From NCBI GenBank assembly GCA_040219085.1, contig JAVJTC010000029.1, positions 1 through 64,000 on the forward strand: DNA of 64,000 nt, given 5' to 3'. The DNA is from Acidimicrobiales bacterium (GTDB lineage: Bacteria > Actinomycetota > Acidimicrobiia > Acidimicrobiales > JAVJTC01). Positions 1 to 64,000 of the stretch are shown piece after piece. A program made the position numbers and the translations under genes. The stretch's first letter is position 1, and every line of letters starts with the position of its first letter. Under the pieces are notes generated by a model. That model saw only the letters and a list, made by a program, of their open reading frames with translations, was not told the origin of the DNA and did no database searches.

Positions 1-141
1 GCGATCGACGAGTGGACCTCACACTGGAACGAGGACCCGCGACCGTTCGTGTGGACCAAGCCGGCCAACGACATCATCACCAAAGTCCGACGAGGCCGCG
101 CCGCCCTGACCCACCAGACCAATTCCGCGACGGACCACTAG
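1..141 (+). CDS. IS630-type transposase, C-terminal fragment
   Basis: The frame is open from base 1 and closes at TAG 139-141, leaving 46 residues. They contain a WN pair followed by PFVWTK and a short helix, the pattern that closes the DDE domain in IS630/Tc1-mariner type transposases (family knowledge). The catalytic acids would lie upstream, outside the window. The fragment is antisense to the last 40 or so codons of the RHS reading frame, which is best explained by an insertion element that landed in the RHS gene. A transposase of another DDE family is possible but less likely. Confidence 0.65.
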   Translation, partial: AIDEWTSHWNEDPRPFVWTKPANDIITKVRRGRAALTHQTNSATDH

Positions 142-3100
142 TTGCCCAAATGAGAATCCTAATCCGGTCGTTAGGGTTCCAAGGTATGTAGGAAGCGCCA
201 TTTTCGTCGCCTCAGGGCCGAGCTCGGCAAAGAACGTCCGCGTCAAGGCTTGAGTACCGAGGCCACCAAGGCCGACGGACGCAAGCCCCACAGTACCCTG
301 AAACACGAGGCTTTCGTCGTCGGTTCGTATCCCCTCGGCGACCTGCACGGCACCAGCACCAAGGCTAGTGTATAGGACTGCCGGACCCACGACAGCTGCG
401 CAAGTACCAGCTGTTACTACAAGACAAGCGGCTATTCCAGCGACGGCTGCTGTGAGTCCAACATAACCAGCGACTTCACCGACGCTGTCCACGTTGCATG
501 TCCAGCTTCCGCTGCACTTGGTCTGGAGTGATTTCCAGTCGCCCGTTCCTTGGAGGTCGCATGCGAGGTTTTGGAAGTCGGCGCCGTAGAGGTTGTTGTT
601 GCAGGCGGCGTTTACGTCGTTAGCGGAGACGTTGCCATCGTACCAGTCGGCAAGTAGGTCATTCGTGACGGCACCACCGTATTCGCTGGCCTGCCGTGCA
701 GTGTCCAGGCGGATCACGTTGATGAGACCGACCAGAGTGCTGACGATGTCTTTGGCTGCGGCTTGGGTGGGATTGAGTAGCCGGTCTGTGTCCTGGATGC
801 ACTTGGCTTGCGCCCCAAGATCTGAGATCCGCTTGCATTCGGCGTAAGCTTCGCTCGCTATCTGGGCCGACGTGAGACCGGCGCCGCTTTGCGTCGTCGC
901 TGGCTTCGGGGCTGCTGTTTCTGGTGGGCTCGTGTCGGGGGCCGCGTCGCGGGTGTCAACCGTGCCTTTCGGCAGCGGGTCTTCGAGTTTGCCGAGCTCC
1001 TCAGTTGCCCAGCCGGGTCCCTTCGCCGGCGACGCGGCAGCTATCCCGGTGACGTTGGCGAGGTAGTCACGCTTTGCGCATGCGCTTGAGCTCAACCCGG
1101 CCGTACATAGCGAGTGGCAGGATGCGAAGTCGTTGGCAGAACACCTGTCGAGTTTGTCGCGGAACTGCTTGTCGTTGGATTCACACAGGTCGAATGTCCC
1201 GCCGTTGGCGAGGCACTGTTCCATCGGCTGAGCTGCCATGCCGGTGGGGTCCCAGTGTTTGTTGGGGTTGGCGTTGCCGTAGAGGTACCGGTTCGTGGTC
1301 TTGGGCGAGCCGGTGTCGCCGGAGTAGGTGTCGCGGCTGGTGAAGGTGCCGGTGTCGGGGTCATACCAGCGGGCGCCCATGTTGACGAGGCCGGTTTCGG
1401 GGTCGGTGTAGTCGCCTTGGTAGCCGATGTCGGGGTTGGTGCCGGTGGATGTGACTGGTGTGCCCCACGGGTCGGTGATCTGTGTTGCGTCGGGGTTGCC
1501 GTTGGCGGGGTCGGTGAGATGTTGGAGGTCGCCGTGACGGTTCAACACTGCAAGGTTGGCGTCGGTGCCGTCATCGACCGCGAACAGCGTCCCTCCGGGC
1601 AGGCGGCTGTACCTACTGTCGCCGTCATAGGTCGGGTCGGCGTCGAAGCCGGCGAATTCGAATTCGGCTGAGGCGCCGTTTCGTTCCGCGAGGCGTCCGA
1701 GCCCGTCGTAGGTGTAGTTGACGGTCGCGGTGGGGGTTTGGACGGTGGCGAGTTCGCCGAGGCCGTTGTAGGCGTAGACGGTCTGGTCGACTCCGTCGTC
1801 GAACTCCAACAGGGTCCCGCGGGCGGTCCAGGTGTAGTCACCGTCAGGATCGGACAGGACCCGGTTGCGTTGGTCGTAGGTGAACGTTTCCACGGTCGTG
1901 TCCGGGAGCGTGACGGAGGTGCGGTTGCCGACGTCATCGTAGGCGTAGGTGGTGATGTCGGCGGTGTCGGGGTCGGCGAGGGCCCAGGCGACCGCGTTGT
2001 CGAAGAGCCGCCAGCCGGCGTCGCTCAACAGGTCGATCGCGTAGTCGCCGAGGAACCGTCCGTAGCCGACCGCTGCCCGCCTGGCGGGGGCGTTCGAGTT
2101 GTCGGCGAGCTTCTTGCCGGTGTCGTAGGTGAACGCGAGGGCTTCGCTGTTGGCGGGGTCGTGGTGGATCGCGACTTTGGCGCCGGATCCGAGGTCGGTG
2201 AGGGCGGCGTGTTGCATCGCACGGACCGTCGTGGTGGCGTCTTCGGCGCCGACGAGCGACGCGGCGAGGGGGTGGGCGGCGTCGGCGACGATGACTTCGC
2301 GTTCTGCGGCGGAGTAGGTGGCCTGGGTGTCGGTGAGTTCGTGTTCGTCCCAGGTGTGCCCCGCCAGGTTCACGACCGCGATGTCGGCGTTCTTGCCGTA
2401 TTTGGTGCCGAGGTCGGCTTCGAGGACAGAGGTGGCGACCACGACGAGGTCGTAACCCGCGATCGTCTGTGACGAGTTGTCGTCGCGCACCGTCACGTTC
2501 GCCGCGAAGGACTCCTCGAGACGTGCCTGCAGGTCGTCGTCGGAGCTGTCAGGGCTCGACGCGTTGCCGACCACCAACAACACCTCGGGGGCGTCAGTGC
2601 GGGCCCACTGCGTCAACCTGTCCGCTGGGTCATAGCCATACGACGAGACGCCGCCGGCGGCCGAGTTGGCGGGCAGGTCGAGGGTTTCGTAGGTGAGGTC
2701 GCCGCGGGGGTCGAAGGCCATCCGGGTGCGGGCCTCGACGTTCGCTGCGGTGTCGGTTTGGGTGTCTTCGACGAGACGACCCACGGCGTCGTAGCCGAAG
2801 CTGCGGTCGAACGTGGTGCTGCCGTTGTCGTATTCAATGTTGGTCACGTCACCGGCGGTGTTGTATGTCCAGTCCGCGTCGAGGCCGGTCAGCGGGTCCG
2901 ACAGCGTGTCGAGGAGACCGGCTGGGGTCCACGTGTAGGTGTGGGTGCCGGCGGCGTCGTCGCGTCCGGTCACACGCGCCGCGTCGTCGTAGTCGTAGGT
3001 GACGTCACCGGCGGGGCCCTTCGCGACGGCGAGCAGGCCCCGGTCGTCATAGACGAACTCCTGGTCCCCGGTGCCGGGGTGTGACACGGTAAGGATCCGT

Positions 3101-4194
3101 CCGACGAGGTCGTGGGTGAACTCTCGGTCACCGCCTGACAGCGAGGACTGGTCATAGAGCCGTCCGAGGCCGTCATAGACGTTGACGACGGTGACGGGGC
3201 CGGGTTGGATCTGGCTGGTGGGGAGCCCGCCGCCGTCATAGACGGTCGTGAAGGTCCGGTCCGCGACGTTGGGGTGCGCGGTCGTGGAGGGTTCGACGGT
3301 GGTTTCGGGGAGGTTCCACACGTTGTAGGTGTAGGTGGTGGTGTTGGAGTTGGCGTCGACCATGCGGGTCATGTTCCCCGCGGCGTCATAGCCGTAGCTG
3401 GTGGTCGCGGTGCCCGATGTGAGGGGTTCGTCGACGGCGGTGAGCCGTCCCAGGGCGTCGTAGGTGTAGTCGGTGTCGTTGCCCAACGGATCGGTCACCG
3501 TTGTGGGGTTGCCGTCCGCGTCGTAGGTGAAGGTCGTTTCGGCTGCGGTGTCGCCATCGGCGTCTTCGCGGCGGATCACGGTTTGGCGTCCGGCCATGTC
3601 GTAGTCGTACTCGGTGGCGCGGCCGAGGGCGTCTTCGACGTCTTGGAGCCGCCCGAGACGGTCGTAGCGGTAGTCGACGGTGCGCCCGTCGGGGTCCGTC
3701 ACCGACGCGGGGTAGCCCAACGAGTCGTAGGTGGTGGTGGTCCACACCGCGGTGCCCGACACCCGTGGGACTGACTCGCCGGTGGGGCGGCCCAAGATGT
3801 CGTAGGTGTAGTCGGTGATGAAGTCTTCGTCGGCCACGGTGTGGGTGCCGCCGCCGACTGCGATGGATTGGGGGCGGACTTCTTGGGTCATCGATGTGCG
3901 GCGATACAGCGTGTCGTAGGTGTAGGTGGTGACCGCCCCGGTGGGGTCGGTGACCGATTCGACGTTGCCCAACAGGTCATAGGTGAACGTGGTGACGCCG
4001 CGGCCGTCGCCGACACGGGCTTCGGGGTCGGTCTGGGTCAATCTGTGACCGAGGTCGTCGTAGGTGAAGTCGGTCGTGTACCCGCGGCGGTCGGTGAACG
4101 CGGTGACCCGGCCGACGTCGTCGTAGTCGTAGCCCTCGGTTGGGGTGATGTTCGATCCGCCGCCGGGCGGGCTGTAGGTCGGACACGTGACCAC
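19..4194 (-). CDS. RHS/YD-repeat protein, broken at both ends
   Basis: The 1391-residue frame is a long run of YD repeats (YDxxGR..., repeated about every 20 residues), then an RHS core ending in YGNANPN..WDPTG, then a variable tip of about 370 residues. RHS proteins form a shell around a C-terminal toxin or adhesin tip (known). A roughly 205-residue domain at 1975-2590 (residues about 535-740) interrupts the repeats. The tip is Ala/Gly rich with several Cys and hydrophobic stretches; I recognise no catalytic motif. The last 40 residues are antisense to the transposase, so the true C terminus is lost. YD-like sequence continues upstream of the GTG at 4194 to about 4264, with a stop at 4276-4278, so the N terminus, including any signal peptide, is lost too. 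Probably a pseudogene. No immunity gene is visible. Confidence 0.8.
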   Translation of the reverse strand: MVTCPTYSPPGGGSNITPTEGYDYDDVGRVTAFTDRRGYTTDFTYDDLGHRLTQTDPEARVGDGRGVTTFTYDLLGNVESVTDPTGAVTTYTYDTLYRRTSMTQEVRPQSIAVGGGTHTVADEDFITDYTYDILGRPTGESVPRVSGTAVWTTTTYDSLGYPASVTDPDGRTVDYRYDRLGRLQDVEDALGRATEYDYDMAGRQTVIRREDADGDTAAETTFTYDADGNPTTVTDPLGNDTDYTYDALGRLTAVDEPLTSGTATTSYGYDAAGNMTRMVDANSNTTTYTYNVWNLPETTVEPSTTAHPNVADRTFTTVYDGGGLPTSQIQPGPVTVVNVYDGLGRLYDQSSLSGGDREFTHDLVGRILTVSHPGTGDQEFVYDDRGLLAVAKGPAGDVTYDYDDAARVTGRDDAAGTHTYTWTPAGLLDTLSDPLTGLDADWTYNTAGDVTNIEYDNGSTTFDRSFGYDAVGRLVEDTQTDTAANVEARTRMAFDPRGDLTYETLDLPANSAAGGVSSYGYDPADRLTQWARTDAPEVLLVVGNASSPDSSDDDLQARLEESFAANVTVRDDNSSQTIAGYDLVVVATSVLEADLGTKYGKNADIAVVNLAGHTWDEHELTDTQATYSAAEREVIVADAAHPLAASLVGAEDATTTVRAMQHAALTDLGSGAKVAIHHDPANSEALAFTYDTGKKLADNSNAPARRAAVGYGRFLGDYAIDLLSDAGWRLFDNAVAWALADPDTADITTYAYDDVGNRTSVTLPDTTVETFTYDQRNRVLSDPDGDYTWTARGTLLEFDDGVDQTVYAYNGLGELATVQTPTATVNYTYDGLGRLAERNGASAEFEFAGFDADPTYDGDSRYSRLPGGTLFAVDDGTDANLAVLNRHGDLQHLTDPANGNPDATQITDPWGTPVTSTGTNPDIGYQGDYTDPETGLVNMGARWYDPDTGTFTSRDTYSGDTGSPKTTNRYLYGNANPNKHWDPTGMAAQPMEQCLANGGTFDLCESNDKQFRDKLDRCSANDFASCHSLCTAGLSSSACAKRDYLANVTGIAAASPAKGPGWATEELGKLEDPLPKGTVDTRDAAPDTSPPETAAPKPATTQSGAGLTSAQIASEAYAECKRISDLGAQAKCIQDTDRLLNPTQAAAKDIVSTLVGLINVIRLDTARQASEYGGAVTNDLLADWYDGNVSANDVNAACNNNLYGADFQNLACDLQGTGDWKSLQTKCSGSWTCNVDSVGEVAGYVGLTAAVAGIAACLVVTAGTCAAVVGPAVLYTSLGAGAVQVAEGIRTDDESLVFQGTVGLASVGLGGLGTQALTRTFFAELGPEATKMALPTYLGTLTTGLGFSFGQLVVRRGIGLVGQGGAASSDFGDDVVGRLGPHERSRVLVPV
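142..180. mobile_element. Probable right end of the IS630-type element
   Basis: Just after the transposase stop there is an imperfect dyad, ATCCTAA at 156-162 and TTAGGGT at 171-177. IS630 elements end in inverted repeats and insert at TA (known). The left end is outside the window, so which TA is the junction cannot be fixed. RHS-like coding resumes on the other strand from about 180. Confidence 0.35.
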
Positions 4195-4264
4195 GTCGGG
4201 GCGGCCCGCGTCGTCGAAGTCGGTGACGACCGTGTTGCCGTTGGGGTCGGTCGTATGGGTGCGC

Positions 4265-4348
4265 TCGGACCACCACTACCTCGGCGAACTCATCGGCGCC
4301 CTCCAACACGAACCCAGGTCCGGCGCGGACAACGAAGACGGCCTGTAG
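4265..4348 (+). pseudogene. Remnant C terminus of an unidentified gene
   Basis: A plus-strand frame of 27 codons runs SDHHYLGELIGALQ... to TAG at 4346-4348. It begins exactly where the RHS-like reading on the minus strand stops making sense, so it looks like the tail of another gene joined to the broken RHS gene by recombination. It is too short to name; a transposase or integrase tail is possible. Confidence 0.3.
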
Positions 4349-4521
4349 GGCCACCCGCACGCCACAAACCGGCCGATCGCGAGGGAGCGTCCGGCGCTCC
4401 CATCACCGGCGAGTAGCACCATCGACGCTGGCGGGGTCCGCCCGGCGTCAGGGCTGCAGACCGGCCCGCACCCGGGCTGAGCGTGGGATCCGTCTCAGGC
4501 CCCAGCGCTCGGAAAATACGT

Positions 4522-4551
4522 GCTGGGGGAAGCCCGCTGTTCAGCCCCAGC
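4522..4551 (-). terminator. Hairpin terminator of the metallopeptidase gene
   Basis: Read on the minus strand, GCTGGGG and CCCCAGC form a 7-bp stem spanning the stop codon, followed a few bases later by ATTTT (4513-4517). This resembles an intrinsic terminator with a weak T run. Confidence 0.5.
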
Positions 4552-4885
4552 CGAGCTCGTGGAGACGGTCGTCCTCGATCCCGAAGTGGTGGGCGACCTC
4601 GTGCACCACGGTCACGCCGACCTCGTCCACGACGTCCTGTTCGGTCTCGCAGATCGCACAGATGGCGAGGCGGTAGATGGTGATGCGGTCGGGCATCGCG
4701 AGGCCGCCGTACTCGCCGCGTTCGGTGAGGGGGATCCCCTCGTAGAGACCGAGCAGGGTCGGGTCGTCGGCAGCGTCCTCGATGAACACGGCGACGTTGT
4801 CCATGAGCTCCCACAGCGCGTCCGGGATGGCGTCGAGTGCCTCGCTCACCAGTTCGTTGAAGCGGGCCTCCGGTACGACGAGCAC
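4541..4885 (-). CDS. Metallopeptidase family protein (zincin)
   Basis: This 114-residue protein has the HEVAHHFGIEDD motif near its C terminus: HExxH plus a downstream acid, the signature of the small Zincin_1/DUF1025 family common in actinobacteria (family knowledge). The conserved LLGLYEGIPLTERG block precedes it. The role of the family is unclear; a cytoplasmic zinc peptidase is assumed. I chose the GTG at 4885 because TAACCT lies 7 bases upstream, the leaderless pattern seen across this window, and because family members start close to the ARFxELVxEALD helix. An ATG at 4942 is also in frame but would overlap the divergent helicase start. Confidence 0.85.
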   Translation of the reverse strand: MLVVPEARFNELVSEALDAIPDALWELMDNVAVFIEDAADDPTLLGLYEGIPLTERGEYGGLAMPDRITIYRLAICAICETEQDVVDEVGVTVVHEVAHHFGIEDDRLHELGWG

Positions 4886-4892
4886 GGCCGAC

Positions 4893-4898
4893 AGGTTA
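4893..4898 (-). promoter_or_regulatory. -10 hexamer TAACCT for a leaderless start
   Basis: TAACCT sits 7 bases before the GTG of the metallopeptidase; it fits TANNNT and would place transcription start at the start codon. Confidence 0.45.
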
Positions 4899-4911
4899 CG
4901 GCGCCCCTCGC

Positions 4912-4917
4912 TAGTGT
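4912..4917 (+). promoter_or_regulatory. -10 hexamer TAGTGT for a leaderless start
   Basis: TAGTGT lies 8 bases before the helicase ATG at 4926. It is back to back with the minus-strand promoter of the metallopeptidase. Confidence 0.45.
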
Positions 4918-4925
4918 CGACGTCG

Positions 4926-6911
4926 ATGACGGACGCGCCCATCCACCCCGGTTTCCTCGACGGGCTCGACCGCCACCAACTCGAAGCCGTGACCGATCCG
5001 GCCACGCCCATGCGCATCATCGCCGGCGCCGGGAGCGGGAAGACCCGCGTGCTGACCCGCCGCATCGCCCACAGCGTCCAGAGGGGAGCCGCCGACGCGA
5101 ACCACGTCGTCGCCGTGACGTTCACGCGCCGCGCCGCGCTCGAACTGCGACGGCGGCTCAACTCGCTGGGGCTGCGCGACGACGTGACCGCCGGGACCTT
5201 CCACTCCCTGGCCTGGGCCCAGCTCCACGACCTGTGGGACGAGCGCAACATCCGAGCGCCCGAACTGATCGAACGCCCCACGCGCACGATCGCGAAGTTG
5301 ATGCCCGCCGCGCTGCGGGACCACGCGGGCGAGGTCGCCGCCGAGATCTCCTGGGCCGGCGCGCGGGCGATCGAACCCGACGGCCTCGCGGAGGCACGGC
5401 GCATCACCGGCCGCGACGCCAAGCTGCCGGCCGAGACCGTCGCCGCCGTCTGGCGGGACTACGCGGAGACCAAACGTGTCGGTCGCCTCATCGACTTCGA
5501 CGACGTCCTACGGCTCGCCACCGCCGCGGTGATGGGCGACGAGGACCATGCCCGGACCCTGCGGTGGCGTTGGCGGCACTTCTTCGTCGACGAGTTCCAG
5601 GACCTCAACCGCCGCCAGCTGCGACTCCTGCGGGCCTGGCTCGGCGACCGCTCGGATCTGTGCGTCGTCGGCGATCCGCGCCAGGCCATCTACTCGTGGA
5701 ACGGGGCCGACGCCCGCTATCTCACCCGCCTCGACGAGATGCTCCCGGGGCTCACGACCATCGAGCTGGGCACCAACCACCGCTCCAGCGCCCAGGTCGT
5801 GGCCTGCGGCCACGCCGTGGTCTCGCCCCACGGCGGCATCCCCCCGACGGCGAGCTCGGGACCGGGGCCGATACCGGTGGTCCACCGCTACGACAACGAC
5901 CAGTCCGAGGCGACCCACCTGGCGCGGCGAATCCGGGACCGGCACCGCCCCTCGGAGCCGTGGTCGATCCAGGCGGTCCTCGTGCGGACCCACGCCCAGG
6001 CCGCGCCGATCGTGACCGCTCTGTCGCGGGCACGGATACCCCACCGCCTGCGGGGCACCCGTGCGTTGCTCGCGCGACCGGCCGTCGCGCGCTGGCTCCG
6101 CGACGACGGGTCAGCGAGACGGCCACTCGTCGAAGCCCTGCGCGACCTGACCGACGATGTCGCCGCCCTCAGCCGCGACGGGGACGAGGAGGCGGCCGCC
6201 GACCTCGGCCTCATCGCCGAGTTGGCCTCCGAGCACCTGATCGGCGACCCCGACGCCACCGTCGCCGCGTTCGCCGCGCTCCTACGCGCCGGCGCCGAAC
6301 CCGACCTCGCCCCCGGCTCCACCGACGCCGTCGACGTCGTGACGTTCCACTCGGCGAAGGGCCTCGAGTGGCCGATAGTGCACATCGCCGGCCTCGAGGT
6401 CGGATTCTGTCCCATCTCCCACGCCCGCACCGACGCGCAACTCGAGGAGGAACGACGACTCGTCCACGTGGCGATCACGCGCGCCGAGCGGGAACTCCAT
6501 CTCTCCTGGGCGGCGAACCGGCGCTTCGGCGATCACACGGTCGAACGACGGCGGTCGCCCTACCTCGACGACGTGGACCGGGCCCTGGCGCGGATGGGGG
6601 TCGGGGCGGCCACGGCGGACCGTGGAGCCGTACGGCGCGCGCGGCGACGCATGGACGAACGGGTCGCCGCCACCGAGACCGCACCGACGCCGTCCTCGGC
6701 AATCCTCGAAGAGCTGATCGACTGGCGTTCGCGTGTGGCGCGCGGCGCGGATGTCGCGGCCGGCGCGGTCATCGACGACGGCGCCCTGGCGGCGATCGCC
6801 CGGGCCATGCCGGACACGACCGAGACGCTCGCAACCGTCGCCGGGCTGGGCGCTCCCCGACTGCGACGGCTGGGCCCGGCGATCCTCGAGATCGTGGAAC
6901 GCCACCGCTGA
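4926..6911 (+). CDS. UvrD/PcrA-type superfamily 1A helicase with HRDC domain
   Basis: A 661-residue ATP-dependent 3'-5' DNA helicase for DNA repair or replication. Motif I is AGAGSGKT (about residues 34-41), motif II is VDEFQD (about 221), motif III GDPRQAIYSWNGA, motif V FHSAKGLEW, motif VI VAITRAERELHL. The last 70 residues form an HRDC domain (from about 590). This layout matches actinobacterial UvrD2. Unlike mycobacterial UvrD2, I see no tetracysteine cluster between helicase and HRDC parts. The ATG at 4926 is chosen for its TAGTGT -10 element 8 bases upstream; a longer frame open to 4782 is not needed. It converges on the exonuclease III gene, consistent with a repair neighbourhood. Confidence 0.9.
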   Translation: MTDAPIHPGFLDGLDRHQLEAVTDPATPMRIIAGAGSGKTRVLTRRIAHSVQRGAADANHVVAVTFTRRAALELRRRLNSLGLRDDVTAGTFHSLAWAQLHDLWDERNIRAPELIERPTRTIAKLMPAALRDHAGEVAAEISWAGARAIEPDGLAEARRITGRDAKLPAETVAAVWRDYAETKRVGRLIDFDDVLRLATAAVMGDEDHARTLRWRWRHFFVDEFQDLNRRQLRLLRAWLGDRSDLCVVGDPRQAIYSWNGADARYLTRLDEMLPGLTTIELGTNHRSSAQVVACGHAVVSPHGGIPPTASSGPGPIPVVHRYDNDQSEATHLARRIRDRHRPSEPWSIQAVLVRTHAQAAPIVTALSRARIPHRLRGTRALLARPAVARWLRDDGSARRPLVEALRDLTDDVAALSRDGDEEAAADLGLIAELASEHLIGDPDATVAAFAALLRAGAEPDLAPGSTDAVDVVTFHSAKGLEWPIVHIAGLEVGFCPISHARTDAQLEEERRLVHVAITRAERELHLSWAANRRFGDHTVERRRSPYLDDVDRALARMGVGAATADRGAVRRARRRMDERVAATETAPTPSSAILEELIDWRSRVARGADVAAGAVIDDGALAAIARAMPDTTETLATVAGLGAPRLRRLGPAILEIVERHR

Positions 6912-6924
6912 GGCGGGCGGCGGT

Positions 6925-7698
6925 TCAGGCGAAGTCGGCGACCACCGGGGCGTGGTCCGATGGCTTGGTGCCCTTGCGGGCGTTGCGGTCGACCATCACC
7001 CAGCGCAGGCGCTCGCGCAGCGGCGCCGTGACCAGGACGTGGTCGATGCGCATCCCCTCACGCTTGTGGAACCTGCCCGCCTTGTAGTCCCAGTAGGTGA
7101 ACAGGCCCTCGGCGTCGGGATGGGTCTCGCGCAACGTGTCGTGCATGCCCCAGTCGAGGAGCGATTCGAAAGCGGACCGCTCGGGTTCGGAGACGTGGGT
7201 GAGCCCGTCGAAGACCCGCCGGTCCCAGACATCGACGTCCGAGGGGGCGATGTTGAAGTCGCCCACCACCGCGACCTCGTCGCGAGGGTCGAGTGCGGCG
7301 TCGAGGTGGGCGCGCAGGCGTGCGAGCCACTCGAGCTTGTAGGTGTAGTGGTCGTCGTCGAGCGCCCGGCCGTTCGGGACGTACGCGCTCGCGATCCTCA
7401 CCCCACCACAGGTGGCCCAGACGATGCGTGCGTCGGTGTCGGCCCCTCCCCCGTCGGCGAAGTCCACCGCCGGGTCGCTCAGCCCGACCCGCGACAAGAT
7501 GGCCACCCCGTTCCACTGTCCCTGACCGTGGTGGGTGGACGAGTAGCCCAGCGACTCGAAGGCCAGTGCCGGGAACGCGTCGTCGGCCAGTTTCGTCTCC
7601 TGGAGGCAGACGACGTCAGGCTGCACGGCCCGCAGCCACTCCTCGACACGGGGCATCCGGGCGTTCAGCGAGTTGACATTCCAGGTCACGATCCGCAC
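6925..7698 (-). CDS. xth: Exodeoxyribonuclease III
   Basis: A 257-residue AP endonuclease/3'-5' exonuclease of the EEP fold, acting in base excision repair. Visible motifs are TWNVNSLNAR at the N terminus, QETK (metal-binding Glu), SAYVPNG, GDFNIAP (catalytic Asp and Asn) and SDHAPV (catalytic Asp-His) at the C terminus. The length is normal for ExoIII. The GTG at 7698 starts VRIVTWN, the usual N terminus, and has TAGTCT 7 bases upstream. It is divergent from kgd, with 64 bases between the start codons, so the two promoters lie back to back. Confidence 0.93.
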   Translation of the reverse strand: MRIVTWNVNSLNARMPRVEEWLRAVQPDVVCLQETKLADDAFPALAFESLGYSSTHHGQGQWNGVAILSRVGLSDPAVDFADGGGADTDARIVWATCGGVRIASAYVPNGRALDDDHYTYKLEWLARLRAHLDAALDPRDEVAVVGDFNIAPSDVDVWDRRVFDGLTHVSEPERSAFESLLDWGMHDTLRETHPDAEGLFTYWDYKAGRFHKREGMRIDHVLVTAPLRERLRWVMVDRNARKGTKPSDHAPVVADFA

Positions 7699-7705
7699 GC
7701 CGCGG

Positions 7706-7711
7706 AGACTA
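7706..7711 (-). promoter_or_regulatory. -10 hexamer TAGTCT for a leaderless start
   Basis: TAGTCT lies 7 bases before the GTG of the exonuclease III gene. Confidence 0.45.
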
Positions 7712-7749
7712 CCTGCGCCGGACCGGAAGAACCCGCCTCCGGGGAAACC

Positions 7750-7755
7750 TACACT
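7750..7755 (+). promoter_or_regulatory. -10 hexamer TACACT for a leaderless start
   Basis: TACACT lies 7 bases before the kgd GTG at 7763. Confidence 0.5.
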
Positions 7756-7762
7756 CGGCCCC

Positions 7763-10700
7763 GTGACCGACCCAGCAGCCATCGGACCCAACGCCTGGCT
7801 CGTCGACGAGATGCGGGAGCGTTTCGACGCCGACCCGGCCTCCGTCGACGGAAGCTGGCGTGCGCTGTTCACCAACGGTGAGGGGCCAGCGGCGGACGAC
7901 CCGAAGAACCCCGGCGCGTCGGCGCCGCAGCCTGTGGCGCCGACGACCGACCCGAAGAAGGACGCCTCCGCGCCGAAACCTGCGACGCCGGCCGGCGAAC
8001 CCGCCCCCAGCGCCGATTCCACCCCCGGTGAGGTGATCCGGGGCGTCGGCGCCCGGATCGTCGAGAACATGGAGGCCAGCCTCGAGATCCCCACGGCCAC
8101 CAGCTTCCGCGAGGTCCCCGCCCGGCTGCTCGAGGTCAACAGGGGCATCGTGAACGGCTACCTCGGGCGCTCCGGGGGCGGCAAGGTCTCCTACACCCAC
8201 CTCATCGGCTACGCCGTCGTGCGCGCGGTCGCCGACCACGTCCCACGGATGAACGCCGTCTTCCACCGTGACGCGGAGGGCGCACCGCGCGTCGAGCGCC
8301 CCGAACACGTCGGACTCGGCATCGCCGTGGACATCGAGAAGTCCGACGGTTCACGGTCTCTGCTCGTGCCGTGCATCCGCGACGCGGACACGCTCGACTT
8401 CGCGGAGTTCGTGGACCGCTACGAGAAGCTGATCGGCAAGGTCCGGGCCAACAAGTTGAGCCCGGACGACTTCGCCGGGACCACCGTCACGCTCACCAAC
8501 CCCGGGACGATCGGGACCTACCAGTCGGTGCCGCGCCTCATGCCCGGCCAGGGGCTCATCGTCGGCGTCGGTGCGATCAACTACCCGACCGGGTTCCAGG
8601 CGGCCGACCGCCACACGCTCGCGGAAATCGGCGTCTCCCGTGTGGTCACGCTCACCTCCACCTACGACCATCGGATCATCCAGGGGGCCGAGTCGGGCCT
8701 GTTCCTCAAGACCGTGCAGGAACTGCTCCTCGGCGACCATGACTTCTACGCCGACGCGTTCAGGGCCATCGGCGTCCCCTACGAGGCCGTCAAGTGGCGC
8801 ACCGACGTCATGCCCACCGACCGCGAAGACGGCATGCTCGAAAAGCAGGTGATGGTCAACACCCTGGTCCACATGTACCGGGTGCGGGGTCATCTGATCG
8901 CGAATCTCGACCCGCTCGGCCTCAAGGGCCGCGGCATGCACGCCGAGTTGGACCCGGCCACCTACGGACTGACCATCTGGGACCTCGAACGGGAGTTCCT
9001 CGCGACCGGCCTGTTGGACTCACCCCACGGCGACGACAAGGAACGCCACCAGCTCGCCGACATCTTGAAGATCGTGCGCGACGCCTACTGCCGCAGCATC
9101 GGCGTCGAATACATGCACATCCAGGAGTACGACGAGAAGCGCTGGATCCAACAACAGGTCGAGGGCGTCGACACGAGCCTCGAGCTCGACGAGAAGTTGC
9201 ACATCCTGGACCGCCTGAACGCCGCGGAGGCCTTCGAGAAGTTCCTCGCGGCCAAGTACGTCGGTCAGAAGCGGTTCGGTCTCGAGGGCGCCGAGAGCGC
9301 CATCCCGATCCTCGACGCGCTCCTGGGCGACGCCGCCGACGCAGGGCTCGACTCGGCGGTCATGGGTATGGCGCACCGGGGCCGTCTGAACGTGCTGGTG
9401 AACATCGTCGGCAAGTCCTTCGAGAAGCTCTTCGGCGAGTTCGAGGGACAGCTCGACGCCACGTCCATCCAGGGATCCGGCGACGTGAAGTACCACCTCG
9501 GCCAGACCGGGACGTTCCGGAGCCGCAACGACAACGAGATTCGGCTCGACCTCGCCGCCAACCCATCCCACCTCGAAGCCGTCGACCCTGTCGTGATAGG
9601 CATGGCGCGGGCCCGCCTCGATGAGCTCGACAACCCGCCGGGAGACCCCGTTCTGCCGCTGCTCGTCCACGGAGACGCCGCCTTCGCCGGCCAGGGGGTC
9701 GTGGCCGAGACACTGGCCATGTCGCAGATCCCGGGCTATCGCGTCGGGGGAACTGTGCACCTGATCGTGAACAACCAGGTCGGGTTCACGACGACGCCGG
9801 ACGCCGCGCGCTCGAGCACGTACGCGACAGACGTCGCCCGGATGGTCCAGGCGCCGATCTTCCACGTGAACGGCGACGACCCCGAGGCGTGTGTGCGGGT
9901 CGCCCATCTCGCGTTCGAGTACCGCCAGAGGTTCCGCAAGGACGTCGTCATCGACATGTGGTGCTACCGGCGCCACGGCCACAACGAGGGCGACGACCCG
10001 AGCTACACCCAGCCGCTCATGTACCGCCGGATCGAGGAGAAGCGCACGGTCCGCGAGCTCTACGTCGAGTCGCTCGTCGCGCGCGGCGACATCTCCTCAG
10101 AAGAGGAGGAGCAGGCGATGGAGTCGTTCCGCTCCCTGCTCCAGAGCAAGCTCGAGATGACCCGGGACCGCCCCGACGAACCCTCCGTCCAGCTGCGTCA
10201 ACCGAGACCCCGCGGTGTCCTCCCACCCGCGCAGACGGCGGTGTCACGCGAGGTCCTGGACCGGATCTACGCGGCCCTGGCGACGGTGCCGGACGATTTC
10301 ACGGTCCATCCCAAGCTCGCCAGGCAGTTCGAGACGCGCGACGCACGTTTCCACGACGACGAGGTGGCCGACTGGGCGATGGGCGAGGCCTTCGCGTTCG
10401 GCTCCCTGCTCCTGGACGGTGTCTCGGTGCGCGTGGCCGGCCAGGACAGCCGACGCGGCACGTTCTCGCACCGCCACTCGACCCTCGTCGACAACCGTGA
10501 CGAGACCGAATATCAGCCACTCACGGCCCTGGCCGAGCCCCCGACACGCTTCCGCATCTACGACTCGTTGCTGTCGGAGTACGCGGCCCTCGGTTTCGAG
10601 TACGGCTACACGGTGACCGACAAGAACTCACTGGTGGTGTGGGAGGCGCAGTTCGGCGATTTCGTCAACGGCGCCCAGATCATCATCGACCAGTTCATCG

Positions 10701-11395
10701 TCGCCGCCGAGGACAAGTGGAAGCAGACATCGGGCCTCGTGATGCTGCTCCCGCACGGCTACGAGGGGCAGGGGCCCGAACACTCCTCGGGCCGCATCGA
10801 GCGCTTCCTGATCCTGTGCGCCGAGGACAACATCCAGGTCGCGTACCCGTCGACCGCATCACAGCTCTTCCACGTCCTGCGCCGCCAGATGGTGCGGGAC
10901 GTCCGCAAACCGCTCGTCATGTTCACCCCGAAATCGCTGCTGCGGGCACGCTCGGCGCAGTCGCCGCTGTCGGAGTTCACCCACGGGACCTTCCGCGAGG
11001 TGCTGCCCGACCCCCATGCGCCCGAGCCCGAGACGGTCGAACGGATCGTCTTCTGCACCGGCAAGGTCGGTCACGACGCCATCAGCGAACGCGACGAATC
11101 CGGAGCCGTCGCTGCGGTCGTGCGCGTCGAGCAGCTGTACCCGTGGCCGACGGGGTCCGTCGCCGAGCAACTCGCCGAGTACCCCAACGCTCGCGAGATC
11201 GTGTGGCTGCAGGAGGAACCCGAGAACATGGGGGCCTGGAACTTCGTCAAGGGGCACCTCTACGGCCCCTACGAGGACACGCACCGGATCTGGAGGGTCA
11301 GCCGGGCCGAGTCCGGCGCGCCCGCAACCGGCTCCGCCCGTATCCACGCAGCCGAGCAGAGCGACCTGCTCAGCCGGGCCTTCGCCGCGGACTGA
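7763..11395 (+). CDS. kgd: Multifunctional 2-oxoglutarate decarboxylase/dehydrogenase E1-E2-like protein
   Basis: This 1210-residue protein is the actinobacterial fusion called Kgd, SucA or OdhA, a TCA-cycle enzyme that decarboxylates 2-oxoglutarate with ThDP. A short N-terminal helix (WLVDEMRERF) and a charged Pro/Ala linker come first. An E2-like acyltransferase domain follows (about residues 90-330), with TYDHRIIQGAESG carrying the catalytic His. The E1 part follows from about residue 355: MAHRGRLNVL, the Mg-ThDP motif GDAAFAGQG through NNQVGFTT (about 636-675), and LLPHGYEGQGPEHSS. There is no lipoyl domain, as usual for this fusion. The GTG start is supported by TACACT 7 bases upstream. 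The pentapeptide-repeat gene follows within 14 bases. Confidence 0.96.
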   Translation: MTDPAAIGPNAWLVDEMRERFDADPASVDGSWRALFTNGEGPAADDPKNPGASAPQPVAPTTDPKKDASAPKPATPAGEPAPSADSTPGEVIRGVGARIVENMEASLEIPTATSFREVPARLLEVNRGIVNGYLGRSGGGKVSYTHLIGYAVVRAVADHVPRMNAVFHRDAEGAPRVERPEHVGLGIAVDIEKSDGSRSLLVPCIRDADTLDFAEFVDRYEKLIGKVRANKLSPDDFAGTTVTLTNPGTIGTYQSVPRLMPGQGLIVGVGAINYPTGFQAADRHTLAEIGVSRVVTLTSTYDHRIIQGAESGLFLKTVQELLLGDHDFYADAFRAIGVPYEAVKWRTDVMPTDREDGMLEKQVMVNTLVHMYRVRGHLIANLDPLGLKGRGMHAELDPATYGLTIWDLEREFLATGLLDSPHGDDKERHQLADILKIVRDAYCRSIGVEYMHIQEYDEKRWIQQQVEGVDTSLELDEKLHILDRLNAAEAFEKFLAAKYVGQKRFGLEGAESAIPILDALLGDAADAGLDSAVMGMAHRGRLNVLVNIVGKSFEKLFGEFEGQLDATSIQGSGDVKYHLGQTGTFRSRNDNEIRLDLAANPSHLEAVDPVVIGMARARLDELDNPPGDPVLPLLVHGDAAFAGQGVVAETLAMSQIPGYRVGGTVHLIVNNQVGFTTTPDAARSSTYATDVARMVQAPIFHVNGDDPEACVRVAHLAFEYRQRFRKDVVIDMWCYRRHGHNEGDDPSYTQPLMYRRIEEKRTVRELYVESLVARGDISSEEEEQAMESFRSLLQSKLEMTRDRPDEPSVQLRQPRPRGVLPPAQTAVSREVLDRIYAALATVPDDFTVHPKLARQFETRDARFHDDEVADWAMGEAFAFGSLLLDGVSVRVAGQDSRRGTFSHRHSTLVDNRDETEYQPLTALAEPPTRFRIYDSLLSEYAALGFEYGYTVTDKNSLVVWEAQFGDFVNGAQIIIDQFIVAAEDKWKQTSGLVMLLPHGYEGQGPEHSSGRIERFLILCAEDNIQVAYPSTASQLFHVLRRQMVRDVRKPLVMFTPKSLLRARSAQSPLSEFTHGTFREVLPDPHAPEPETVERIVFCTGKVGHDAISERDESGAVAAVVRVEQLYPWPTGSVAEQLAEYPNAREIVWLQEEPENMGAWNFVKGHLYGPYEDTHRIWRVSRAESGAPATGSARIHAAEQSDLLSRAFAAD

Positions 11396-11408
11396 ACCGG
11401 TGCCGGTC

Positions 11409-12770
11409 GTGAACACGACACCAGCGCCCGCACACGGACGCGCCCGGCTGGTCGTCGCCGCGGCAGCGACCGCAGTCGTGTGGACGCTGGCGATCCTCGC
11501 GGTCACCACCGACGCAGTCATCGAGTGGACGGCCGACACGTGCGCGGACACCGCATGTGCGCCCGAAGCCGAGGCTTCGCTGGCCGATGCCCGCGCGACC
11601 GACCGCCTGTCCCGGGTCCTGGTGCTCGCCGCCGCCACGGCCGCCTCCGCTGTCATCGGAGGCGGCCTCGCCCGCACCGTGCGCTCGGAGCGCCGCCAGG
11701 AGGCCGAGACGCGCCGCGAGAGCGAGGCGGCTCGCCGACGGGCCCGCCGCGACTTCGACGATGCGGCCGCCACCCTTTCCGGCGTCGAACCCACGACGGC
11801 ACGGGCCCTGCTCGAACGCCTCGACCGCGCCACGGACGCCGACCCGGTCCTCGACGGCGAGTTCGGTCGGATCACCTCTGGCGTCATCCGCCACTGGGAC
11901 CGGTGCCGGCGAAGGTCCGATCCTGACGAAGCCGCCGAGTGGTGGGACACCCTCACCGAAGCCGTGGCGATGATCGCCGAGCGGGACCGCCCCACTCCGA
12001 TCGACCTCTCCGACACCGACCTCGACGGGCTACGCCTCCAACCCGGAGGTTCACTGGCCGGTGCCGTCCTGCGGGACGTGGTCCTCACCGAGGCGGGTCT
12101 CGACGAGATCGACCTCTCCGGAGCGGACCTCACCGGGGCGCGCCTGACCGGCGCCCACCTGCAGCACTCACGACTCCACGGGGCCGTGCTGGAACGGGCC
12201 GACGTCGCCGTGGCCGTACTGCGCAACGCAGACCTCATGGCGATCGCGGCGACCCGGGCGGACTTCGACAGGTCCGACCTTCGGGACTGCGATCTCTCAC
12301 TCGCGCACTGTCGCAACGCCTCGTTCCTGCGCGCCGACCTGTCGGGGGCGAACGCCTCGCACGCGGACTTCACCCGTTCGCGCCTGCACCGGGCCGACCT
12401 GACCCGAACGACGCTGACGGGCGCCACGCTGACCGAATGCGACCTCCGCGGTGCCATCCTCGTCGGCGCCGACCTGAGCGGAGCGGTACTCGTCGGTGCC
12501 GACCTCGCGGGCGCGGACCTGCGCGGCGCGGACCTGCGCGGGGCCGACCTCGGCGGTATCTGGCTCGGCGGGGCCGTCCACGACGGGACCACCCGCTGGC
12601 CCGCCGGATTCGTACCCGCCGGCTCGGCGGTCGCTGACGACCCACCGATCCCGACCGGTGTCGACGATCCCCTGCCACCGAACGAGTTCTGGGACGCGAC
12701 GTCCGCCCCGGAACCGGAGGAGAACGGCGCCGGTCTCACCACCGACGCCGACCGGGCTGAACACATCTGA
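11409..12770 (+). CDS. Membrane-anchored pentapeptide-repeat protein
   Basis: About 453 residues. Two hydrophobic segments near the N terminus (about residues 11-35 and 68-92) flank a short Cys-containing loop. A charged segment rich in Arg and Glu (RSERRQEAETRRES) suggests a coiled coil. After a helical part, residues from about 200 to 395 form pentapeptide repeats of the A(D/N)LxG type (DLSGADLTGARL, GADLAGADLRG), which fold as a right-handed beta helix. A Pro/Asp-rich tail ends the protein. Pentapeptide proteins scaffold or mimic other molecules; the role here is unknown. A GTG at 11400 is an equally possible start. It lies right after kgd and may be co-transcribed. Confidence 0.8.
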   Translation: MNTTPAPAHGRARLVVAAAATAVVWTLAILAVTTDAVIEWTADTCADTACAPEAEASLADARATDRLSRVLVLAAATAASAVIGGGLARTVRSERRQEAETRRESEAARRRARRDFDDAAATLSGVEPTTARALLERLDRATDADPVLDGEFGRITSGVIRHWDRCRRRSDPDEAAEWWDTLTEAVAMIAERDRPTPIDLSDTDLDGLRLQPGGSLAGAVLRDVVLTEAGLDEIDLSGADLTGARLTGAHLQHSRLHGAVLERADVAVAVLRNADLMAIAATRADFDRSDLRDCDLSLAHCRNASFLRADLSGANASHADFTRSRLHRADLTRTTLTGATLTECDLRGAILVGADLSGAVLVGADLAGADLRGADLRGADLGGIWLGGAVHDGTTRWPAGFVPAGSAVADDPPIPTGVDDPLPPNEFWDATSAPEPEENGAGLTTDADRAEHI

Positions 12771-12819
12771 CCTCCACCCGTCGGGTGGGACAGTGCCACC
12801 CAGATGGAAGACTGACGTC

Positions 12820-14523
<1,704 letters not shown>

Positions 14524-14525
14524 CC

Positions 14526-15956
14526 GTGGCGGCGGGTCCTGTGCGTGGACGGCGGGCGACGCCGTCGGGGCTCCACGCTGTGCGATCGACTGCGGCCCGC
14601 ACCCTCGCAGACGCCGCCGGATCGCTCTCCCGCAGGCTCGGCCGGGGCGGCGGGACCGCCTTGCCGGGACGCATCCTGTTGGCACTGTCCCCTGACGCGG
14701 TCGAAGGTCTGAGCCGTTCGCTCGCCGACGGCGCGGTGGTCGTGTCCGCGACGAACGGCAAGACGACGACGACACGCCTCATCGTCGCCGCAGCTGAGGC
14801 CGACGGGCGCGTCGTGTCGACGAACAGGGCCGGTTCCAACCTTCTGCGCGGCGTCGCCACCACGCTCCTCGCGGATCGGCGGCGCCGACCACGACCCTCG
14901 CTCGGGGTGTTCGAGGTCGACGAGGCGGCCCTGCCGTCGGTCCTCGAGAGGGTGGACGTGCGCGTGGTCGTCCTCATGAATCTGTTCCGAGACCAGCTCG
15001 ACCGGTACGGAGAACTCGAGAATCTGGTCACGCGGTGGCGGCATGCCGTCTCCTCGCTCGATCCGGGGACCCGGATCGTCGCCAACGCCGACGACCCGGC
15101 TGTGGCCACCATCGCCGCCCGTCACGATCTGGTCACGTGGTTCGGCATCGATGACCCCCGCGTCGGCCGCGACTCCCTGCCCCACGCAGCCGACGCCGTC
15201 CGGTGTCGCACCTGTGGGTCGCGGCTGGTCCACGACCTGGTCACCGTCGGACATCTCGGCCACTGGCGCTGCCCCGAAGGCCACGAACGCCGTCCCGACC
15301 CCGACGTGTCGGTCACCCGGGTGGGTCTGCACGGCGTGGAACGGGTGACCGCCACCATCGCCGTCGGGTCCGACCACGCCGAGATCGACGTCGCCCTCCC
15401 CGGCCTGCACAACGTCTACAACGTGGCGGCGGCGCTGGCGACGGCACACAGCCTCGGTATAGGCACCGACGTCGCCGCCGCGGCGATCGACGCGACGCCG
15501 GCCGCTTTCGGGCGCGCCGAGAGGATCAGCGTGGCGGACACGGACCTGGTGATCCTCCTCGCGAAGAACCCGACCGGGGCCAACGAGAACGTCCGCACCG
15601 TCGCATCGACCGACGGACCGCTCCACCTGCTCATCTCGCTCAACGACCGTACGGCGGACGGCCGCGACGTGTCGTGGATCTGGGATGTCGACTGGGAGCC
15701 GATTCTGGGCCGCGCCGCCCATGTCACCGTCACCGGAGACCGAGCCCACGACCTCGCGCTGCGGTTCCGCTACGCGGACACCCCTCCGGCGGCGGTGACG
15801 GTCGAACCGTCCGTCAGCGACGCGCTCGACAGCGCGCTCGCCCATGCCGGCCCCGGCGGGACCCTCTACGCCCTGCCCACCTACACCGCGATGTTGGACC
15901 TGCGCGCCGAACTGGTCCGTCGCGGCGTCGTCGACAACTTCTGGGCGGACCGGTGA
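14526..15956 (+). CDS. murT: Lipid II isoglutaminyl synthase, MurT subunit
   Basis: A 476-residue Mur-ligase-type protein that, with GatD, amidates the D-Glu of lipid II in peptidoglycan synthesis. ATP-binding motif SATNGKTTTT, then MNLFRDQLDRYGE, and the C-terminal NPTGANENVRT region with LLISLNDRTADGRD are characteristic. The inserted zinc ribbon has CxxC at about residues 227-230, but the second half reads RCPEGH, so the usual fourth Cys is missing and a His one position later may replace it. The GTG start lies 2 bases after the ettA stop. The gatD start overlaps its stop (GTGA). Confidence 0.93.
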   Translation: MAAGPVRGRRATPSGLHAVRSTAARTLADAAGSLSRRLGRGGGTALPGRILLALSPDAVEGLSRSLADGAVVVSATNGKTTTTRLIVAAAEADGRVVSTNRAGSNLLRGVATTLLADRRRRPRPSLGVFEVDEAALPSVLERVDVRVVVLMNLFRDQLDRYGELENLVTRWRHAVSSLDPGTRIVANADDPAVATIAARHDLVTWFGIDDPRVGRDSLPHAADAVRCRTCGSRLVHDLVTVGHLGHWRCPEGHERRPDPDVSVTRVGLHGVERVTATIAVGSDHAEIDVALPGLHNVYNVAAALATAHSLGIGTDVAAAAIDATPAAFGRAERISVADTDLVILLAKNPTGANENVRTVASTDGPLHLLISLNDRTADGRDVSWIWDVDWEPILGRAAHVTVTGDRAHDLALRFRYADTPPAAVTVEPSVSDALDSALAHAGPGGTLYALPTYTAMLDLRAELVRRGVVDNFWADR

Positions 15957-16699
15957 CGGCGACCATCCGGCTGTGCCACCTGTACCCCCGTGAGATGAAC
16001 ATCTACGCGGACCGCGGCAACATCGCCGTGTTCCGACGCCGGTCGCAGTGGCGCGACATCGCCCTCGAGGTGGTCGAGGCCGGACCCGGAGACCCGATCG
16101 ACCCGGGGGCACACGACCTCTTCTACCTCGGCGGCGGCCAGGACCGCGACCAGGCGGCGGTCGCGGAGGACCTCGTCGCGACCAAGGCGGACGCGCTCCG
16201 ATCCGCATTCGCGGACGGCGCCGTCGGGTTCTTCGTGTGTGGGGGCATCCAGCTCGCGGGCCACCGCTACGTGGCGGTCGACGGGTCGACGATGACCGGT
16301 ATCGGTGTCCTGGACCTCGAGACGCGTGCCGAACCGGATCGACTCATCGGTGACGTCGTCGCCGAAGCGACGCTGAACGGCGAGACCGAGACGGTGGTCG
16401 GCTACGAGAACCACGCCGGGCGCACCGAGCTCGGCGCGGGCGCCGAACCGTTCGCTCGGGTGATCACCGGCCACGGCAACAACGGGGCCGACGGGACCGA
16501 GGGGGCGGTCTCGGGACGGGTGCTCGGCACCTACCTCCACGGCCCGCTGCTACCCAGGAACCCGTGGCTGGCCGACACGCTGCTCGGATGGGCGCTGCAG
16601 CACGGCACGGGCGAGACCGTCCATCTCACGGCACTCGACGACGACCTGGAACAGCGGGCCCGCGAGGTCGCCCGGCGCAGGGCCGGAGTCCGCCGCTGA
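15953..16699 (+). CDS. gatD: Lipid II isoglutaminyl synthase, GatD glutamine amidotransferase subunit
   Basis: A 248-residue class I glutamine amidotransferase that supplies ammonia to MurT. It opens with IRLCHLYPREMNIYADRGN and has FYLGGGQDRDQ. The nucleophile Cys lies in VCGGIQLAG (about residue 96) and the catalytic His in YLHGPLL (about 196). The usual motif is CGGYQLLG, so Ile and Ala are small departures. The GTG overlaps the murT stop by 4 bases, which implies translational coupling. Its TGA is part of a hairpin shared with the convergent cysC stop. Confidence 0.93.
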   Translation: MTATIRLCHLYPREMNIYADRGNIAVFRRRSQWRDIALEVVEAGPGDPIDPGAHDLFYLGGGQDRDQAAVAEDLVATKADALRSAFADGAVGFFVCGGIQLAGHRYVAVDGSTMTGIGVLDLETRAEPDRLIGDVVAEATLNGETETVVGYENHAGRTELGAGAEPFARVITGHGNNGADGTEGAVSGRVLGTYLHGPLLPRNPWLADTLLGWALQHGTGETVHLTALDDDLEQRAREVARRRAGVRR

Positions 16700-16717
16700 G
16701 CGGGGTCCCACCGCTCA
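16697..16717. terminator. Bidirectional hairpin between gatD and cysC
   Basis: TGAGCGG at 16697-16703 pairs with CCGCTCA at 16711-16717 around a 7-base loop. The stem contains the stop codons of both convergent genes. There is no T run. Confidence 0.5.
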
Positions 16718-17344
16718 CGCGTCGGGTTCGGTGATTCTCCTGACGGCCTCGATGACCATCGCCACCTGGGAATCCAGGTCTCCGTCGTCGGGCGTCAACC
16801 ACAGTTCGGGGGCCTCCGGCGCCTCGTAGGGGTCGTCGATGCCGGTGAAACCGGTGATCTCGCCGGCCCGGGCCTTCGCGTAGAGGCCCTTCGGGTCCCG
16901 CCGTTCGCAGACTTCGATCGGGGTGTCGACGAAGACCTCGATGAAGTCGAGACCGGCGACCTCGTGTATCCGCCGCGCCCGACCTCGCGCATCGCGGTAC
17001 GGGCTTATGAGCGGAACCAGTGCGACGACTCCGGCATCGGCGAAGAGTCGGGCGACCTCCGAGACGCGTCGTACGTTCTCGTCTCGATCCGACGCGGTGA
17101 AGCCGAGGTCCGCATTCAGGCCGTGACGGAGGTTGTCACCATCGAGCAGGTAGGCCGGCGCACCGCTGTCGACGAGGGCGGCCTCGACGGCGACGGCAAG
17201 GGTCGACTTCCCGGACCCCGAGAGACCGGTGAACCAGACCGTGGCGCCACGATGACCGATCGAGGTCCAGCGTCCGGCCCGCGGAAACGCAGACTCGTGC
17301 CATACGACGTTGGGGCTGCGGTCCCCCGTCGACGGCCCCGTCAC
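16715..17344 (-). CDS. cysC: Adenylylsulfate (APS) kinase
   Basis: A 209-residue kinase that phosphorylates APS to PAPS in sulfate assimilation. The P-loop is GLSGSGKST, followed by LLDGDNLRHGLN and LGF, then SPYRDARGRAR, EVFVDTPIEVCE, and KGLYAKARAGEITGFTGIDDPYE, all APS-kinase hallmarks. It is a stand-alone kinase rather than a CysNC fusion. The GTG start overlaps the cysN stop by 4 bases (GTGA), so it is the last gene of a cysD-cysN-cysC operon. Confidence 0.95.
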   Translation of the reverse strand: MTGPSTGDRSPNVVWHESAFPRAGRWTSIGHRGATVWFTGLSGSGKSTLAVAVEAALVDSGAPAYLLDGDNLRHGLNADLGFTASDRDENVRRVSEVARLFADAGVVALVPLISPYRDARGRARRIHEVAGLDFIEVFVDTPIEVCERRDPKGLYAKARAGEITGFTGIDDPYEAPEAPELWLTPDDGDLDSQVAMVIEAVRRITEPDA

Positions 17345-18597
17345 GACGACGGCGGCAGGATCATCCCCGCACCCATCGTCGCGTGGGTCGTCTCGTCGAC
17401 GAGGATGAAGCTCCCGGTCAGGCGATTGCGGCGGTACTCGTCGTGGAACAGCGGTTGAGTGGTCCTCAGCCGGACACGTCCGATCTCGTTCAGCGACAGC
17501 GAATCCGCCGCTTCGTCACGGTGCAGTGTGTTGACGTCCAGGCGGTATCGCAGATCCTCGACGAGGGCTCGCGCCCAGCGGGTCGTGTGCTTGATGGCGT
17601 ACTTGGCACGGGGCCGGAGCTCGCTCTGTTCGCTCATCCAGCAGATCATCGCGTCGATGTCCTGACCGACGTGAGGCCGATTGTTCACCCGGCACAACAT
17701 GTCGCCGCGCGAGATGTCGATGTCGTCGGTGAGGCGCACGGCGACGGACATGGGCGGAAAAGCCTCGTCGATCGGGCCGTCGGGGCCGTCGATGGCGGCG
17801 ATGGTCGTCGTGAAACCGGATGGAAGCGCCACGACCTCGTCGCCCACCTTGAGGACCCCACCGGACACGCCGCCTGCGTAGCCGCGGTAGTCGTGGTGCT
17901 CGTCGCTCTGAGGGCGCAGGACGTACTGGACGGGGAAGCGGGTGTCGATGAGGTTGCGGTCCGAGGCGATGTGGACCTCCTCGAGGTGGTGCAGCAACGA
18001 CGGCCCGTCGTACCACGCCATGTTGGCGGACCGTTCCACGACGTTGTCGCCGTGCAGAGCCGACACCGGCACGACGGTGAGGTCGTTGATGTCGAGCTTC
18101 ATCGCGAAGGCCCGGAACTCCTCGCGCACCTTCTCGAACGCCGCGCGGTCGTAGTCGACGAGGTCCATCTTGTTGACGCAGAGCACGAGGTGCGGAATCC
18201 GCAGCAGCGACGACAGGAACGCGTGCCGCCGGGACTGTTCGACCACCCCGTTGCGCACGTCGACCAGCACCAGCGCGAGATCCGCCGTGGACGCCCCGGT
18301 GACCATGTTGCGGGTGTACTGAATGTGCCCCGGGGTGTCCGCGATGATGAACTTCCGGCGCGGCGTAGCGAAGTACCGGTAGGCGACGTCGATCGTGATC
18401 CCCTGCTCGCGCTCCGCCTTGAGGCCGTCGGTCAACAGGGCGAGGTTCGTGTAGTCGCTGCCCATCTGGACGCTGGTGCGCTCCACCGCGTCGAGCTGAT
18501 CCTCGAAGATCGACTTCGAGTCGAAGAGCAGCCGTCCGATCAACGTCGACTTCCCGTCGTCGACCGAACCCGCCGTCGCCAACCGCAACATCTCCAT
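17341..18597 (-). CDS. cysN: Sulfate adenylyltransferase subunit 1 (GTPase)
   Basis: A 418-residue GTPase subunit of ATP sulfurylase, which drives APS formation by CysD. G1 is GSVDDGKST, G3 is DTPGHIQYTRNM, G4 is NKMDL. The EF-Tu-like beta-barrel domains follow, with LRPQSDEHHDYRGYAGG. There is no fused CysC domain. The ATG at 18597 overlaps the stop of a nine-codon mini-frame (TGATG) and has GGAGGGG 8 bases upstream. Confidence 0.95.
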   Translation of the reverse strand: MEMLRLATAGSVDDGKSTLIGRLLFDSKSIFEDQLDAVERTSVQMGSDYTNLALLTDGLKAEREQGITIDVAYRYFATPRRKFIIADTPGHIQYTRNMVTGASTADLALVLVDVRNGVVEQSRRHAFLSSLLRIPHLVLCVNKMDLVDYDRAAFEKVREEFRAFAMKLDINDLTVVPVSALHGDNVVERSANMAWYDGPSLLHHLEEVHIASDRNLIDTRFPVQYVLRPQSDEHHDYRGYAGGVSGGVLKVGDEVVALPSGFTTTIAAIDGPDGPIDEAFPPMSVAVRLTDDIDISRGDMLCRVNNRPHVGQDIDAMICWMSEQSELRPRAKYAIKHTTRWARALVEDLRYRLDVNTLHRDEAADSLSLNEIGRVRLRTTQPLFHDEYRRNRLTGSFILVDETTHATMGAGMILPPSS

Positions 18598-18641
18598 CAG
18601 AAGTACCCCTCCGTACGCGCTGCCATCAGAAGTACCCCTCC
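18594..18641. repeat. 19-bp tandem repeat at the cysD/cysN junction
   Basis: Two identical copies of GGAGGGGTACTTCTGATGG (minus strand) lie at 18623-18641 and 18594-18612, with a period of 29 bases. Each carries a ribosome binding site, a stop codon and an overlapping ATG. Confidence 0.85.
18597..18626 (-). CDS. Nine-codon mini-frame linking cysD and cysN
   Basis: On the minus strand an ATG overlapping the cysD TGA opens MAARTEGYF and stops at a TGA that overlaps the cysN ATG. The EGYF end, with its Shine-Dalgarno-like GGAGGGG, copies the cysD end. It may act as a reinitiation relay or simply be duplicated spacer; nothing shows that it is translated. Confidence 0.35.
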   Translation of the reverse strand: MAARTEGYF

Positions 18642-19531
18642 CGCTTGCGGTCCTCCATGGCCGACTCGGAGAACCGGTCGTCCGCCCGGGTGGCGCCGCG
18701 TTCGGTGATCCGGGTCGCTGCGACCTCGGCGATTATGTCGGCGGTCGTCGACGCGGAGGACTCCACCGCTCCGGTACAGCTCATGTCGCCCACGGTGCGG
18801 TAGCGAACCGTCTCCTCGTAGGGCTCCTCGCCGTCCATCAGTGAGATGTACGGCCCGGTCGACAGGAGCATCCCGTCGCGCTCGAACACCTCCCGGCGGT
18901 GCGCGTAGTAGATCGACGGCAGGTCGATGTTCTCCTCGTCGACGTACTGCCAGATGTCGAGCTCGGTCCAGTTGGAGATGGGGAACACGCGGATGTGCTC
19001 GCCCTTGCGGGTGTGGCCGTTGTAGAGGTTCCACAGCTCGGGCCGCTGGTTCTTCGGATCCCACTGGCCGAAGTCGTCGCGGAAGCTGAAGACGCGTTCT
19101 TTGGCTCGTGCCTTCTCCTCATCGCGGCGTCCGCCGCCGAACACGGCATCGAAGTCGTATTCCGCGATCGCATCGAGCAGGGTGGTCGTCTGCAGGCGGT
19201 TGCGGGTGCCCCTCGGTCCCGTTTCCTCGGCCACCCGACCGGAGTCGATCGACTCCTGCACCGAGGCGACGATGAGACGCCCTCCCACCGACTCGACCAG
19301 GCGGTCACGGAACTCGAGGACCTCGGGGAAGTTGTGACCCGTGTCGACGTGCATGATCGGAAAGGGGATGCGGCAGGGCCGGAACGCCTTGACCGCGAGC
19401 TGGACCATCACCACCGAGTCCTTGCCACCGGAACACAACAGGACCGGTCGTTCGAACTCGGCGGCCACCTCACGCATGATGTGGATCGATTCCGCTTCGA
19501 GAGTCCGCAGGTGCGACAACTCATATGACAT
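18626..19531 (-). CDS. cysD: Sulfate adenylyltransferase subunit 2
   Basis: A 301-residue PP-loop subunit of ATP sulfurylase. The PP motif is LLCSGGKDSVVM, with FPIMHVDTGHNFPE, FGGGRRDEEKARAKER and FPISNWTELDIWQY following, and the conserved REGYF C terminus. I chose ATG 19531 (MSYELSHL) over the ATG at 19537 because TAGCCT lies 8 bases before 19531, the leaderless spacing seen elsewhere here. It heads the cysD-cysN-cysC operon and is divergent from cysQ. Confidence 0.95.
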   Translation of the reverse strand: MSYELSHLRTLEAESIHIMREVAAEFERPVLLCSGGKDSVVMVQLAVKAFRPCRIPFPIMHVDTGHNFPEVLEFRDRLVESVGGRLIVASVQESIDSGRVAEETGPRGTRNRLQTTTLLDAIAEYDFDAVFGGGRRDEEKARAKERVFSFRDDFGQWDPKNQRPELWNLYNGHTRKGEHIRVFPISNWTELDIWQYVDEENIDLPSIYYAHRREVFERDGMLLSTGPYISLMDGEEPYEETVRYRTVGDMSCTGAVESSASTTADIIAEVAATRITERGATRADDRFSESAMEDRKREGYF

Positions 19532-19539
19532 GGTCATAG

Positions 19540-19545
19540 AGGCTA
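19540..19545 (-). promoter_or_regulatory. -10 hexamer TAGCCT for a leaderless start
   Basis: TAGCCT lies 8 bases before the cysD ATG at 19531, but only 2 bases before the alternative ATG at 19537. Confidence 0.45.
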
Positions 19546-19675
19546 CGCGGGGCCCAGACCGATGGTGGACATCACCTCGTCGACACAGCGACCCGCGCCG
19601 GACGGTCGCCGAGTCACCGCACAGCTCGGGTCTCCGCCCTACAGTCGCTTCCTCGCGAACACCCCCGGAGCAGAT

Positions 19676-20434
19676 GTGAGCACAACCGAAGACCACCGAC
19701 TCGCGACACGTCTCGCAACCGAGGCCGGAGTTCTCCTCGTGGCGCTGCGGTCCGAGCTCGAGGCCGCGGGGGCCGACGTCGCCGAGATGCGCGCCGAAGG
19801 CGACCGACGATCACACGACCTTCTCATGGACGCCCTGGCCGAGGCGAGGCCCGACGATGCCGTGCTCTCCGAGGAGGGCAGCGACGACCAGGGCCGGCTC
19901 ACCGCTGAGCGTGTCTGGATCATCGACCCCCTGGACGGCACACGCGAGTTCGGTGAGCCACCCCGGGTCGACTGGGCGGTTCACGTGGCCCTCGTCGAGG
20001 GTGGGGTCGTCACCGCCGCAGCCGTGAGCCTCCCCGCGCGCGACCTGACCCTGAGCACCGCCGATGTCGCACAGGCCCGCGCCGGCGACGGGAGGCGCCC
20101 CCGCGTCATCGCGAGCCGCACCCGCCCCGGCCCTGCTGCCGAGGCCATCGCCGAGGCCCTCGACGGTGAACTCGTCTTTCTCGGATCGGCCGGGGCGAAG
20201 ACGATGGCGATCGTGCTCGACGAAGCCGACATCTACGCCCACACCGGCGGCCAGTACGAATGGGACTCGGCGGCGCCCGTCGGCGTCGCGGCGGCCGCCG
20301 GTCTGCACGCGAGCCGCATCGACGGCAGCCCGCTCGTCTACAACCGCCCCGACCCGCTCCTCCCGGACCTCCTCGTGTGCCGGGGCGACTACGCGCAGGC
20401 CGCCCTCGAGGCAGTCTCGGCGCTGGACTCGTGA
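19676..20434 (+). CDS. cysQ: 3'(2'),5'-bisphosphate nucleotidase CysQ
   Basis: A 252-residue member of the inositol monophosphatase superfamily that removes PAP (3'-phosphoadenosine 5'-phosphate) left by sulfation and PAPS reduction. Metal-binding motifs are [15 protein letters not shown] and EWDSAAP. The position next to cysDNC supports CysQ over inositol phosphatase. The GTG at 19676 has GGAG 5 bases upstream; TACAGT at 19640-19645 is a possible -10 with a leader of about 25 bases. The stop overlaps the nucS start (GTGA). Confidence 0.88.
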
Positions 20435-21090
20435 GGCTCGTCGTCGCCCGGTGCTCGGTCGATTACGACGGCCGTCTCACGGCGCACCTCCCCGAGGCCG
20501 TGCGTCTGATCATGGTGAAGGCCGACGGGTGCGTCGCGATACACGCCGACGGCGGCGCCTACAAGCCTCTCAACTGGATGAACGCCCCCAACCGGCTCAT
20601 CACCGACGAGGGCGTCTGGACCGTCACGAGCCCGAAGGGCGAGAAGCTCGTGATCACGATGCACGAGGTCCTCACCGACGAGGTCCACGACCTGGGGGTC
20701 GACCCGGGCCTCACCAAGGACGGGGTGGAGGCGCATCTCCAGGAGCTCCTGGCCGCGGATCCGGCCCACCTGAGCGACGGTCTGCGCCTCGTCCGTCGCG
20801 AGTATCCGACCGACATCGGCCCCGTGGACCTGCTGTGTCGCGACACCGACGGCACCGCTGTCGCCGTGGAGGTCAAGCGGCGCGGGGAGATCGACGGGGT
20901 GGAACAACTCGCCCGGTACCTCGAGTTCCTCAACCGCGACCCGCGACTCAGGCCGGTCAGAGGCCTGTTCGTCGCCCAGGTGATAAAGCCGCAGGCGAAG
21001 GTGCTCGCAGCCGAACGCGGAATCGACTGTCGCGAGGTGGACTACGACGAGCTGCGCGGGATCGGCTCGAACGAGCTCCGGCTCTTCTGA
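20431..21090 (+). CDS. nucS: Mismatch-specific endonuclease NucS/EndoMS
   Basis: A 219-residue nuclease that performs non-canonical mismatch repair in actinobacteria lacking MutS/MutL (known for mycobacterial NucS). The N-terminal DNA-binding part starts [16 protein letters not shown]. The C-terminal nuclease part has GPVDLLCRD and VAVEVKRRG, giving the D...ExK catalytic core, then [13 protein letters not shown]. The RLF tail fits a clamp-binding end. Its GTG overlaps the cysQ stop by 4 bases, so its translation is coupled to a sulfur-metabolism gene. Confidence 0.93.
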
Positions 21091-21133
21091 GGTCGCCCGG
21101 AACGGGTGCAGCCAACCTTCGGGCACCAGCAAC

Positions 21134-21139
21134 TAGCCT
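21134..21139 (+). promoter_or_regulatory. -10 hexamer TAGCCT upstream of the VanW gene
   Basis: TAGCCT lies 6 bases before an in-frame ATC at 21146. No ATG, GTG or TTG occurs in that frame until 21269. Confidence 0.4.
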
Positions 21140-21268
21140 GAGCGCATCGAGAATGACGATCGCACCGTCCAGCTCGAGTTCCCCGATGATCAGTTCCGGC
21201 CCGGCGACGCCGCGCGCCACCGGAGGGTCTTCGGATCGCTCGACCTTCCGCCCTGGGCATGGGGCGCC

Positions 21269-23242
21269 GTGGCCGCCGCGCTCGTCGTGGTGGTGTTCCT
21301 CGTCGCGTTCACGGTGGACACGGCGATCCACTCCGGCCAGGTCACCCGCAACGTCGAGCTCAGCGGCACGGCCGTCGGGGGGCTGTCCGAGGACGACCTC
21401 CTCGCCGTCGTCGAAGAGAAGGAGACGGCTCTCGCCGCGACCGAGGTCGTCATCGTCACGCCGTCCGACGAGCTGACGACCACCGCAGGCGAAGCCGGCG
21501 TCGGAATCGACCGGGCGGCCACCGTCGATACCGTGCTCGACGTCGGACGCGACGGCTCGGTGCTCACCCGCCCCTTCTCGTGGCTCGGGTCGTTGTTCTC
21601 GTCCACCGATGTGCATCCGATCGTCACGGTCGCAGACGACGTCACGGACACGTCGCTGGCCTCGATCACCTCCGAGCGTCTCTCCGAGCCGGTCGAGCCC
21701 GAGTTGGTCTTCGCCGACGGCGCCTTCGCCGTCCAGGCCGGGGTCCCGGGGTCCGCCATCGACGCTGCATCGGTTCTCGCCCAGCTCGCCGAGGTGGTCG
21801 ACGCCGGAACGAACCCGATCGTGTTGCAGGTGGAGCCGGTTCCTGTCGCCCCTGCCACCCCCGACAGCGCCATCGCTGCGATTGCTGACGACATCAACTC
21901 CGCCACGGCGCGCGGCATCGAAGTGACCGTCGACGGTCGCACCGAGACGATCGGAACGGCCGACCTGCGCAGCTGGGTCTCTACGGACTTCGGCGAAGAC
22001 GGCGGTTTCGTGGGCTGGACGGTCGACCCCGAGGCCGCTCAGGCCTTCGTCGAAGCCGTCTTCACCGATGCCGGCGAGCCTGGCGAGCTGGGAGAGGTCA
22101 CCGTCATCGACGGTGTGCCGACTGCCGCCGGCGGTGGGACACCGGGGACACGGTGCTGTTCGCCCGAGGCGGGAGCGCAGGTCGCCGACGCGGTGACCGG
22201 CGGTCGTGGGTCGGTGACGCTCGAGCTGACCGAGGATGAGTCCGTCAACCAGGAACTCCTCGAGGAGATGGGCGTGATCGAGCTCATCGGCGAATTCACG
22301 ACCGAGCACGCCGCCGGCCAGTCACGGGTGGAGAACATCCACCGCATCGCGGACATCGTCCGGGGCGCAATGATCGAACCGGACGGTGGGCGGTGGACCA
22401 TCAACGACTTCGTGGGCCGCAGGACGATCGAGAAGGGCTTCGTCTCGGCGGGGGTCATCGAGAACGGCGTCTTCGTCGAAGACGTCGGTGGCGGTATCAG
22501 CCAGTTCGCCACGACCATCTTCAACGCCGCCTTCTTCGGGGGGCTCGACTTCGGCGAATACCAGGCGCACTCGATCTACATCTCGCGCTACCCGTACGGG
22601 CGTGAGGCGACCGTCTCGTTCCCGGCACCGGACCTCGAGCTGATCAACAACACGCCCCACCACGTGATGATCTGGACCTCCTACACGGACACGTCGATCA
22701 CCGTTCAGCTCTACTCCACGCGCTACGCCGACGTCGTCGAGACCGGCCAGTCCTCCCAGGCCCAGGGCCAGTGCACGCGTGTCTACACCTACAGGGAACG
22801 GACCTACCCCGACGGCTCCGTCGACGAGGACTCGGTGACGGCGCTGTACCAACCCGGAGAGGGCCTCAACTGCCAGGGGGAACCCTTCATCCCACCCCCT
22901 GACTGCGACTTCGACGAGCGGGCGATCGACACCAACGCGGACCGGTACACAGACAGCTGCGTCTTCGTGGATCCACCCGCATGCGACTTCGACCAGGTTC
23001 TCGTCGACACCAACGACAACGGCAACCCCGACACCTGCGAGGGTGCCGACCCGCCCAACTGCGGTCCCGACGAAATCGCCGTGGACACCAACGGCAACGG
23101 TGTCCTGGACGCGTGTGAGCCGGCACCGACTCCCGAACCGACTCCCACCGCGGACCCTCCGAACCCCGACCCTTCGGCGACACCGACACCGAATCCCACG
23201 GTGGACCCGTCGGCCACGCCGGTGCCCAACCCGGAGACCTGA
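21269..23242 (+). CDS. VanW family envelope protein with aspartate-rich C-terminal repeats
   Basis: 657 residues from the first standard start, GTG 21269. An N-terminal membrane segment (VAAALVVVVFLVAF) anchors an extracellular part with two peptidoglycan-binding_4-like regions and then a VanW domain (GGGISQFATTIFNAAFFGGL, HSIYISRYPYGREAT, INNTPHHVMI). The C terminus has three Cys- and Asp-rich units with DTNxDxxxD cores (DTNDNGNPDTC, DTNGNGVLDAC), like calcium-binding thrombospondin type-3 repeats, then a Pro/Thr tail. VanW function is unknown; cell-wall association is likely. Coding-like sequence extends upstream in frame to ATC 21146, so the true protein may be about 41 residues longer at the N terminus. 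The next gene starts 2 bases after the stop. Confidence 0.85.
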   Translation: MAAALVVVVFLVAFTVDTAIHSGQVTRNVELSGTAVGGLSEDDLLAVVEEKETALAATEVVIVTPSDELTTTAGEAGVGIDRAATVDTVLDVGRDGSVLTRPFSWLGSLFSSTDVHPIVTVADDVTDTSLASITSERLSEPVEPELVFADGAFAVQAGVPGSAIDAASVLAQLAEVVDAGTNPIVLQVEPVPVAPATPDSAIAAIADDINSATARGIEVTVDGRTETIGTADLRSWVSTDFGEDGGFVGWTVDPEAAQAFVEAVFTDAGEPGELGEVTVIDGVPTAAGGGTPGTRCCSPEAGAQVADAVTGGRGSVTLELTEDESVNQELLEEMGVIELIGEFTTEHAAGQSRVENIHRIADIVRGAMIEPDGGRWTINDFVGRRTIEKGFVSAGVIENGVFVEDVGGGISQFATTIFNAAFFGGLDFGEYQAHSIYISRYPYGREATVSFPAPDLELINNTPHHVMIWTSYTDTSITVQLYSTRYADVVETGQSSQAQGQCTRVYTYRERTYPDGSVDEDSVTALYQPGEGLNCQGEPFIPPPDCDFDERAIDTNADRYTDSCVFVDPPACDFDQVLVDTNDNGNPDTCEGADPPNCGPDEIAVDTNGNGVLDACEPAPTPEPTPTADPPNPDPSATPTPNPTVDPSATPVPNPET

Positions 23243-23244
23243 CC

Positions 23245-24633
23245 GTGGGCGTCGACGACACGTCGGTGCACGCGGACCGAATGAGCGACATCGACGCCGT
23301 GGTCTGGGGCCTCGACGCCGATCCCAGACTCCACGCCCCGATCGGTTCCGTCTCGTTCTTCGCCTCGCCGCTCGACCCGGACCGGGTCACCGCCCGGCTC
23401 GATCGGGCGTCACGGGCGGTGCCGAGACTGCGCCAGCGTGCCGTCGCCTCCCGCCTGGGGCTCTCCGTCCCCCGCTGGGAGATCGACCCGGCCTTCACGA
23501 TCGAACGCCATGTGGACGTTGCCGACGGCTCCGCCACACGCGGGGAGGTCCTCGAGCGCACGGGCGACGAGTTGGCGAGACCCTTCGACCGGGATCGGCC
23601 GTTGTGGTCCACCGTCATCTACCCGGATCTCGGCGACGGAACCGCCGCCATGATCTCGAGGGGCCACCACGCCCTCACCGACGGGCTCGGCGCTTTGCGG
23701 ATCCAACTGGAGATGTTCGACCTCGAGGCGGAGCCCGAACCGCCCTCCGACGAACCGCCCGCGCCTGACTCCACGCCGCCGACCCGTCAGGCCCGGGTTG
23801 TCAGCGCCATCGAACATGATCTGGCCAACCAGACACGGTTCCTTCACGGAGCGGCACGGTTCCTCGGGACTGCGCTCGCGGATCCCACCGGCGCACGTGA
23901 CGAGATGGTCGATGCCGTCGGCTCCGCACTAAGACTCGCCGGACCGACCGGCGAGGCTCTGAGCCCGCTCATGACACACCGTTCGTCGCTACCGAAGGTG
24001 CGCACCCTCACCCTCGATCTCGAGACCATGAAGGCCACGGCTTCGGCCGCCGGGGTGAAGCTCAACGACGTGTTCGTCAGCGGCACGTGCGCCGGAATGC
24101 AGATTCTGCACGAACGTGCGGGGCTACCGACCGAACGACTCCGCATGGCGATGCCGATCAGCACACGCGGCCCCGACGACGACGTGGAGACGAACCGGTT
24201 CGTCCCGCTTCGTTTCGAGATCCCCCTCGGCGCGGACAGCGCCGCTGCCCACCTCGAGATCGTGCACGCACTGGTGGCGGCCGCCCGGCGCGAGCCGGCG
24301 ATCGGTCTGGTCGAACCCGCGGCGGGCATCGCGTCTCGTCTACCCCGCGCCGCCCTGTTGCCGCTGTTCGGACGGATGGTGGACGGCACCGACTTCGTCG
24401 CCTCGAATCTGCCGGGGTCCCCGCTACCCGTGTGGTTCTGCGGGAGCCGCCTCGTGGCCCAGTACCCGTTCGGTCCCCTGACCGGGGCGGCGGTCAACGT
24501 CTCGCTACTCAGCTACTGCGACGACGTGGCCATCGGTGTCGTGGCGGACACCGCTGCGGTCGACGACCCGGACGAACTCGTCGATTGCCTCAGGCTCGGC
24601 TACGCCCGGGCGCTGGGCGCCTGCGACGATTGA
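23245..24633 (+). CDS. Wax ester synthase/diacylglycerol acyltransferase family protein
   Basis: A 462-residue WS/DGAT-type acyltransferase that would join acyl-CoA to a fatty alcohol or diacylglycerol for storage lipid. The catalytic HHxxxDG motif is HHALTDG at about residues 139-145. The N terminus has the family opening MSDIDAVVWGLD, and the C-terminal half has SNLPGS..PVWFCG and a PFGPLTGAAVNVSLLSYCD region. It starts 2 bases after the vanW-type gene and the next gene starts 5 bases after its stop, so the three form an operon. Other O-acyltransferase substrates remain possible. Confidence 0.88.
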   Translation: MGVDDTSVHADRMSDIDAVVWGLDADPRLHAPIGSVSFFASPLDPDRVTARLDRASRAVPRLRQRAVASRLGLSVPRWEIDPAFTIERHVDVADGSATRGEVLERTGDELARPFDRDRPLWSTVIYPDLGDGTAAMISRGHHALTDGLGALRIQLEMFDLEAEPEPPSDEPPAPDSTPPTRQARVVSAIEHDLANQTRFLHGAARFLGTALADPTGARDEMVDAVGSALRLAGPTGEALSPLMTHRSSLPKVRTLTLDLETMKATASAAGVKLNDVFVSGTCAGMQILHERAGLPTERLRMAMPISTRGPDDDVETNRFVPLRFEIPLGADSAAAHLEIVHALVAAARREPAIGLVEPAAGIASRLPRAALLPLFGRMVDGTDFVASNLPGSPLPVWFCGSRLVAQYPFGPLTGAAVNVSLLSYCDDVAIGVVADTAAVDDPDELVDCLRLGYARALGACDD

Positions 24634-24638
24634 CCACG

Positions 24639-25880
24639 ATGCCAGCCAACACCCTCACCAGCGACGTGCTGATCGTCGGCGGCGGCCCCGCGGGCTCAGC
24701 ATGTGCGATCGAAGCCCGCCGGTTGGGCCTGCGCGCCACGATCGTCGACAAGTCCACCTTTCCGCGCGACAAGTTCTGCGGCGACGGCCTGACAGCCGAC
24801 GCACTCCGGCGTCTCGAGGAACTCGGCGTCGATCCGAGGCCCATGTCGTCGTTCTTCACCGTCGACCAGGTGAGCGTGCGGACGACCAGCGGTCGCCAGG
24901 TCAGCTATCCCCTGCCTCGCGACGGCATGTTCGGCGCGGTCGTGCGTCGCGACGAACTCGACGTCGCCATCCTGGACCGTGCCCGGGAGATGGGCGCCGA
25001 CGTGATCGAAGGGGTCGCTGTCACGGGACTCGGCACCGGAGACGACCGGATGACCGCGACCCTCGGCGACGGACGGTCGGTCCAGGCCCGCTACGTCATC
25101 GGCGCTGACGGAATGTGGTCGCCGACCCGCAAGATGCTGGGCCTGGGTGACCGCACCTACCGGGGCGAGTTCCACGCCTTCCGGCAGTACTACTCGAACG
25201 TGTCAGACGAGCTGGCACGGGGCCTGTGGGTCTGGTTCGAACCGGAGATCCTCCCGGGCTACGTCTGGGCGTTCCCGGAGTCGGGGGGCCGAGCCAACGT
25301 CGGTTTCGGCATCCACCGGGACTGCAACGCCACCCGCGAGATGAAGGAGTTGTGGCCCGAGCTCCTGTCCCGACCCCACATCGCGCGGGTCCTCGGCCCG
25401 GATGCGACCCCCGACGGCCCCCACCGGGCGTGGCCGATACCGGCGCGCCTCGACGGAATGGAACTCACAGCCGACCGCGTGCTGTTCGTCGGGGACGCGG
25501 CCGCCGCCACCGACCCGATGACCGGTGAGGGCATCGCCCAGGCGCTGCTCACGGGGACGCTGGCCGCCCGGGCCGTCGCGGCAGCCGGACCAGGAGATCC
25601 GGCCGACGCCACGCACCGCTACGAAGCAGCCGTACGACGGTCCCTGCTGCCGGACTTCCTCATCGCGAAGTGGCTGGGCCGCCTGATGCGGACCGAACTG
25701 GGGGTGCGGGGCGCCGCGCGGGCCTCGGGGATGACCGACTGGACCCGTCGTAACTTCGCAAGATGGCTCCTCGAGGACTACCCCCGGGCCGTCGTCTTCA
25801 CGCCGACGCGGTGGCACCGCGAGCTCTTCACCGCGCCCGGCGCCTACCGCACCCCGGGCCCCGCTCCCCTGCCGTCCTGA
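24639..25880 (+). CDS. Geranylgeranyl reductase family FAD-dependent oxidoreductase
   Basis: A 413-residue flavoprotein. The FAD-binding motif is VLIVGGGPAGSACAIEARR near the N terminus. KFCGDGLT, YVIGADGMWSPTRK and the second FAD motif FVGDAAAATDPMTGEGI follow, as in geranylgeranyl and menaquinone-chain reductases (PF01494-like). The likely role is reduction of isoprenoid double bonds, for example of menaquinone or a polyprenyl lipid. It is the last gene of the operon starting with the VanW gene. Its 3' end is duplicated just downstream. Confidence 0.85.
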   Translation: MPANTLTSDVLIVGGGPAGSACAIEARRLGLRATIVDKSTFPRDKFCGDGLTADALRRLEELGVDPRPMSSFFTVDQVSVRTTSGRQVSYPLPRDGMFGAVVRRDELDVAILDRAREMGADVIEGVAVTGLGTGDDRMTATLGDGRSVQARYVIGADGMWSPTRKMLGLGDRTYRGEFHAFRQYYSNVSDELARGLWVWFEPEILPGYVWAFPESGGRANVGFGIHRDCNATREMKELWPELLSRPHIARVLGPDATPDGPHRAWPIPARLDGMELTADRVLFVGDAAAATDPMTGEGIAQALLTGTLAARAVAAAGPGDPADATHRYEAAVRRSLLPDFLIAKWLGRLMRTELGVRGAARASGMTDWTRRNFARWLLEDYPRAVVFTPTRWHRELFTAPGAYRTPGPAPLPS

Positions 25881-25939
25881 GCTCCCGGCGCAGCCGCACC
25901 TTGGGCCGCGCTCGCCTACCGTCCTAAGCTCCCGGCGCA
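25868..25939. repeat. Direct repeat of a gene 3' end
   Basis: Copies at 25868-25892 and 25915-25939 match at 23 of 25 positions (core AGCTCCCGGCGCA), period 47. The two differences are both G to A. They turn the TGA stop context into TAA and TGCCGT into TACCGT, a possible -10 hexamer for the next gene. Confidence 0.75.
25917..25922 (+). promoter_or_regulatory. Possible -10 hexamer TACCGT with downstream Shine-Dalgarno
   Basis: TACCGT in the second repeat copy lies 40 bases before GTG 25963. AAAGGAG, 5 bases before that GTG, is the strongest ribosome binding site in this part, so this gene is leadered. Confidence 0.35.
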
Positions 25940-25962
25940 CGCGAGCGGTCAAAGGAGACCAC

Positions 25963-26868
25963 GTGAATCCTCTCAGCTTCGACGGAAGGGTCGTCATCGT
26001 CACCGGTGCCGGCGGTGGCCTCGGGCGGGCGCACGCCCTCGAGTTCGCTCGACGTGGGGCGAAGGTCGTCGTCAACGACATCGGCGCTCCCCTTCGCGAG
26101 GAAGGTTCGTCGGTCGGTCCGGCGCAGGCCGTCGTCGAGGAGATCGTCGCCGCTGACGGGGAGGCCGTCGCCAACACGGACAGCGTGGCGGACGCCGAAG
26201 GTGGCGAGGCCATCGTCCAGACGGCGCTGGACGCCTTCGGACGGATCGATGTGATCGTCAACAACGCCGGGATCCTGCGGGACAAGTCGTTCCACAACAT
26301 GGACGCAGCCATGGTCGGTGCCGTCATCGCGGTGCACCTCGAGGGAGCTTTCAACGTCACGCGGCCGGCGTGGACGCACTTCCGCGAGCAGAACTACGGC
26401 CGTGTCCTCTCCACCGCATCCAACGCGGGCCTGTTCGGAAACTTCGGGCAGGCCAACTACGGGGCGGCCAAGCTCGGTCTCGTCGGCCTGACCCATGTGC
26501 TGGCCCTCGAGGGAGCGAAGTACAACATCAAGGCGAACGCCCTCGCACCCATCGCCACCACCCGCATGACCGAGGAACTGTTCGGCGACGACATCAAGGA
26601 ACTGTTCGACCCGGCCAAGGTGAGCCCGATCGCGGCCTACCTGTGCCACGAGGACTGCGAGGTCACCGGCGAGGTGTACTCGGTGGGAGGCGGTCGGGTC
26701 GCACGGGCCTTCGTCGGCCTCACGAAGGGTGTCGTCCTCGATGAGATCACCGCAGAGGCGATGGCGGAGAACCTCGAGGCCATCCGGGACACGACCGACT
26801 TCGAGACCTACGGCTCGGCCTTCGAAGAGGTGGCTGCCGTCGCCGAGAGGCTCGGCAAGGGCGGCTGA
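25963..26868 (+). CDS. SDR family oxidoreductase, hydroxyacyl-CoA dehydrogenase-like
   Basis: A 301-residue classical short-chain dehydrogenase. The cofactor motif TGAGGGLGRAHALEFARRGA, NNAG (INNAGI context VNNAGILRD), and the catalytic Ser plus YGAAK are present. The GGGLGRAHA and VNDIGAPL wording matches the dehydrogenase half of peroxisomal multifunctional enzyme 2, so a (3R)-hydroxyacyl-CoA substrate is likely (inference). A 40-residue C-terminal extension follows the fold. The start is GTG 25963 with AAAGGAG upstream. Confidence 0.85.
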   Translation: MNPLSFDGRVVIVTGAGGGLGRAHALEFARRGAKVVVNDIGAPLREEGSSVGPAQAVVEEIVAADGEAVANTDSVADAEGGEAIVQTALDAFGRIDVIVNNAGILRDKSFHNMDAAMVGAVIAVHLEGAFNVTRPAWTHFREQNYGRVLSTASNAGLFGNFGQANYGAAKLGLVGLTHVLALEGAKYNIKANALAPIATTRMTEELFGDDIKELFDPAKVSPIAAYLCHEDCEVTGEVYSVGGGRVARAFVGLTKGVVLDEITAEAMAENLEAIRDTTDFETYGSAFEEVAAVAERLGKGG

Positions 26869-26880
26869 ACGGCAGATCGC

Positions 26881-27270
26881 TCAGCGGCGCATGACCGGGG
26901 ATCCGTGGTGGGCCACCATCAGCCACGAACCAGCGCGCCTCTCGAAGATGTTCAGAGCAGCCACGGTCCCGCCCGGACCCTCCGCCGACACGAGGTTCTC
27001 GTCGCCGGTGACCCAGGCGGTGTCACCGTGGCGGCGCACTCGCGTGTCGGTCAGGATGAACTGGAGCGGATCGCCACCCGAGAAGATGGACTCCCACGAC
27101 GCGGCGACCGCCTTCCAGCCATGACGCGTCGGCCACCCCGGATGGGTGCACGCCACCGCCTCGGACTGTTCCCAGACCTCCGCCATCGCGGCCATGTCAG
27201 CGGCCTCGAACGCTTCGTAGAAGGAGTCGTTCGCCATGATGATCTCGTCGTCGCCGGCGGGGCCTTCCAC
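26881..27270 (-). CDS. NTF2-like (SnoaL/DUF4440-type) protein
   Basis: 129 residues with the cone-shaped NTF2 fold pattern: FYEAFEAADMAAMAEVW, a middle GDPLQFILTDTRVRRHGDTAWVTGDE strand region and a WLMVAHHGSP end. Members bind small ligands or catalyse isomerisation; the role is unknown. GTG 27270 is preferred to ATG 27237 because TACCGT lies 7 bases upstream of the GTG. It is convergent with the SDR gene and divergent from the PAP2 gene. Confidence 0.8.
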   Translation of the reverse strand: MEGPAGDDEIIMANDSFYEAFEAADMAAMAEVWEQSEAVACTHPGWPTRHGWKAVAASWESIFSGGDPLQFILTDTRVRRHGDTAWVTGDENLVSAEGPGGTVAALNIFERRAGSWLMVAHHGSPVMRR

Positions 27271-27277
27271 GGCGACG

Positions 27278-27283
27278 ACGGTA
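27278..27283 (-). promoter_or_regulatory. -10 hexamer TACCGT for a leaderless start
   Basis: TACCGT lies 7 bases before the GTG at 27270 of the NTF2-like gene. Confidence 0.45.
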
Positions 27284-27344
27284 GCCCGACCGGTGGCGAC
27301 CCCGGGGGGTCATCAGGCACGGGGGTGTCGGTCGGCGACCCGGT

Positions 27345-27350
27345 TAGCGT
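27345..27350 (+). promoter_or_regulatory. -10 hexamer TAGCGT for a leaderless start
   Basis: TAGCGT lies 6 bases before the GTG at 27357 of the PAP2 gene. Confidence 0.45.
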
Positions 27351-27356
27351 GACGTC

Positions 27357-27932
27357 GTGTCCGCACCGACACCGAGCGGCCGCGCGCCGATGCTGAACTC
27401 GAAGAGGATCCGCTCCGCCGTCGAGACCTTCGACAGCGCGGTGGATGACTGGTTCGCGCGCAACCTGCGCGGCCGGCGCGGCGCCGACCGACTCTTCTAC
27501 ACCGCTGCCAACGTCGCCGACCACAGCCTCATCTGGCACACCGTCGGAGCCGTCAACGCCCTGAGGGGGGGTCGCGCGGAGACAGCCGCCATACGCACCG
27601 CGATCGCCCTCGGCGCCGAGTCGGCGATCGTCAACGGTGTCCTCAAGTCACTGACGCGACGCGAGCGACCCGTCCCCGACGCCCCCCGTCCGCTGTACCT
27701 GCGGATCCCGCGCACCACGAGCTTCCCGTCCGGACACGCCTCGAGCGCGACGCTCGCGGCGGAACTCCTCGCTGATGCAGGTGTACCCCGCGCGTTCACA
27801 TGGCCGGCAGCGGCCGTCGTGGCGGCGAGTCGCGTACACGTGAGGATTCACCACGCGTCAGATGTCATCGGAGGTGTCGCGACCGGCATCGCCCTCGCTG
27901 CGCTGGTCCGCAGATTCGCGCCACTGCGCTGA
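27357..27932 (+). CDS. PAP2 family phosphatase
   Basis: A 191-residue membrane-type lipid phosphatase. The three motifs are KSLTRRERPVP, PSGHASS and SRVHVRIHHASDV, carrying the catalytic histidines. Hydrophobic segments are short, as in small PAP2 proteins. Substrates could be phosphatidate, polyprenyl phosphates or similar; it may dephosphorylate a lipid intermediate. The GTG start is supported by TAGCGT 6 bases upstream. Confidence 0.85.
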   Translation: MSAPTPSGRAPMLNSKRIRSAVETFDSAVDDWFARNLRGRRGADRLFYTAANVADHSLIWHTVGAVNALRGGRAETAAIRTAIALGAESAIVNGVLKSLTRRERPVPDAPRPLYLRIPRTTSFPSGHASSATLAAELLADAGVPRAFTWPAAAVVAASRVHVRIHHASDVIGGVATGIALAALVRRFAPLR

Positions 27933-27953
27933 TCAGATCGAACCCGCGTGGCC

Positions 27954-28127
27954 TCAGGCCTCGAGAGGCTGCTTCTCCGCAGACGCTGCGAGCAGAAGGC
28001 GGATGTCGAGGAGCAGGTCGGACACCTCGGACGCCGCCACGAGATCACGTGAACCGAACACGCCGAGGTTGGTGTCGATCACGGCAATCGCCTCTCGAAC
28101 GCTGTCGACGGTCGGTGTCTCGGTCAT
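27954..28127 (-). CDS. Small hypothetical protein (57 residues)
   Basis: MTETPTVDSVREAIAV... is an all-helical 57-residue protein ending EKQPLEA. It has no recognisable domain. GAGGAG lies 4 bases before the ATG, and TACCCT at 28175-28180 (minus strand) could be its -10, leaving a leader of about 40 bases. The strong ribosome binding site and coding-like composition support a real gene. Function unknown. Confidence 0.6.
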   Translation of the reverse strand: MTETPTVDSVREAIAVIDTNLGVFGSRDLVAASEVSDLLLDIRLLLAASAEKQPLEA

Positions 28128-28260
28128 CTCGCTCCTCACGGGTTGTCCCGGTCGGTCGGGGCCCCTGTGGGCGAGGGTACATCCCGGCGTGGTGGCTACC
28201 GTAGCCGGGCAGATCCCACTGTCGTGCGCGAGTTGTCCACCACCGCCACGACCACCCGGC

Positions 28261-29001
28261 ATGACCCTGACCGACCTATCGGACCACCGAGCCGACGACC
28301 TTCCGCTGGCGCTCGCGCGGCTGCACCGGGCGACCGACGTCGGCGACCGCCTACACGTCACCTTTCCGGAAGGGCTCGACCATGACGTCGCGGCCTCCGG
28401 GTTCACGCGTGGCGACCTCATCACCGGAGGCGGGTTCCGAGCCGACGGTTGCGACGATCCCGTCGGCGACGACGCGGGCGGGTGCCATCTCATTCGGCTC
28501 CGCACCCTCCCCGACACCGTCGCCGCCGACATGACGATGCTCGTGGTTGGCCTGAATCCGAGTGTCTACTCCGCCGACGCGGGTGCGGGGTTCGCCCGCC
28601 CCGGCAACCGCTTCTGGCCCGCGATGATCGAAGCCGGACTCGTGACCGTCGCCCGGGACACGATCGCCACGCTCGTGGACCACGGGATCGGGATGACCGA
28701 CGCCGTCAAGCGAGCGACTCCACGTTCGGCGGAACTGGCCCGCGACGAGTACGTCGAGGGTTTCGAGCGACTCGAACGCCTGGTGACCTGGCTGTCGCCG
28801 GGGGTGGTCTGCATGGTCGGCCTGGAGGGTTGGCGCCTGGCAGTGGACAGGCGCGCTTCGGTCGGACTGCAAGATGATCGACTCGGCGGCCGTCCGGTCT
28901 ACGTAATGGGCTCGACGAGCGGGCTCAACGCCCACCAGCAGCTACCGGCTGCGGCCGCTCACCTCGAGGCGGCATTCGCAATCGGCGCGGACGGCGGTTG
29001 A
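28261..29001 (+). CDS. Mismatch-specific DNA glycosylase (TDG/Mug type)
   Basis: A 246-residue uracil-DNA glycosylase superfamily protein that would remove U or T from mismatches. The active-site motif is GLNPSVYSADAG, followed by FARPGNRFWPAM, GIGMTDAVKRAT and, near the end, MGSTSGLNAH. The first 90 residues are an N-terminal extension not seen in E. coli Mug. ATG 28261 is the first clear start; no Shine-Dalgarno sequence is visible, and TACCGT at 28197-28202 is the nearest -10-like hexamer. Confidence 0.85.
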   Translation: MTLTDLSDHRADDLPLALARLHRATDVGDRLHVTFPEGLDHDVAASGFTRGDLITGGGFRADGCDDPVGDDAGGCHLIRLRTLPDTVAADMTMLVVGLNPSVYSADAGAGFARPGNRFWPAMIEAGLVTVARDTIATLVDHGIGMTDAVKRATPRSAELARDEYVEGFERLERLVTWLSPGVVCMVGLEGWRLAVDRRASVGLQDDRLGGRPVYVMGSTSGLNAHQQLPAAAAHLEAAFAIGADGG

Positions 29002-29017
29002 AGGCTCGGGGCCGGCT

Positions 29018-29986
29018 CTAGGCGGTCGGGGCGAGCGCCCGCACGGCTTCGGTCGGGTCGAGCCCACCGAAGGGCATGAGCGCGATCACCGGGGTGGTGA
29101 CGCCCGCTTCGACATAGGCGCGGACCCCGGCCCGACACTGATCGGGCGTCCCCGTGACGAACAGGTCGTCGACCACGGACTCGGGGATCTCGTCGAGTGA
29201 TCCGCGCCGGTCCCCCGCGTCCCACCGCTCCCAGTGCGCACCGAGAGCCTCCCCACGGCCCAGCCACTCGTGATAGGCGCGGTAGACCCCGACGTTGAGG
29301 TACGCGGCGATCATTCTGCGCGCGCCCGCAACCACAGCCTCGCGGTCCGTCGTCGGGCACACGAAGATGCGGGCGACCACCTCGATGTCGTCGCCACCGG
29401 CGTCGCGGGCGATCCCGGCACAACGGCGGGCATCGGCGGCGGAGAGCCAGTTGAGAATCGGACCATCGCCCACCGAACCCGCGAGTTCGAGCATCCGGGG
29501 GCGAAGTGCCGCCACCAGGATCGGAATGCGCCGGGTCATGGGGATGCCGAGGCGGAAGCCTCGGACCTCGAAGGTGTCACCGGCGAAGTCGACCCGTTCC
29601 CCAGCCAACGCCTCCCGTAGGAACCCGACGAGATCACGAACCCTCGACAGCGGCCGCTCGAACGCGACAGCGTTCCAGTTCTCGACGATCACCTGCGAAG
29701 AGGCGCCGATGCCGACGACCATCCGACCGGGAGCGGATGCCTCGAGTGAGGCGATGCTCTGTGCGATCAGCGCCGGCCCCCGCGTGAACGCCGGGATGAT
29801 GGCGGTTCCGAGCCGGAGGTCGTCGGACCACTGCCCGGCGAGGGCCAGTGGCGTGAAGGCGTCGGTGGCGGAGGCCTCCGCCGACCACACGTCGGTGTAG
29901 CCGAGACCGGCGAGCTCGCCGATCAGGCTTCGCTGAGCAGGCAGGGGCCCGTCCAGAGGAATCGTGAGGCCGAGTCGGTCTTGCAC
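29018..29986 (-). CDS. LLM class oxidoreductase, probably F420-dependent
   Basis: A 322-residue luciferase-like (beta/alpha)8 barrel. LGLTIPLDG opens the barrel, with GYTDVWSAEA, LGTAIIPAFTRGP, VVGIGASSQVIVENW and FVTGTPDQCRAGV following, typical of F420-dependent actinobacterial members. The substrate is unknown. GTG 29986 was chosen because it starts the first strand and has CAACCT (one mismatch to TANNNT) 7 bases upstream; upstream frame to 30295 is noncoding in style. Confidence 0.83.
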   Translation of the reverse strand: MQDRLGLTIPLDGPLPAQRSLIGELAGLGYTDVWSAEASATDAFTPLALAGQWSDDLRLGTAIIPAFTRGPALIAQSIASLEASAPGRMVVGIGASSQVIVENWNAVAFERPLSRVRDLVGFLREALAGERVDFAGDTFEVRGFRLGIPMTRRIPILVAALRPRMLELAGSVGDGPILNWLSAADARRCAGIARDAGGDDIEVVARIFVCPTTDREAVVAGARRMIAAYLNVGVYRAYHEWLGRGEALGAHWERWDAGDRRGSLDEIPESVVDDLFVTGTPDQCRAGVRAYVEAGVTTPVIALMPFGGLDPTEAVRALAPTA

Positions 29987-30112
29987 ACGGATGAGGTTGC
30001 CAGTTCGGCGACTCGGGAGGAAATCGCCGCCCGTGGGTGTTGTCCATGTCGAACAGCCGGCGATGACCGGGGTCCCTGGGCGACTGTCACACCCTCCCGT
30101 CAGGATGAAGGC

Positions 30113-30286
30113 ATGAAGAAGACACAGCTCGTGTTGATCGAGTCCCCCGAGACGCCCAACCGGGCTCCGTGGCGCATCGACGAGACGACCCGCGCGATCG
30201 GCCGTGAAGGTCTGCGGGAGGCCCGCGAGGCCCTCCGGGCCGCCCGGCGCCATGAAGCGACCGTCGCGGCGAACCCTGCGGCGTGA
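30113..30286 (+). CDS. Small hypothetical protein (57 residues)
   Basis: MKKTQLVLIESPETPNRAP... continues with WRIDETTRAIGREGL and a run of Ala/Arg helix. The (L/I)DE.TR.IGR.G..ARE.L pattern recalls a small conserved actinobacterial protein, though I cannot name it. The stop overlaps the GTG of the nuclease gene (GTGA), implying coupled translation. A GAAGG stretch precedes the ATG closely. Confidence 0.6.
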   Translation: MKKTQLVLIESPETPNRAPWRIDETTRAIGREGLREAREALRAARRHEATVAANPAA

Positions 30287-30939
30287 GCAGAACACTGCGG
30301 CGCGCCGGGCTTCGCCGTCCGTCGTGGCGGTGGCTGACGACGATCCTCGGCGCGCTCGCGCTCGTCATGACCGCGTGCGGGACGTCGACCGAACCCGGAG
30401 CTCAGGCCACGCAGACGCCGCTGCAGAACGTGACCGACGCACCTGCGCCGACTGAGACGACATCGCAGTCTCCGGGCGAATCGAATCCCGGACCTCCCGC
30501 CGACGCGCTACCCGGGACGGTGGTGGACGTCATCGACGGAGACACCGTGCGGATCGACTTCGGCGAGGCCACCGAGTCCGTGCGGCTCATCGGCATCGAC
30601 ACCCCTGAGCCGTCCGGTGGCTTCCAACCGACCGAATGCTTCGGAGACGAGGCATCGGCGTTCACCCGGGGGCTCATCCCGGAGGGATCCGCGGTTCTCG
30701 TCACCTTCGACGCCGAGTTGCGCGACCGCTTCGATCGGCTTCTCGGCTACGTCTACCGCGCCGACGACGGCCTCTTCGTCAACCTGTCGATCATCGAGAA
30801 CGGCCTGGCGGGCCAGATGACAATCGAGCCCAACTCGACCTTCTCCGGCCTCTTCGGCGCAGCTGCGGCCGAGGCGGACAGAGCCGGCCTGGGGCTCTGG
30901 CGGGCCTGCGACGGCCCCGACGACCTGGTCGATTCCTGA
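30283..30939 (+). CDS. Thermonuclease (SNase) family lipoprotein
   Basis: 218 residues. A signal peptide ends in the lipobox LVMTAC (Cys at about residue 32), followed by a Thr/Pro linker and an SNase OB-fold: VIDGDTVRIDFG, VRLIGIDTPE with catalytic Arg and Glu, and RDRFDRLLGYVY with the second Arg. It is probably a lipid-anchored nuclease on the outer face of the membrane. The GTG overlaps the stop of the small upstream gene. Confidence 0.88.
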   Translation: MSRTLRRAGLRRPSWRWLTTILGALALVMTACGTSTEPGAQATQTPLQNVTDAPAPTETTSQSPGESNPGPPADALPGTVVDVIDGDTVRIDFGEATESVRLIGIDTPEPSGGFQPTECFGDEASAFTRGLIPEGSAVLVTFDAELRDRFDRLLGYVYRADDGLFVNLSIIENGLAGQMTIEPNSTFSGLFGAAAAEADRAGLGLWRACDGPDDLVDS

Positions 30940-30961
30940 GTCCCGGACCGGGGCAGACGGA

Positions 30962-30967
30962 TAACCT
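30962..30967 (+). promoter_or_regulatory. -10 hexamer TAACCT for a leaderless start
   Basis: TAACCT lies 6 bases before GTG 30974. Confidence 0.45.
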
Positions 30968-30973
30968 CGCACG

Positions 30974-31804
30974 GTGACCTCGCTCGCCGACCGCCTCGGC
31001 TACGGACCCGACGATCGTCTCGTCATCGTCTCCTGCGAGAACCTCGGCTGGACCCACGCCGCGAACAGCGCCGCCTACGAGGCGCTCAGGTCGGGAGCGG
31101 CGACCACTGCGTCCCTCGCCGTGCCGTGCCCGTGGGCACGCGAGGCCGCGTCCACCTACCGGGGCGAGGACGTGGGGGTCCATCTGATCCTGACGTCACC
31201 GCTCGAGACCTACCGCTGGGGGCCGATCACCCAGGCACCATCGCTCCTCGACGGCGACGGCGGGTTTCCCCGCACCGTCGCAGATCTCTGGGACCACGCC
31301 GACCTCGACGAGGTCCGCCGCGAGTGCAGGGCCCAGATAGAACGGGCCATCCTCTGGGGGTTCGACGTCGATCACCTCGACGCGCACCAGGGGGTTCTCG
31401 AAGCGAGGCCGGAGTTCTTCGACGTCTTCCTCGAACTCGCCATCGACTTCCGCCTCCCCATCCGCCTCGGCGACGCGGCGGCGGAGGCCCGGTACGGGTT
31501 CCCGTTCCGTCGCCTCGCCGCCGAAGAGGGCATCGTGAGTCCGGACCACGTCATCCACGTGTCCGGTGGCGACCCCGCGGTCACGCTCGAGCGGGCGCTT
31601 GGCGCTTTGGCTCCGGGCGTGACCGAGATCGTCTTCGCTCCCTCCGCCGACACGCCCGAGGCCCGCGCCGCCGATCCGGACTGGGCCACCGGCGTCGCCC
31701 AGAACGAAGTACTCAGCGCACCGACCACCGCTGCGGCGATCACCGCGGCGGGCGCTCGGCCCATCGGCTACAGGGAACTACGGGCCGCACAACTCACCGG
31801 CTGA
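30974..31804 (+). CDS. ChbG/HpnK (YdjC) family carbohydrate deacetylase-like protein
   Basis: A 276-residue TIM-barrel protein of the YdjC family, whose members remove N-acetyl groups from sugars. GVHLILTSPLETYRWGP and HLDAHQG are family motifs with metal-binding histidines. The first strand, however, reads SCENLGWTHAAN where the family has (A/C)DD(L/F)G, so the catalytic and metal-binding Asp pair is Glu-Asn. Activity is therefore doubtful or altered. The GTG start has TAACCT 6 bases upstream. Confidence 0.8.
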   Translation: MTSLADRLGYGPDDRLVIVSCENLGWTHAANSAAYEALRSGAATTASLAVPCPWAREAASTYRGEDVGVHLILTSPLETYRWGPITQAPSLLDGDGGFPRTVADLWDHADLDEVRRECRAQIERAILWGFDVDHLDAHQGVLEARPEFFDVFLELAIDFRLPIRLGDAAAEARYGFPFRRLAAEEGIVSPDHVIHVSGGDPAVTLERALGALAPGVTEIVFAPSADTPEARAADPDWATGVAQNEVLSAPTTAAAITAAGARPIGYRELRAAQLTG

Positions 31805-31830
31805 TACCGGAACCTCGCCGCCGGACGCGC

Positions 31831-31889
31831 GGGACTTTGTCCCATTGCGGCTCAGGCCTCGCAAGCGGATGATCTGGACAGAAGTCCAG
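31831..31889 (+). promoter_or_regulatory. Two dyads in the leader of the duplicated membrane protein gene
   Basis: GGGACTTTGTCCC (31831-31843) and CTGGAC-AGAA-GTCCAG (31874-31889) are perfect short dyads upstream of the ribosome binding site. They could be operators or RNA hairpins. Confidence 0.35.
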
Positions 31890-31914
31890 CGCGTTCACGA
31901 GGAGGGAGTGCCCC

Positions 31915-32994
31915 ATGTCCCGTCGCCTGGCGTGCATGTGGGTGGTCGTCGCTCTCGGCGCCGGTCTCGTCATCGCACCGTTCGCCTTCGAGATGTTCGA
32001 TCGGGCCCCCGGCGGCGGAGAGATGATCGACGAGTTCGCGCCCTACATGACCGTCGACGAGGTGGCGAAGTTCCGCGGCTACCTCGACGAGATCGATGCC
32101 GCTGAGGCCGAGTCGGTCGACGGTCTGCGCTCCGACCTCGAACGCTGGGAGGCTCTGGACGCGGCTGAGCAGCGCGAGAACCTGGCGGCTCTCGTCACCT
32201 TCAACGAGACGTGGCCGGCGATCGACGACGACATGACCGACCTCGTCGACCGGATGGAACGGAACCTCGACAACTACGACGCCGTCGTGGCGCTCCCACC
32301 GTTCAAAATGTTCCCCTGGTTCTTCCTCGCGCCGGGCGTCCTTCTGATCGGGACCGCGGGCGTGGTCCTCATCCGTCGGCGACACGACAGCGCAACTCGA
32401 CTTCTCGTCGCCACGATCGGCGTGGTCGGTCTCGGCCTGGTAGCTGCGCCCTTCGCCTTTCAGATGTTCGAACGCGCGCCACTCGGCGCGGAGATGATCG
32501 ACGACTTCGGCCCGATGATGACACCCGAGCGGGTGTCCGGGGTGCAGGGCCACTTCGTGACCATGGGAGCTGCAGAGGGCCAACTCCGGGTCGTCGCCCT
32601 ACCCCTGGCCGAGGAAGCCGGCGGCATCGACGCCGCTCAGCGGTATCCGAGCATCGTCCAGATGTCACAGGACTGGCCGACGATCGTGAACGACTTCTCG
32701 CCGATGATCGCGACCATGAACGACAACATCACCGAGTTCGAAGGCGTCGAGGCCCTACCCCCGTTCTCGCTCTTCCCGTGGTTCTTCGTCATCCCCGGTG
32801 TCGTGACGGTGATCCTCGCATCGGTCGCCCTCGCACCGAGAGACAACCACGTGGACATGTCCCCGTCCGGACCCGCCATACCGGCATCCACCGCCGAAGG
32901 GTCCGAGCCCCGATCCTCGGAGATCGCCGACTCGGGCGCCCCGTCGATGGCCGGCGGGGGTACCCCGGCCCGAGGCACTCCAGACCGCCGGTAG
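31915..32994 (+). CDS. Membrane protein with two tandem homologous halves, unknown function
   Basis: 359 residues. Each half has a hydrophobic segment followed by APFAF(E/Q)MF(D/E)RAP.G.EMID(E/D)F.P.MT, a soluble helical part and ALPPF..FPWFF..PGV, a second hydrophobic segment. The halves start at about residues 12 and 164, so the protein is an internal duplication with four predicted membrane segments. The soluble loops are Glu/Asp rich and probably extracytoplasmic. A Ser/Pro/Gly tail follows. I recognise no family. GGAGGG about 8 bases before the ATG supports the start. Confidence 0.75.
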   Translation: MSRRLACMWVVVALGAGLVIAPFAFEMFDRAPGGGEMIDEFAPYMTVDEVAKFRGYLDEIDAAEAESVDGLRSDLERWEALDAAEQRENLAALVTFNETWPAIDDDMTDLVDRMERNLDNYDAVVALPPFKMFPWFFLAPGVLLIGTAGVVLIRRRHDSATRLLVATIGVVGLGLVAAPFAFQMFERAPLGAEMIDDFGPMMTPERVSGVQGHFVTMGAAEGQLRVVALPLAEEAGGIDAAQRYPSIVQMSQDWPTIVNDFSPMIATMNDNITEFEGVEALPPFSLFPWFFVIPGVVTVILASVALAPRDNHVDMSPSGPAIPASTAEGSEPRSSEIADSGAPSMAGGGTPARGTPDRR

Positions 32995-33036
32995 CCCGGC
33001 ACGAGATCTCACCAGCCCTCCACCAAGGATCCTGAA

Positions 33037-33804
33037 ATGACATCCTCACGATCGGTTCGATTCCTGCTCGCCCTACTTGCCGTGTTCTCGTTGGTCGCGG
33101 CCGCGTGTGGAGGTGACGACGACGACGCCTCTGATGGCGCCGACGACACCGGAACCACGACCACCACCGCGACCCCCGACGATGCGACGCCTGAGCCCAC
33201 CGCAGAGCCTCCCGCAGGTTTCGAAGGCGACCTGACCGGCACCTTCACAATCACAGCCGGTACCTGCGACGCCACGGGCGTGTCCGGGTCGTGGTTCCGC
33301 ATGGTCCAGCCTCAGGGCTCGCTCCTGGACGGTCCCTTCATCGAGAATTTCGACAGCGCCTGCGACGACTCGACCTACTCGCTTCTGACCCCGGGTACTG
33401 ATGGCGGCCTCACGACGGGAGCGCACCAACCTGCTCCCGATCCTGCCTTCGACGAGCGTGGGAACGGTCTCGCCGCGGCAATTGTGGCCCCGGTCACCTT
33501 CTTCGGCGTCGACTTCGCCGTCGGCACCGACCCAACGCTGGACCCGGTGACCTTGACCGCGACCGACGGGTCTCTCACGGGCTCGACCGGTGCCTTCACC
33601 GCCTACTACGGCGGAATGGCATTCAATCAGGGCGCCCCGGCGGCGACCCCCTCCGACAGCGGCATCACGACCGACCCTTCGGGAACGATCGACCCCGAAA
33701 CGGGCGAGTTCGTCCTCGAGTGGACGAGCGGGATCGAGGGTGGAGCCTTCGGCGGTTTCACCGGAGTCTGGCACCTCGAGGGGGTGTTCACCCCCGCGGG
33801 TTGA
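33037..33804 (+). CDS. Hypothetical secreted lipoprotein
   Basis: 255 residues. A signal peptide with lipobox LVAAAC (Cys at about residue 24) is followed by an Asp-rich then Thr-rich linker. The rest looks beta-rich, with many Gly/Thr strands and GGFTGVWHLEG at the end, suggesting a beta-sandwich. No family recognised. AAGGA lies 7 bases before the ATG. Confidence 0.7.
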   Translation: MTSSRSVRFLLALLAVFSLVAAACGGDDDDASDGADDTGTTTTTATPDDATPEPTAEPPAGFEGDLTGTFTITAGTCDATGVSGSWFRMVQPQGSLLDGPFIENFDSACDDSTYSLLTPGTDGGLTTGAHQPAPDPAFDERGNGLAAAIVAPVTFFGVDFAVGTDPTLDPVTLTATDGSLTGSTGAFTAYYGGMAFNQGAPAATPSDSGITTDPSGTIDPETGEFVLEWTSGIEGGAFGGFTGVWHLEGVFTPAG

Positions 33805-33805
33805 G

Positions 33806-33821
33806 CCGACGACTCAGTCGG
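33806..33821. terminator. Small hairpin between convergent genes
   Basis: CCGAC and GTCGG (33806-33810, 33817-33821) pair around GACTCA, next to the stop codons of the lipoprotein and SCP2-like genes. Confidence 0.35.
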
Positions 33822-34200
33822 TCAGAGCGGCGATCCCGTCGACGAGATCGCCGACGGGTTCGGACGAGAGCCAGGCCCGCTGCTCGAAAATGAACGTCTC
33901 GTACGCGCCGTCGACTTTGAGGCGCCCCTGCATGAAGGCGAGGTCAGCGGCGAGTTCGCCCCGCAACACCCGCTCGAAGTCGGGCCACTTCGCCTCCACC
34001 GTGACATCAGGCGCATCGGCCTTACCCGTGTCGGCGGCAGTGGGCGTCCCGTCGGCGAGTGTCGCCCACCAACGGACCTTTCCGTCGGGAGATCCCGCCA
34101 CCTCGAACTGCACCGTCAGCGACGGTCCGTCGCCGAGATCGTGGCCTCCGGCAGCCGCCAGGCATGCCTCCAACCACTCGGGTGTGCCGATCGACGCCAT
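33814..34200 (-). CDS. SCP2-like sterol/lipid carrier domain protein
   Basis: 128 residues forming a single SCP2-type fold: TPEWLEACLA, VQFEVAGSPDGKVRWW, DVTVEAKWPDFERVLRGE and FMQGRLKVDGAYE. Such proteins bind lipids or acyl chains in a hydrophobic tunnel. The ATG is one base after the mca stop (TGACATG), so it is co-transcribed with mca and perhaps translationally coupled. Confidence 0.75.
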   Translation of the reverse strand: MASIGTPEWLEACLAAAGGHDLGDGPSLTVQFEVAGSPDGKVRWWATLADGTPTAADTGKADAPDVTVEAKWPDFERVLRGELAADLAFMQGRLKVDGAYETFIFEQRAWLSSEPVGDLVDGIAALTD

Positions 34201-34201
34201 G

Positions 34202-35098
34202 TCAGCGGGTGAGAACGGCCTCGACCGCCGCGAGCGGCTCGAGACCTCCGATGCCTGCGAAGAGGTCGTCTTCGGGTGTCGTCGTGGGAACGCGGCTGTC
34301 GGCGAGGATGTAGTCGTCGAACGGGTACACGCCCCGGGCGACGTCGTCGGGTAGACCGAACCAGAACGGCGAGGCGGGATCCACCTGGGTCGCATGGGCG
34401 CGCAGCGCACCCACGCGACGGTCATACCACGGGCCGATCTCCACCCGCGTCGTGATGCGGTGGTCGTCCCACTCACGCTCGAACCAGTCGTCGTCGTAGG
34501 GCGATTCGAGACCCAGCTCGCCGAACTTCTGGTGTGTCGCCACCACCCGGGTCTTCGACCACGTGGTGAAGTAGAGCTTGCTCGGCGTCCAGGGCTCGCC
34601 GGCCTCCGGATAGGCCTCCGGGTCGCCGGCCTTCTCCCAGGCAGGGGCGGTGACGTCGTACACCCGCAGATGGTCGGGATGCAGGTAGCCCAGCTGGTTG
34701 TCGCTGTAGGTGACGATCACGTGCGGGCGCTCTGCACGGATGATGCGGACCAGGCGACCCACCGCCTCGTCGATGTCAGCATTGGCGAAGGCGTCGCTGC
34801 GGGCGTTGGCCTCGCTGTCGGGCATGCCCGAGTCGCGGTAGCCGAGGAGGTGGGTTGCGTCGTAGCCGATGATCCGCGTCGCCTCGGCGAGCTCGCGACG
34901 CCGCACCTCGACCAGATCCGCTCGTATCTCAGGGCGGTCCAGGGCGGGATTGAGGATGTCACCCTCCTCGCCTCCGGTGCAGCACACGAGGACAGCGCGT
35001 GCACCCTGATCGGTGTAGCGGGCGACGGTGGCGGACCCCTTCGAGGCCTCGTCATCGGGATGGGCGTGGATCGTCATCAGACAGGGACGGTCGGCCAT
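34202..35098 (-). CDS. mca: Mycothiol S-conjugate amidase
   Basis: A 298-residue PIG-L-type zinc amidase that cleaves mycothiol adducts in detoxification. HAHPDDEASKGSAT carries zinc ligands and the general base Asp; HPDHLRVYD supplies the second His. CCTGGEEGDILNPAL and the long YFTTWSK region fit Mca rather than the deacetylase MshB. Presence implies that the organism makes mycothiol. The ATG is supported by TAGCGT 7 bases upstream. Confidence 0.92.
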   Translation of the reverse strand: MADRPCLMTIHAHPDDEASKGSATVARYTDQGARAVLVCCTGGEEGDILNPALDRPEIRADLVEVRRRELAEATRIIGYDATHLLGYRDSGMPDSEANARSDAFANADIDEAVGRLVRIIRAERPHVIVTYSDNQLGYLHPDHLRVYDVTAPAWEKAGDPEAYPEAGEPWTPSKLYFTTWSKTRVVATHQKFGELGLESPYDDDWFEREWDDHRITTRVEIGPWYDRRVGALRAHATQVDPASPFWFGLPDDVARGVYPFDDYILADSRVPTTTPEDDLFAGIGGLEPLAAVEAVLTR

Positions 35099-35105
35099 TA
35101 CACGA

Positions 35106-35111
35106 ACGCTA
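35106..35111 (-). promoter_or_regulatory. -10 hexamer TAGCGT for a leaderless start
   Basis: TAGCGT lies 7 bases before the mca ATG. Confidence 0.45.
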
Positions 35112-35157
35112 TCGGCCGACGCACCGGCCTCGTCAGATCGAGTAGCCGGTCACGCCC

Positions 35158-36393
35158 TCAGGCCGGTACATCGGCCGCGGGGACGAGGACGTGCTCACCC
35201 GTCTCCTCATCGCGCTCGAACACCCATCCGAACAGATGGGCCAACGCCTCACGCCCTTCCTCCGGCCCGCTGGCGATCACCTCGTCGCCCGCTTCGAGAG
35301 CACGGCCGCCGCGTGGCCTGTAGGCGTACCGCTCACCGGCACGGATGGCGAGCACCGTGAAGCCCGGCTCGATGTTGAGGGCGAGCTCCGCCAGGGTCGC
35401 CCCCTCGGCGGTGGAGCCGACGCAGACCTCGACCATCATCACCACCTCGTCGGAGTCGCCCAGGGCGATCTCGAGGATCGGATGGATCTCCTCGCCCTCC
35501 GCGATGAGCCAGACCATCTGCTTGGCCTGATCACCGATGTCCTCGGCCGCATTGGCCAGGTGAAGCAGTCCCCGCAGGGGTGAAGGATCGATCGCCTCCG
35601 ATGCCGCCCGCAGGACCCATAGTTCGAGGCGGTCGTTCATCTGGTCGAGACGGCTCTCGAGGTGCTCGACCTCGGCGGCGAGACCCCGATCGCCGAGCAC
35701 GAGCGCCGAGTAGGCGAGCCCCACGGCCACCTCCGAGAGGTTCTTCATCTCGACGAGGACGTCGACGGCCCGATCCAGGTCGGACAGCCACGGGTCCTCG
35801 GGCGGTTCGGCGGGCTGCCACGGGTCCGCCGCGGCAAGCTCGCGGAGGCGCACGATCCCCTCCGGTGCGCCCCGTAGGAACAGGGCGTCTCCCGAGACGA
35901 GGATGACGTCGCCGTCGATGTCGGTGATCCAGTCACGGTCACGCTTCACGGCGACGATGCGCATGCCGGTCTGCACCGGCAACTCGAGCGCCGAGATAGG
36001 CATGTTGGCCATGTGCGAGCCTTCTCGCACGAGAACCCGGTGCGAGACCTCCTCTGCTCCGGAGAGATCGGCCACCAGTTCGGCGGGAATCCCGATCTCG
36101 TGCGTGACGATACGGGCGATGTCGACCGCGTCGTTGGCGATGCGCTCGACCGCGGAGACGACCTGCAGGACCGACGACATGCCGTCCGCGTCACGGGGAT
36201 GGCGCACCGCCATCACACAGATGGCGCGCATGTCGTGGACGAGCTCGTTCATGTCCTCCTCGAGCTCGCCGACCTCCTCGGCCATGTCGGGGTCGCCGAA
36301 GAAGAGCGCCGCGTAGGCGAGGTCCACCATCAGCTCCGAGCGGTCCTTCGCCTCGGAGAGCATCGTGCGGAGATTGCGTGGTCTGTCGTCCAT
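35158..36393 (-). CDS. Tandem PhoU-RCK_C (TrkA-C) regulatory protein
   Basis: 411 residues with the order PhoU-like helices (about 1-107), RCK_C/TrkA_C (about 125-190), PhoU-like helices (about 205-305), RCK_C (about 320-395). RCK_C segments read MRIVAVKRDRDWI..GDVILVSGD and FTVLAIRAGERYAYRPRGG. RCK_C domains bind ligands that gate ion transport; PhoU-like helices often pair with transporters. The ATG lies 20 bases after the stop of the MgtE-type gene with AGGGA upstream, so this is a two-gene operon and the protein probably gates that channel (inference). Confidence 0.85.
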   Translation of the reverse strand: MDDRPRNLRTMLSEAKDRSELMVDLAYAALFFGDPDMAEEVGELEEDMNELVHDMRAICVMAVRHPRDADGMSSVLQVVSAVERIANDAVDIARIVTHEIGIPAELVADLSGAEEVSHRVLVREGSHMANMPISALELPVQTGMRIVAVKRDRDWITDIDGDVILVSGDALFLRGAPEGIVRLRELAAADPWQPAEPPEDPWLSDLDRAVDVLVEMKNLSEVAVGLAYSALVLGDRGLAAEVEHLESRLDQMNDRLELWVLRAASEAIDPSPLRGLLHLANAAEDIGDQAKQMVWLIAEGEEIHPILEIALGDSDEVVMMVEVCVGSTAEGATLAELALNIEPGFTVLAIRAGERYAYRPRGGRALEAGDEVIASGPEEGREALAHLFGWVFERDEETGEHVLVPAADVPA

Positions 36394-36412
36394 CAGGTCC
36401 CTGTGAGGTTAG

Positions 36413-37660
36413 TCATGGCAGCACGTCGAAGGCTTCGAGCGCGAATACGAGCGTGAATGCACCGACGAGATCGAGAGTCGACGTCACCAGCGGGATCCCG
36501 TAAGTGTCGGGATCGAGGTTGAACCGGACCGCGAACATCGTCCCGTAGTAGGCGACCACCATCACGACGACGGTCGCGACGAGTCCGCCGACGAGAGTCA
36601 CCGCCAGGAGGTCGGCGAGGCCCGGCCCGCTGAGATCGGTGAGTTGCCCCGCGCCCGAGGACAACAACGCGACCAGCAGGTAGACGGGCAGGGCCAGAAG
36701 CAAGGTGGTCCGCAGATCCACCCGTGCACCGCGATCGGGGACGGCGCCCGCCCTGGTGAGGCCCAGGTGGAGTTTCGAGGAGAGCCGACTGGACAAGATC
36801 CCGCCCAGAGCGCCGGCCGCCGCCAGGTACCCGGGTAGCAGCACGAGCAGCACCGGCAGTGCGGCGAGATCCTCGCGCTGCTTCTCGACGGTCACCCCGG
36901 CGACCAGGTCCAGAACGATCGCCACCGCGAGAACGGGGATCGACTCACGCATGATCTGGTGGATCGACGGGCGACGCAGCCGGAGCGTGACGACCAGCCC
37001 GACGACGGTGATCGCACCGAGCAGCGCAGCCAAAGTGGGTGCGAGACCGCTGTGGTTCACCAGTGGCACGGCGACGAGCAGCGCCGGAAGGGTGATCGCG
37101 TCGCCAGCCGCGGTGACGAGCGGGGCCGTCACATTGTCGGGATTCCAGCCGAAACGAACCGAGCCCGCAGCCAGCCCCAGAGCGATGACGACGACGAACA
37201 GCGACGCAAGCAGACCCCCGACCACGCTGATGACGGCGAACTCGTCGATCGAGATCGAACTCTCGACGTTGAAACCGACTGCGGTGGCCTTGGCGAGGAT
37301 CGCGAGCACGAACGACAGCAGCAGCGTGAGGACCATCGACGCGATGACGTTCTCACCCACGACGGTTCCCGGGCGCAGCGAGAGCCGGTAGGTGCCGGCA
37401 TGGATCGCCGTGCCGAGTCGCGAACCGAGCGCACCGAAGATGTTGCCCCGCAACGCGATGGCGGCTGGGACCATCAACAGGAGTCCGGGGAGCTCCTCGA
37501 GTTCTCCGGTGCTCTGCCCGAGGACGACCCCGGCGACCACGGCGGTGACAGCCAGGAGCCCGAGCGCGACGAAGCTCTCCGTCGCCTCCGAACCGCCGAG
37601 GCGTTCGGAGAGACTGCGCGCCTCGGCGCGATCGTCGTCATGTCGTCGCAGTCGTGCCAT
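36413..37660 (-). CDS. MgtE/SLC41-type divalent cation transporter core
   Basis: 415 residues with two homologous membrane halves, each about five segments. Each half has the MgtE pore signature: PAAIALRGNIFGALGSRLGT and LLPGYLAAAGALGGILSSRL, plus PDNVTAPLVTAAGD and PDTYGIPLVTSTLD. The cytosolic N and CBS domains of MgtE are absent; the arrangement resembles SLC41. It likely moves Mg2+ or a related ion. ATG 37660 (MARLRRHDD) is chosen; a frame open to 37714 adds noncoding-like sequence. The next gene encodes a probable cytosolic gate. Confidence 0.88.
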   Translation of the reverse strand: MARLRRHDDDRAEARSLSERLGGSEATESFVALGLLAVTAVVAGVVLGQSTGELEELPGLLLMVPAAIALRGNIFGALGSRLGTAIHAGTYRLSLRPGTVVGENVIASMVLTLLLSFVLAILAKATAVGFNVESSISIDEFAVISVVGGLLASLFVVVIALGLAAGSVRFGWNPDNVTAPLVTAAGDAITLPALLVAVPLVNHSGLAPTLAALLGAITVVGLVVTLRLRRPSIHQIMRESIPVLAVAIVLDLVAGVTVEKQREDLAALPVLLVLLPGYLAAAGALGGILSSRLSSKLHLGLTRAGAVPDRGARVDLRTTLLLALPVYLLVALLSSGAGQLTDLSGPGLADLLAVTLVGGLVATVVVMVVAYYGTMFAVRFNLDPDTYGIPLVTSTLDLVGAFTLVFALEAFDVLP

Positions 37661-37721
37661 GGGGGATCGGCCGACCAGTGTGTCGCATCGGCCGCGCCGC
37701 CCCGCGCACGGCACCGCCTCC

Positions 37722-37727
37722 TACCCT
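37722..37727 (+). promoter_or_regulatory. -10 hexamer TACCCT for a leaderless start
   Basis: TACCCT lies 7 bases before the GTG at 37735. Confidence 0.45.
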
Positions 37728-37734
37728 CCCGGGG

Positions 37735-38319
37735 GTGAGGTCGATCCGTCCCGTCGTGGTCACATGCGCCGTGGTGATCATGATGGCGACCTCATGTGGG
37801 ACCTCAGGGCGCGAGCTGACCACACCGGACGGGACCGTGACGCCGGTTCCGACGGTCGGCGTCGTTGCGAACCTCGCGGACGGCCCCGGCGGGATGGCGA
37901 TCCGCGGGGTCGCCTTCCAACCCGGCGACGTCGTCGACCCGGGGCTTACCGGCGTCGACGGCGAGCCACCGGACATCGTGTGGACACACATTCCGGCCGG
38001 GACCGCCGAGTTGGCCCTCATCGCCCGCGACGCCGACGCCGCGCCTGATGAGCGGGTGCGCTGGGCGGTGGCGGGGCTGCCCCCGAGGAGCGCCGGCATT
38101 CGCACAGGAGCGCTCCCCGCCGGGGCGTTCGAGGTGGAGCGTCCGGATGGCGTCACCACCTGGGCGGGTGTGTCGACAACCGGCCACCGGGTGCAGTTCG
38201 TGTTGTGCGCCCTGCCGGGACCCGTACCGGCCGACATCGACGTGGCCGGGCTCCAGGACCGGTGCGACACGAACCCGATCGGTGTCGCCTCGGTCGCCGT
38301 CATCGTCGGTGGGAGCTGA
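37735..38319 (+). CDS. PEBP/YbhB-YbcL-like lipoprotein
   Basis: 194 residues. A signal peptide ends in a lipobox-like MMATSC. The mature part follows the phosphatidylethanolamine-binding protein pattern: PPDIVWTHIPAGTAELALIARDADA, then VRWAVAGLPPRSAGI, and VQFVLCALPG near the end. Bacterial members are of unclear function. The GTG start has TACCCT 7 bases upstream. The TGA lies in the stem of a strong hairpin. Confidence 0.78.
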   Translation: MRSIRPVVVTCAVVIMMATSCGTSGRELTTPDGTVTPVPTVGVVANLADGPGGMAIRGVAFQPGDVVDPGLTGVDGEPPDIVWTHIPAGTAELALIARDADAAPDERVRWAVAGLPPRSAGIRTGALPAGAFEVERPDGVTTWAGVSTTGHRVQFVLCALPGPVPADIDVAGLQDRCDTNPIGVASVAVIVGGS

Positions 38320-38360
38320 GCCTGGCCGCCGGCACCATCGGGTGCGGCGACCAGGCTCAG
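38316..38360. terminator. Bidirectional terminator hairpin
   Basis: CTGAGCCTGG (38316-38325) pairs perfectly with CCAGGCTCAG (38351-38360), and the inner arms are also nearly complementary. It separates the convergent PEBP-like and ABC solute-binding genes and includes the TGA of the former. Confidence 0.7.
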
Positions 38361-38373
38361 TCGACCAGGTGGC

Positions 38374-39729
38374 TCAGTACTCGATGCCGTACTCGCCGTC
38401 GAGTGCGTCCGAGTAGAACTCGAAGGGGTGCGCCGGCACGAGACCCTCGGAGTCCGGCGATGCGGTGAACGCCGCCGCGCACGGGCTGTGCTGGCTGTTG
38501 GTCCAGTCGATAGGACACGTCAGACCCTGGGGGTCGAACGTACCGTGAAGGGCATCGGTCAGCCCGGCGCGTGTGAGCTCGCCGGTCGCGTCGACCGCAC
38601 GGGTCGCCGCCTCTTCGAAGACCATCGCGGCGACCCAGCCCTGAGTGAAGATGATGTCCTTGAGGGCGTCGGTGTGACCGGCCAGCTCGGCACAGCGTGC
38701 CATCTCCGCGGACTGGGGGCTCTCGACGGTGGGCGGCAGGAACGAGTGGGCGCCGTAGACCTGGTCCACGACGTCAGCAGGACCTTCACTGAAGACCGTC
38801 GGGATGGCCACACCCTGATTGCCCACGACGGGGAGCTCGGTGAGACCCGCGTCGGACATGCCCTGGAGAGCGACGAGTGCCGAAGCCGCGGAACCGTGGA
38901 GGGTGACGTAGTTGACGCCCTCCTCGTCGACGAGCTGCTGCAGTTCGAGCATCTGGGCGGTCACCTCGGTGGCGCCCGGTGCCATGAAGAGCGCCTTCGT
39001 GTACGTACCGCCGCGCTCCTCGACCTCCTGTTGGATGTAGGCCTGATACTCCTGACCCGATGGCACCTCGAGGCTGATGCCTGCGACGACGGCGTCTTCC
39101 ACGCTGCCGAGGTCCGCGGCGATCTGCACCATCGCCATGTCGGCCATGTCGCCGTAGTGCGCAAGGGTGTTGAAGAATTGCGGGCTGGAGACCTGGATAT
39201 CGATGGTCTGCAGGATCCCGATCACCGGCAGGTTCAGCTCCTCGACCTGGGGTGTGAGCTGCGTCGCGATATGCGAGCCGTTGAGCCCGAAGAGGGCGAG
39301 CACGTGGTCGTCCCCGGTGAGCTTGGCGAAGTTCACCGTTGCGGCCTCAGCGGAATACTGGTCGTCCTCGGCCAGGTACTCGATCTGGCGGCCGAACAGG
39401 CCCCCACGCTCGTTGAGGCACGTGAAATAGGAATCGGTGCCGGAGTTCGCCGACACCTGTGACGACGCCGTCGGGCCGGTGAGATCGCCCATCCAACCGA
39501 CGGTGATCGTGTCATCGGTCACGCCCTCGTCGGGGTTGGACGGCACCTCCATCGCGCCGTCGTCGCCGCCGTCATCTGAGGCCGCACTGTCGTCGGACGC
39601 CCCACCGTCGTCGGACGCCCCACCGTCGTCACCGCCCGCCGACGTGTCGTCATCGTCACCACACGCTGCGGCGAGCATCGCCAACACCGCCAGCAACGCC
39701 AGCATCCTCAGGACTGATTTCTTCCTCAT
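38374..39729 (-). CDS. ABC transporter solute-binding protein (branched-chain amino acid type)
   Basis: A 451-residue type 1 periplasmic-binding-protein fold lipoprotein. The signal peptide ends at LAAACG; an Asp/Gly/Ser-rich linker of about 40 residues follows. The domain starts ITVGWMGDLTGPTASS and includes NERGGLFGRQIEYL, as in LivK/amide-type binding proteins. No permease or ATPase gene is adjacent, so its partners are elsewhere. GGGGGA precedes the ATG by 4-5 bases. TACAAT (minus, 39793-39798) is a probable -10. Confidence 0.9.
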   Translation of the reverse strand: MRKKSVLRMLALLAVLAMLAAACGDDDDTSAGGDDGGASDDGGASDDSAASDDGGDDGAMEVPSNPDEGVTDDTITVGWMGDLTGPTASSQVSANSGTDSYFTCLNERGGLFGRQIEYLAEDDQYSAEAATVNFAKLTGDDHVLALFGLNGSHIATQLTPQVEELNLPVIGILQTIDIQVSSPQFFNTLAHYGDMADMAMVQIAADLGSVEDAVVAGISLEVPSGQEYQAYIQQEVEERGGTYTKALFMAPGATEVTAQMLELQQLVDEEGVNYVTLHGSAASALVALQGMSDAGLTELPVVGNQGVAIPTVFSEGPADVVDQVYGAHSFLPPTVESPQSAEMARCAELAGHTDALKDIIFTQGWVAAMVFEEAATRAVDATGELTRAGLTDALHGTFDPQGLTCPIDWTNSQHSPCAAAFTASPDSEGLVPAHPFEFYSDALDGEYGIEY

Positions 39730-39792
39730 GGTTCCCCCTATGACAGCGCCGATCGCGTCGGTCTGTTCGATTCATACGACTAGATCCAGGTT

Positions 39793-39804
39793 ATTGTAGC
39801 GAAG
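39793..39804 (-). promoter_or_regulatory. Promoter-like motif ATTGTAGCGAAG
   Basis: On the minus strand this reads CTTCGCTACAAT; TACAAT is a good -10 for the solute-binding protein gene. The 11-base ATTGTAGCGAA recurs exactly at 45738. Confidence 0.45.
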
Positions 39805-39910
39805 GCTCGGGTTCGACGCCGTACGCAACGTCAGCGCCCCTTCCAGCCCGGAGAGCACCTCGAAGCGATCACCTGGTTCACCCTCGTCGAGCGCCCCGGT
39901 CGAGCGTTGC

Positions 39911-40777
39911 TCAGCCACCACAGTCGACCGAGACGGAGCCCTCGACAGGCGAGAAGTCCAACGCGTTCGACCACCCGCCGGAGATGCCGAATGACATCTG
40001 GTCGGCGGAGACCACGGCATCCGCGGCGGCAGGCGACGTGAGCGTGACGGCGTACTGGCGGATCTCGTCGCCGATGAACTGCACGAAGCCCGAACCCGTC
40101 GTCGGATCACCCAGTGTGAAGACCTCCAGTGTCACCGTTGGGCCACCGTCCTCGCCGAACGCCTCGAAGGAGTAGTCGGCGCCCTGGATCCGACATTCGC
40201 CCTGCGCGGTCTGGGTCTCGCCGTCGAAGGTGACGGTCGCGACCCCGGAGGACTCCACCGTCTCGGCGGCGTCCTGACGGTCGAAGGTCACGTCACGCAT
40301 GCTCTGCTGCAACTCGAAAGCCCCCCGAGCGGCGTCGAGGTCGATCACCCGGCCGGCACCGTCGACAGCAGAGAGGCGGAAACCTCCTTCGCCGAGGCCT
40401 GACGTGATGTCGTCGAGGACCTCGTAGCCGTTCGCGTCGAGCCAGCTCAACACGGCCCCGCGATATCCGTCGGGAGCGGTGTCGCCGTCGAGTCGACCGA
40501 GAATCGTCTGGACACCGTCCTCGTCCACTGCGAGCTGGATACTCAGCCCCTCGGGTAGGGGGAAGCCCTCGGGGACCCAGCCCGGCGTGTCGAGATTCTC
40601 CCCCATGGTCCCCTCACCGTCGTCGAAGCCGAAGGAGACGCCTCCGTCGTTCTCATCGATCTCGATGTCGCCGTCAGACAGTGATCCGACGAGTTGTTCC
40701 TCCGGAGAGCCACCGCCGCAGGATGCGGCAAGGAGTGCAAAAAGGACGAGCAGTGCACAGACAACGCGGTAGGGCAC
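39911..40777 (-). CDS. Hypothetical lipoprotein
   Basis: 288 residues. The signal peptide ends at LLAASC (Cys at about residue 20). The mature part is acidic with alternating strands (GWVPEGFPLPEGL, GECRIQGADYSFEAFGEDG). No domain recognised. The start is GTG 40777 with GAGGAG 7 bases upstream. Confidence 0.7.
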   Translation of the reverse strand: MPYRVVCALLVLFALLAASCGGGSPEEQLVGSLSDGDIEIDENDGGVSFGFDDGEGTMGENLDTPGWVPEGFPLPEGLSIQLAVDEDGVQTILGRLDGDTAPDGYRGAVLSWLDANGYEVLDDITSGLGEGGFRLSAVDGAGRVIDLDAARGAFELQQSMRDVTFDRQDAAETVESSGVATVTFDGETQTAQGECRIQGADYSFEAFGEDGGPTVTLEVFTLGDPTTGSGFVQFIGDEIRQYAVTLTSPAAADAVVSADQMSFGISGGWSNALDFSPVEGSVSVDCGG

Positions 40778-40854
40778 GAATTACTCCTCGGGGAAGGGGT
40801 TGCTGATCGTGATCCTTTCTATCCCGCTTCGACGATGTCGAATCCCGCCGGGGT

Positions 40855-41622
40855 TCAACGCCCCTTGTAGACCGGTGGACGCTTCTCGAAGAAGGCGGCA
40901 ACCGCCTCCTTGGAGTCCGCGGTGCCCGACATCACGTGCGTGAAGGACTGCTCCCGCTCGTAGCCGAGCTTCAGATCCATGTACTCGGTCTCGTTGAGAG
41001 CCTTCTTGGCGTAGCGCAGCGCGATCGGACTGTGCCGCGCGATCGCCGCGGCCCGTCGACGTGCCTCGTCCTCGAGTTCGTCGTCCGCCACGATCGCTGT
41101 GATGGCCCCGTAGGGCTCGAGTTGTGCGACCGGCACGGGTTCACCGCTGAAGAAGAGGCGGCGCACCACCATGTGGGGTGCGAGACGCGCCGCGTGACGC
41201 GCTCCTCCCATGACCCCGACGGTGATCTCCGGCAGACCGAACCGCGCCGTCTCGCTCGCGACGATGACGTCGGCCGACGCGGCGAGGCACAGTCCCGAGC
41301 CGATCGCCACGCCCCGCACCGCCGAGACGACCGGTACCGCGCAGTCGTACACCGCCCAGAACGCCTCGCGGACGTGCCACATCCGTTCCGGTGAGTTCTC
41401 GGGCGTCAACGTGGCGAACTCGTCGAGGTCGTTTCCGCCGCAGAAGTGCTTGCCCTCCCCGCGCAGGATCGCGACCACGACATCGCCGAAGTCGTCGATG
41501 TGGGCGAAGACCCGGTTGATCTCGTCGTACATCGGCTGGTTGATCGCGTTGACCGGCGGCCGGTTCAACACGACCTCGGCGATGCCGTCGTGAACGGTGA
41601 CCTTCACGTAGTCCAGATCCAT
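40855..41622 (-). CDS. Enoyl-CoA hydratase/isomerase (crotonase) family protein
   Basis: A 255-residue crotonase fold. VVLNRPPVNAIN, GKHFCGGNDLDEF (oxyanion loop) and GVAIGSGLCLAASADVIVASETARFGLPE are present. The second catalytic Glu (GLPE) is kept, but the first, normally in GGGCEL, is replaced in GSGLCL, so plain hydratase activity is uncertain; isomerase, hydrolase or other crotonase chemistry is possible. GGAGAGG precedes the ATG. It is divergent from the acyl-CoA ligase gene, 66 bases away. Confidence 0.85.
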   Translation of the reverse strand: MDLDYVKVTVHDGIAEVVLNRPPVNAINQPMYDEINRVFAHIDDFGDVVVAILRGEGKHFCGGNDLDEFATLTPENSPERMWHVREAFWAVYDCAVPVVSAVRGVAIGSGLCLAASADVIVASETARFGLPEITVGVMGGARHAARLAPHMVVRRLFFSGEPVPVAQLEPYGAITAIVADDELEDEARRRAAAIARHSPIALRYAKKALNETEYMDLKLGYEREQSFTHVMSGTADSKEAVAAFFEKRPPVYKGR

Positions 41623-41688
41623 CGTTGCCTCTCCAGTCGGAATCGTGTGCAACCATACGCCCTGATATCGACACGAAGGGAGTCTGTG

Positions 41689-43194
41689 GTGCGCGTCATC
41701 GACCTTCTCGAACGCAACGCAGTTCTCCATGCGAATCGCACCGCCGTCGCCGTGGTCGACGGCGCGTCGTTGACCTACCGAGCCCTCGCCGACAGGGTCC
41801 GTCGCGTGGCCGGGGCAATGGCGTCCCGGGGCGTGGGGCGCGGCGATCGTGTCGTGTTGATGGCCGACAACGGCCTCACCTACTTCGACGTCTATCTCGC
41901 TGTCGCACACCTCGGCGCCGCGGCGGTTCCCGTCAACACCCATCTCGCAGACCCCGAGATCGCCTACATCGTGGGCGACGCCGACCCGGTGCTCGCGATC
42001 GCCGATCACGACCACGCCGTAGCGCTCGGGCGCGCCGCCGACCCGACGCCGCTGATCGACACCTCCGGGCCGGAGTGGGCCGAAGCCCTCCGAGCACAAC
42101 CATGGGACGGCGATATCGCCCACGAGGACGACGTGGCACTGGTGATCTACACCAGCGGGACCACGGGACGGCCCAAGGGCGTGTGCCTCACCCAACGCGG
42201 CCTGACCTTCAACGGGCTGACGATGGCCGTCGTGCAGGAGTTCCGGACCACCGACGTGTTCCTCTCCTCCACGCCGCTGTATCACGCTGCCACCGGCACG
42301 AGGATCACTTCGATGATGGTCGACGGCCAGACCCACGTCGTACTCCCCCGCTTCGATGTCGAGGACTGCCTGCGTGCAGTCGAGACGCACGGGGTCACCA
42401 TCGCCGTGTGGGTCCCGGTGCAGCTACGTCGGATCCTCGACCATCCGGGACGCGCCGATCATGACCTCTCCAGCCTGCGCCTCATCGTCTACGGCGCCGC
42501 TCCGACGGAGACGCCGCTGATCGAACGGGCCCACCGCGACCTCGACGCCGGCCTCTACCAGGGGTACGGCCTCACCGAGGCCGTCACCAACCTCACGGCG
42601 TTCACCCCCGCCGACCACGACCATGCGATCGCACACGAACCGGGCCTGCTCGCCTCCTGTGGCCGTCCGGTTCCCGGCGTCGAGATGGAGATCCGTTCCG
42701 AGGCCGGCGAGACACTCCCTGCCGGCGATGTGGGCGAGATCTGCGTCCGCACCGAGAAGGTCATGGCCGGCTACCGCAACCGCCCCGACGCGACGGCAGA
42801 GGCGATCGTCGACGGATGGCTCCGCACGGGCGACCTCGGCCGGATGGACGAGGCTGGCTACGTGTTCATCGTCGGGCGGGCCAAGGACATGTTGATCTCG
42901 GGCGGTGTGAACGTCTACCCGAGCGAGATCGAGGCCGTACTCCACGAGCACCCCGCCGTCGGCGAGGCGGCCGTCGTCGGCGTTCCCGACGCGACCTGGG
43001 GGGAGGCACCGGTCGCGTTCATCGTGGGTGCGCCCGGCGCCCATCTCGTGCTGGACGACATCCACGAGCACTGCGCGTCGTACCTCGCCCGGCTCAAGGT
43101 TCCCCGCGAGATACACGTGGTCGACGACCTCCCGCGCACGGCCACCGGCAAGGTCCGCAAGGTCGAACTACGGGCGAGCCTCGCCGGCCACTGA
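41689..43194 (+). CDS. AMP-dependent acyl-CoA synthetase
   Basis: A 501-residue ANL-superfamily ligase that would activate a carboxylic acid to its CoA thioester. Motifs are YTSGTTGRPKGV (P-loop), GYGLTEAV, GWLRTGDLG and TATGKVRKVEL with the catalytic Lys. The length fits medium/long-chain or aromatic acid ligases. GTG 41689 is used; GTG 41686 is also possible, both behind AAGGGAG. Its TGA is part of a palindrome shared with the convergent dioxygenase stop. Confidence 0.92.
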   Translation: MRVIDLLERNAVLHANRTAVAVVDGASLTYRALADRVRRVAGAMASRGVGRGDRVVLMADNGLTYFDVYLAVAHLGAAAVPVNTHLADPEIAYIVGDADPVLAIADHDHAVALGRAADPTPLIDTSGPEWAEALRAQPWDGDIAHEDDVALVIYTSGTTGRPKGVCLTQRGLTFNGLTMAVVQEFRTTDVFLSSTPLYHAATGTRITSMMVDGQTHVVLPRFDVEDCLRAVETHGVTIAVWVPVQLRRILDHPGRADHDLSSLRLIVYGAAPTETPLIERAHRDLDAGLYQGYGLTEAVTNLTAFTPADHDHAIAHEPGLLASCGRPVPGVEMEIRSEAGETLPAGDVGEICVRTEKVMAGYRNRPDATAEAIVDGWLRTGDLGRMDEAGYVFIVGRAKDMLISGGVNVYPSEIEAVLHEHPAVGEAAVVGVPDATWGEAPVAFIVGAPGAHLVLDDIHEHCASYLARLKVPREIHVVDDLPRTATGKVRKVELRASLAGH

Positions 43195-43204
43195 CCCGGT
43201 CAGT
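43190..43204. terminator. 15-base palindrome over two convergent stop codons
   Basis: ACTGACC and GGTCAGT flank a single C. It includes the TGA of the ligase and the TGA (as TCA) of the dioxygenase gene. Confidence 0.35.
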
Positions 43205-44066
43205 CCCGCCCGATCGCGGCCCAGTCGACCAGGAACCGCTCGTCGTCGAAGGTGTCGTTCATCACCATTCCGGCGATGTTGTTGTCGGCATGGGGATGGG
43301 GACCACCGGTCCAGCGGGTATCCGCCGGAATGAAGATCATCGTCCAGCCCCGTCGTGGCGTGTCGGTCAGGTTCGGGCCGGCCCCGTGCAGGGTCAGCCC
43401 GTCGTGGACCGTGGCCTCGCCGGCGGCGAGGGGGACCGTGACGGGTTCGCCGACCAGGTCGCGGTCCTCGGGCCTCAGAGCGAAGTCCCAGGTGTGCTCG
43501 TCGCCCACGAGGTCGAAGCGTCCGAGCGGACCCAGCCGGTGCGAGCCGGGGACGAAGCGCATCGCTCCCATCTCGGCGGTCACGTCGGTGACGGCGAACC
43601 ACACGGACATGAAGCCGCGCCGGTCGATGGGGTTGTAGGGGAGATCCTGGTGCCAGACGGATTCACGGGTCCCCTCGGCAGCCGTGGGCTTCGTGAACGT
43701 CTTGTCCCAGAAGACGCGCACGTCGTCGGCGCCGAGTAGCGAACGCGCAACGATGGCGTAGAGGGCGACGATCCGTTGGAGCTCAGGCCACCGGAGACGC
43801 AGGTCGATGCGGTTGGACCACATCTTCGTCATCTTCGGATCCCGCTGGTACGCGAACCGGTCGTCGTCGTCACCGGTTACGTCGCCCATGAGCTTCGACG
43901 TCCCGGTCTCCTCCTCGATGGCGTAGATCTCGCGCACCCGCGCAACTTCGTCGTCGGAGAGCAGTCTCGGTAGCCGGATCCACCCCTCGCGCCGGAACCG
44001 GGAGACGACGTCGGCGGTCACCGCCGAGCGGACCGTGGCGAGCGCATCGGCAGTCGTGTCTGTCAT
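43200..44066 (-). CDS. Phytanoyl-CoA dioxygenase family protein
   Basis: A 288-residue Fe(II)/2-oxoglutarate dioxygenase. WHQDLPYNP supplies the HxD iron ligands, HGAGPN the distal His, and RGWTMIFIPA the Arg that binds 2-oxoglutarate. WFAVTDVTAEMGAMRFVPGSH is typical of PhyH. It could hydroxylate an acyl-CoA or small molecule. AGGAG precedes the ATG. It is the third gene of the AtuA operon, 13 bases after the small AtuA-like gene. Confidence 0.88.
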   Translation of the reverse strand: MTDTTADALATVRSAVTADVVSRFRREGWIRLPRLLSDDEVARVREIYAIEEETGTSKLMGDVTGDDDDRFAYQRDPKMTKMWSNRIDLRLRWPELQRIVALYAIVARSLLGADDVRVFWDKTFTKPTAAEGTRESVWHQDLPYNPIDRRGFMSVWFAVTDVTAEMGAMRFVPGSHRLGPLGRFDLVGDEHTWDFALRPEDRDLVGEPVTVPLAAGEATVHDGLTLHGAGPNLTDTPRRGWTMIFIPADTRWTGGPHPHADNNIAGMVMNDTFDDERFLVDWAAIGRD

Positions 44067-44079
44067 CGGTTGCTCCTGC

Positions 44080-44382
44080 TCAGACGTCGATGTCGAGGAT
44101 CAGGTTCTGCATGGACTTGCCGTGCGGGTCGGCGCGCAGACTGATGGACACGCCACCGTCGAGAGCGCCGTACATCACGAAGTTCAACCCGCACGTTCCC
44201 GGGAGTTCGTAGCGAACGATGTCACCGGTGACGAGCGCCCCGTACTTCTCCCGGACCACATCGACGGTCAGCGCCGCTCGCAGTCGGTCGTAGTCGGCAT
44301 CGTCGTAGGGGAAGACGCACACGTTGGAGATGTCGCCCTTGTCCCCCGAACGGCTGTACGCGATCTCACGGAGCTTGGTCAT
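44080..44382 (-). CDS. AtuA C-terminal-like ferredoxin-fold protein
   Basis: 100 residues starting MTKLREIAYSRSGDKGD. The SRSGDKGD and FVMYGALDGG wording matches the small C-terminal domain of acyclic terpene utilisation AtuA-type proteins. Here it is a separate gene whose ATG overlaps the stop of the DUF1446 gene (ATGA), so the two polypeptides are made together and probably interact. Function unknown. Confidence 0.8.
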   Translation of the reverse strand: MTKLREIAYSRSGDKGDISNVCVFPYDDADYDRLRAALTVDVVREKYGALVTGDIVRYELPGTCGLNFVMYGALDGGVSISLRADPHGKSMQNLILDIDV

Positions 44383-45704
44383 GCCTCGATCACCTCGGTA
44401 CGGAGCTTGACATCATCTCGCGGCAGGAAGGCAGGCGTCACGCCGATCGCAGGCACGGTCCGGGTGAAGATGCCCCCTGCGCCGTTCGGTCCCATCCAGA
44501 GATGGTCGGCCTCCGCCGCGACGGCGTCGGCGGTCACCTTGTCGTGCGTACGGGCGGCGATGCGAAGACGAACCTCGACCGGCTCGCCGCCGGACATGCG
44601 GTCACCGAACAGCGAGTCCACGCCGATCAGGTCGGTGCGCAGGTCGTCGATCCCGGCCGCGAGGCTCTCGAGCCGGACACGGACCAGATCGGCTGCGGAT
44701 CGGGCCCGTTCGATACAGCCGGGGCCGCCGAAGCTCGACTCGCTGATGACCTTGAACCCGAGGTCCACGCCGACGAGCACCTTCAACGTGTCCGGCCGGG
44801 GGTTGCCCGTGGCGCCCGAGACCCGCACTCGGTCGGGGCCGACCTGCTCGAGGGTGACCTGGGAGAAGTCGGCGCTGATGTCGGGAGTGAGGTAGGCAGC
44901 CGGGTCGTGGACCTCGTAGGCGAGCTGGGTCCGCTGGGTCCCGATGTCGACGGCACCGCCTGTCCCGTCGAGCTTGGTGATCACGGCCTCGCGTTCGTCG
45001 ACGACCGCCATCGGGAACCCGAGGCGGGTGAGGTCGAGCTCGCGGTAGGGCGGATCGGTGTAGTTGCCGCCCGTCGAGTGTGTGCCGCACTCGAGGAGGT
45101 GGGCGACGACGGTGGCCCGGGCCACACGGTCCCAGTCGTCGAGAGCCCAGCCGAGCTTCCAGCAGATCGGGGCGACGAACAGCGACGGGTCCGCGATGCG
45201 ACCCCCTAGGACGAACCTGGCCCCCTCCTCGAGGAGGTCGACGATGGGCTCCGCACCGATGTAGGCGTTGGCCGAGACGATCTTGTCCCGGATCGCCCTG
45301 GCAGACGTCCCGAGCTCGTCGAGCTCGAGGTCCTGGTCGAGAACGTGATCCAGTACGTCGTCGCCGTACACGACCCCGATCCGGATGCCCTCGAGGCCCG
45401 CCTTCCGGAGGCCGGCCGCCACGTCGTCGGCCGCGGCGGCGGGGTTGGCCGCGCCGAAGTTGCCGATCATCGTCCCACCTCGCGCCAGGAAGGGAGCGAA
45501 GGCCTCGGTGATCTCGGGGAGGAACGGGTCCTGACCAGTGGTCTCGTCGTTCAGGCGGCGGATCTGCGCCAGGGCGAGAGTCCGCTCCGCGAGGCGGTCG
45601 AAACACATGAAGTCGACCAGTCCACTGTCGGCCAACTCGACGGCCCAGTCGAGGCGGTCCGTGGCATAGGCCGATCCACAACCGATGGCGATGCTTTGCG
45701 ACAT
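44379..45704 (-). CDS. AtuA/DUF1446 family protein
   Basis: A 441-residue protein with the DUF1446 pattern: IAIGCGSAYATDRLDWAVELADSG..., TMIGNFGAANP, GGRIADPSL and LECGTHSTGGNYTDPP. In Pseudomonas atuA belongs to citronellol/geraniol degradation, but its reaction is not established. ATG 45704 has GGGGGAGAGG upstream; a frame open to 45761 adds noncoding-like residues. It heads an operon with the AtuA C-terminal-like and phytanoyl dioxygenase genes and diverges from an LLM oxidoreductase. Confidence 0.87.
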   Translation of the reverse strand: MSQSIAIGCGSAYATDRLDWAVELADSGLVDFMCFDRLAERTLALAQIRRLNDETTGQDPFLPEITEAFAPFLARGGTMIGNFGAANPAAAADDVAAGLRKAGLEGIRIGVVYGDDVLDHVLDQDLELDELGTSARAIRDKIVSANAYIGAEPIVDLLEEGARFVLGGRIADPSLFVAPICWKLGWALDDWDRVARATVVAHLLECGTHSTGGNYTDPPYRELDLTRLGFPMAVVDEREAVITKLDGTGGAVDIGTQRTQLAYEVHDPAAYLTPDISADFSQVTLEQVGPDRVRVSGATGNPRPDTLKVLVGVDLGFKVISESSFGGPGCIERARSAADLVRVRLESLAAGIDDLRTDLIGVDSLFGDRMSGGEPVEVRLRIAARTHDKVTADAVAAEADHLWMGPNGAGGIFTRTVPAIGVTPAFLPRDDVKLRTEVIEA

Positions 45705-45737
45705 CCTCTCCCCCCGTAAGCCGTGATGTGTCGCGAT

Positions 45738-45749
45738 ATTGTAGCGAAT
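45738..45749. promoter_or_regulatory. ATT-N6-AAT motif and GCGAA dyad between divergent genes
   Basis: ATTGTAGCGAAT gives TACAAT on the minus strand, a good -10 for the AtuA-type gene. The overlapping dyad GCGAA-TGT-TTCGC (45744-45756) could be an operator for both genes. Confidence 0.45.
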
Positions 45750-45783
45750 GTTTCGCATCAATTGCCGACCGGAGGGATCTTCG

Positions 45784-46794
45784 ATGAGCGACGGGAACGG
45801 CCCGGGACTGGGGCTGCTGCTGACATCGGTTCATGACCGCTCGGTTCCGATCGAAGACCAGATCGCCGAGCATCACGAACTGATCGGTCTCGCCACCGAC
45901 ATCGGCTTCGGCCTGGTCTGCGCCGGCCAGCACTTCGCCGCACCGGCGCTGCGCTACATCCAACCCATCCCGTGGCTCGCTTCGCTGGCGACGATGTTTC
46001 CGACGCTGCGGGTGGCCACCGGGATCCTGCTGCTGCCGCTGCACCATCCACTCGCCGTCGCCGAGGAGGTCGCCACCCTCGACGGCATCAGTGGGGGGCG
46101 GGCGATCCTCGGTGTGGGCATCGGCTACGCACCGAAGGAGTTCGACGCCTTCGGTATCGACCGGAGCCGCCGCACGGACCGTTTCGAGGAGTCCATATCG
46201 GTCATCCGTGCCCTGTGGTCAGGCCAGCCCGTCACGCACCATGGGGAGTTCTTCCAACTCGATGAGGTCGAGACGTCAGTCCTCCCCGTCCAGGACTCCC
46301 TGCCGATCTGGATCGGCGCCCAGGCGGAGGCCTCGGTGCGGCGCGCCGGGCGACTCGCCGACGCGTGGTACGTGCCCCCTTTCCCGACGCACCGGGAGCT
46401 CTTCGACCTCTACGAGATGTACCTGGAGGAACGCGCCGCCCGCGGATTGTCAGGGCGATCCCCGATCCCCGTCCGGCGTGAGCTGTACCTCGCGGATTCG
46501 ATGGCCGAGGCCCGTGAACTCGTCGCCGTCGGCGCGGCGTCGCGCTACGGGACCTATTCGTCGTGGGGGCTCGACCTCGATGATGGTCTCGGGGGCGACT
46601 CCTGGCTCGACACGCGTTTCGTGCTCGGCGACGGCCCTGCGGTCGTGGACCAGCTCGGTGAGATCGCGTCACGGGTGCCGATGTCGGACTTCGTCCTCAA
46701 GGTCCAGTGGCCCGGCCAGTCCCATGCGGACGCGATGGCGCTGCTCGAGCGCTTCGGCGCCGAGGTCGCCGGACCGCTCGGCTGGGGCCGCTGA
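45784..46794 (+). CDS. LLM class flavin- or F420-dependent oxidoreductase
   Basis: A 336-residue luciferase-like monooxygenase. GFGLVCAGQHF, RVATGILLLPLHHPL, GISGGRAILGVGIGY and DRFEESISVIRALWSG are class motifs. The HHPL context resembles bacterial luciferase alpha-type and limonene-type monooxygenases. ATG 45784 has GGAGGG 7 bases upstream; an ATG at 45748 lies inside the promoter dyad and is less likely. Divergent from the AtuA operon, it may act on the same substrate. Confidence 0.87.
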   Translation: MSDGNGPGLGLLLTSVHDRSVPIEDQIAEHHELIGLATDIGFGLVCAGQHFAAPALRYIQPIPWLASLATMFPTLRVATGILLLPLHHPLAVAEEVATLDGISGGRAILGVGIGYAPKEFDAFGIDRSRRTDRFEESISVIRALWSGQPVTHHGEFFQLDEVETSVLPVQDSLPIWIGAQAEASVRRAGRLADAWYVPPFPTHRELFDLYEMYLEERAARGLSGRSPIPVRRELYLADSMAEARELVAVGAASRYGTYSSWGLDLDDGLGGDSWLDTRFVLGDGPAVVDQLGEIASRVPMSDFVLKVQWPGQSHADAMALLERFGAEVAGPLGWGR

Positions 46795-46880
46795 CCACGC
46801 CGGGCCCACTCGCCCCGCGCGGACGGCGCCGATCCGTCCTTGGACCGGTGAGATAGCTCGAGCGGCTAGGCACATGCCTC

Positions 46881-46900
46881 GCGCCAGTGTCATAGCGAAA
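46881..46900 (-). repeat. Inverted partial copy of the TTTCGCTATGAC repeat
   Basis: Read on the minus strand it is TTTCGCTATGACACTGGCGC, matching the first 20 bases of the two plus-strand copies with one or two differences. Confidence 0.7.
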
Positions 46901-46975
46901 ATCCCCTTCCGTGCTTCGTCGCAGCAGGGGCCCCCGGTGAGGGCGTCCGGATGCGAACCACCCGTCCGCCGCGAC

Positions 46976-47032
46976 TTTCGCTATGACGTTGGCGCGGCAC
47001 AGGCCTGCGAACCCGACGCGAAGCGCCAGCGC
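46976..47032 (+). repeat. Direct repeat copy A (57 bases)
   Basis: Starts TTTCGCTATGAC and ends AAGCGCCAGCGC. An internal TGGCGC ... GCGCCA inverted repeat could form a hairpin with a loop of about 28 bases. Confidence 0.85.
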
Positions 47033-47036
47033 ACTG

Positions 47037-47093
47037 TTTCGCTATGACATTGGCGCGGCCCAAGCCTGCGAACCCGACGCGAAGCGCCAGCGC
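47037..47093 (+). repeat. Direct repeat copy B (57 bases)
   Basis: Matches copy A at 54 of 57 positions with a period of 61 bases. It ends 6 bases before the stop codon of the molybdenum hydroxylase gene. Confidence 0.85.
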
Positions 47094-47099
47094 CGAGAC

Positions 47100-49421
47100 T
47101 CAGGCGCCACCGGCGCTGTCGATCGCCGCCAGAACCTCCGAGGGGCCCATCGGGAGGCGGTCGATGTGGGCGCCGAGGGGGGCGATCGCGTCGTTGACGG
47201 CGTTGGCGACGCAGGCGATCGCACCGATCGTCCCGCCCTCACCGACGCCCTTGAAGCCGCCCTCTGACGCCGACGGGGACTCGATGTGGCCGATCTCGAT
47301 CTCGGGCATCTCGGCTGCACCCGGCAGGACGTAGTCGAGGAAGGTGGACGCGAGCGGGTTCCCGTCCGGGTCGTAGGCCATGTTCTCGTACAGCGCGGTG
47401 CCGATCCCCTGGACCACACCACCGACGATCTGACCCTCGACCACGGTCGGGTTGATCATCGGGCCGCAGTCCTCGCTGACCACGTAGCGGTCGAAGGTGA
47501 CCATCCCCGTCGCCGCGTCCACCTCGACCGTGCACATGTGACACGAGTTCGACAGCGTGAAGAGGCTGGGTGGCCGGTAGCGGTGGACGGCCTCCAGGCC
47601 GGGCTCGACGCCGGGTGGCAGACGGTCCGGAGCCAGGTAGGCGGCGGCGGCGATCTCGGCGAAACCGACCGACCGTGACGGCGTGCCGGCCACGAACGCC
47701 TCACTGCCGACGATCTCGATGTCGTCGGGCGACGCTTCGAGCAGGTGGGCAGCGATCTCCGCCACCTTCTCGCGAAGACGCTTGGATGCGCCGATGGCCG
47801 CTCCGCCGAAGATCACTGCGGTGCGACTCCCCGCTGTGCCCGACCCGTGCGGCGTGGCCGTGGTGTCGTGCTGGGAGTAGGTGACGTCGTCGATGTCGCA
47901 CCCGAGGTACTCGGCGACCAACTGGCGCATCGTCGTGGCGGTGTTCTGACCGTGGTCCCCGGATCCCATCATGATCCGGACCTTGCCGGCGGCGTCGATG
48001 CGGATGTTGGCCTGCTCTGTGGCCAGCGCACCGAAGGCGATACCCGACGGCTCGATGTACGCGCTGATACCCAGCCCCAGGTGGCGCCCTTCCGAGAGGG
48101 CCGCAGCCTGTCGGACACGGAAGCCGTCGTAGTCCATCATCTCGGCCGCCTGGTCGAGCACCTCGGTGAGCGACACCCGGTCGATCGGCACACCACCGGG
48201 CATCGAGAACGGGAACTCGGCTGCGGTGACCGTGTTGCGACGCCGGAACTCGAGAGGGTCCATACCGATCGCCCGCGCGACGCGGTCGACCATCTGCTCG
48301 CGGGCGGTGGTCTCCATCAGCCACGGCCCGCGGTAGGCCGCCCGACCGACGGTGTTCGTATAGGCCGACGTCGACGAGAAGCCGAGATGGCCGATCCGAT
48401 AGGGGCCGGTGATGAAGTTGGACATCGAACCCGACGCGCTCGCGTGACTGTTGATGGCGTAGGCCCCGACGTCCTCGACATGCCGGGCCTTCATCGCCAC
48501 CATCGCGCCGTCATCGTCGACGGCGACCTCGAGGTCCACGATCTCGTTGCGGGCCTGGTTCGCCGCGATCAGGTTCTCGCGCCGGTCCTCGATCCACTTC
48601 ACCGGACGGCCGAGAAGCTTGGCCGCAACGGCGACGCACGTCTCGTCGCGCGAGACGAACACCTTCTGGCCGAACCCTCCACCGACCTGGTCGGTGAGAA
48701 CCCGGACCCGGTGATGGTCTATGCCGAGCACCCGGGCGAAGTGGGCGTGGTACTCGTGGGGATTCTGAGACGACACGTGGGCCGTGAACTCGCCCGTGCC
48801 CGGCTCCCACGATGCGACGAGGCCGCGCGGTTCCATCGGCACGTTCGTTCCGCGGGACTGCGCGAAGCGACCCGTGACCACCTGCGCCGCGCCGGCGAAC
48901 GCGGCGTCAACGTCCGGGCCGCCGGTGTCGGGCATCGCCTGGGCGACATTCGTTCCCTTCTCGGGGTGGACCAGGTTCTCGGTGTCGGTCAGGGCCGCAA
49001 CCGGATCGACGACTGCGGGCAGGGCCGCGACCTCGACGACGACCATCTCGGCGGCGTCCTCGGCGACGGCGCGACTCTCGGCGACCACGACCGCCACCGG
49101 TTCGCCGACGAAACGCACGTCGCCTTCGGCCAGCGCCCGCATCGGCGGCATGGGCGCGTTCGGCCCCATCAGCGTGGAGTGGATCGGCCCACAGACCGTG
49201 TTCAGGTCTGCGGCCAGGTACACCGCGAACACCCCGGGGACCGCCTGCGCGTCCTCGACGTCGATCGCCGTGATGGTCCCGCGCGCCACGTCGCTGCGGA
49301 CGAATGCGGCGTGGGCCATCCCCGCGACGGTCACGTCGTCGACGTAGCGGCCATGACCCGTCACGAGCGGGCGGTGTTCGCGTCGGGCAACCGACTGCCC
49401 GACGTAGCGTCCGGCGGTCAT
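47100..49421 (-). CDS. Molybdenum hydroxylase large (molybdopterin-binding) subunit
   Basis: A 773-residue xanthine dehydrogenase/CoxL-type subunit. VGQSVARREHRPLVTGHGRYVDD opens it; GGGFGQK, AYRGPW, SGDHGQNTATT, TPHGSGTAGSRT and the catalytic Glu in KGVGEGGTIGA follow. The active-site loop reads AYRGPW rather than AYRCSFR, so it is not a form I CO dehydrogenase; the substrate, an aromatic, heterocyclic or acyl compound, is unknown. ATG overlaps the small-subunit stop (ATGA). It is the last gene of the long operon. Confidence 0.92.
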   Translation of the reverse strand: MTAGRYVGQSVARREHRPLVTGHGRYVDDVTVAGMAHAAFVRSDVARGTITAIDVEDAQAVPGVFAVYLAADLNTVCGPIHSTLMGPNAPMPPMRALAEGDVRFVGEPVAVVVAESRAVAEDAAEMVVVEVAALPAVVDPVAALTDTENLVHPEKGTNVAQAMPDTGGPDVDAAFAGAAQVVTGRFAQSRGTNVPMEPRGLVASWEPGTGEFTAHVSSQNPHEYHAHFARVLGIDHHRVRVLTDQVGGGFGQKVFVSRDETCVAVAAKLLGRPVKWIEDRRENLIAANQARNEIVDLEVAVDDDGAMVAMKARHVEDVGAYAINSHASASGSMSNFITGPYRIGHLGFSSTSAYTNTVGRAAYRGPWLMETTAREQMVDRVARAIGMDPLEFRRRNTVTAAEFPFSMPGGVPIDRVSLTEVLDQAAEMMDYDGFRVRQAAALSEGRHLGLGISAYIEPSGIAFGALATEQANIRIDAAGKVRIMMGSGDHGQNTATTMRQLVAEYLGCDIDDVTYSQHDTTATPHGSGTAGSRTAVIFGGAAIGASKRLREKVAEIAAHLLEASPDDIEIVGSEAFVAGTPSRSVGFAEIAAAAYLAPDRLPPGVEPGLEAVHRYRPPSLFTLSNSCHMCTVEVDAATGMVTFDRYVVSEDCGPMINPTVVEGQIVGGVVQGIGTALYENMAYDPDGNPLASTFLDYVLPGAAEMPEIEIGHIESPSASEGGFKGVGEGGTIGAIACVANAVNDAIAPLGAHIDRLPMGPSEVLAAIDSAGGA

Positions 49422-49912
49422 GACGCACCCCCTTGGGCCTCGGCGAGTTCGGCGGCCGCCTGGCGCACCGCCGCGTAGATTCCGCCGTAGCCGGTACACC
49501 GACACAGGTTGCCCGACAGGGCCTCACGTATCTCCCGGTCGTCTGGTTCGGGGTTGTCACGCAGGAAGGCCGTGACCGAGACCACGAAGCCCGGCGTGCA
49601 GAACCCGCACTGGAGGCCGTAGCAGTCCTCGAACGCGCGCTGGACAGCCGTGGGCTCGCCAGGGGCCTCCGCGAGACCCTCGACGGTGGTGATCTCCGCG
49701 CCCTGCGCCTGGACCGCGAAGACGAGACAGGACCGCTGCGCAGCGCCGTCGACCAACACGGTGCACGCGCCGCAGGCGCCGTGTTCACACGCGAGATGGG
49801 TACCGGTGAGGCCGCACTCGCTCCGTAGGTAGTCGGCCAGGGTCAGCCGCGGCTCGATCGTCGCCGCCCTGTCCTCGCCGTTGACGGTCATCGTCACCGG
49901 GATCTCGTTCAC
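49418..49912 (-). CDS. Molybdenum hydroxylase small [2Fe-2S] subunit
   Basis: 164 residues with two [2Fe-2S] clusters: the plant-type CEHGACGACTV...C set in the N-terminal half and CGFCTPGF...CRCTGY in the C-terminal half, as in CoxS/XdhC-type subunits. It transfers electrons from the Mo site to FAD. Start GTG overlaps the medium-subunit stop, and its stop overlaps the large-subunit ATG. Confidence 0.94.
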   Translation of the reverse strand: MNEIPVTMTVNGEDRAATIEPRLTLADYLRSECGLTGTHLACEHGACGACTVLVDGAAQRSCLVFAVQAQGAEITTVEGLAEAPGEPTAVQRAFEDCYGLQCGFCTPGFVVSVTAFLRDNPEPDDREIREALSGNLCRCTGYGGIYAAVRQAAAELAEAQGGAS

Positions 49913-50784
49913 GACCGGCCCCCTCTCGCCTCGTCACGTGCCGTGCCCAGCGCCCGCGCGACGATCGCCGCACCGGCCCTTCGCCGGTAGTCACCACTCG
50001 CGTGGACGTCGTCGTTGGGGTCGACCCCGGACAGGGCGAGTCGGCCGATCTCGCCGAGGTCGGCGTCGGGGCCCGTGCCTACGAGCGCCTCCTCGGCTGA
50101 CGCGGCCCGGACCGGCGTGGGCCCCACCCCGAACAGCGCGATCGCCGCGTCGGTGACAACCCCTCCCCCGTCGACACTCACGGCACACGCGGTGCCGACG
50201 AGAGCGAAGTCCCCGTGGCGTCGGGCCACCTCGGAGACAGCGAAGCCCTGCAACTCGCTCCGTACGGGGAATCGCACGGCCGTCAGGATCTCGTTGTCCG
50301 CGAGAGAGGTCGTCCACATGGAGGTGAAGAAGTCGGCCGCGCGAACCTCACGGGCACCCTCCGGCCCGCCGACCTCCATGACGGCGTCGAGCGCCATAGC
50401 CACGGCTGGGAGCTCCGCAGCCGGGTCGGCGTGGGCGATCGACCCGCCGACCGTGCCCCGGTTGCGGATCTGGAAGTGACCGATGTGAGGCGCAGCGGCG
50501 GCAACGAGAGGAACCCGGTCGGCGATCATCGGGTCATGTTCGACGGCGGACTGGGTGGTCATCGCCCCGACCCTCACGTGGCCGTTCGCGGCTTCAACCC
50601 CTCGAAGGCCGTCGACCCGGTTCAGATCGACGAGGTGCCCGTAGCGCCCGAGGCGCAGGGCCATGATCGGAACGAGGCTCTGTCCGCCGGCGAGCACTTT
50701 GGCCTCGTCGCCGTGCTCGGTGAGCAGATCGACCGCCTCGGCGACCGTGCTCGGCGCGTGGTACCGAAACGGTGCAGCCTTCAC
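49909..50784 (-). CDS. Molybdenum hydroxylase FAD-binding subunit
   Basis: A 291-residue CoxM-type subunit. AGGQSLVPIM and TVGGSIAHADPAAELP are the two FAD-binding motifs. GTG 50784 overlaps the preceding PPOX gene stop (GTGA). Gene order medium-small-large is the usual one for this enzyme class. Confidence 0.93.
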   Translation of the reverse strand: MKAAPFRYHAPSTVAEAVDLLTEHGDEAKVLAGGQSLVPIMALRLGRYGHLVDLNRVDGLRGVEAANGHVRVGAMTTQSAVEHDPMIADRVPLVAAAAPHIGHFQIRNRGTVGGSIAHADPAAELPAVAMALDAVMEVGGPEGAREVRAADFFTSMWTTSLADNEILTAVRFPVRSELQGFAVSEVARRHGDFALVGTACAVSVDGGGVVTDAAIALFGVGPTPVRAASAEEALVGTGPDADLGEIGRLALSGVDPNDDVHASGDYRRRAGAAIVARALGTARDEARGGRS

Positions 50785-51302
50785 GAACCCTCCGGCGGCG
50801 GCGTGGCCGCGGCCATCAGGTCACCGTCGTAGCGGATGTCGGACTCCGGGACGAACTCGATGATCACCCGCTCGGGGGTGTCGAGGAACTCGACGAACTG
50901 GTTCATCTTCGCCTGACCCCGCTCGCCGTGGAGGCGCTCGGCAAAGGCCGGGTAGAACCACCCCTTGATGTCGGCGTCGTCGTCGTGGATGATGACCCGC
51001 CCCTTGTAGGTGATCGTCTTCTTGGGACCCATGTCCGTCCCGACCGAGGTGATGACGAGGCTCGAACGCGGATCCCGCTTGAGGGCGGGAACCCTCTTGC
51101 GGGACCTGGTGGCACTCAGCCAGAAATGGCCGTCGCGCTCGAGATAGCTCATGATGACCGCCAGCGGATGACCCTCGCGGTTGTTCCAGGTCAGAGTGCA
51201 CTCGGTCTGCTTGGCGATCATCTCACGCTCACGCTCGGGCGACAGCGTGTAGATGCTGACGTCGTCGTAGTTCTGCGCGTAGCCGGTCTCGGTCTCGGAC
51301 AC
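50781..51302 (-). CDS. Pyridoxamine 5'-phosphate oxidase-fold (FMN/F420) protein
   Basis: 173 residues of a split-barrel flavoprotein: TLTWNNREGHPLAVIMSY, GHFWLSATRSRKRVPALKRDPRSSLVI and YKGRVIIHDD. Actinobacterial members often use F420 or FMN to reduce small molecules. GTG 51302 has AGAGGAG 6 bases upstream. Its place between the acyl-CoA dehydrogenase and the Mo hydroxylase suggests a redox step in the same pathway. Confidence 0.82.
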   Translation of the reverse strand: MSETETGYAQNYDDVSIYTLSPEREREMIAKQTECTLTWNNREGHPLAVIMSYLERDGHFWLSATRSRKRVPALKRDPRSSLVITSVGTDMGPKKTITYKGRVIIHDDDADIKGWFYPAFAERLHGERGQAKMNQFVEFLDTPERVIIEFVPESDIRYDGDLMAAATPPPEGS

Positions 51303-51313
51303 GGCGGCTCCTC

Positions 51314-52456
51314 TCAGTTCGGTTCGCGGGGCAGGCCGAGCAGGCGCTCACCGATGATGTTGCGCTGGATCTCGGCGGTGCCGCCGTAGATGGACGACGC
51401 CCGGGAGTACAAGAAGCCGTCCGTCCAGGGGTGCATCCCCCCTGACCATGCCACACCGGCCGGACCCAGGACCTTCTGGGCCACTGCGTGAACGGACTGG
51501 TCCGCCTTCGTCAGCAGCGCCTTGGTCATCGCTGCGGCCGGCCCCATGGACTCGCCTGATGCGAGCGCATCCACGACCCTGTCGATTTGGCGGTCGAGAA
51601 CGTGCAGGTCGATCGCGGCCAGGGTGATCTCGTCACGCGTGAGCGGGTCCACGCCGCGCTCACGGGCGGCCGCATAGACCCCTTCGAGGGTGGCCCGCAC
51701 GACGCTCGCGCGACGGACCGCGTAGGGCCCGCGCTCGCCGGCGAGCATCTCCATGGCGACACCCCAGCCGTCCGCCTCGCCTCCGACCATGTCCGCGTCG
51801 GGGATCCTCACGTCGGACAGGAACACCTCGGCGAACTCCGCCTCACCCGTCATCGTGCGCAGCGGACGCACCTCCACGCCCGGCGTGTCCACGTCCATGA
51901 CGAACGCGGCGATGCCCCTGTGCCGGCTCTCGGCGGTCCCGGTCCGCGCGAGCAGCAGCGCCTTGTGGGAGTACTGCCCCCAGGTCGACCAGACCTTCTG
52001 ACCGTTCACGACCCAGTCGTCGCCGTCGCGCACGGCCCGCGTCGCCAACGATGCCAGATCCGATCCGGCGTCGGGCTCGCTGAACAGCTGACACCAGACC
52101 TCATCGGCCCCCGGCATCGCAGGGAGCCATCTGTCGAGTTGTTCCTCCGATGCGAAACGGAACAGCGCAGGGGCCACAACCTCCAGGGCGATGAAGTTGA
52201 TCGTCTCGGGCGCCCCGCCCAGGCCGAGCTCCTCGGACACGATCGCCGCTTCGACCGGGCCGAGTCCCCGGCCTCCGTAGCGCTCGGGCCACGAGACGAC
52301 GGCGAGGCCGGCGGCGTGGAGCTTCTGTTCGTACGCGACGAGCGCCGCGAAGCGTTCATCGAGGTCCTCGGAGGCGACGACGGGTTCGATGCCGGCGAGA
52401 AACGCTCGCGTCTCGTCCACGAGCGCCCGCTGTTCGTCCGTGACGGCGCGACTCAC
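51314..52456 (-). CDS. Acyl-CoA dehydrogenase
   Basis: A 380-residue ACAD. WPERYGGRGLGPVEAAIVSEELG, CQLFSEPDAGSDLASL, WVVNGQKVWSTWG and the C-terminal YGGTAEIQRNIIGERLLGLPRE are class motifs. The Glu base lies in the YGGTAE region typical of short/branched-chain and steroid-type enzymes. The GTG start overlaps the CoA-transferase stop by one base (TAGTG). Confidence 0.92.
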   Translation of the reverse strand: MSRAVTDEQRALVDETRAFLAGIEPVVASEDLDERFAALVAYEQKLHAAGLAVVSWPERYGGRGLGPVEAAIVSEELGLGGAPETINFIALEVVAPALFRFASEEQLDRWLPAMPGADEVWCQLFSEPDAGSDLASLATRAVRDGDDWVVNGQKVWSTWGQYSHKALLLARTGTAESRHRGIAAFVMDVDTPGVEVRPLRTMTGEAEFAEVFLSDVRIPDADMVGGEADGWGVAMEMLAGERGPYAVRRASVVRATLEGVYAAARERGVDPLTRDEITLAAIDLHVLDRQIDRVVDALASGESMGPAAAMTKALLTKADQSVHAVAQKVLGPAGVAWSGGMHPWTDGFLYSRASSIYGGTAEIQRNIIGERLLGLPREPN

Positions 52457-53685
52457 TACGTGTCTCCCTGCGGCTCGGTGGCCTTTCCGGCCGCGATCAT
52501 CGCATCGATCTCGTCGGTTCCGTAACCGAGCTCCCCGAGGACCTCACGGGTGTGCTGACCCAGCAGCGGCGGCGCGCCGGCAATCCGCCCGGGCGTGTCA
52601 CGCAGGAAGATCACGGGCCCGAGCTGGGGGAACTCACCGGCGACGGGATGGTCGGTGGACTGGATGAGGCCCGACTGCACCACGTGGGGATGGTTCAGGA
52701 TCTCCGAGAAGGTGTGGACCGGACCGAACAGCGCGCCGTGTTCACCGAAGGACTCCTGCCACTGCGCGGTTGTCCGGGTGATGAAGACCTCGTCGAGATG
52801 GGCGCTGAGCTCTGCTCGCCGCTGGACCCTCTGCTGGTTCGTGAGATAGCGCTCGTCGTCGGCGAGCTCCGGCTCACCGACGGCCCGGCAGAACTTCGGC
52901 CACCCCTCCCCGGCGCCCCACACGCCGGCCACGGCGTAGCCGTCGGCGGTCTTGAACGCCTGGTACGGGCAAACCACCGAGTGAGCGGAGCCGTAGCGCT
53001 TCGGGTCCTCGTGGTCGGTCCAGTAGGACGCGAGCCGTGTCGTCAGCGAAGACAGGAGCGCGAAGAGCATCGACACGTCGATCTTCTGACCGCGACCGGT
53101 CCGGTGGCGGGCGAGCAGGCCCAACATGACCGCCTGGGCCTGCACCATGGCGCCGGTGAAGTCGGCCACGGGGACGCCGACGAGGAGCGGCCCGCCGTCG
53201 GGTTCGCCGGTGACCGACATCACCCCTGACATCGCCTGCACAACCGGATCGGTCCCCGGGTACGGGGAGAGTGGACCCTCCCCGAAGGCGGACACGGACA
53301 CGTAGATGAGACCCTCGTTCTCCGCGGAGAGCTCCTCGTAGCCGAAGCCGATCTCGTCGGCCACGCCGGGCTTGTAGTTCTCGACGAGGACATCGCACTC
53401 GCGTGCGAGGCGGCGTACGACGGCCTTGCCCTCATCGCTTCGCAGGTCGAGCGCGAGTGAGCGCTTCCCCCGGTTCCAGATCAGGAAGAGGGCACTCTCC
53501 CCGTTGACGAAGGCCGTTCCGGTGCTGCGGCTCGGCTCACCGCCGGGAAGCGACTCGACCTTGACGACATCTGCGCCGTAGTCGGCCAGGAACATCGTCC
53601 CGTAGGGCCCGGCCATGTGGCGTGTGAGGTCCAGTACGCGGACGCCGTCCAGCGGACCGGCCTGGTCGCCGCCCTCGGAGCTCAT
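52456..53685 (-). CDS. CaiB/BaiF family CoA-transferase (catalytic type)
   Basis: A 409-residue family III CoA-transferase. LDGVRVLDLTRHMAGPYGT, LADYGADVVKVES, NRGKRSLALDLR, DVLVENYKPGV and GVPVADFTGAM are conserved; the Asp in VADFTGA matches the nucleophile of formyl-CoA transferase. It would move CoA from a donor thioester to the substrate acid. The ATG overlaps the amidohydrolase stop (ATGA). A second, divergent family III protein is encoded in the same operon. Confidence 0.92.
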   Translation of the reverse strand: MSSEGGDQAGPLDGVRVLDLTRHMAGPYGTMFLADYGADVVKVESLPGGEPSRSTGTAFVNGESALFLIWNRGKRSLALDLRSDEGKAVVRRLARECDVLVENYKPGVADEIGFGYEELSAENEGLIYVSVSAFGEGPLSPYPGTDPVVQAMSGVMSVTGEPDGGPLLVGVPVADFTGAMVQAQAVMLGLLARHRTGRGQKIDVSMLFALLSSLTTRLASYWTDHEDPKRYGSAHSVVCPYQAFKTADGYAVAGVWGAGEGWPKFCRAVGEPELADDERYLTNQQRVQRRAELSAHLDEVFITRTTAQWQESFGEHGALFGPVHTFSEILNHPHVVQSGLIQSTDHPVAGEFPQLGPVIFLRDTPGRIAGAPPLLGQHTREVLGELGYGTDEIDAMIAAGKATEPQGDT

Positions 53686-54935
53686 GCGATGCGCCGCTCG
53701 CCGCGACCCGGCACGTCCGATGCGAGGGGGCTGAGCGGTTCGGCCGCGAGGCGGTCCTTGTCCGCAGGGTCGATGACGCGGAACTGGGCTGCGATGTTGA
53801 GCGCCTGGATTCGGCGACGCTCGTCGTTTGGCACGCCGGCCATGGAACGGGCGAGCACCTCGCGCGAGTACGGCCAGTCGCTGACGCTGTGCGGGAAGTC
53901 CGACGCCCAGCAGATGTTGTCCACGCCGATCATGTGACGCAGCGCCAGCCCGGCGTGGTCCTCCTGGAACGAGAACGTGAAGTGGTCCCTCACGTACTCG
54001 ATGGGGCGACGCTCGAGGTTGACCTTGGCCCAGAAGCGATGGCGGTCGAAACGGTCCTCCATCTGCTCGAGCCAGTAGGGGAGCCAGCCGATCCCCGTCT
54101 CCGCGAAGTGGAACCGGAGGTTCGGGTGTCGGTCCAGCGGTCCACCCAACATGAGCTGGAGAACGGTGACGATCGGCAGCGTCGGCAGCGGTAGGTCGCA
54201 GGTCAGGAGCCATGCGAAGAGGCCCAGATCTGCGCCGCCACCCATGTCCATCGCCTTCTCCTTGCGGAGACCGGGTAGGGGGTGGGACTTCTGCTTCTCG
54301 TCACCGCCGAAGTTGTGGTGGGCGACGATGCACACGTCGAGGTCGGCCGCGGCCGCCCAGAACGGCTCGTCCGCGTCGGTGAGAACAGGCTTCCCCGACG
54401 GGAACTGGAGCAACATCGCTCCCCGCAGACCCGGCAGCTCCGCGATCCGGTGGAGCTCTGCGACCGCGTCGTCGATACCGGTGAAGGGAATGATGCCGAC
54501 GCCGAGGAGTCGTTCGATGTCATGCGAGCAGAACTCCGACGCCCACGAGTTGTAGGCGGTGGCGATGGCCACCTGGACGTCGCGATGGTCGCCGACCTTC
54601 TTCAGCGCCGTGGCGACGACCGAGGAGAACAGCACCTCGGCGTCGACACCATCGCGGTCCTGTTCGGCGAGACGTTGCTCTGGTCCACCGGCACCGGGCA
54701 GGTCGTCCGCGTAGGACTGCCCCCGCTCGATGAACTCCGTGTACTTCTTGCCGCCCGTGAGCTGGAGCCCGAGCGGTGCCGGCTCGCCGTCGCCGAGTTG
54801 CCAACCGTCGCCGCCGTCGGGCAACGCGACGATGCGCGGGGCGCGGTCGCGCAGATGCGCGGGGATCCGTTCGGCCCAGACCGGTGGCGCCTCGATGTGG
54901 GCGTCGGCGGAGATCACCTCGTAGTTGCGTGTCAT
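53682..54935 (-). CDS. Amidohydrolase family protein (ACMSD/amidohydrolase_2 type)
   Basis: 417 residues of a TIM-barrel metal-dependent hydrolase or decarboxylase. VISADAHIEAPP gives the first metal site, IVAHHNFGG an inner His, and CWASDFPHSVSDWP the catalytic Asp region. RFHFAETGIGWLPYWLEQM is typical of amidohydrolase_2. Members decarboxylate or hydrolyse aromatic acids. ATG 54935 has AAAGGA 7 bases upstream. Confidence 0.88.
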   Translation of the reverse strand: MTRNYEVISADAHIEAPPVWAERIPAHLRDRAPRIVALPDGGDGWQLGDGEPAPLGLQLTGGKKYTEFIERGQSYADDLPGAGGPEQRLAEQDRDGVDAEVLFSSVVATALKKVGDHRDVQVAIATAYNSWASEFCSHDIERLLGVGIIPFTGIDDAVAELHRIAELPGLRGAMLLQFPSGKPVLTDADEPFWAAAADLDVCIVAHHNFGGDEKQKSHPLPGLRKEKAMDMGGGADLGLFAWLLTCDLPLPTLPIVTVLQLMLGGPLDRHPNLRFHFAETGIGWLPYWLEQMEDRFDRHRFWAKVNLERRPIEYVRDHFTFSFQEDHAGLALRHMIGVDNICWASDFPHSVSDWPYSREVLARSMAGVPNDERRRIQALNIAAQFRVIDPADKDRLAAEPLSPLASDVPGRGERRIA

Positions 54936-54978
54936 CGTCGTCCTTTCCGGGGTGAGGTCTTCGGTCGCATCGCTGCGG

Positions 54979-56244
54979 TCATCGTGAGAGGTCTTCGCCG
55001 ATGAGATCGGTGAGCCCGATCTCGGCGAGCAGGTCGTCGTTGTGCTGTCCGACGTCGGGCGGTGGGCCGAGAGGCGCAAGGCCAGGCTCCAACGCGCTGT
55101 CGAGGTCGGGGTCGAGACGCAGTGGCGACGCGGCGACGCGGACCTCGTCGCCGGCCGCGGTGGTCGTCGTGCGCAGAACGTCGTTTGCCGCCGCGTGGTC
55201 GCTCGACATCGCCTCCTCGAGGGTCAGCACCGGAGCGAAGGGGATGTCGGCCGCCAGTAGGGCCTCCCGCCACTCCCCCATCGTCCGCCTACGCATCGCC
55301 GCGGCGATCACGGGCATCTCGTCGTCGAAGCCGAACTCCATGGAGTGGGTCCAGTCGCCGCGGTCCCGCAGCTCGTCGGGCAGCTCGGCGAGATCGCAGA
55401 AGACGTCCCAGAACCGCTTCTCGACGGGGCACACGAGCACGGCCCTTCCATCCTCGGTGGCGTAGACGTTGTAGCGCGATCCCATGTCGCGGTACTCGGT
55501 CCACCCTTCGCCGATGTTGGCGAGGGTGTTGAGGTCCCGCCAGTTCCACCACATCGCCGACTGCCAGATCGAGGTGTGGACGAACTGGGGCCCGCCGCCA
55601 CGGTCCCGGCGCACGACACCGGCGAGGACCCCCATGGCACCGAACATGCCGGCGAGAGTGGTCCCGGCCGAACGCCAGCCCAGCCGGGTGACGGGTTCAC
55701 CCTCGTCCCAGTCGAGCTCCACACGGCCCGCATAGGCGTCCATGTTCTGGCCGTGGGCGCTGTAGTCCGCCCAGGGGCCCCGGAGTCCGTAGCCCGAGAT
55801 GACGCAGTACACGAGCCGGTCGTTTGCCTTCAGCAGCGTCGGGAAGTCGAGACCCCGTTTCGCCGAGTCGCTCGGCCGGTTGCCGACGATCACCGCGTCG
55901 GCCCAGGCGACGGCGGCCTCGACGACGCCGGACCAGTGCGGCGAACGGGTGCTCACCGCGAGGCTGCGTGTCCCGGGGTTGAGCGCGAGGTGCATGTCGC
56001 TGACACCGGCGAGTTTCGGGTCGTTCCCCCGGTTTCCGTCGCCACGCACCGGGTGTTCGATCTTGATCACGTCGGCGCCGGCCTCGACGAGCAGATGGCT
56101 CGCCATCGGGCCCGAGAGGTGGGTGGAGAAGTCGACCACCCGCAGCGGTTCGGGGTTGCCCCCGGCGGGAGGCGTCACGGGTCCGTCACCGTGCCTGCTC
56201 CCCTGTTCCCGCGTCCCGTCACGACGACCCCCGTCCTGCGACAT
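54979..56244 (-). CDS. CaiB/BaiF family CoA-transferase lacking the catalytic Asp
   Basis: A 421-residue family III protein: LRVVDFSTHLSGPMASHLL, AGADVIKIEHP, LNPGTRSLAVS, GYGLRGPWADY. Where the sister protein has GVPVADFTGA this one has GWRSAGTTLAG, with Gly at the Asp position. It may be the non-nucleophilic partner in a heteromer, as in BbsEF or SmtAB (known heteromers), or act differently. It is the first gene of the operon; TACTAT (minus, 56271-56276) is a probable -10 with a leader of 26 bases. Confidence 0.87.
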   Translation of the reverse strand: MSQDGGRRDGTREQGSRHGDGPVTPPAGGNPEPLRVVDFSTHLSGPMASHLLVEAGADVIKIEHPVRGDGNRGNDPKLAGVSDMHLALNPGTRSLAVSTRSPHWSGVVEAAVAWADAVIVGNRPSDSAKRGLDFPTLLKANDRLVYCVISGYGLRGPWADYSAHGQNMDAYAGRVELDWDEGEPVTRLGWRSAGTTLAGMFGAMGVLAGVVRRDRGGGPQFVHTSIWQSAMWWNWRDLNTLANIGEGWTEYRDMGSRYNVYATEDGRAVLVCPVEKRFWDVFCDLAELPDELRDRGDWTHSMEFGFDDEMPVIAAAMRRRTMGEWREALLAADIPFAPVLTLEEAMSSDHAAANDVLRTTTTAAGDEVRVAASPLRLDPDLDSALEPGLAPLGPPPDVGQHNDDLLAEIGLTDLIGEDLSR

Positions 56245-56374
56245 CAGCGCCGCACCAAATGTGTCGGTTCATAGTAATCAATTGAATCAGTGGGGTGCAT
56301 CGCCCGGAGATCCGTCAAGCCCGTGGACGCGCTGCGTAGCCTCTGAACTGACACGACACGCACCGAGGTTCACA
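56245..56374. promoter_or_regulatory. Divergent control region of the catabolic operon and its regulator
   Basis: AT-rich patch 56266-56290 holds TACTAT on the minus strand and the 8-base palindrome TCAATTGA (56278-56285), a likely site for the adjacent FadR-type regulator. TAGCCT at 56337-56342 is a probable -10 for the regulator gene. Confidence 0.45.
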
Positions 56375-57160
56375 ATGGAAGGCACCGCTGACGCCGTGAC
56401 GGGCGACGAGACGACCCCACCGAGCCCGGACCGCCGGCGCCGCCGCACCGAGAAGACGGCGGAATGGGTCGCCCGCGAAATCCTCTCGGACATCGTCGAC
56501 CGCGAGCTCGAACCCGGCTCGAAGCTCGCCCCCCAGGCTGAGATGCTCGAAGACTTCCAGGTCGGCCGTGCGTCCCTGCGCGAAGCCCTGCGGATCCTCG
56601 AGACCCACGGGCTGATCACGATCAAGCCGGGACCGGGTGGCGGGCCCGTCGTCTCCGGTGTGCACGGGGCCGACTTCGGTCGCATGGCGACGGTGTTCCT
56701 GCACGCGAGCGGGGCGACCTTCCGGGAGCTCGTCGCAGCCCGCCTCGTGATCGAACCCCTCATGGCCCGCCAGGCCGCCGAGCGTCAGAGCCGCGACGCC
56801 CCGCCCGAGCTCCATGAGGCGCTCCAACGCAGCCGCGAGGTGTCCGACGACGGGGACCGTGGCTACATCAGCGCCTCCACGTCGTTCCACGATGTCGTGA
56901 CGAGCCATTCGGGCAACCGGGTCCTCGACCTCATCGCACGGGCGCTCAAGGAGATCTACGTCGAACGCATCCGCGAGATCGCGTACGAGCCGAGCGAGAG
57001 AGCGCGGATCCTCGAGGCCCACGAGGCCATCGCCGACGCGATCCTCGCCGGTGACGGCGACACGGCCGAGACGCTGATGCGCGAGCACATGGTCGAGTAC
57101 GTCGAGGTGATCTCGGCGAAGTTCCCCGGCGTGATGGACGAGACCGTGGAGTGGCGCTGA
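56375..57160 (+). CDS. FadR/GntR family transcriptional regulator
   Basis: 261 residues. The winged helix-turn-helix includes LEPGSKLAPQAEML and VGRASLREALRILETHGL, with the wing IKPGPGGGPVV. The C-terminal FCD domain has the helical bundle with FHDVVTSHSGNR and AHEAIADAILAGDGDTAETLMREHM; FCD domains bind organic acids or acyl-CoA and often a metal. It probably controls the divergent eight-gene operon. ATG 56375 has GAGG upstream; a longer open frame back to 55799 is antisense to the CoA-transferase gene. Confidence 0.9.
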   Translation: MEGTADAVTGDETTPPSPDRRRRRTEKTAEWVAREILSDIVDRELEPGSKLAPQAEMLEDFQVGRASLREALRILETHGLITIKPGPGGGPVVSGVHGADFGRMATVFLHASGATFRELVAARLVIEPLMARQAAERQSRDAPPELHEALQRSREVSDDGDRGYISASTSFHDVVTSHSGNRVLDLIARALKEIYVERIREIAYEPSERARILEAHEAIADAILAGDGDTAETLMREHMVEYVEVISAKFPGVMDETVEWR

Positions 57161-57184
57161 GGCAGCGGGCGAGTCGGCACCCGG

Positions 57185-57760
57185 TCAGTCCGGTTCGGGC
57201 ATCCACTCGGGCACGTCGAGGTCACAGACGTCGGGGCGGCGCAGCCCCATCGCCTCGAGAAAGGTGGGCACCGTTCCACCCCACCAGCCGACCACCATCA
57301 CGAGCTCGATGAACGTCTCGAGGCCCCATGTGTCGACGGCCGCCTCGAACGTCTCCGGTGGCAGCGCATGATCCCCGAGCAGTTGCGCTGCGACGACGAC
57401 GGCGAGTCGCTGCTCGTCGGTGAAGAGGTCTCCGTCGAGATCGTCGCGCTCGATCGCGTCGATCTGCTCGTCGCTCAGCCCGACCCGGCGGGCGATCAGA
57501 ACGTGTTCGATCCACTCGTAGGAGTGCGGTCGGTTCCGGCCCATCCACAGGATCACGACCTCGCGAACCTTCTCGGGCAGCGCGCCGTCGTACATCAGGG
57601 TGCTCGACAGCCTGACGAAGGGCCTGAACACAGTCGGCGAGTTCGCAAGGAGGCGCAGAACGGTGAGGTCCTGCCCCGTCGCCTCGAGCTTGGACAGCAC
57701 CTTGGCGACGGGCCCCTCAGTGTCGGCGGAGGTGCGGCGCGGCAGACCTTCGTGGTTCAT
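57185..57760 (-). CDS. Carboxymuconolactone decarboxylase (AhpD-like fold) family protein
   Basis: 191 residues. VREVVILWMGRNRPHSYEWIEHVLIARRVGLSD is the CMD signature region with Glu and His. The CxxC pair of AhpD peroxidases is absent; the only Cys is near the C terminus, so a thiol peroxidase role is unlikely. Family members often sit in catabolic clusters and some act on lactones. AGAGGA precedes the ATG. TAATCT (minus) at 57826-57831 is a probable -10. Confidence 0.85.
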   Translation of the reverse strand: MNHEGLPRRTSADTEGPVAKVLSKLEATGQDLTVLRLLANSPTVFRPFVRLSSTLMYDGALPEKVREVVILWMGRNRPHSYEWIEHVLIARRVGLSDEQIDAIERDDLDGDLFTDEQRLAVVVAAQLLGDHALPPETFEAAVDTWGLETFIELVMVVGWWGGTVPTFLEAMGLRRPDVCDLDVPEWMPEPD

Positions 57761-57827
57761 CAGGGTCCTCTCGACGGTCCGATTCGCCGGATCAGCCGAT
57801 TGGTCCGGGGTCCGGCGGACTGGCAAG

Positions 57828-57839
57828 ATTAGCACCAAT
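57828..57839. promoter_or_regulatory. ATT-N6-AAT motif ATTAGCACCAAT
   Basis: Lies between the divergent CMD and SDR genes and overlaps the probable minus-strand -10 TAATCT. It resembles the sites at 45738 and 61101. Confidence 0.4.
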
Positions 57840-57881
57840 CATTCGCCTGAAATCCCGCCGACGAACCGGTAAACCGCCACC

Positions 57882-58661
57882 ATGAGCGCCTACGACCCTG
57901 CCGAACTCTTCGACCTGACAGGCCGTACGGCGGTGATCACCGGCGGCAGCCGTGGACTGGGCCGGGAGATGGCGATGGCGTTCGCCGGCGCCGGCGCCGA
58001 TGTCGTCATCGCGAGCCGCAAGCTCGAAGCGTGTGAGGCCGCCGCGGCCGAGATCGCCGAAGCTACGGGCCGGCGGGCGCTGGGCGTGGCCTGCCACGTC
58101 GGGCACTGGGACCAGGTCGAAGCACTCGCTGAAACGGCCTACCACGAGTTCGGCTCCGTGGAGATCCTCGTGAACAACGCGGGGATGTCGCCGCTGTACC
58201 CGTCGCTCGACGAGGTGACCGAGGCCCTCTACGACAAGGTCATGGACGTCAACCTCAAGGGGGCGTTCCGGCTGAGCGCGGTGATCGGCTCCCGCATGGC
58301 CGAGGCCGGACGCGGGTCGATCATCAACGTCAGCAGCAGCGCCGCACGACGTCCCACCCACACAGAGACCGTCTACGCCGCGGCGAAGGCGGGTCTCGAG
58401 GCGTTCACGATGGCATTCGCCCACGAGTACGGGCCGGCGGTGCGGGTCAACTGCATCGCCCCGGGTCCGTTCCTCACCGACATCGCCGACGCGTGGGACC
58501 CGTCTTCGATCGACAAGCTCGGCGAGGTGATGGCCATGAGACGGGGCGGCCAACCCGCCGAGATCGTCGGCGCGGCCCTCTACCTCGCCTCGGACGCCTC
58601 CAGCTACACCACCGGTTCGGTGATCGCGGTGGACGGCGGCCCGCCTCAGGCGCTGCTCTAG
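57882..58661 (+). CDS. SDR family oxidoreductase
   Basis: A 259-residue classical SDR: TGGSRGLGREMAMAFAGAG, NNAG, an active Ser in NVSSS, and YAAAKAG. IAPGPFLTDI and TGSVIAVDGG end the fold as in FabG-like enzymes. It is likely a hydroxyacyl-CoA or alcohol dehydrogenase in the neighbouring acyl-CoA pathway. The ATG at 57882 lacks a clear Shine-Dalgarno sequence. Confidence 0.88.
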   Translation: MSAYDPAELFDLTGRTAVITGGSRGLGREMAMAFAGAGADVVIASRKLEACEAAAAEIAEATGRRALGVACHVGHWDQVEALAETAYHEFGSVEILVNNAGMSPLYPSLDEVTEALYDKVMDVNLKGAFRLSAVIGSRMAEAGRGSIINVSSSAARRPTHTETVYAAAKAGLEAFTMAFAHEYGPAVRVNCIAPGPFLTDIADAWDPSSIDKLGEVMAMRRGGQPAEIVGAALYLASDASSYTTGSVIAVDGGPPQALL

Positions 58662-58724
58662 GGTGGCGGCGCCGCACGCTCACCGAATCGCTCACCGACC
58701 GCAGCTGCACAGGGGGAACCAGCG

Positions 58725-60026
58725 ATGACCTGGGGATTCGAAACCGACCCGGAGTTCCAAGCCGAGCTCGACTGGATCGACGACTTCGTCACGAACGAGG
58801 TCGAACCGCTGGACCACGTGATCCCCCATCCCTTCGACCTCGCAGATCCGGTGCGTGCCGAGCTCATCCCGCCGCTCCAGGAGAGGGTCCGGGAACGGAA
58901 ACTGTGGGCCTGCCACCTCGGCCCGGAACTCGGTGGCCAGGGATACGGCCAGGTGAAGCTCGGCCTCATGAACGAGATCCTCGGGCGCTCGGACAACGCT
59001 CCGAGCGTGTTCGGCTGCCAGGCGCCGGACTCGGGTAATGCCGAGATCCTCGCCCACTACGGCACCCCCGAACAGAAGGAGCGGTTCCTCGAACCGCTCC
59101 TGCGAAACGAGATCGTCTCGTGCTACTCGATGACCGAACCCCAGGGCGGCGCCGACCCGAAGGTGTTCCGTTGCACGGCCACCCTCGACGGAGACGAGTG
59201 GGTGATCAACGGCGAGAAGTGGTTCTCCTCCCACGCCCGCTGGGCCGACTTCCTCATCGTCATGGTGGTGACCGACCCCGAGGCCGAGACCTACCGCAAG
59301 ATGTCGATGCTGCTGGTCCCCGTCGACACGCCCGGCGTCGAGATCGTCCGCAACGTGGGACTCGGGATCGAGGACGAGTCACAGGACAACGGTTCGCACG
59401 CCTACATCCGTTACACCAACTGCCGGGTACCCACCGAGAACATGCTCGGCGACCGCGGACAGGGTTTCGTCGTCGCGCAGACCCGCCTCGGTGGAGGACG
59501 GATCCACCACGCGATGCGCACGGTCGGGCGCTGCGGTCGGCTGCTCGACCAGATGGCCGAGCGTGCCCTGTCACGGACCACCCAGGGTGAACTCCTCGGC
59601 CGCAAGCAGATGGTCCAGGACATGGTGGCCGAGTCCTGGATCCAACTCGAGACCTTCAAGCTCCTCGTGCTGCAGACCGCATGGCGGATCGACAAGTACC
59701 ACGACTACCAGCGCGTCCGCGCCGACATCTCCGCAGTCAAGGCGCTGATGCCGAAGGTGTACCTCGACATCGCCTCACGGGCGCTCCAGATCCACGGGTC
59801 CCTCGGCCTCTCGTGGGAGATGGGCTTCTCGCGCGAGGTGATGGAGTCCTTCGCCATGGGCCTCGCCGACGGCCCGACCGAGGTCCACAAGACGACCGTC
59901 GCGCGCCAACTGCTCAAGAGCTACGACGGCGGCGACGAGATCTTCCCGTCGACCCACATCCCGAAGCTTCGGGCCGCGGCGCGTGAGAAGTACCGCGATG
60001 TCCTGGAGCGCCACGGTCGCCTCTGA
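58725..60026 (+). CDS. Acyl-CoA dehydrogenase, ACAD10/11-like
   Basis: A 433-residue ACAD. ELGGQGYGQVKLGLMNEILGRS, CYSMTEPQGGADPK, WVINGEKWFSSHARWADF, LQIHGSLGLSWEMGFS and DGPTEVHKTTVARQLLK are seen; GPTEVH is typical of the ACAD10/11 branch and of LvaC-like enzymes. It would act on acyl-CoA, possibly eliminating phosphate from 4-phosphoacyl-CoA if paired with the convergent kinase gene (inference). AGGGGG lies about 9 bases before the ATG. Confidence 0.9.
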   Translation: MTWGFETDPEFQAELDWIDDFVTNEVEPLDHVIPHPFDLADPVRAELIPPLQERVRERKLWACHLGPELGGQGYGQVKLGLMNEILGRSDNAPSVFGCQAPDSGNAEILAHYGTPEQKERFLEPLLRNEIVSCYSMTEPQGGADPKVFRCTATLDGDEWVINGEKWFSSHARWADFLIVMVVTDPEAETYRKMSMLLVPVDTPGVEIVRNVGLGIEDESQDNGSHAYIRYTNCRVPTENMLGDRGQGFVVAQTRLGGGRIHHAMRTVGRCGRLLDQMAERALSRTTQGELLGRKQMVQDMVAESWIQLETFKLLVLQTAWRIDKYHDYQRVRADISAVKALMPKVYLDIASRALQIHGSLGLSWEMGFSREVMESFAMGLADGPTEVHKTTVARQLLKSYDGGDEIFPSTHIPKLRAAAREKYRDVLERHGRL

Positions 60027-60043
60027 CCGGCGGGCGCAACGCC

Positions 60044-61042
60044 TCAGTCGAGGAGTTCGATGCCCCGTTCGGCCAGGGCGAGGATCGCCGGCACCAGCGT
60101 CTCCTGGTAGGGGTCGTGGTGTCGCCCCTCGCGGTGGCGCCGGAGGTTGTGGCCCATGATGGCCGCCATCTTGAACCGGCCGAACGCCTGGAACCAGACC
60201 CAGTCACGCACCGGGCCACCCGACGCGGCCTCATAGGCAGCGACCACCTCGTCGGCGCTCGGCATGCCAGGGGCGTCGTAACTCGCGCCGGGGAGATCGC
60301 CCTGCTCGGTGAATACGCAGAACCATGCGAGATCCCCACGCGGGTCACCGATGGACCAGATCTCCCAGTCGATGATGGCTGTCGGGGTGACCCCGTCGAT
60401 GAGGATGTTGCCAAGGCGGTAGTCGCCGTGCACGACCGACGGTTCGACGTCGTCGGGGACCTCAGCTCGCAGACGGGCGAGCAGTTCAGGTCCCCGGGGA
60501 CGCAGTTCGGGGGGAACCGCATGCATCGTCTTCTCCCACTTCTGCATCTCCTCGACGATCGACACGACCGGTTCGTCATCGAGGCCGATCTGACCGGGGA
60601 CTGCGCCGTGCAGGGCCGCCATCAACTCGACCGCGGCGAACGTCCGGGCCCGCGTGACTGCCGGGTCCAGGGCGTTCGCGCTGAGCACGGGTTCGGTGGC
60701 TTCACCGGTGGCGAAGGACATGGCGAACAGCGGTGGCGGATCGTCGTCAGTGAAGTACACGTCAGGCACGGCCACACCCTCGACGGTCCCGAGACCCTGA
60801 AGGAGGCGGGCCTGGCGCATGACGTCGTGGCGACCGACCGGGGTTCGCCCCGGCGGGGCGACCTTCATGACGATCTCGCGCCGCTCCCCCGCCCCGTGGA
60901 GCGTGCCTGCGAGAGTGAGCCCCGAGTGGCCGCCCATCATCATGTGAACGCCGTCGACGCTCGCGCCCGGCCAGACTTCGGCGGCGGCCGCCGTCGCCCG
61001 CCGCGCGACGTCGTCGAGATCCAGTGCCGGCCGCTCCCCCAT
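60044..61042 (-). CDS. APH-type phosphotransferase (ACAD10/11 kinase-like)
   Basis: A 332-residue aminoglycoside phosphotransferase fold. The nucleotide loop GGHSGLT, VHGDYRLGNIL (catalytic Asp and Asn) and IIDWEIWSIGDPRGDLAW (metal-binding Asp) are present. The IGDPRGDLAWFC wording is typical of the kinase domain fused to ACAD in ACAD10/11 and of LvaA, which phosphorylates 4-hydroxyacyl-CoA (known). It converges on the ACAD gene, 17 bases apart. AAAGGGG precedes the ATG by 10 bases. Confidence 0.85.
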   Translation of the reverse strand: MGERPALDLDDVARRATAAAAEVWPGASVDGVHMMMGGHSGLTLAGTLHGAGERREIVMKVAPPGRTPVGRHDVMRQARLLQGLGTVEGVAVPDVYFTDDDPPPLFAMSFATGEATEPVLSANALDPAVTRARTFAAVELMAALHGAVPGQIGLDDEPVVSIVEEMQKWEKTMHAVPPELRPRGPELLARLRAEVPDDVEPSVVHGDYRLGNILIDGVTPTAIIDWEIWSIGDPRGDLAWFCVFTEQGDLPGASYDAPGMPSADEVVAAYEAASGGPVRDWVWFQAFGRFKMAAIMGHNLRRHREGRHHDPYQETLVPAILALAERGIELLD

Positions 61043-61100
61043 CGCCCGATGCCCCTTTCGCCGCGTCCTGCGGAAAACCTAGCCCACTCGCCTTGGCAGA

Positions 61101-61112
61101 ATTAGTGCGAAT
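61101..61112. promoter_or_regulatory. ATT-N6-AAT motif ATTAGTGCGAAT
   Basis: Lies between the divergent kinase and amidohydrolase genes. GCGAATGTTT (61107-61116) repeats exactly at 45744-45753. Confidence 0.4.
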
Positions 61113-61153
61113 GTTTAGGCTCTATTCGAGCGACGCCACGCCGGAGGCACCCG

Positions 61154-62428
61154 ATGACCCTGACAACGCCCGAGCCCACGACCACCGACCCACTCGGTGA
61201 CGTCGCGATCATCGACTGTGACGCCCACTTCACCGAACCGCCCGACCTGTGGACCTCGCGTGCCCCCGCTTCGATGAACGGGAAGGTCCCCGTCCAGAAG
61301 ACGGTCGACGGTCGCACCGGCTGGTACCTCGACGACGAGGTCTGGGCATCCACCGGCGGCAACACCATCCAGCAGGGACACAACAAGATCCTCGGCTCGC
61401 ACGTGGTGCAGCCCTTCAGCGACATCGACCCCGCAGCGTGGTCGGTGCCCGAACGTCTCGAACTCATGGACGAACAGGGCATCCACGCCGAGATCATCTA
61501 CCCCAACGGCGTCGGCTTCGCCTCGAACCACATCTTCGCCATCGCGGACCTCACCCGCCGACAGGCGATCCTGCAGATCTACAACGACTTCTTCGCCGAC
61601 ATCCAGGACGAGTCCGGCGGGCGACTGCTTCCCCAGGCGATGCTGCCCATCTGGGACATGGAACTCACCGTGGCCGAGATGCAACGCATGGCCGACCGCG
61701 GTATCCGGGGCTTCACGCTCTCGGACAAGCCCGAGATGATCGGTCTGCCGGAGCTGTGGGAGGACTACTACACCCCGATGTGGGACACGTTCGAACAGAC
61801 CCGGTCCGTTGCAAACTTCCACATCGGCGCCGGCGCGACCCGTGAGGACCTCGAGTCCATCAGAGGGTCGCGGTTCAAGACCCGGGAGCAACGCATGGCC
61901 GACGAGGCCGAGGAGCGTCGCAAGAACCCCGGCAAGGCGTCCACGTGGTGGAACGAGTTCGACTCCCAGCGCCGCCTCGCCGTGCATGCCACGCAGATGT
62001 ACATGAGCAACGTCCGCATCATCATCAACCTCTGCATGAGCAACCTCTTCGACCGCCATCCCGGCCTCAAGATCGTCTCGGCTGAGAGCGGGATCGGGTG
62101 GGTGCCGTTCATACTCGAGGCGCTCGAATACCAGTACGACGAGATGGTCACGGTGCCCGACGAGCTCTCCCATGCGCAGCGCCGGCCGCGTGAGTACTTC
62201 ACCGATCACCTCTACGTCATGTGGTGGTTCGAGCAGTCCGGACCGGCCAAGCTCATCGCCGATATCGGCGTGAACAACGTCCTCGTCGAGACCGACGTCC
62301 CGCACCCGACCTGCCTGTACCCGACCGCCCGGGCCCACTTCGCGAAGGTGCTCGCCGACGTCGACGAGCACACGAAACGCCGCGTCCTGCAGGACAACGC
62401 GGCCGAGTTGTACCGCATCGAACTCTGA
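61154..62428 (+). CDS. Amidohydrolase family protein (second copy type)
   Basis: A 424-residue amidohydrolase_2-type TIM barrel. IIDCDAHFTEPPDLW is the first metal site; GIHAEIIYPNG, KIVSAESGIGWVPFILEAL and NVLVETDVPHPTCLYP with the catalytic Asp follow. It is related to but distinct from the protein at 53682-54935. GGAGG lies 7 bases before the ATG. It could decarboxylate or hydrolyse a ring-derived acid. Confidence 0.88.
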   Translation: MTLTTPEPTTTDPLGDVAIIDCDAHFTEPPDLWTSRAPASMNGKVPVQKTVDGRTGWYLDDEVWASTGGNTIQQGHNKILGSHVVQPFSDIDPAAWSVPERLELMDEQGIHAEIIYPNGVGFASNHIFAIADLTRRQAILQIYNDFFADIQDESGGRLLPQAMLPIWDMELTVAEMQRMADRGIRGFTLSDKPEMIGLPELWEDYYTPMWDTFEQTRSVANFHIGAGATREDLESIRGSRFKTREQRMADEAEERRKNPGKASTWWNEFDSQRRLAVHATQMYMSNVRIIINLCMSNLFDRHPGLKIVSAESGIGWVPFILEALEYQYDEMVTVPDELSHAQRRPREYFTDHLYVMWWFEQSGPAKLIADIGVNNVLVETDVPHPTCLYPTARAHFAKVLADVDEHTKRRVLQDNAAELYRIEL

Positions 62429-62468
62429 CGTCGCGGAGCGTCCGGCCGCCTGGTCGCTGACGAACCAA

Positions 62469-62474
62469 TAGGGT
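62469..62474 (+). promoter_or_regulatory. -10 hexamer TAGGGT for a leaderless start
   Basis: TAGGGT lies 7 bases before the ATG at 62482. Confidence 0.45.
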
Positions 62475-62481
62475 TCCCGAG

Positions 62482-63828
62482 ATGAATTCCGGAGACCTGC
62501 CACTCGACGCCACGTCTGTCGACATGGCTCGCCGTCCCGCAGCGGTGAGCCTGAACGGCTTCGTCCTCGAGGGACTATGTGACGTCGATGCACTGGCCGA
62601 CGCGGTCACCGCGATCCAGGACGACCGCCCCGAACTGCGGTCCCGGCTCGTCGATGCCGGCACCCTGGTGTCGAAGGGGTATGCATGGCGGCCGGGGGCG
62701 CCCGCCGAACCGCGGATCGTGGACCTGGGGGACCTGGACGACTTCGGCCGGGACTACTCGGCCGTCATCGACCGGATCTTCGATCGACAGTGCACATGGG
62801 ACCTGCGAACCCATCGTCCCTTCGAGGTCACGATCGCCCGATTGAGTGGCGAGAAGACCTTCCTCTCCCTGGACCTGCACCATGCGGTCGGCGATGCCGA
62901 GACGAACTTCTCGTGCGTGAAGGCGATTCTCGCCGGTTACCACCTGCGCGTGACGGGCACCAACCCCGAGTGGGCGCGCCGCGACAGCCTCGCCAGCACC
63001 GCGGGTACCGCGAGGGCGAAGGCGGCGAGTTTCACCACCGTGGTGAAATACCTCCGCGAGTTCGCGCAGACCTACCCCGCCGACCGACTCACCCGGGCCC
63101 ACGGGACCAGCGGGGCCCAAAGGGAACGGATCGCCGCGCGGGTGACCATCGACGACCCTGAGATCCAACGGACGATCCGCGAGCGCGCACGGGCGCAAGG
63201 TGCGACCATCACCGACCTCACACTCGCTGCGACGATGCGGGCCATCGCCACATGGAACCGCTCCAACGGCGCGGACGTCGACGTGCAGCGCGGGGCGATC
63301 GCCGTCAACCGGCGCAGCGCCGGCGGCCGTGGGAACAACGAGATCAGCATGGTCGTGGCCGCCAGCCTCAGCCGGGACCTCGACGACCGTGATGCGCTCA
63401 TGGGGAACCTGGCTGCACAGCGCATCCACGGTCTCGAGCTCGGTATCGACGGGGGGCTTGCCAACGCGCTGCGCAACGTGACGACGCTCAGCACCCTGCG
63501 ACCCCTGCACGTCATCGCCGAGAGGCGGGCTGCCTCTCGAACCGGTCCTCCCGGAACGGCCATGTTGACCAACGTCGGGGTTCTGTGGCCCGAGATCGTC
63601 GACGGTCGACCGACTGCACGGTCATTCCTGGCTGAGGCCGGTGGGCTACGACTCGTCGACATCGTCGTCGTTCCCAACCTCGACTCCTCGGGCGCGTTGA
63701 TGCTGATCCCGATGACCTTCAACGGCAGGTTCCAGGTAGTGGTCGCAGGGAACACGGCCAGGATCCGACAAGAGGAGCTGAACGCTCTGACCGATCTCGT
63801 GGCCGACGAGATCGTCGCCTACGCCTGA
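62482..63828 (+). CDS. Condensation/WS-DGAT-like acyltransferase superfamily protein
   Basis: 448 residues with the chloramphenicol acetyltransferase-like fold seen in condensation, Pap and WS/DGAT proteins. The catalytic motif reads LDLHHAVGDAE (HHxxxD) at about residues 134-140. The second half has ATITDLTLAATMRAIATW, IAVNRRSAGGRGNNEI and MLTNVGVLWPE. It differs from the WS/DGAT protein at 23245 and likely esterifies or amidates an acyl group onto an unknown acceptor. The ATG is supported by TAGGGT 7 bases upstream. Confidence 0.7.
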   Translation: MNSGDLPLDATSVDMARRPAAVSLNGFVLEGLCDVDALADAVTAIQDDRPELRSRLVDAGTLVSKGYAWRPGAPAEPRIVDLGDLDDFGRDYSAVIDRIFDRQCTWDLRTHRPFEVTIARLSGEKTFLSLDLHHAVGDAETNFSCVKAILAGYHLRVTGTNPEWARRDSLASTAGTARAKAASFTTVVKYLREFAQTYPADRLTRAHGTSGAQRERIAARVTIDDPEIQRTIRERARAQGATITDLTLAATMRAIATWNRSNGADVDVQRGAIAVNRRSAGGRGNNEISMVVAASLSRDLDDRDALMGNLAAQRIHGLELGIDGGLANALRNVTTLSTLRPLHVIAERRAASRTGPPGTAMLTNVGVLWPEIVDGRPTARSFLAEAGGLRLVDIVVVPNLDSSGALMLIPMTFNGRFQVVVAGNTARIRQEELNALTDLVADEIVAYA

Positions 63829-64000
63829 CGGAAGCTGCTCACTCTACCCGTCCAGGGTTCGCCGACTCCGACGAGCGGAACGATCCACAACCCTCTGTCT
63901 CTAGTAGAGGTCGATGGTCGCTCCAGAGGGGGTCGCATGCCCTGCCCCGGCCCATCAATTCTGATGATTTTCTGACATCACCTATGGCTACGGAGCGTGG
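63829..64000. other. Intergenic end of window
   Basis: 172 bases with no convincing gene. The last 50 bases are AT-richer (around TTCTGATGATTTTC) and could hold a promoter for a gene beyond the window. Confidence 0.4.

Follow-up and report, generated by a model that had tools for sequence, protein, structure and literature searches.

REP and REPIN repeats are usually explained by palindromic units and, for many of them, by RAYT enzymes. As far as the accessible part of the source goes, repeats of this type have been described mainly from Proteobacteria; REPs lie mainly in convergent and unidirectional gaps and form dimers, heterodimers included, with spacers of mostly 20–100 bp (PMC3733652). 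The CGTC-tagged REPs treated in that part consist of a CGTC or TGTC tag, an 8–9 bp stem beginning with AT, a loop of 4–5 nt and a CCA-like tail (PMC3733652). For REPINs, tandem clusters are known and singlets are seen as remnants of doublets, according to the accessible part of the respective study (PMC3116915).

The locus described here lies in a window, i.e. the whole analysed stretch of DNA, of 64,000 nucleotides from an Acidimicrobiales bacterium (the host). An initial annotation had noted a 57-base repeat in it and suggested a REP/MITE-like element or a terminator array. In our estimate the chances are about even that the region represents a single member of a REPIN-like family of dispersed doublets, private to the lineage and built on a mostly non-palindromic unit. 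We file it as REPIN-like and not as REPIN, since the unit is not a regular palindrome and no RAYT gene was found.

Results

The window locus

The two direct 57-bp copies reported by the initial annotation are real (Table 1). They are identical at 54 of 57 positions (95%), differ at unit positions 13, 24 and 27 and are spaced 61 bp from start to start. The inverted 20-base copy was borne out as well, its reverse complement agreeing with the first 20 bases of the two direct copies at 18/20 and 19/20 positions, and so was the convergent intergenic gap between a luciferase-like gene and a molybdopterin hydroxylase gene. The complementary TGGCGC/GCGCCA motifs, taken for the termini of each copy, are actually interior (unit positions 15–20 and 48–53). 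The core pattern described below occurs three times in the 64 kb, as against 0.04 occurrences expected from shuffles, and the sequence model R1 scores these three sites with 18–20 bits, the next best match in the window reaching 9.4. The molybdopterin hydroxylase gene also contains a short imperfect tandem repeat (48986–49043, period 30, 1.9 copies).

Table 1. Core copies, direct units and flanking genes at the window locus
Feature	Position	Strand	Remarks
Core copy 1, inverted, left arm of doublet	46881..46900	-	TTTCGCTATGACACTGGCGC; model R1 20.5 bits
Core copy 2, inner right arm	46976..46995	+	TTTCGCTATGACGTTGGCGC; model R1 18.3 bits
Core copy 3, outer right arm	47037..47056	+	TTTCGCTATGACATTGGCGC; model R1 19.8–19.9 bits
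First 57-bp direct unit	46976..47032	+	core plus locus-specific tail
Second 57-bp direct unit	47037..47093	+	gap of 6 bases to the stop codon of gene 47100–49421 (minus strand)
Three cores in the order (-)(+)(+)	46881..47056	.	TTCGC ends inward; long hairpin foldable on either strand
Left neighbour, luciferase-like monooxygenase	45784..46794	+	PF00296; 86 bp between its end and the element
Right neighbour, aldehyde oxidase/xanthine dehydrogenase-type molybdopterin subunit	47100..49421	-	PF20256, PF02738, PF01315

A dispersed 20-base core in the host genome

The 57-mer was rejected as the dispersed unit: the whole 251-bp region matches only the window itself in the genome (E≤0.001), and the 57-mer with its GCGAAGCGCCAGCGC end does not recur there. 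Only its first 20 bases, WTTCGCTAYGACRYTGKCGC, do so, other copies ending in CTCC or CTCG. This core pattern, with up to 3 mismatches, gave 20 matches in the host genome and none for the reversed control; of the 17 found beyond the window locus, 13 fall in intergenic DNA and four in genes (C7, C17, C31, C33). A second arm type, with the CTCC/CTCG end, was detected via partner arms. Model R1 yielded 43 matches in the host genome, five inside called genes and 38 outside them at 17 loci; it was built from 33 of the 38 intergenic sites, whose scores are therefore high by construction. The intergenic count is 36/43 if a weak 33-codon gene call at C28 is accepted, which overlaps two sites only at a score threshold of 10 instead of 15. 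Genes were called by a simple custom script, and intergenic DNA makes up about 7.6% of the 128 kb sampled, versus 38/43 of the R1 matches. Those inside called genes (C17, C31, C33, C9:150049, C19) probably arose by chance, and weak pattern matches without R1 support (e.g. C3, C2, C6, C7:114624, C9:216145) were left out of the counts. All 39 sites examined (the 38 plus C33) share TCGC, a C at position 10 and a G at position 14; positions 6, 7, 11, 12 and 13 vary by transitions only. By these counts the REP-like half of the original suggestion stands, as the core is conserved, dispersed and intergenic like that of REPs and REPINs; the MITE half is left without support, given the lack of a shared target-site duplication and, in the stretches read, of a transposase enclosed by cores.

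Orientation and anatomy of the loci

As in REPs and REPINs, the cores stand in inverted pairs at 10 of the 17 loci. At all ten, where R1 places sites on both strands, every minus copy stands to the left of the plus copies, the cores face outwards and the TTCGC side points inward. The inner 11-mers of the doublets are separated by 33–108 bp (44–119 bp from start to start) of mostly unconserved DNA. The order of copies is -++ in the window, ---++++ at C14, -+ at C20a, -++ at C20b, -+ at C21b, -+++ at C22 and -+ at C34, C4, C40 and C41. C28 holds a direct-only array (+++), and six loci are single-copy (C21a, C21c, C21d, C26, C29d, C44). This orientation rule counts R1 model sites only; it is broken by two weaker 11-mer look-alikes with 2 mismatches, L089:1401, a plus copy on the left side of the C4 pair, and L091:1883, a minus copy some 320 bp to the right of the C21b pair.

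A degenerate inverted partner was present on the inner side at two of the six single-copy loci (C29d with a score of 10.2, C26 with 4.6), where 99% of control stretches, which may include real elements, score at most 3.8. A convincing inner partner was found neither at the other four nor at the C28 array, and C21a has a weak partner (3.1) on its outer side. Tandem arms number 3+4 at C14, 1+3 at C22 and 1+2 in the window. Their units are locus-specific and 37 to 61 bp long, the core alone being common to the loci.

Genomic placement

Five of the 17 loci lie 57–125 bp 3' of RNA genes, namely tRNA-Arg(TCT), tRNA-Arg(CCT), tRNA-Val(TAC), tRNA-Ser(GGA) and tmRNA, and the remaining 12 have no tRNA within about 1.5 kb. 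The chance probability of this placement is P ~2.9e-5 when both duplicated Arg loci are counted. Its inputs are sample estimates: 46 tRNA/tmRNA genes, 3' gaps averaging 140 bp and intergenic DNA totalling about 286 kb. The gap length comes from 23 tRNA loci without the element, one of which, having no called gene there, was set to 1000 bp; a tRNA scan gives 47 tRNA matches, two of them weak, compared with the 46 RNA genes assumed. The independent tRNA evidence is weakened by the clearly homologous 3' flanks of the two tRNA-Arg genes (L011:1311-1640 for TCT, L036:1262-1620 for CCT), which apparently represent a duplicated tRNA locus carrying the element in both copies. The tmRNA gene has its own hairpin and T-run ahead of its element. 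About 110 nt behind tRNA-Thr(TGT) there is a weak core-like match of 7.5 bits (L113:1686-1702, minus strand), possibly a decayed copy or a chance match.

Six of the gaps are convergent, nine co-directional and two divergent, compared with 4, 25 and 16 of 45 sampled gaps, and at least one gene 3' end borders 15 of the 17. The flanking genes are mutually unrelated, including those for ilvC-type KARI, RNase HII, YebC, an Fe–S/molybdopterin oxidoreductase-type protein, NUDIX, GH3 and others. On host contig C21 four core sites occur within 5.6 kb, one doublet standing just behind a gene (L170:5977-6942, plus strand) for a GIY-YIG protein that matches the PADLOC model PD-T4-3 (1.9e-32). Neighbours of the latter encode a 774-aa protein whose only matches, to AAA/Sel1, are weak, as well as a toxin-antitoxin-like pair of the MazE/PIN type.

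Conservation of core sequence and of pairing

In the 10 doublets, the partner arms are neither more alike nor better paired than re-dealt arms, and selection for arm–arm pairing was thus rejected. Their summed identity is 152 versus a mean of 159.8 after re-dealing. Of 10000 re-dealings, 9003 equalled or exceeded the true partners in identity, 5921 in pairing and 7092 in duplex energy. The core is therefore conserved as sequence and not as a stem, and it is retained in single and tandem copies. Between the two duplicated tRNA-Arg flanks the arms are identical at 40/43 positions versus 69/99 in loop and upstream flank (Fisher p=0.0014), which hints at a continuing constraint on the arms; this suits binding sites no less than a mobile doublet.

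Eight of the 38 sites were folded as lone arms (those of the window, C14, C20a and C20b). Three form a 5-pair stem of -4.3 to -5.2 kcal/mol, both window arms among them, three fold more weakly and two not at all, so that these eight arms do not show the palindrome of 20–40 bp that makes up each REP unit. RNA folding of 8 of the 10 doublets, one strand each (the window was done apart and C40 left out), gave z-scores of -1.6 to -4.4, and the window region -2.1 on the plus and -2.8 on the minus strand. Such good folding is expected, because any inverted repeat folds in this way. The strand with more paired positions differs among loci.

Mobiliser, element ends and RNA families

A search of the assembly (96.4% complete) for the RAYT domain (Y1_Tnp, PF01797) had no match with E≤1; the same search was positive in 10 of 14 control genomes. 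A RAYT-driven REPIN in the strict sense was rejected on this ground. A target-site duplication of at least 4 bp is shared by at most two of the 10 doublets at any of 196 offset pairs, and the best 3-bp offset (5 of 10 doublets) overlaps the conserved end of the right arm. Ten loci have terminal inverted repeats as in MITEs, formed by the roughly 20-bp arms; the outermost bases vary between CTCC, CTCG, GGCGC and GTCGC. In the stretches read and annotated of this draft assembly (45 contigs) no transposase is enclosed by two cores. About 450 bp separate the C28 array from a gene with an IS3-type integrase core.

The other suggestion of the initial annotation, a terminator array, gained no support: a stem with T-tract is absent from 46780–47120 in the window gap, solo and direct-only copies occur, and partner arms are unmatched. 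A known RNA family was rejected, as Rfam covariance models had no match up to E=1 in 46700–47200. Integron attC sites, CRISPR and matS-like sites were set aside from general knowledge alone.

Distribution beyond the host

Among the matches listed, model R1 hit genomes other than the host only singly: 4 of 396 in the order sample, 3 of 394 in the class sample and 2 of 395 in the phylum sample. The host genome under the same settings has 21 matches. These samples overlap and comprise 395–397 genomes each, with stricter filters and 20 scored candidates listed per genome; a few single matches are expected, because the E-value limit of 0.02 per genome allows them. In 39 relatives from the order the core pattern had one single match. 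This draw favoured genus and family, yet all 39 belong to other families, and the repeat family may therefore be as old as the family of the host or much younger. In contigs of other species the pattern occurred in 36 stretches, with about 30 expected by simple arithmetic, and the four of these that were inspected (L054, L057, L058, L081) hold no second copy within 300 bp, even with 2 mismatches allowed in the 11-mer. The absence of further copies, which the initial annotation had named as the refuting outcome, applies neither wholly nor not at all, as there are copies elsewhere in the host genome and relatives give isolated single matches only.

A viral or plasmid carrier was rejected: the core pattern was found there in one stretch (L088), as one exact copy with no near partner, and the CTC-type arm in no viral or plasmid stretch, with two weak short matches on plasmids. 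Among the matches listed in a literature search for two 11-mers of the core, none is about bacterial repeats as far as the texts are accessible.

Discussion

Doublet layout, intergenic 3' placement, unrelated neighbours and restriction to one lineage speak for a dispersed REP/REPIN-type doublet. The commonest form consists of two inverted 20-bp cores in intergenic DNA, mostly 3' of genes and in particular behind some tRNA/tmRNA genes. We propose that such a non-autonomous doublet would have its conserved ends recognised in trans by a protein and may have been copied to new intergenic places. Later, arms would have been multiplied in tandem, as at C14, C22 and in the window, or would have decayed to leave solos. 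Against this reading, and against movement in particular, stands that neither a RAYT gene nor a shared target-site duplication was found. The non-palindromic core, the small number of sites (38) and the four single-copy loci and the C28 array with no convincing inner partner likewise count against it.

The main rival is possible but doubtful. The cores could form binding-site arrays for a putative chromosomal DNA-binding protein (a regulator, a nucleoid or a topology protein) at the 3' side of active genes and act, e.g., as boundary, supercoil sink or transcription roadblock, with outward pairs and tandem copies raising the occupancy. This would agree with a core that is conserved as sequence between partner arms matching no better than re-dealt ones, and with the orientation rule at 10/10 two-strand loci; its best support are the arm constraint in the duplicated tRNA-Arg flanks and the tRNA/tmRNA enrichment, both Arg loci counted. 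However, the site of a chromosomal protein is expected in relatives, of which just 4/396 in the order have single matches. The neighbouring genes inspected show no visible regulon, and the element stands at only 5 of about 46 tRNA/tmRNA genes. That the core is the site of a putative protein marking the 3' boundary of transcription units (tRNA, tmRNA, ilvC and others), in a chromosome-wide, lineage-private boundary/topology system, we consider unlikely.

Remnants of MITEs or cut-and-paste transposons, in which the cores would be the terminal inverted repeats of a DDE element since lost or left unassembled, are quite improbable. Inverted ends of about 20 bp around a short, mostly unconserved interior would be in line with this origin, and so would the IS3-type gene near the C28 array. 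Multicopy insertion sequences are easily lost from draft assemblies, and this genome is a draft. The variable outer ends, the tandem arms, the lack of a shared target-site duplication and the lack of a transposase between paired cores in the stretches read and annotated argue against it.

Very improbable is a 3'-end RNA element, i.e. a bidirectional terminator or a processing/stability hairpin of tRNA, tmRNA and mRNA transcripts, since the low folding z-scores and the gene 3' ends at 15/17 gaps are countered by a window gap without T-tract terminator, a tmRNA with its own hairpin and T-run before its element, solos, a direct-only array and two divergent gaps, and arms that match their partner no better than others, with the better-paired strand varying by locus.

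Comparison with known systems

The REPIN-like doublet, which we prefer, shares with REPINs as far as described in the accessible part of the source a short conserved core, dispersed inverted pairs tens of bases apart, singlets resembling decayed doublets and occasional tandem clusters (PMC3116915). In contrast to REPINs, the core lacks regular palindromic structure, the search for a RAYT gene was negative, and single arms instead of whole doublets are multiplied in tandem. The 38 sites also compare with 1,422 16-mers distributed in the genome of that study, going by the same part (PMC3116915). CGTC-tagged REPs, as characterised in the accessible part of their source, resemble the family in that the core read outward-in holds (C/T)GTCAT, in dimers with spacers of mostly 20–100 bp, common heterodimers and mainly convergent or unidirectional gaps, and in having no dedicated transposase known (PMC3733652). 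The tag with AT is present in many sites, but the eight arms folded lack such a local stem; unlike in these REPs, the complementary half is located 33–108 bp away in the partner arm (PMC3733652).

Two further kinds of inverted repeat are similar in outline. MITEs combine inverted ends of about 20 bp with a short non-coding interior, as core doublets do; here, however, outermost bases are variable, and neither a shared target-site duplication nor a parental transposon was found. Intrinsic terminators, like core doublets, place inverted repeats in convergent gaps and at the 3' side of tRNA genes, but the window gap has no T-tract, the loop is long, and the same sequence occurs in solo and direct copies.

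The core motif and its layout match no described kind of repeat among those compared. A small, orientation-strict doublet family of this sort, private to one lineage and without a regular palindromic unit or a RAYT gene, would suggest that such a layout can come about with a different mobiliser or in a different function. The tRNA/tmRNA enrichment offers a concrete handle on it.
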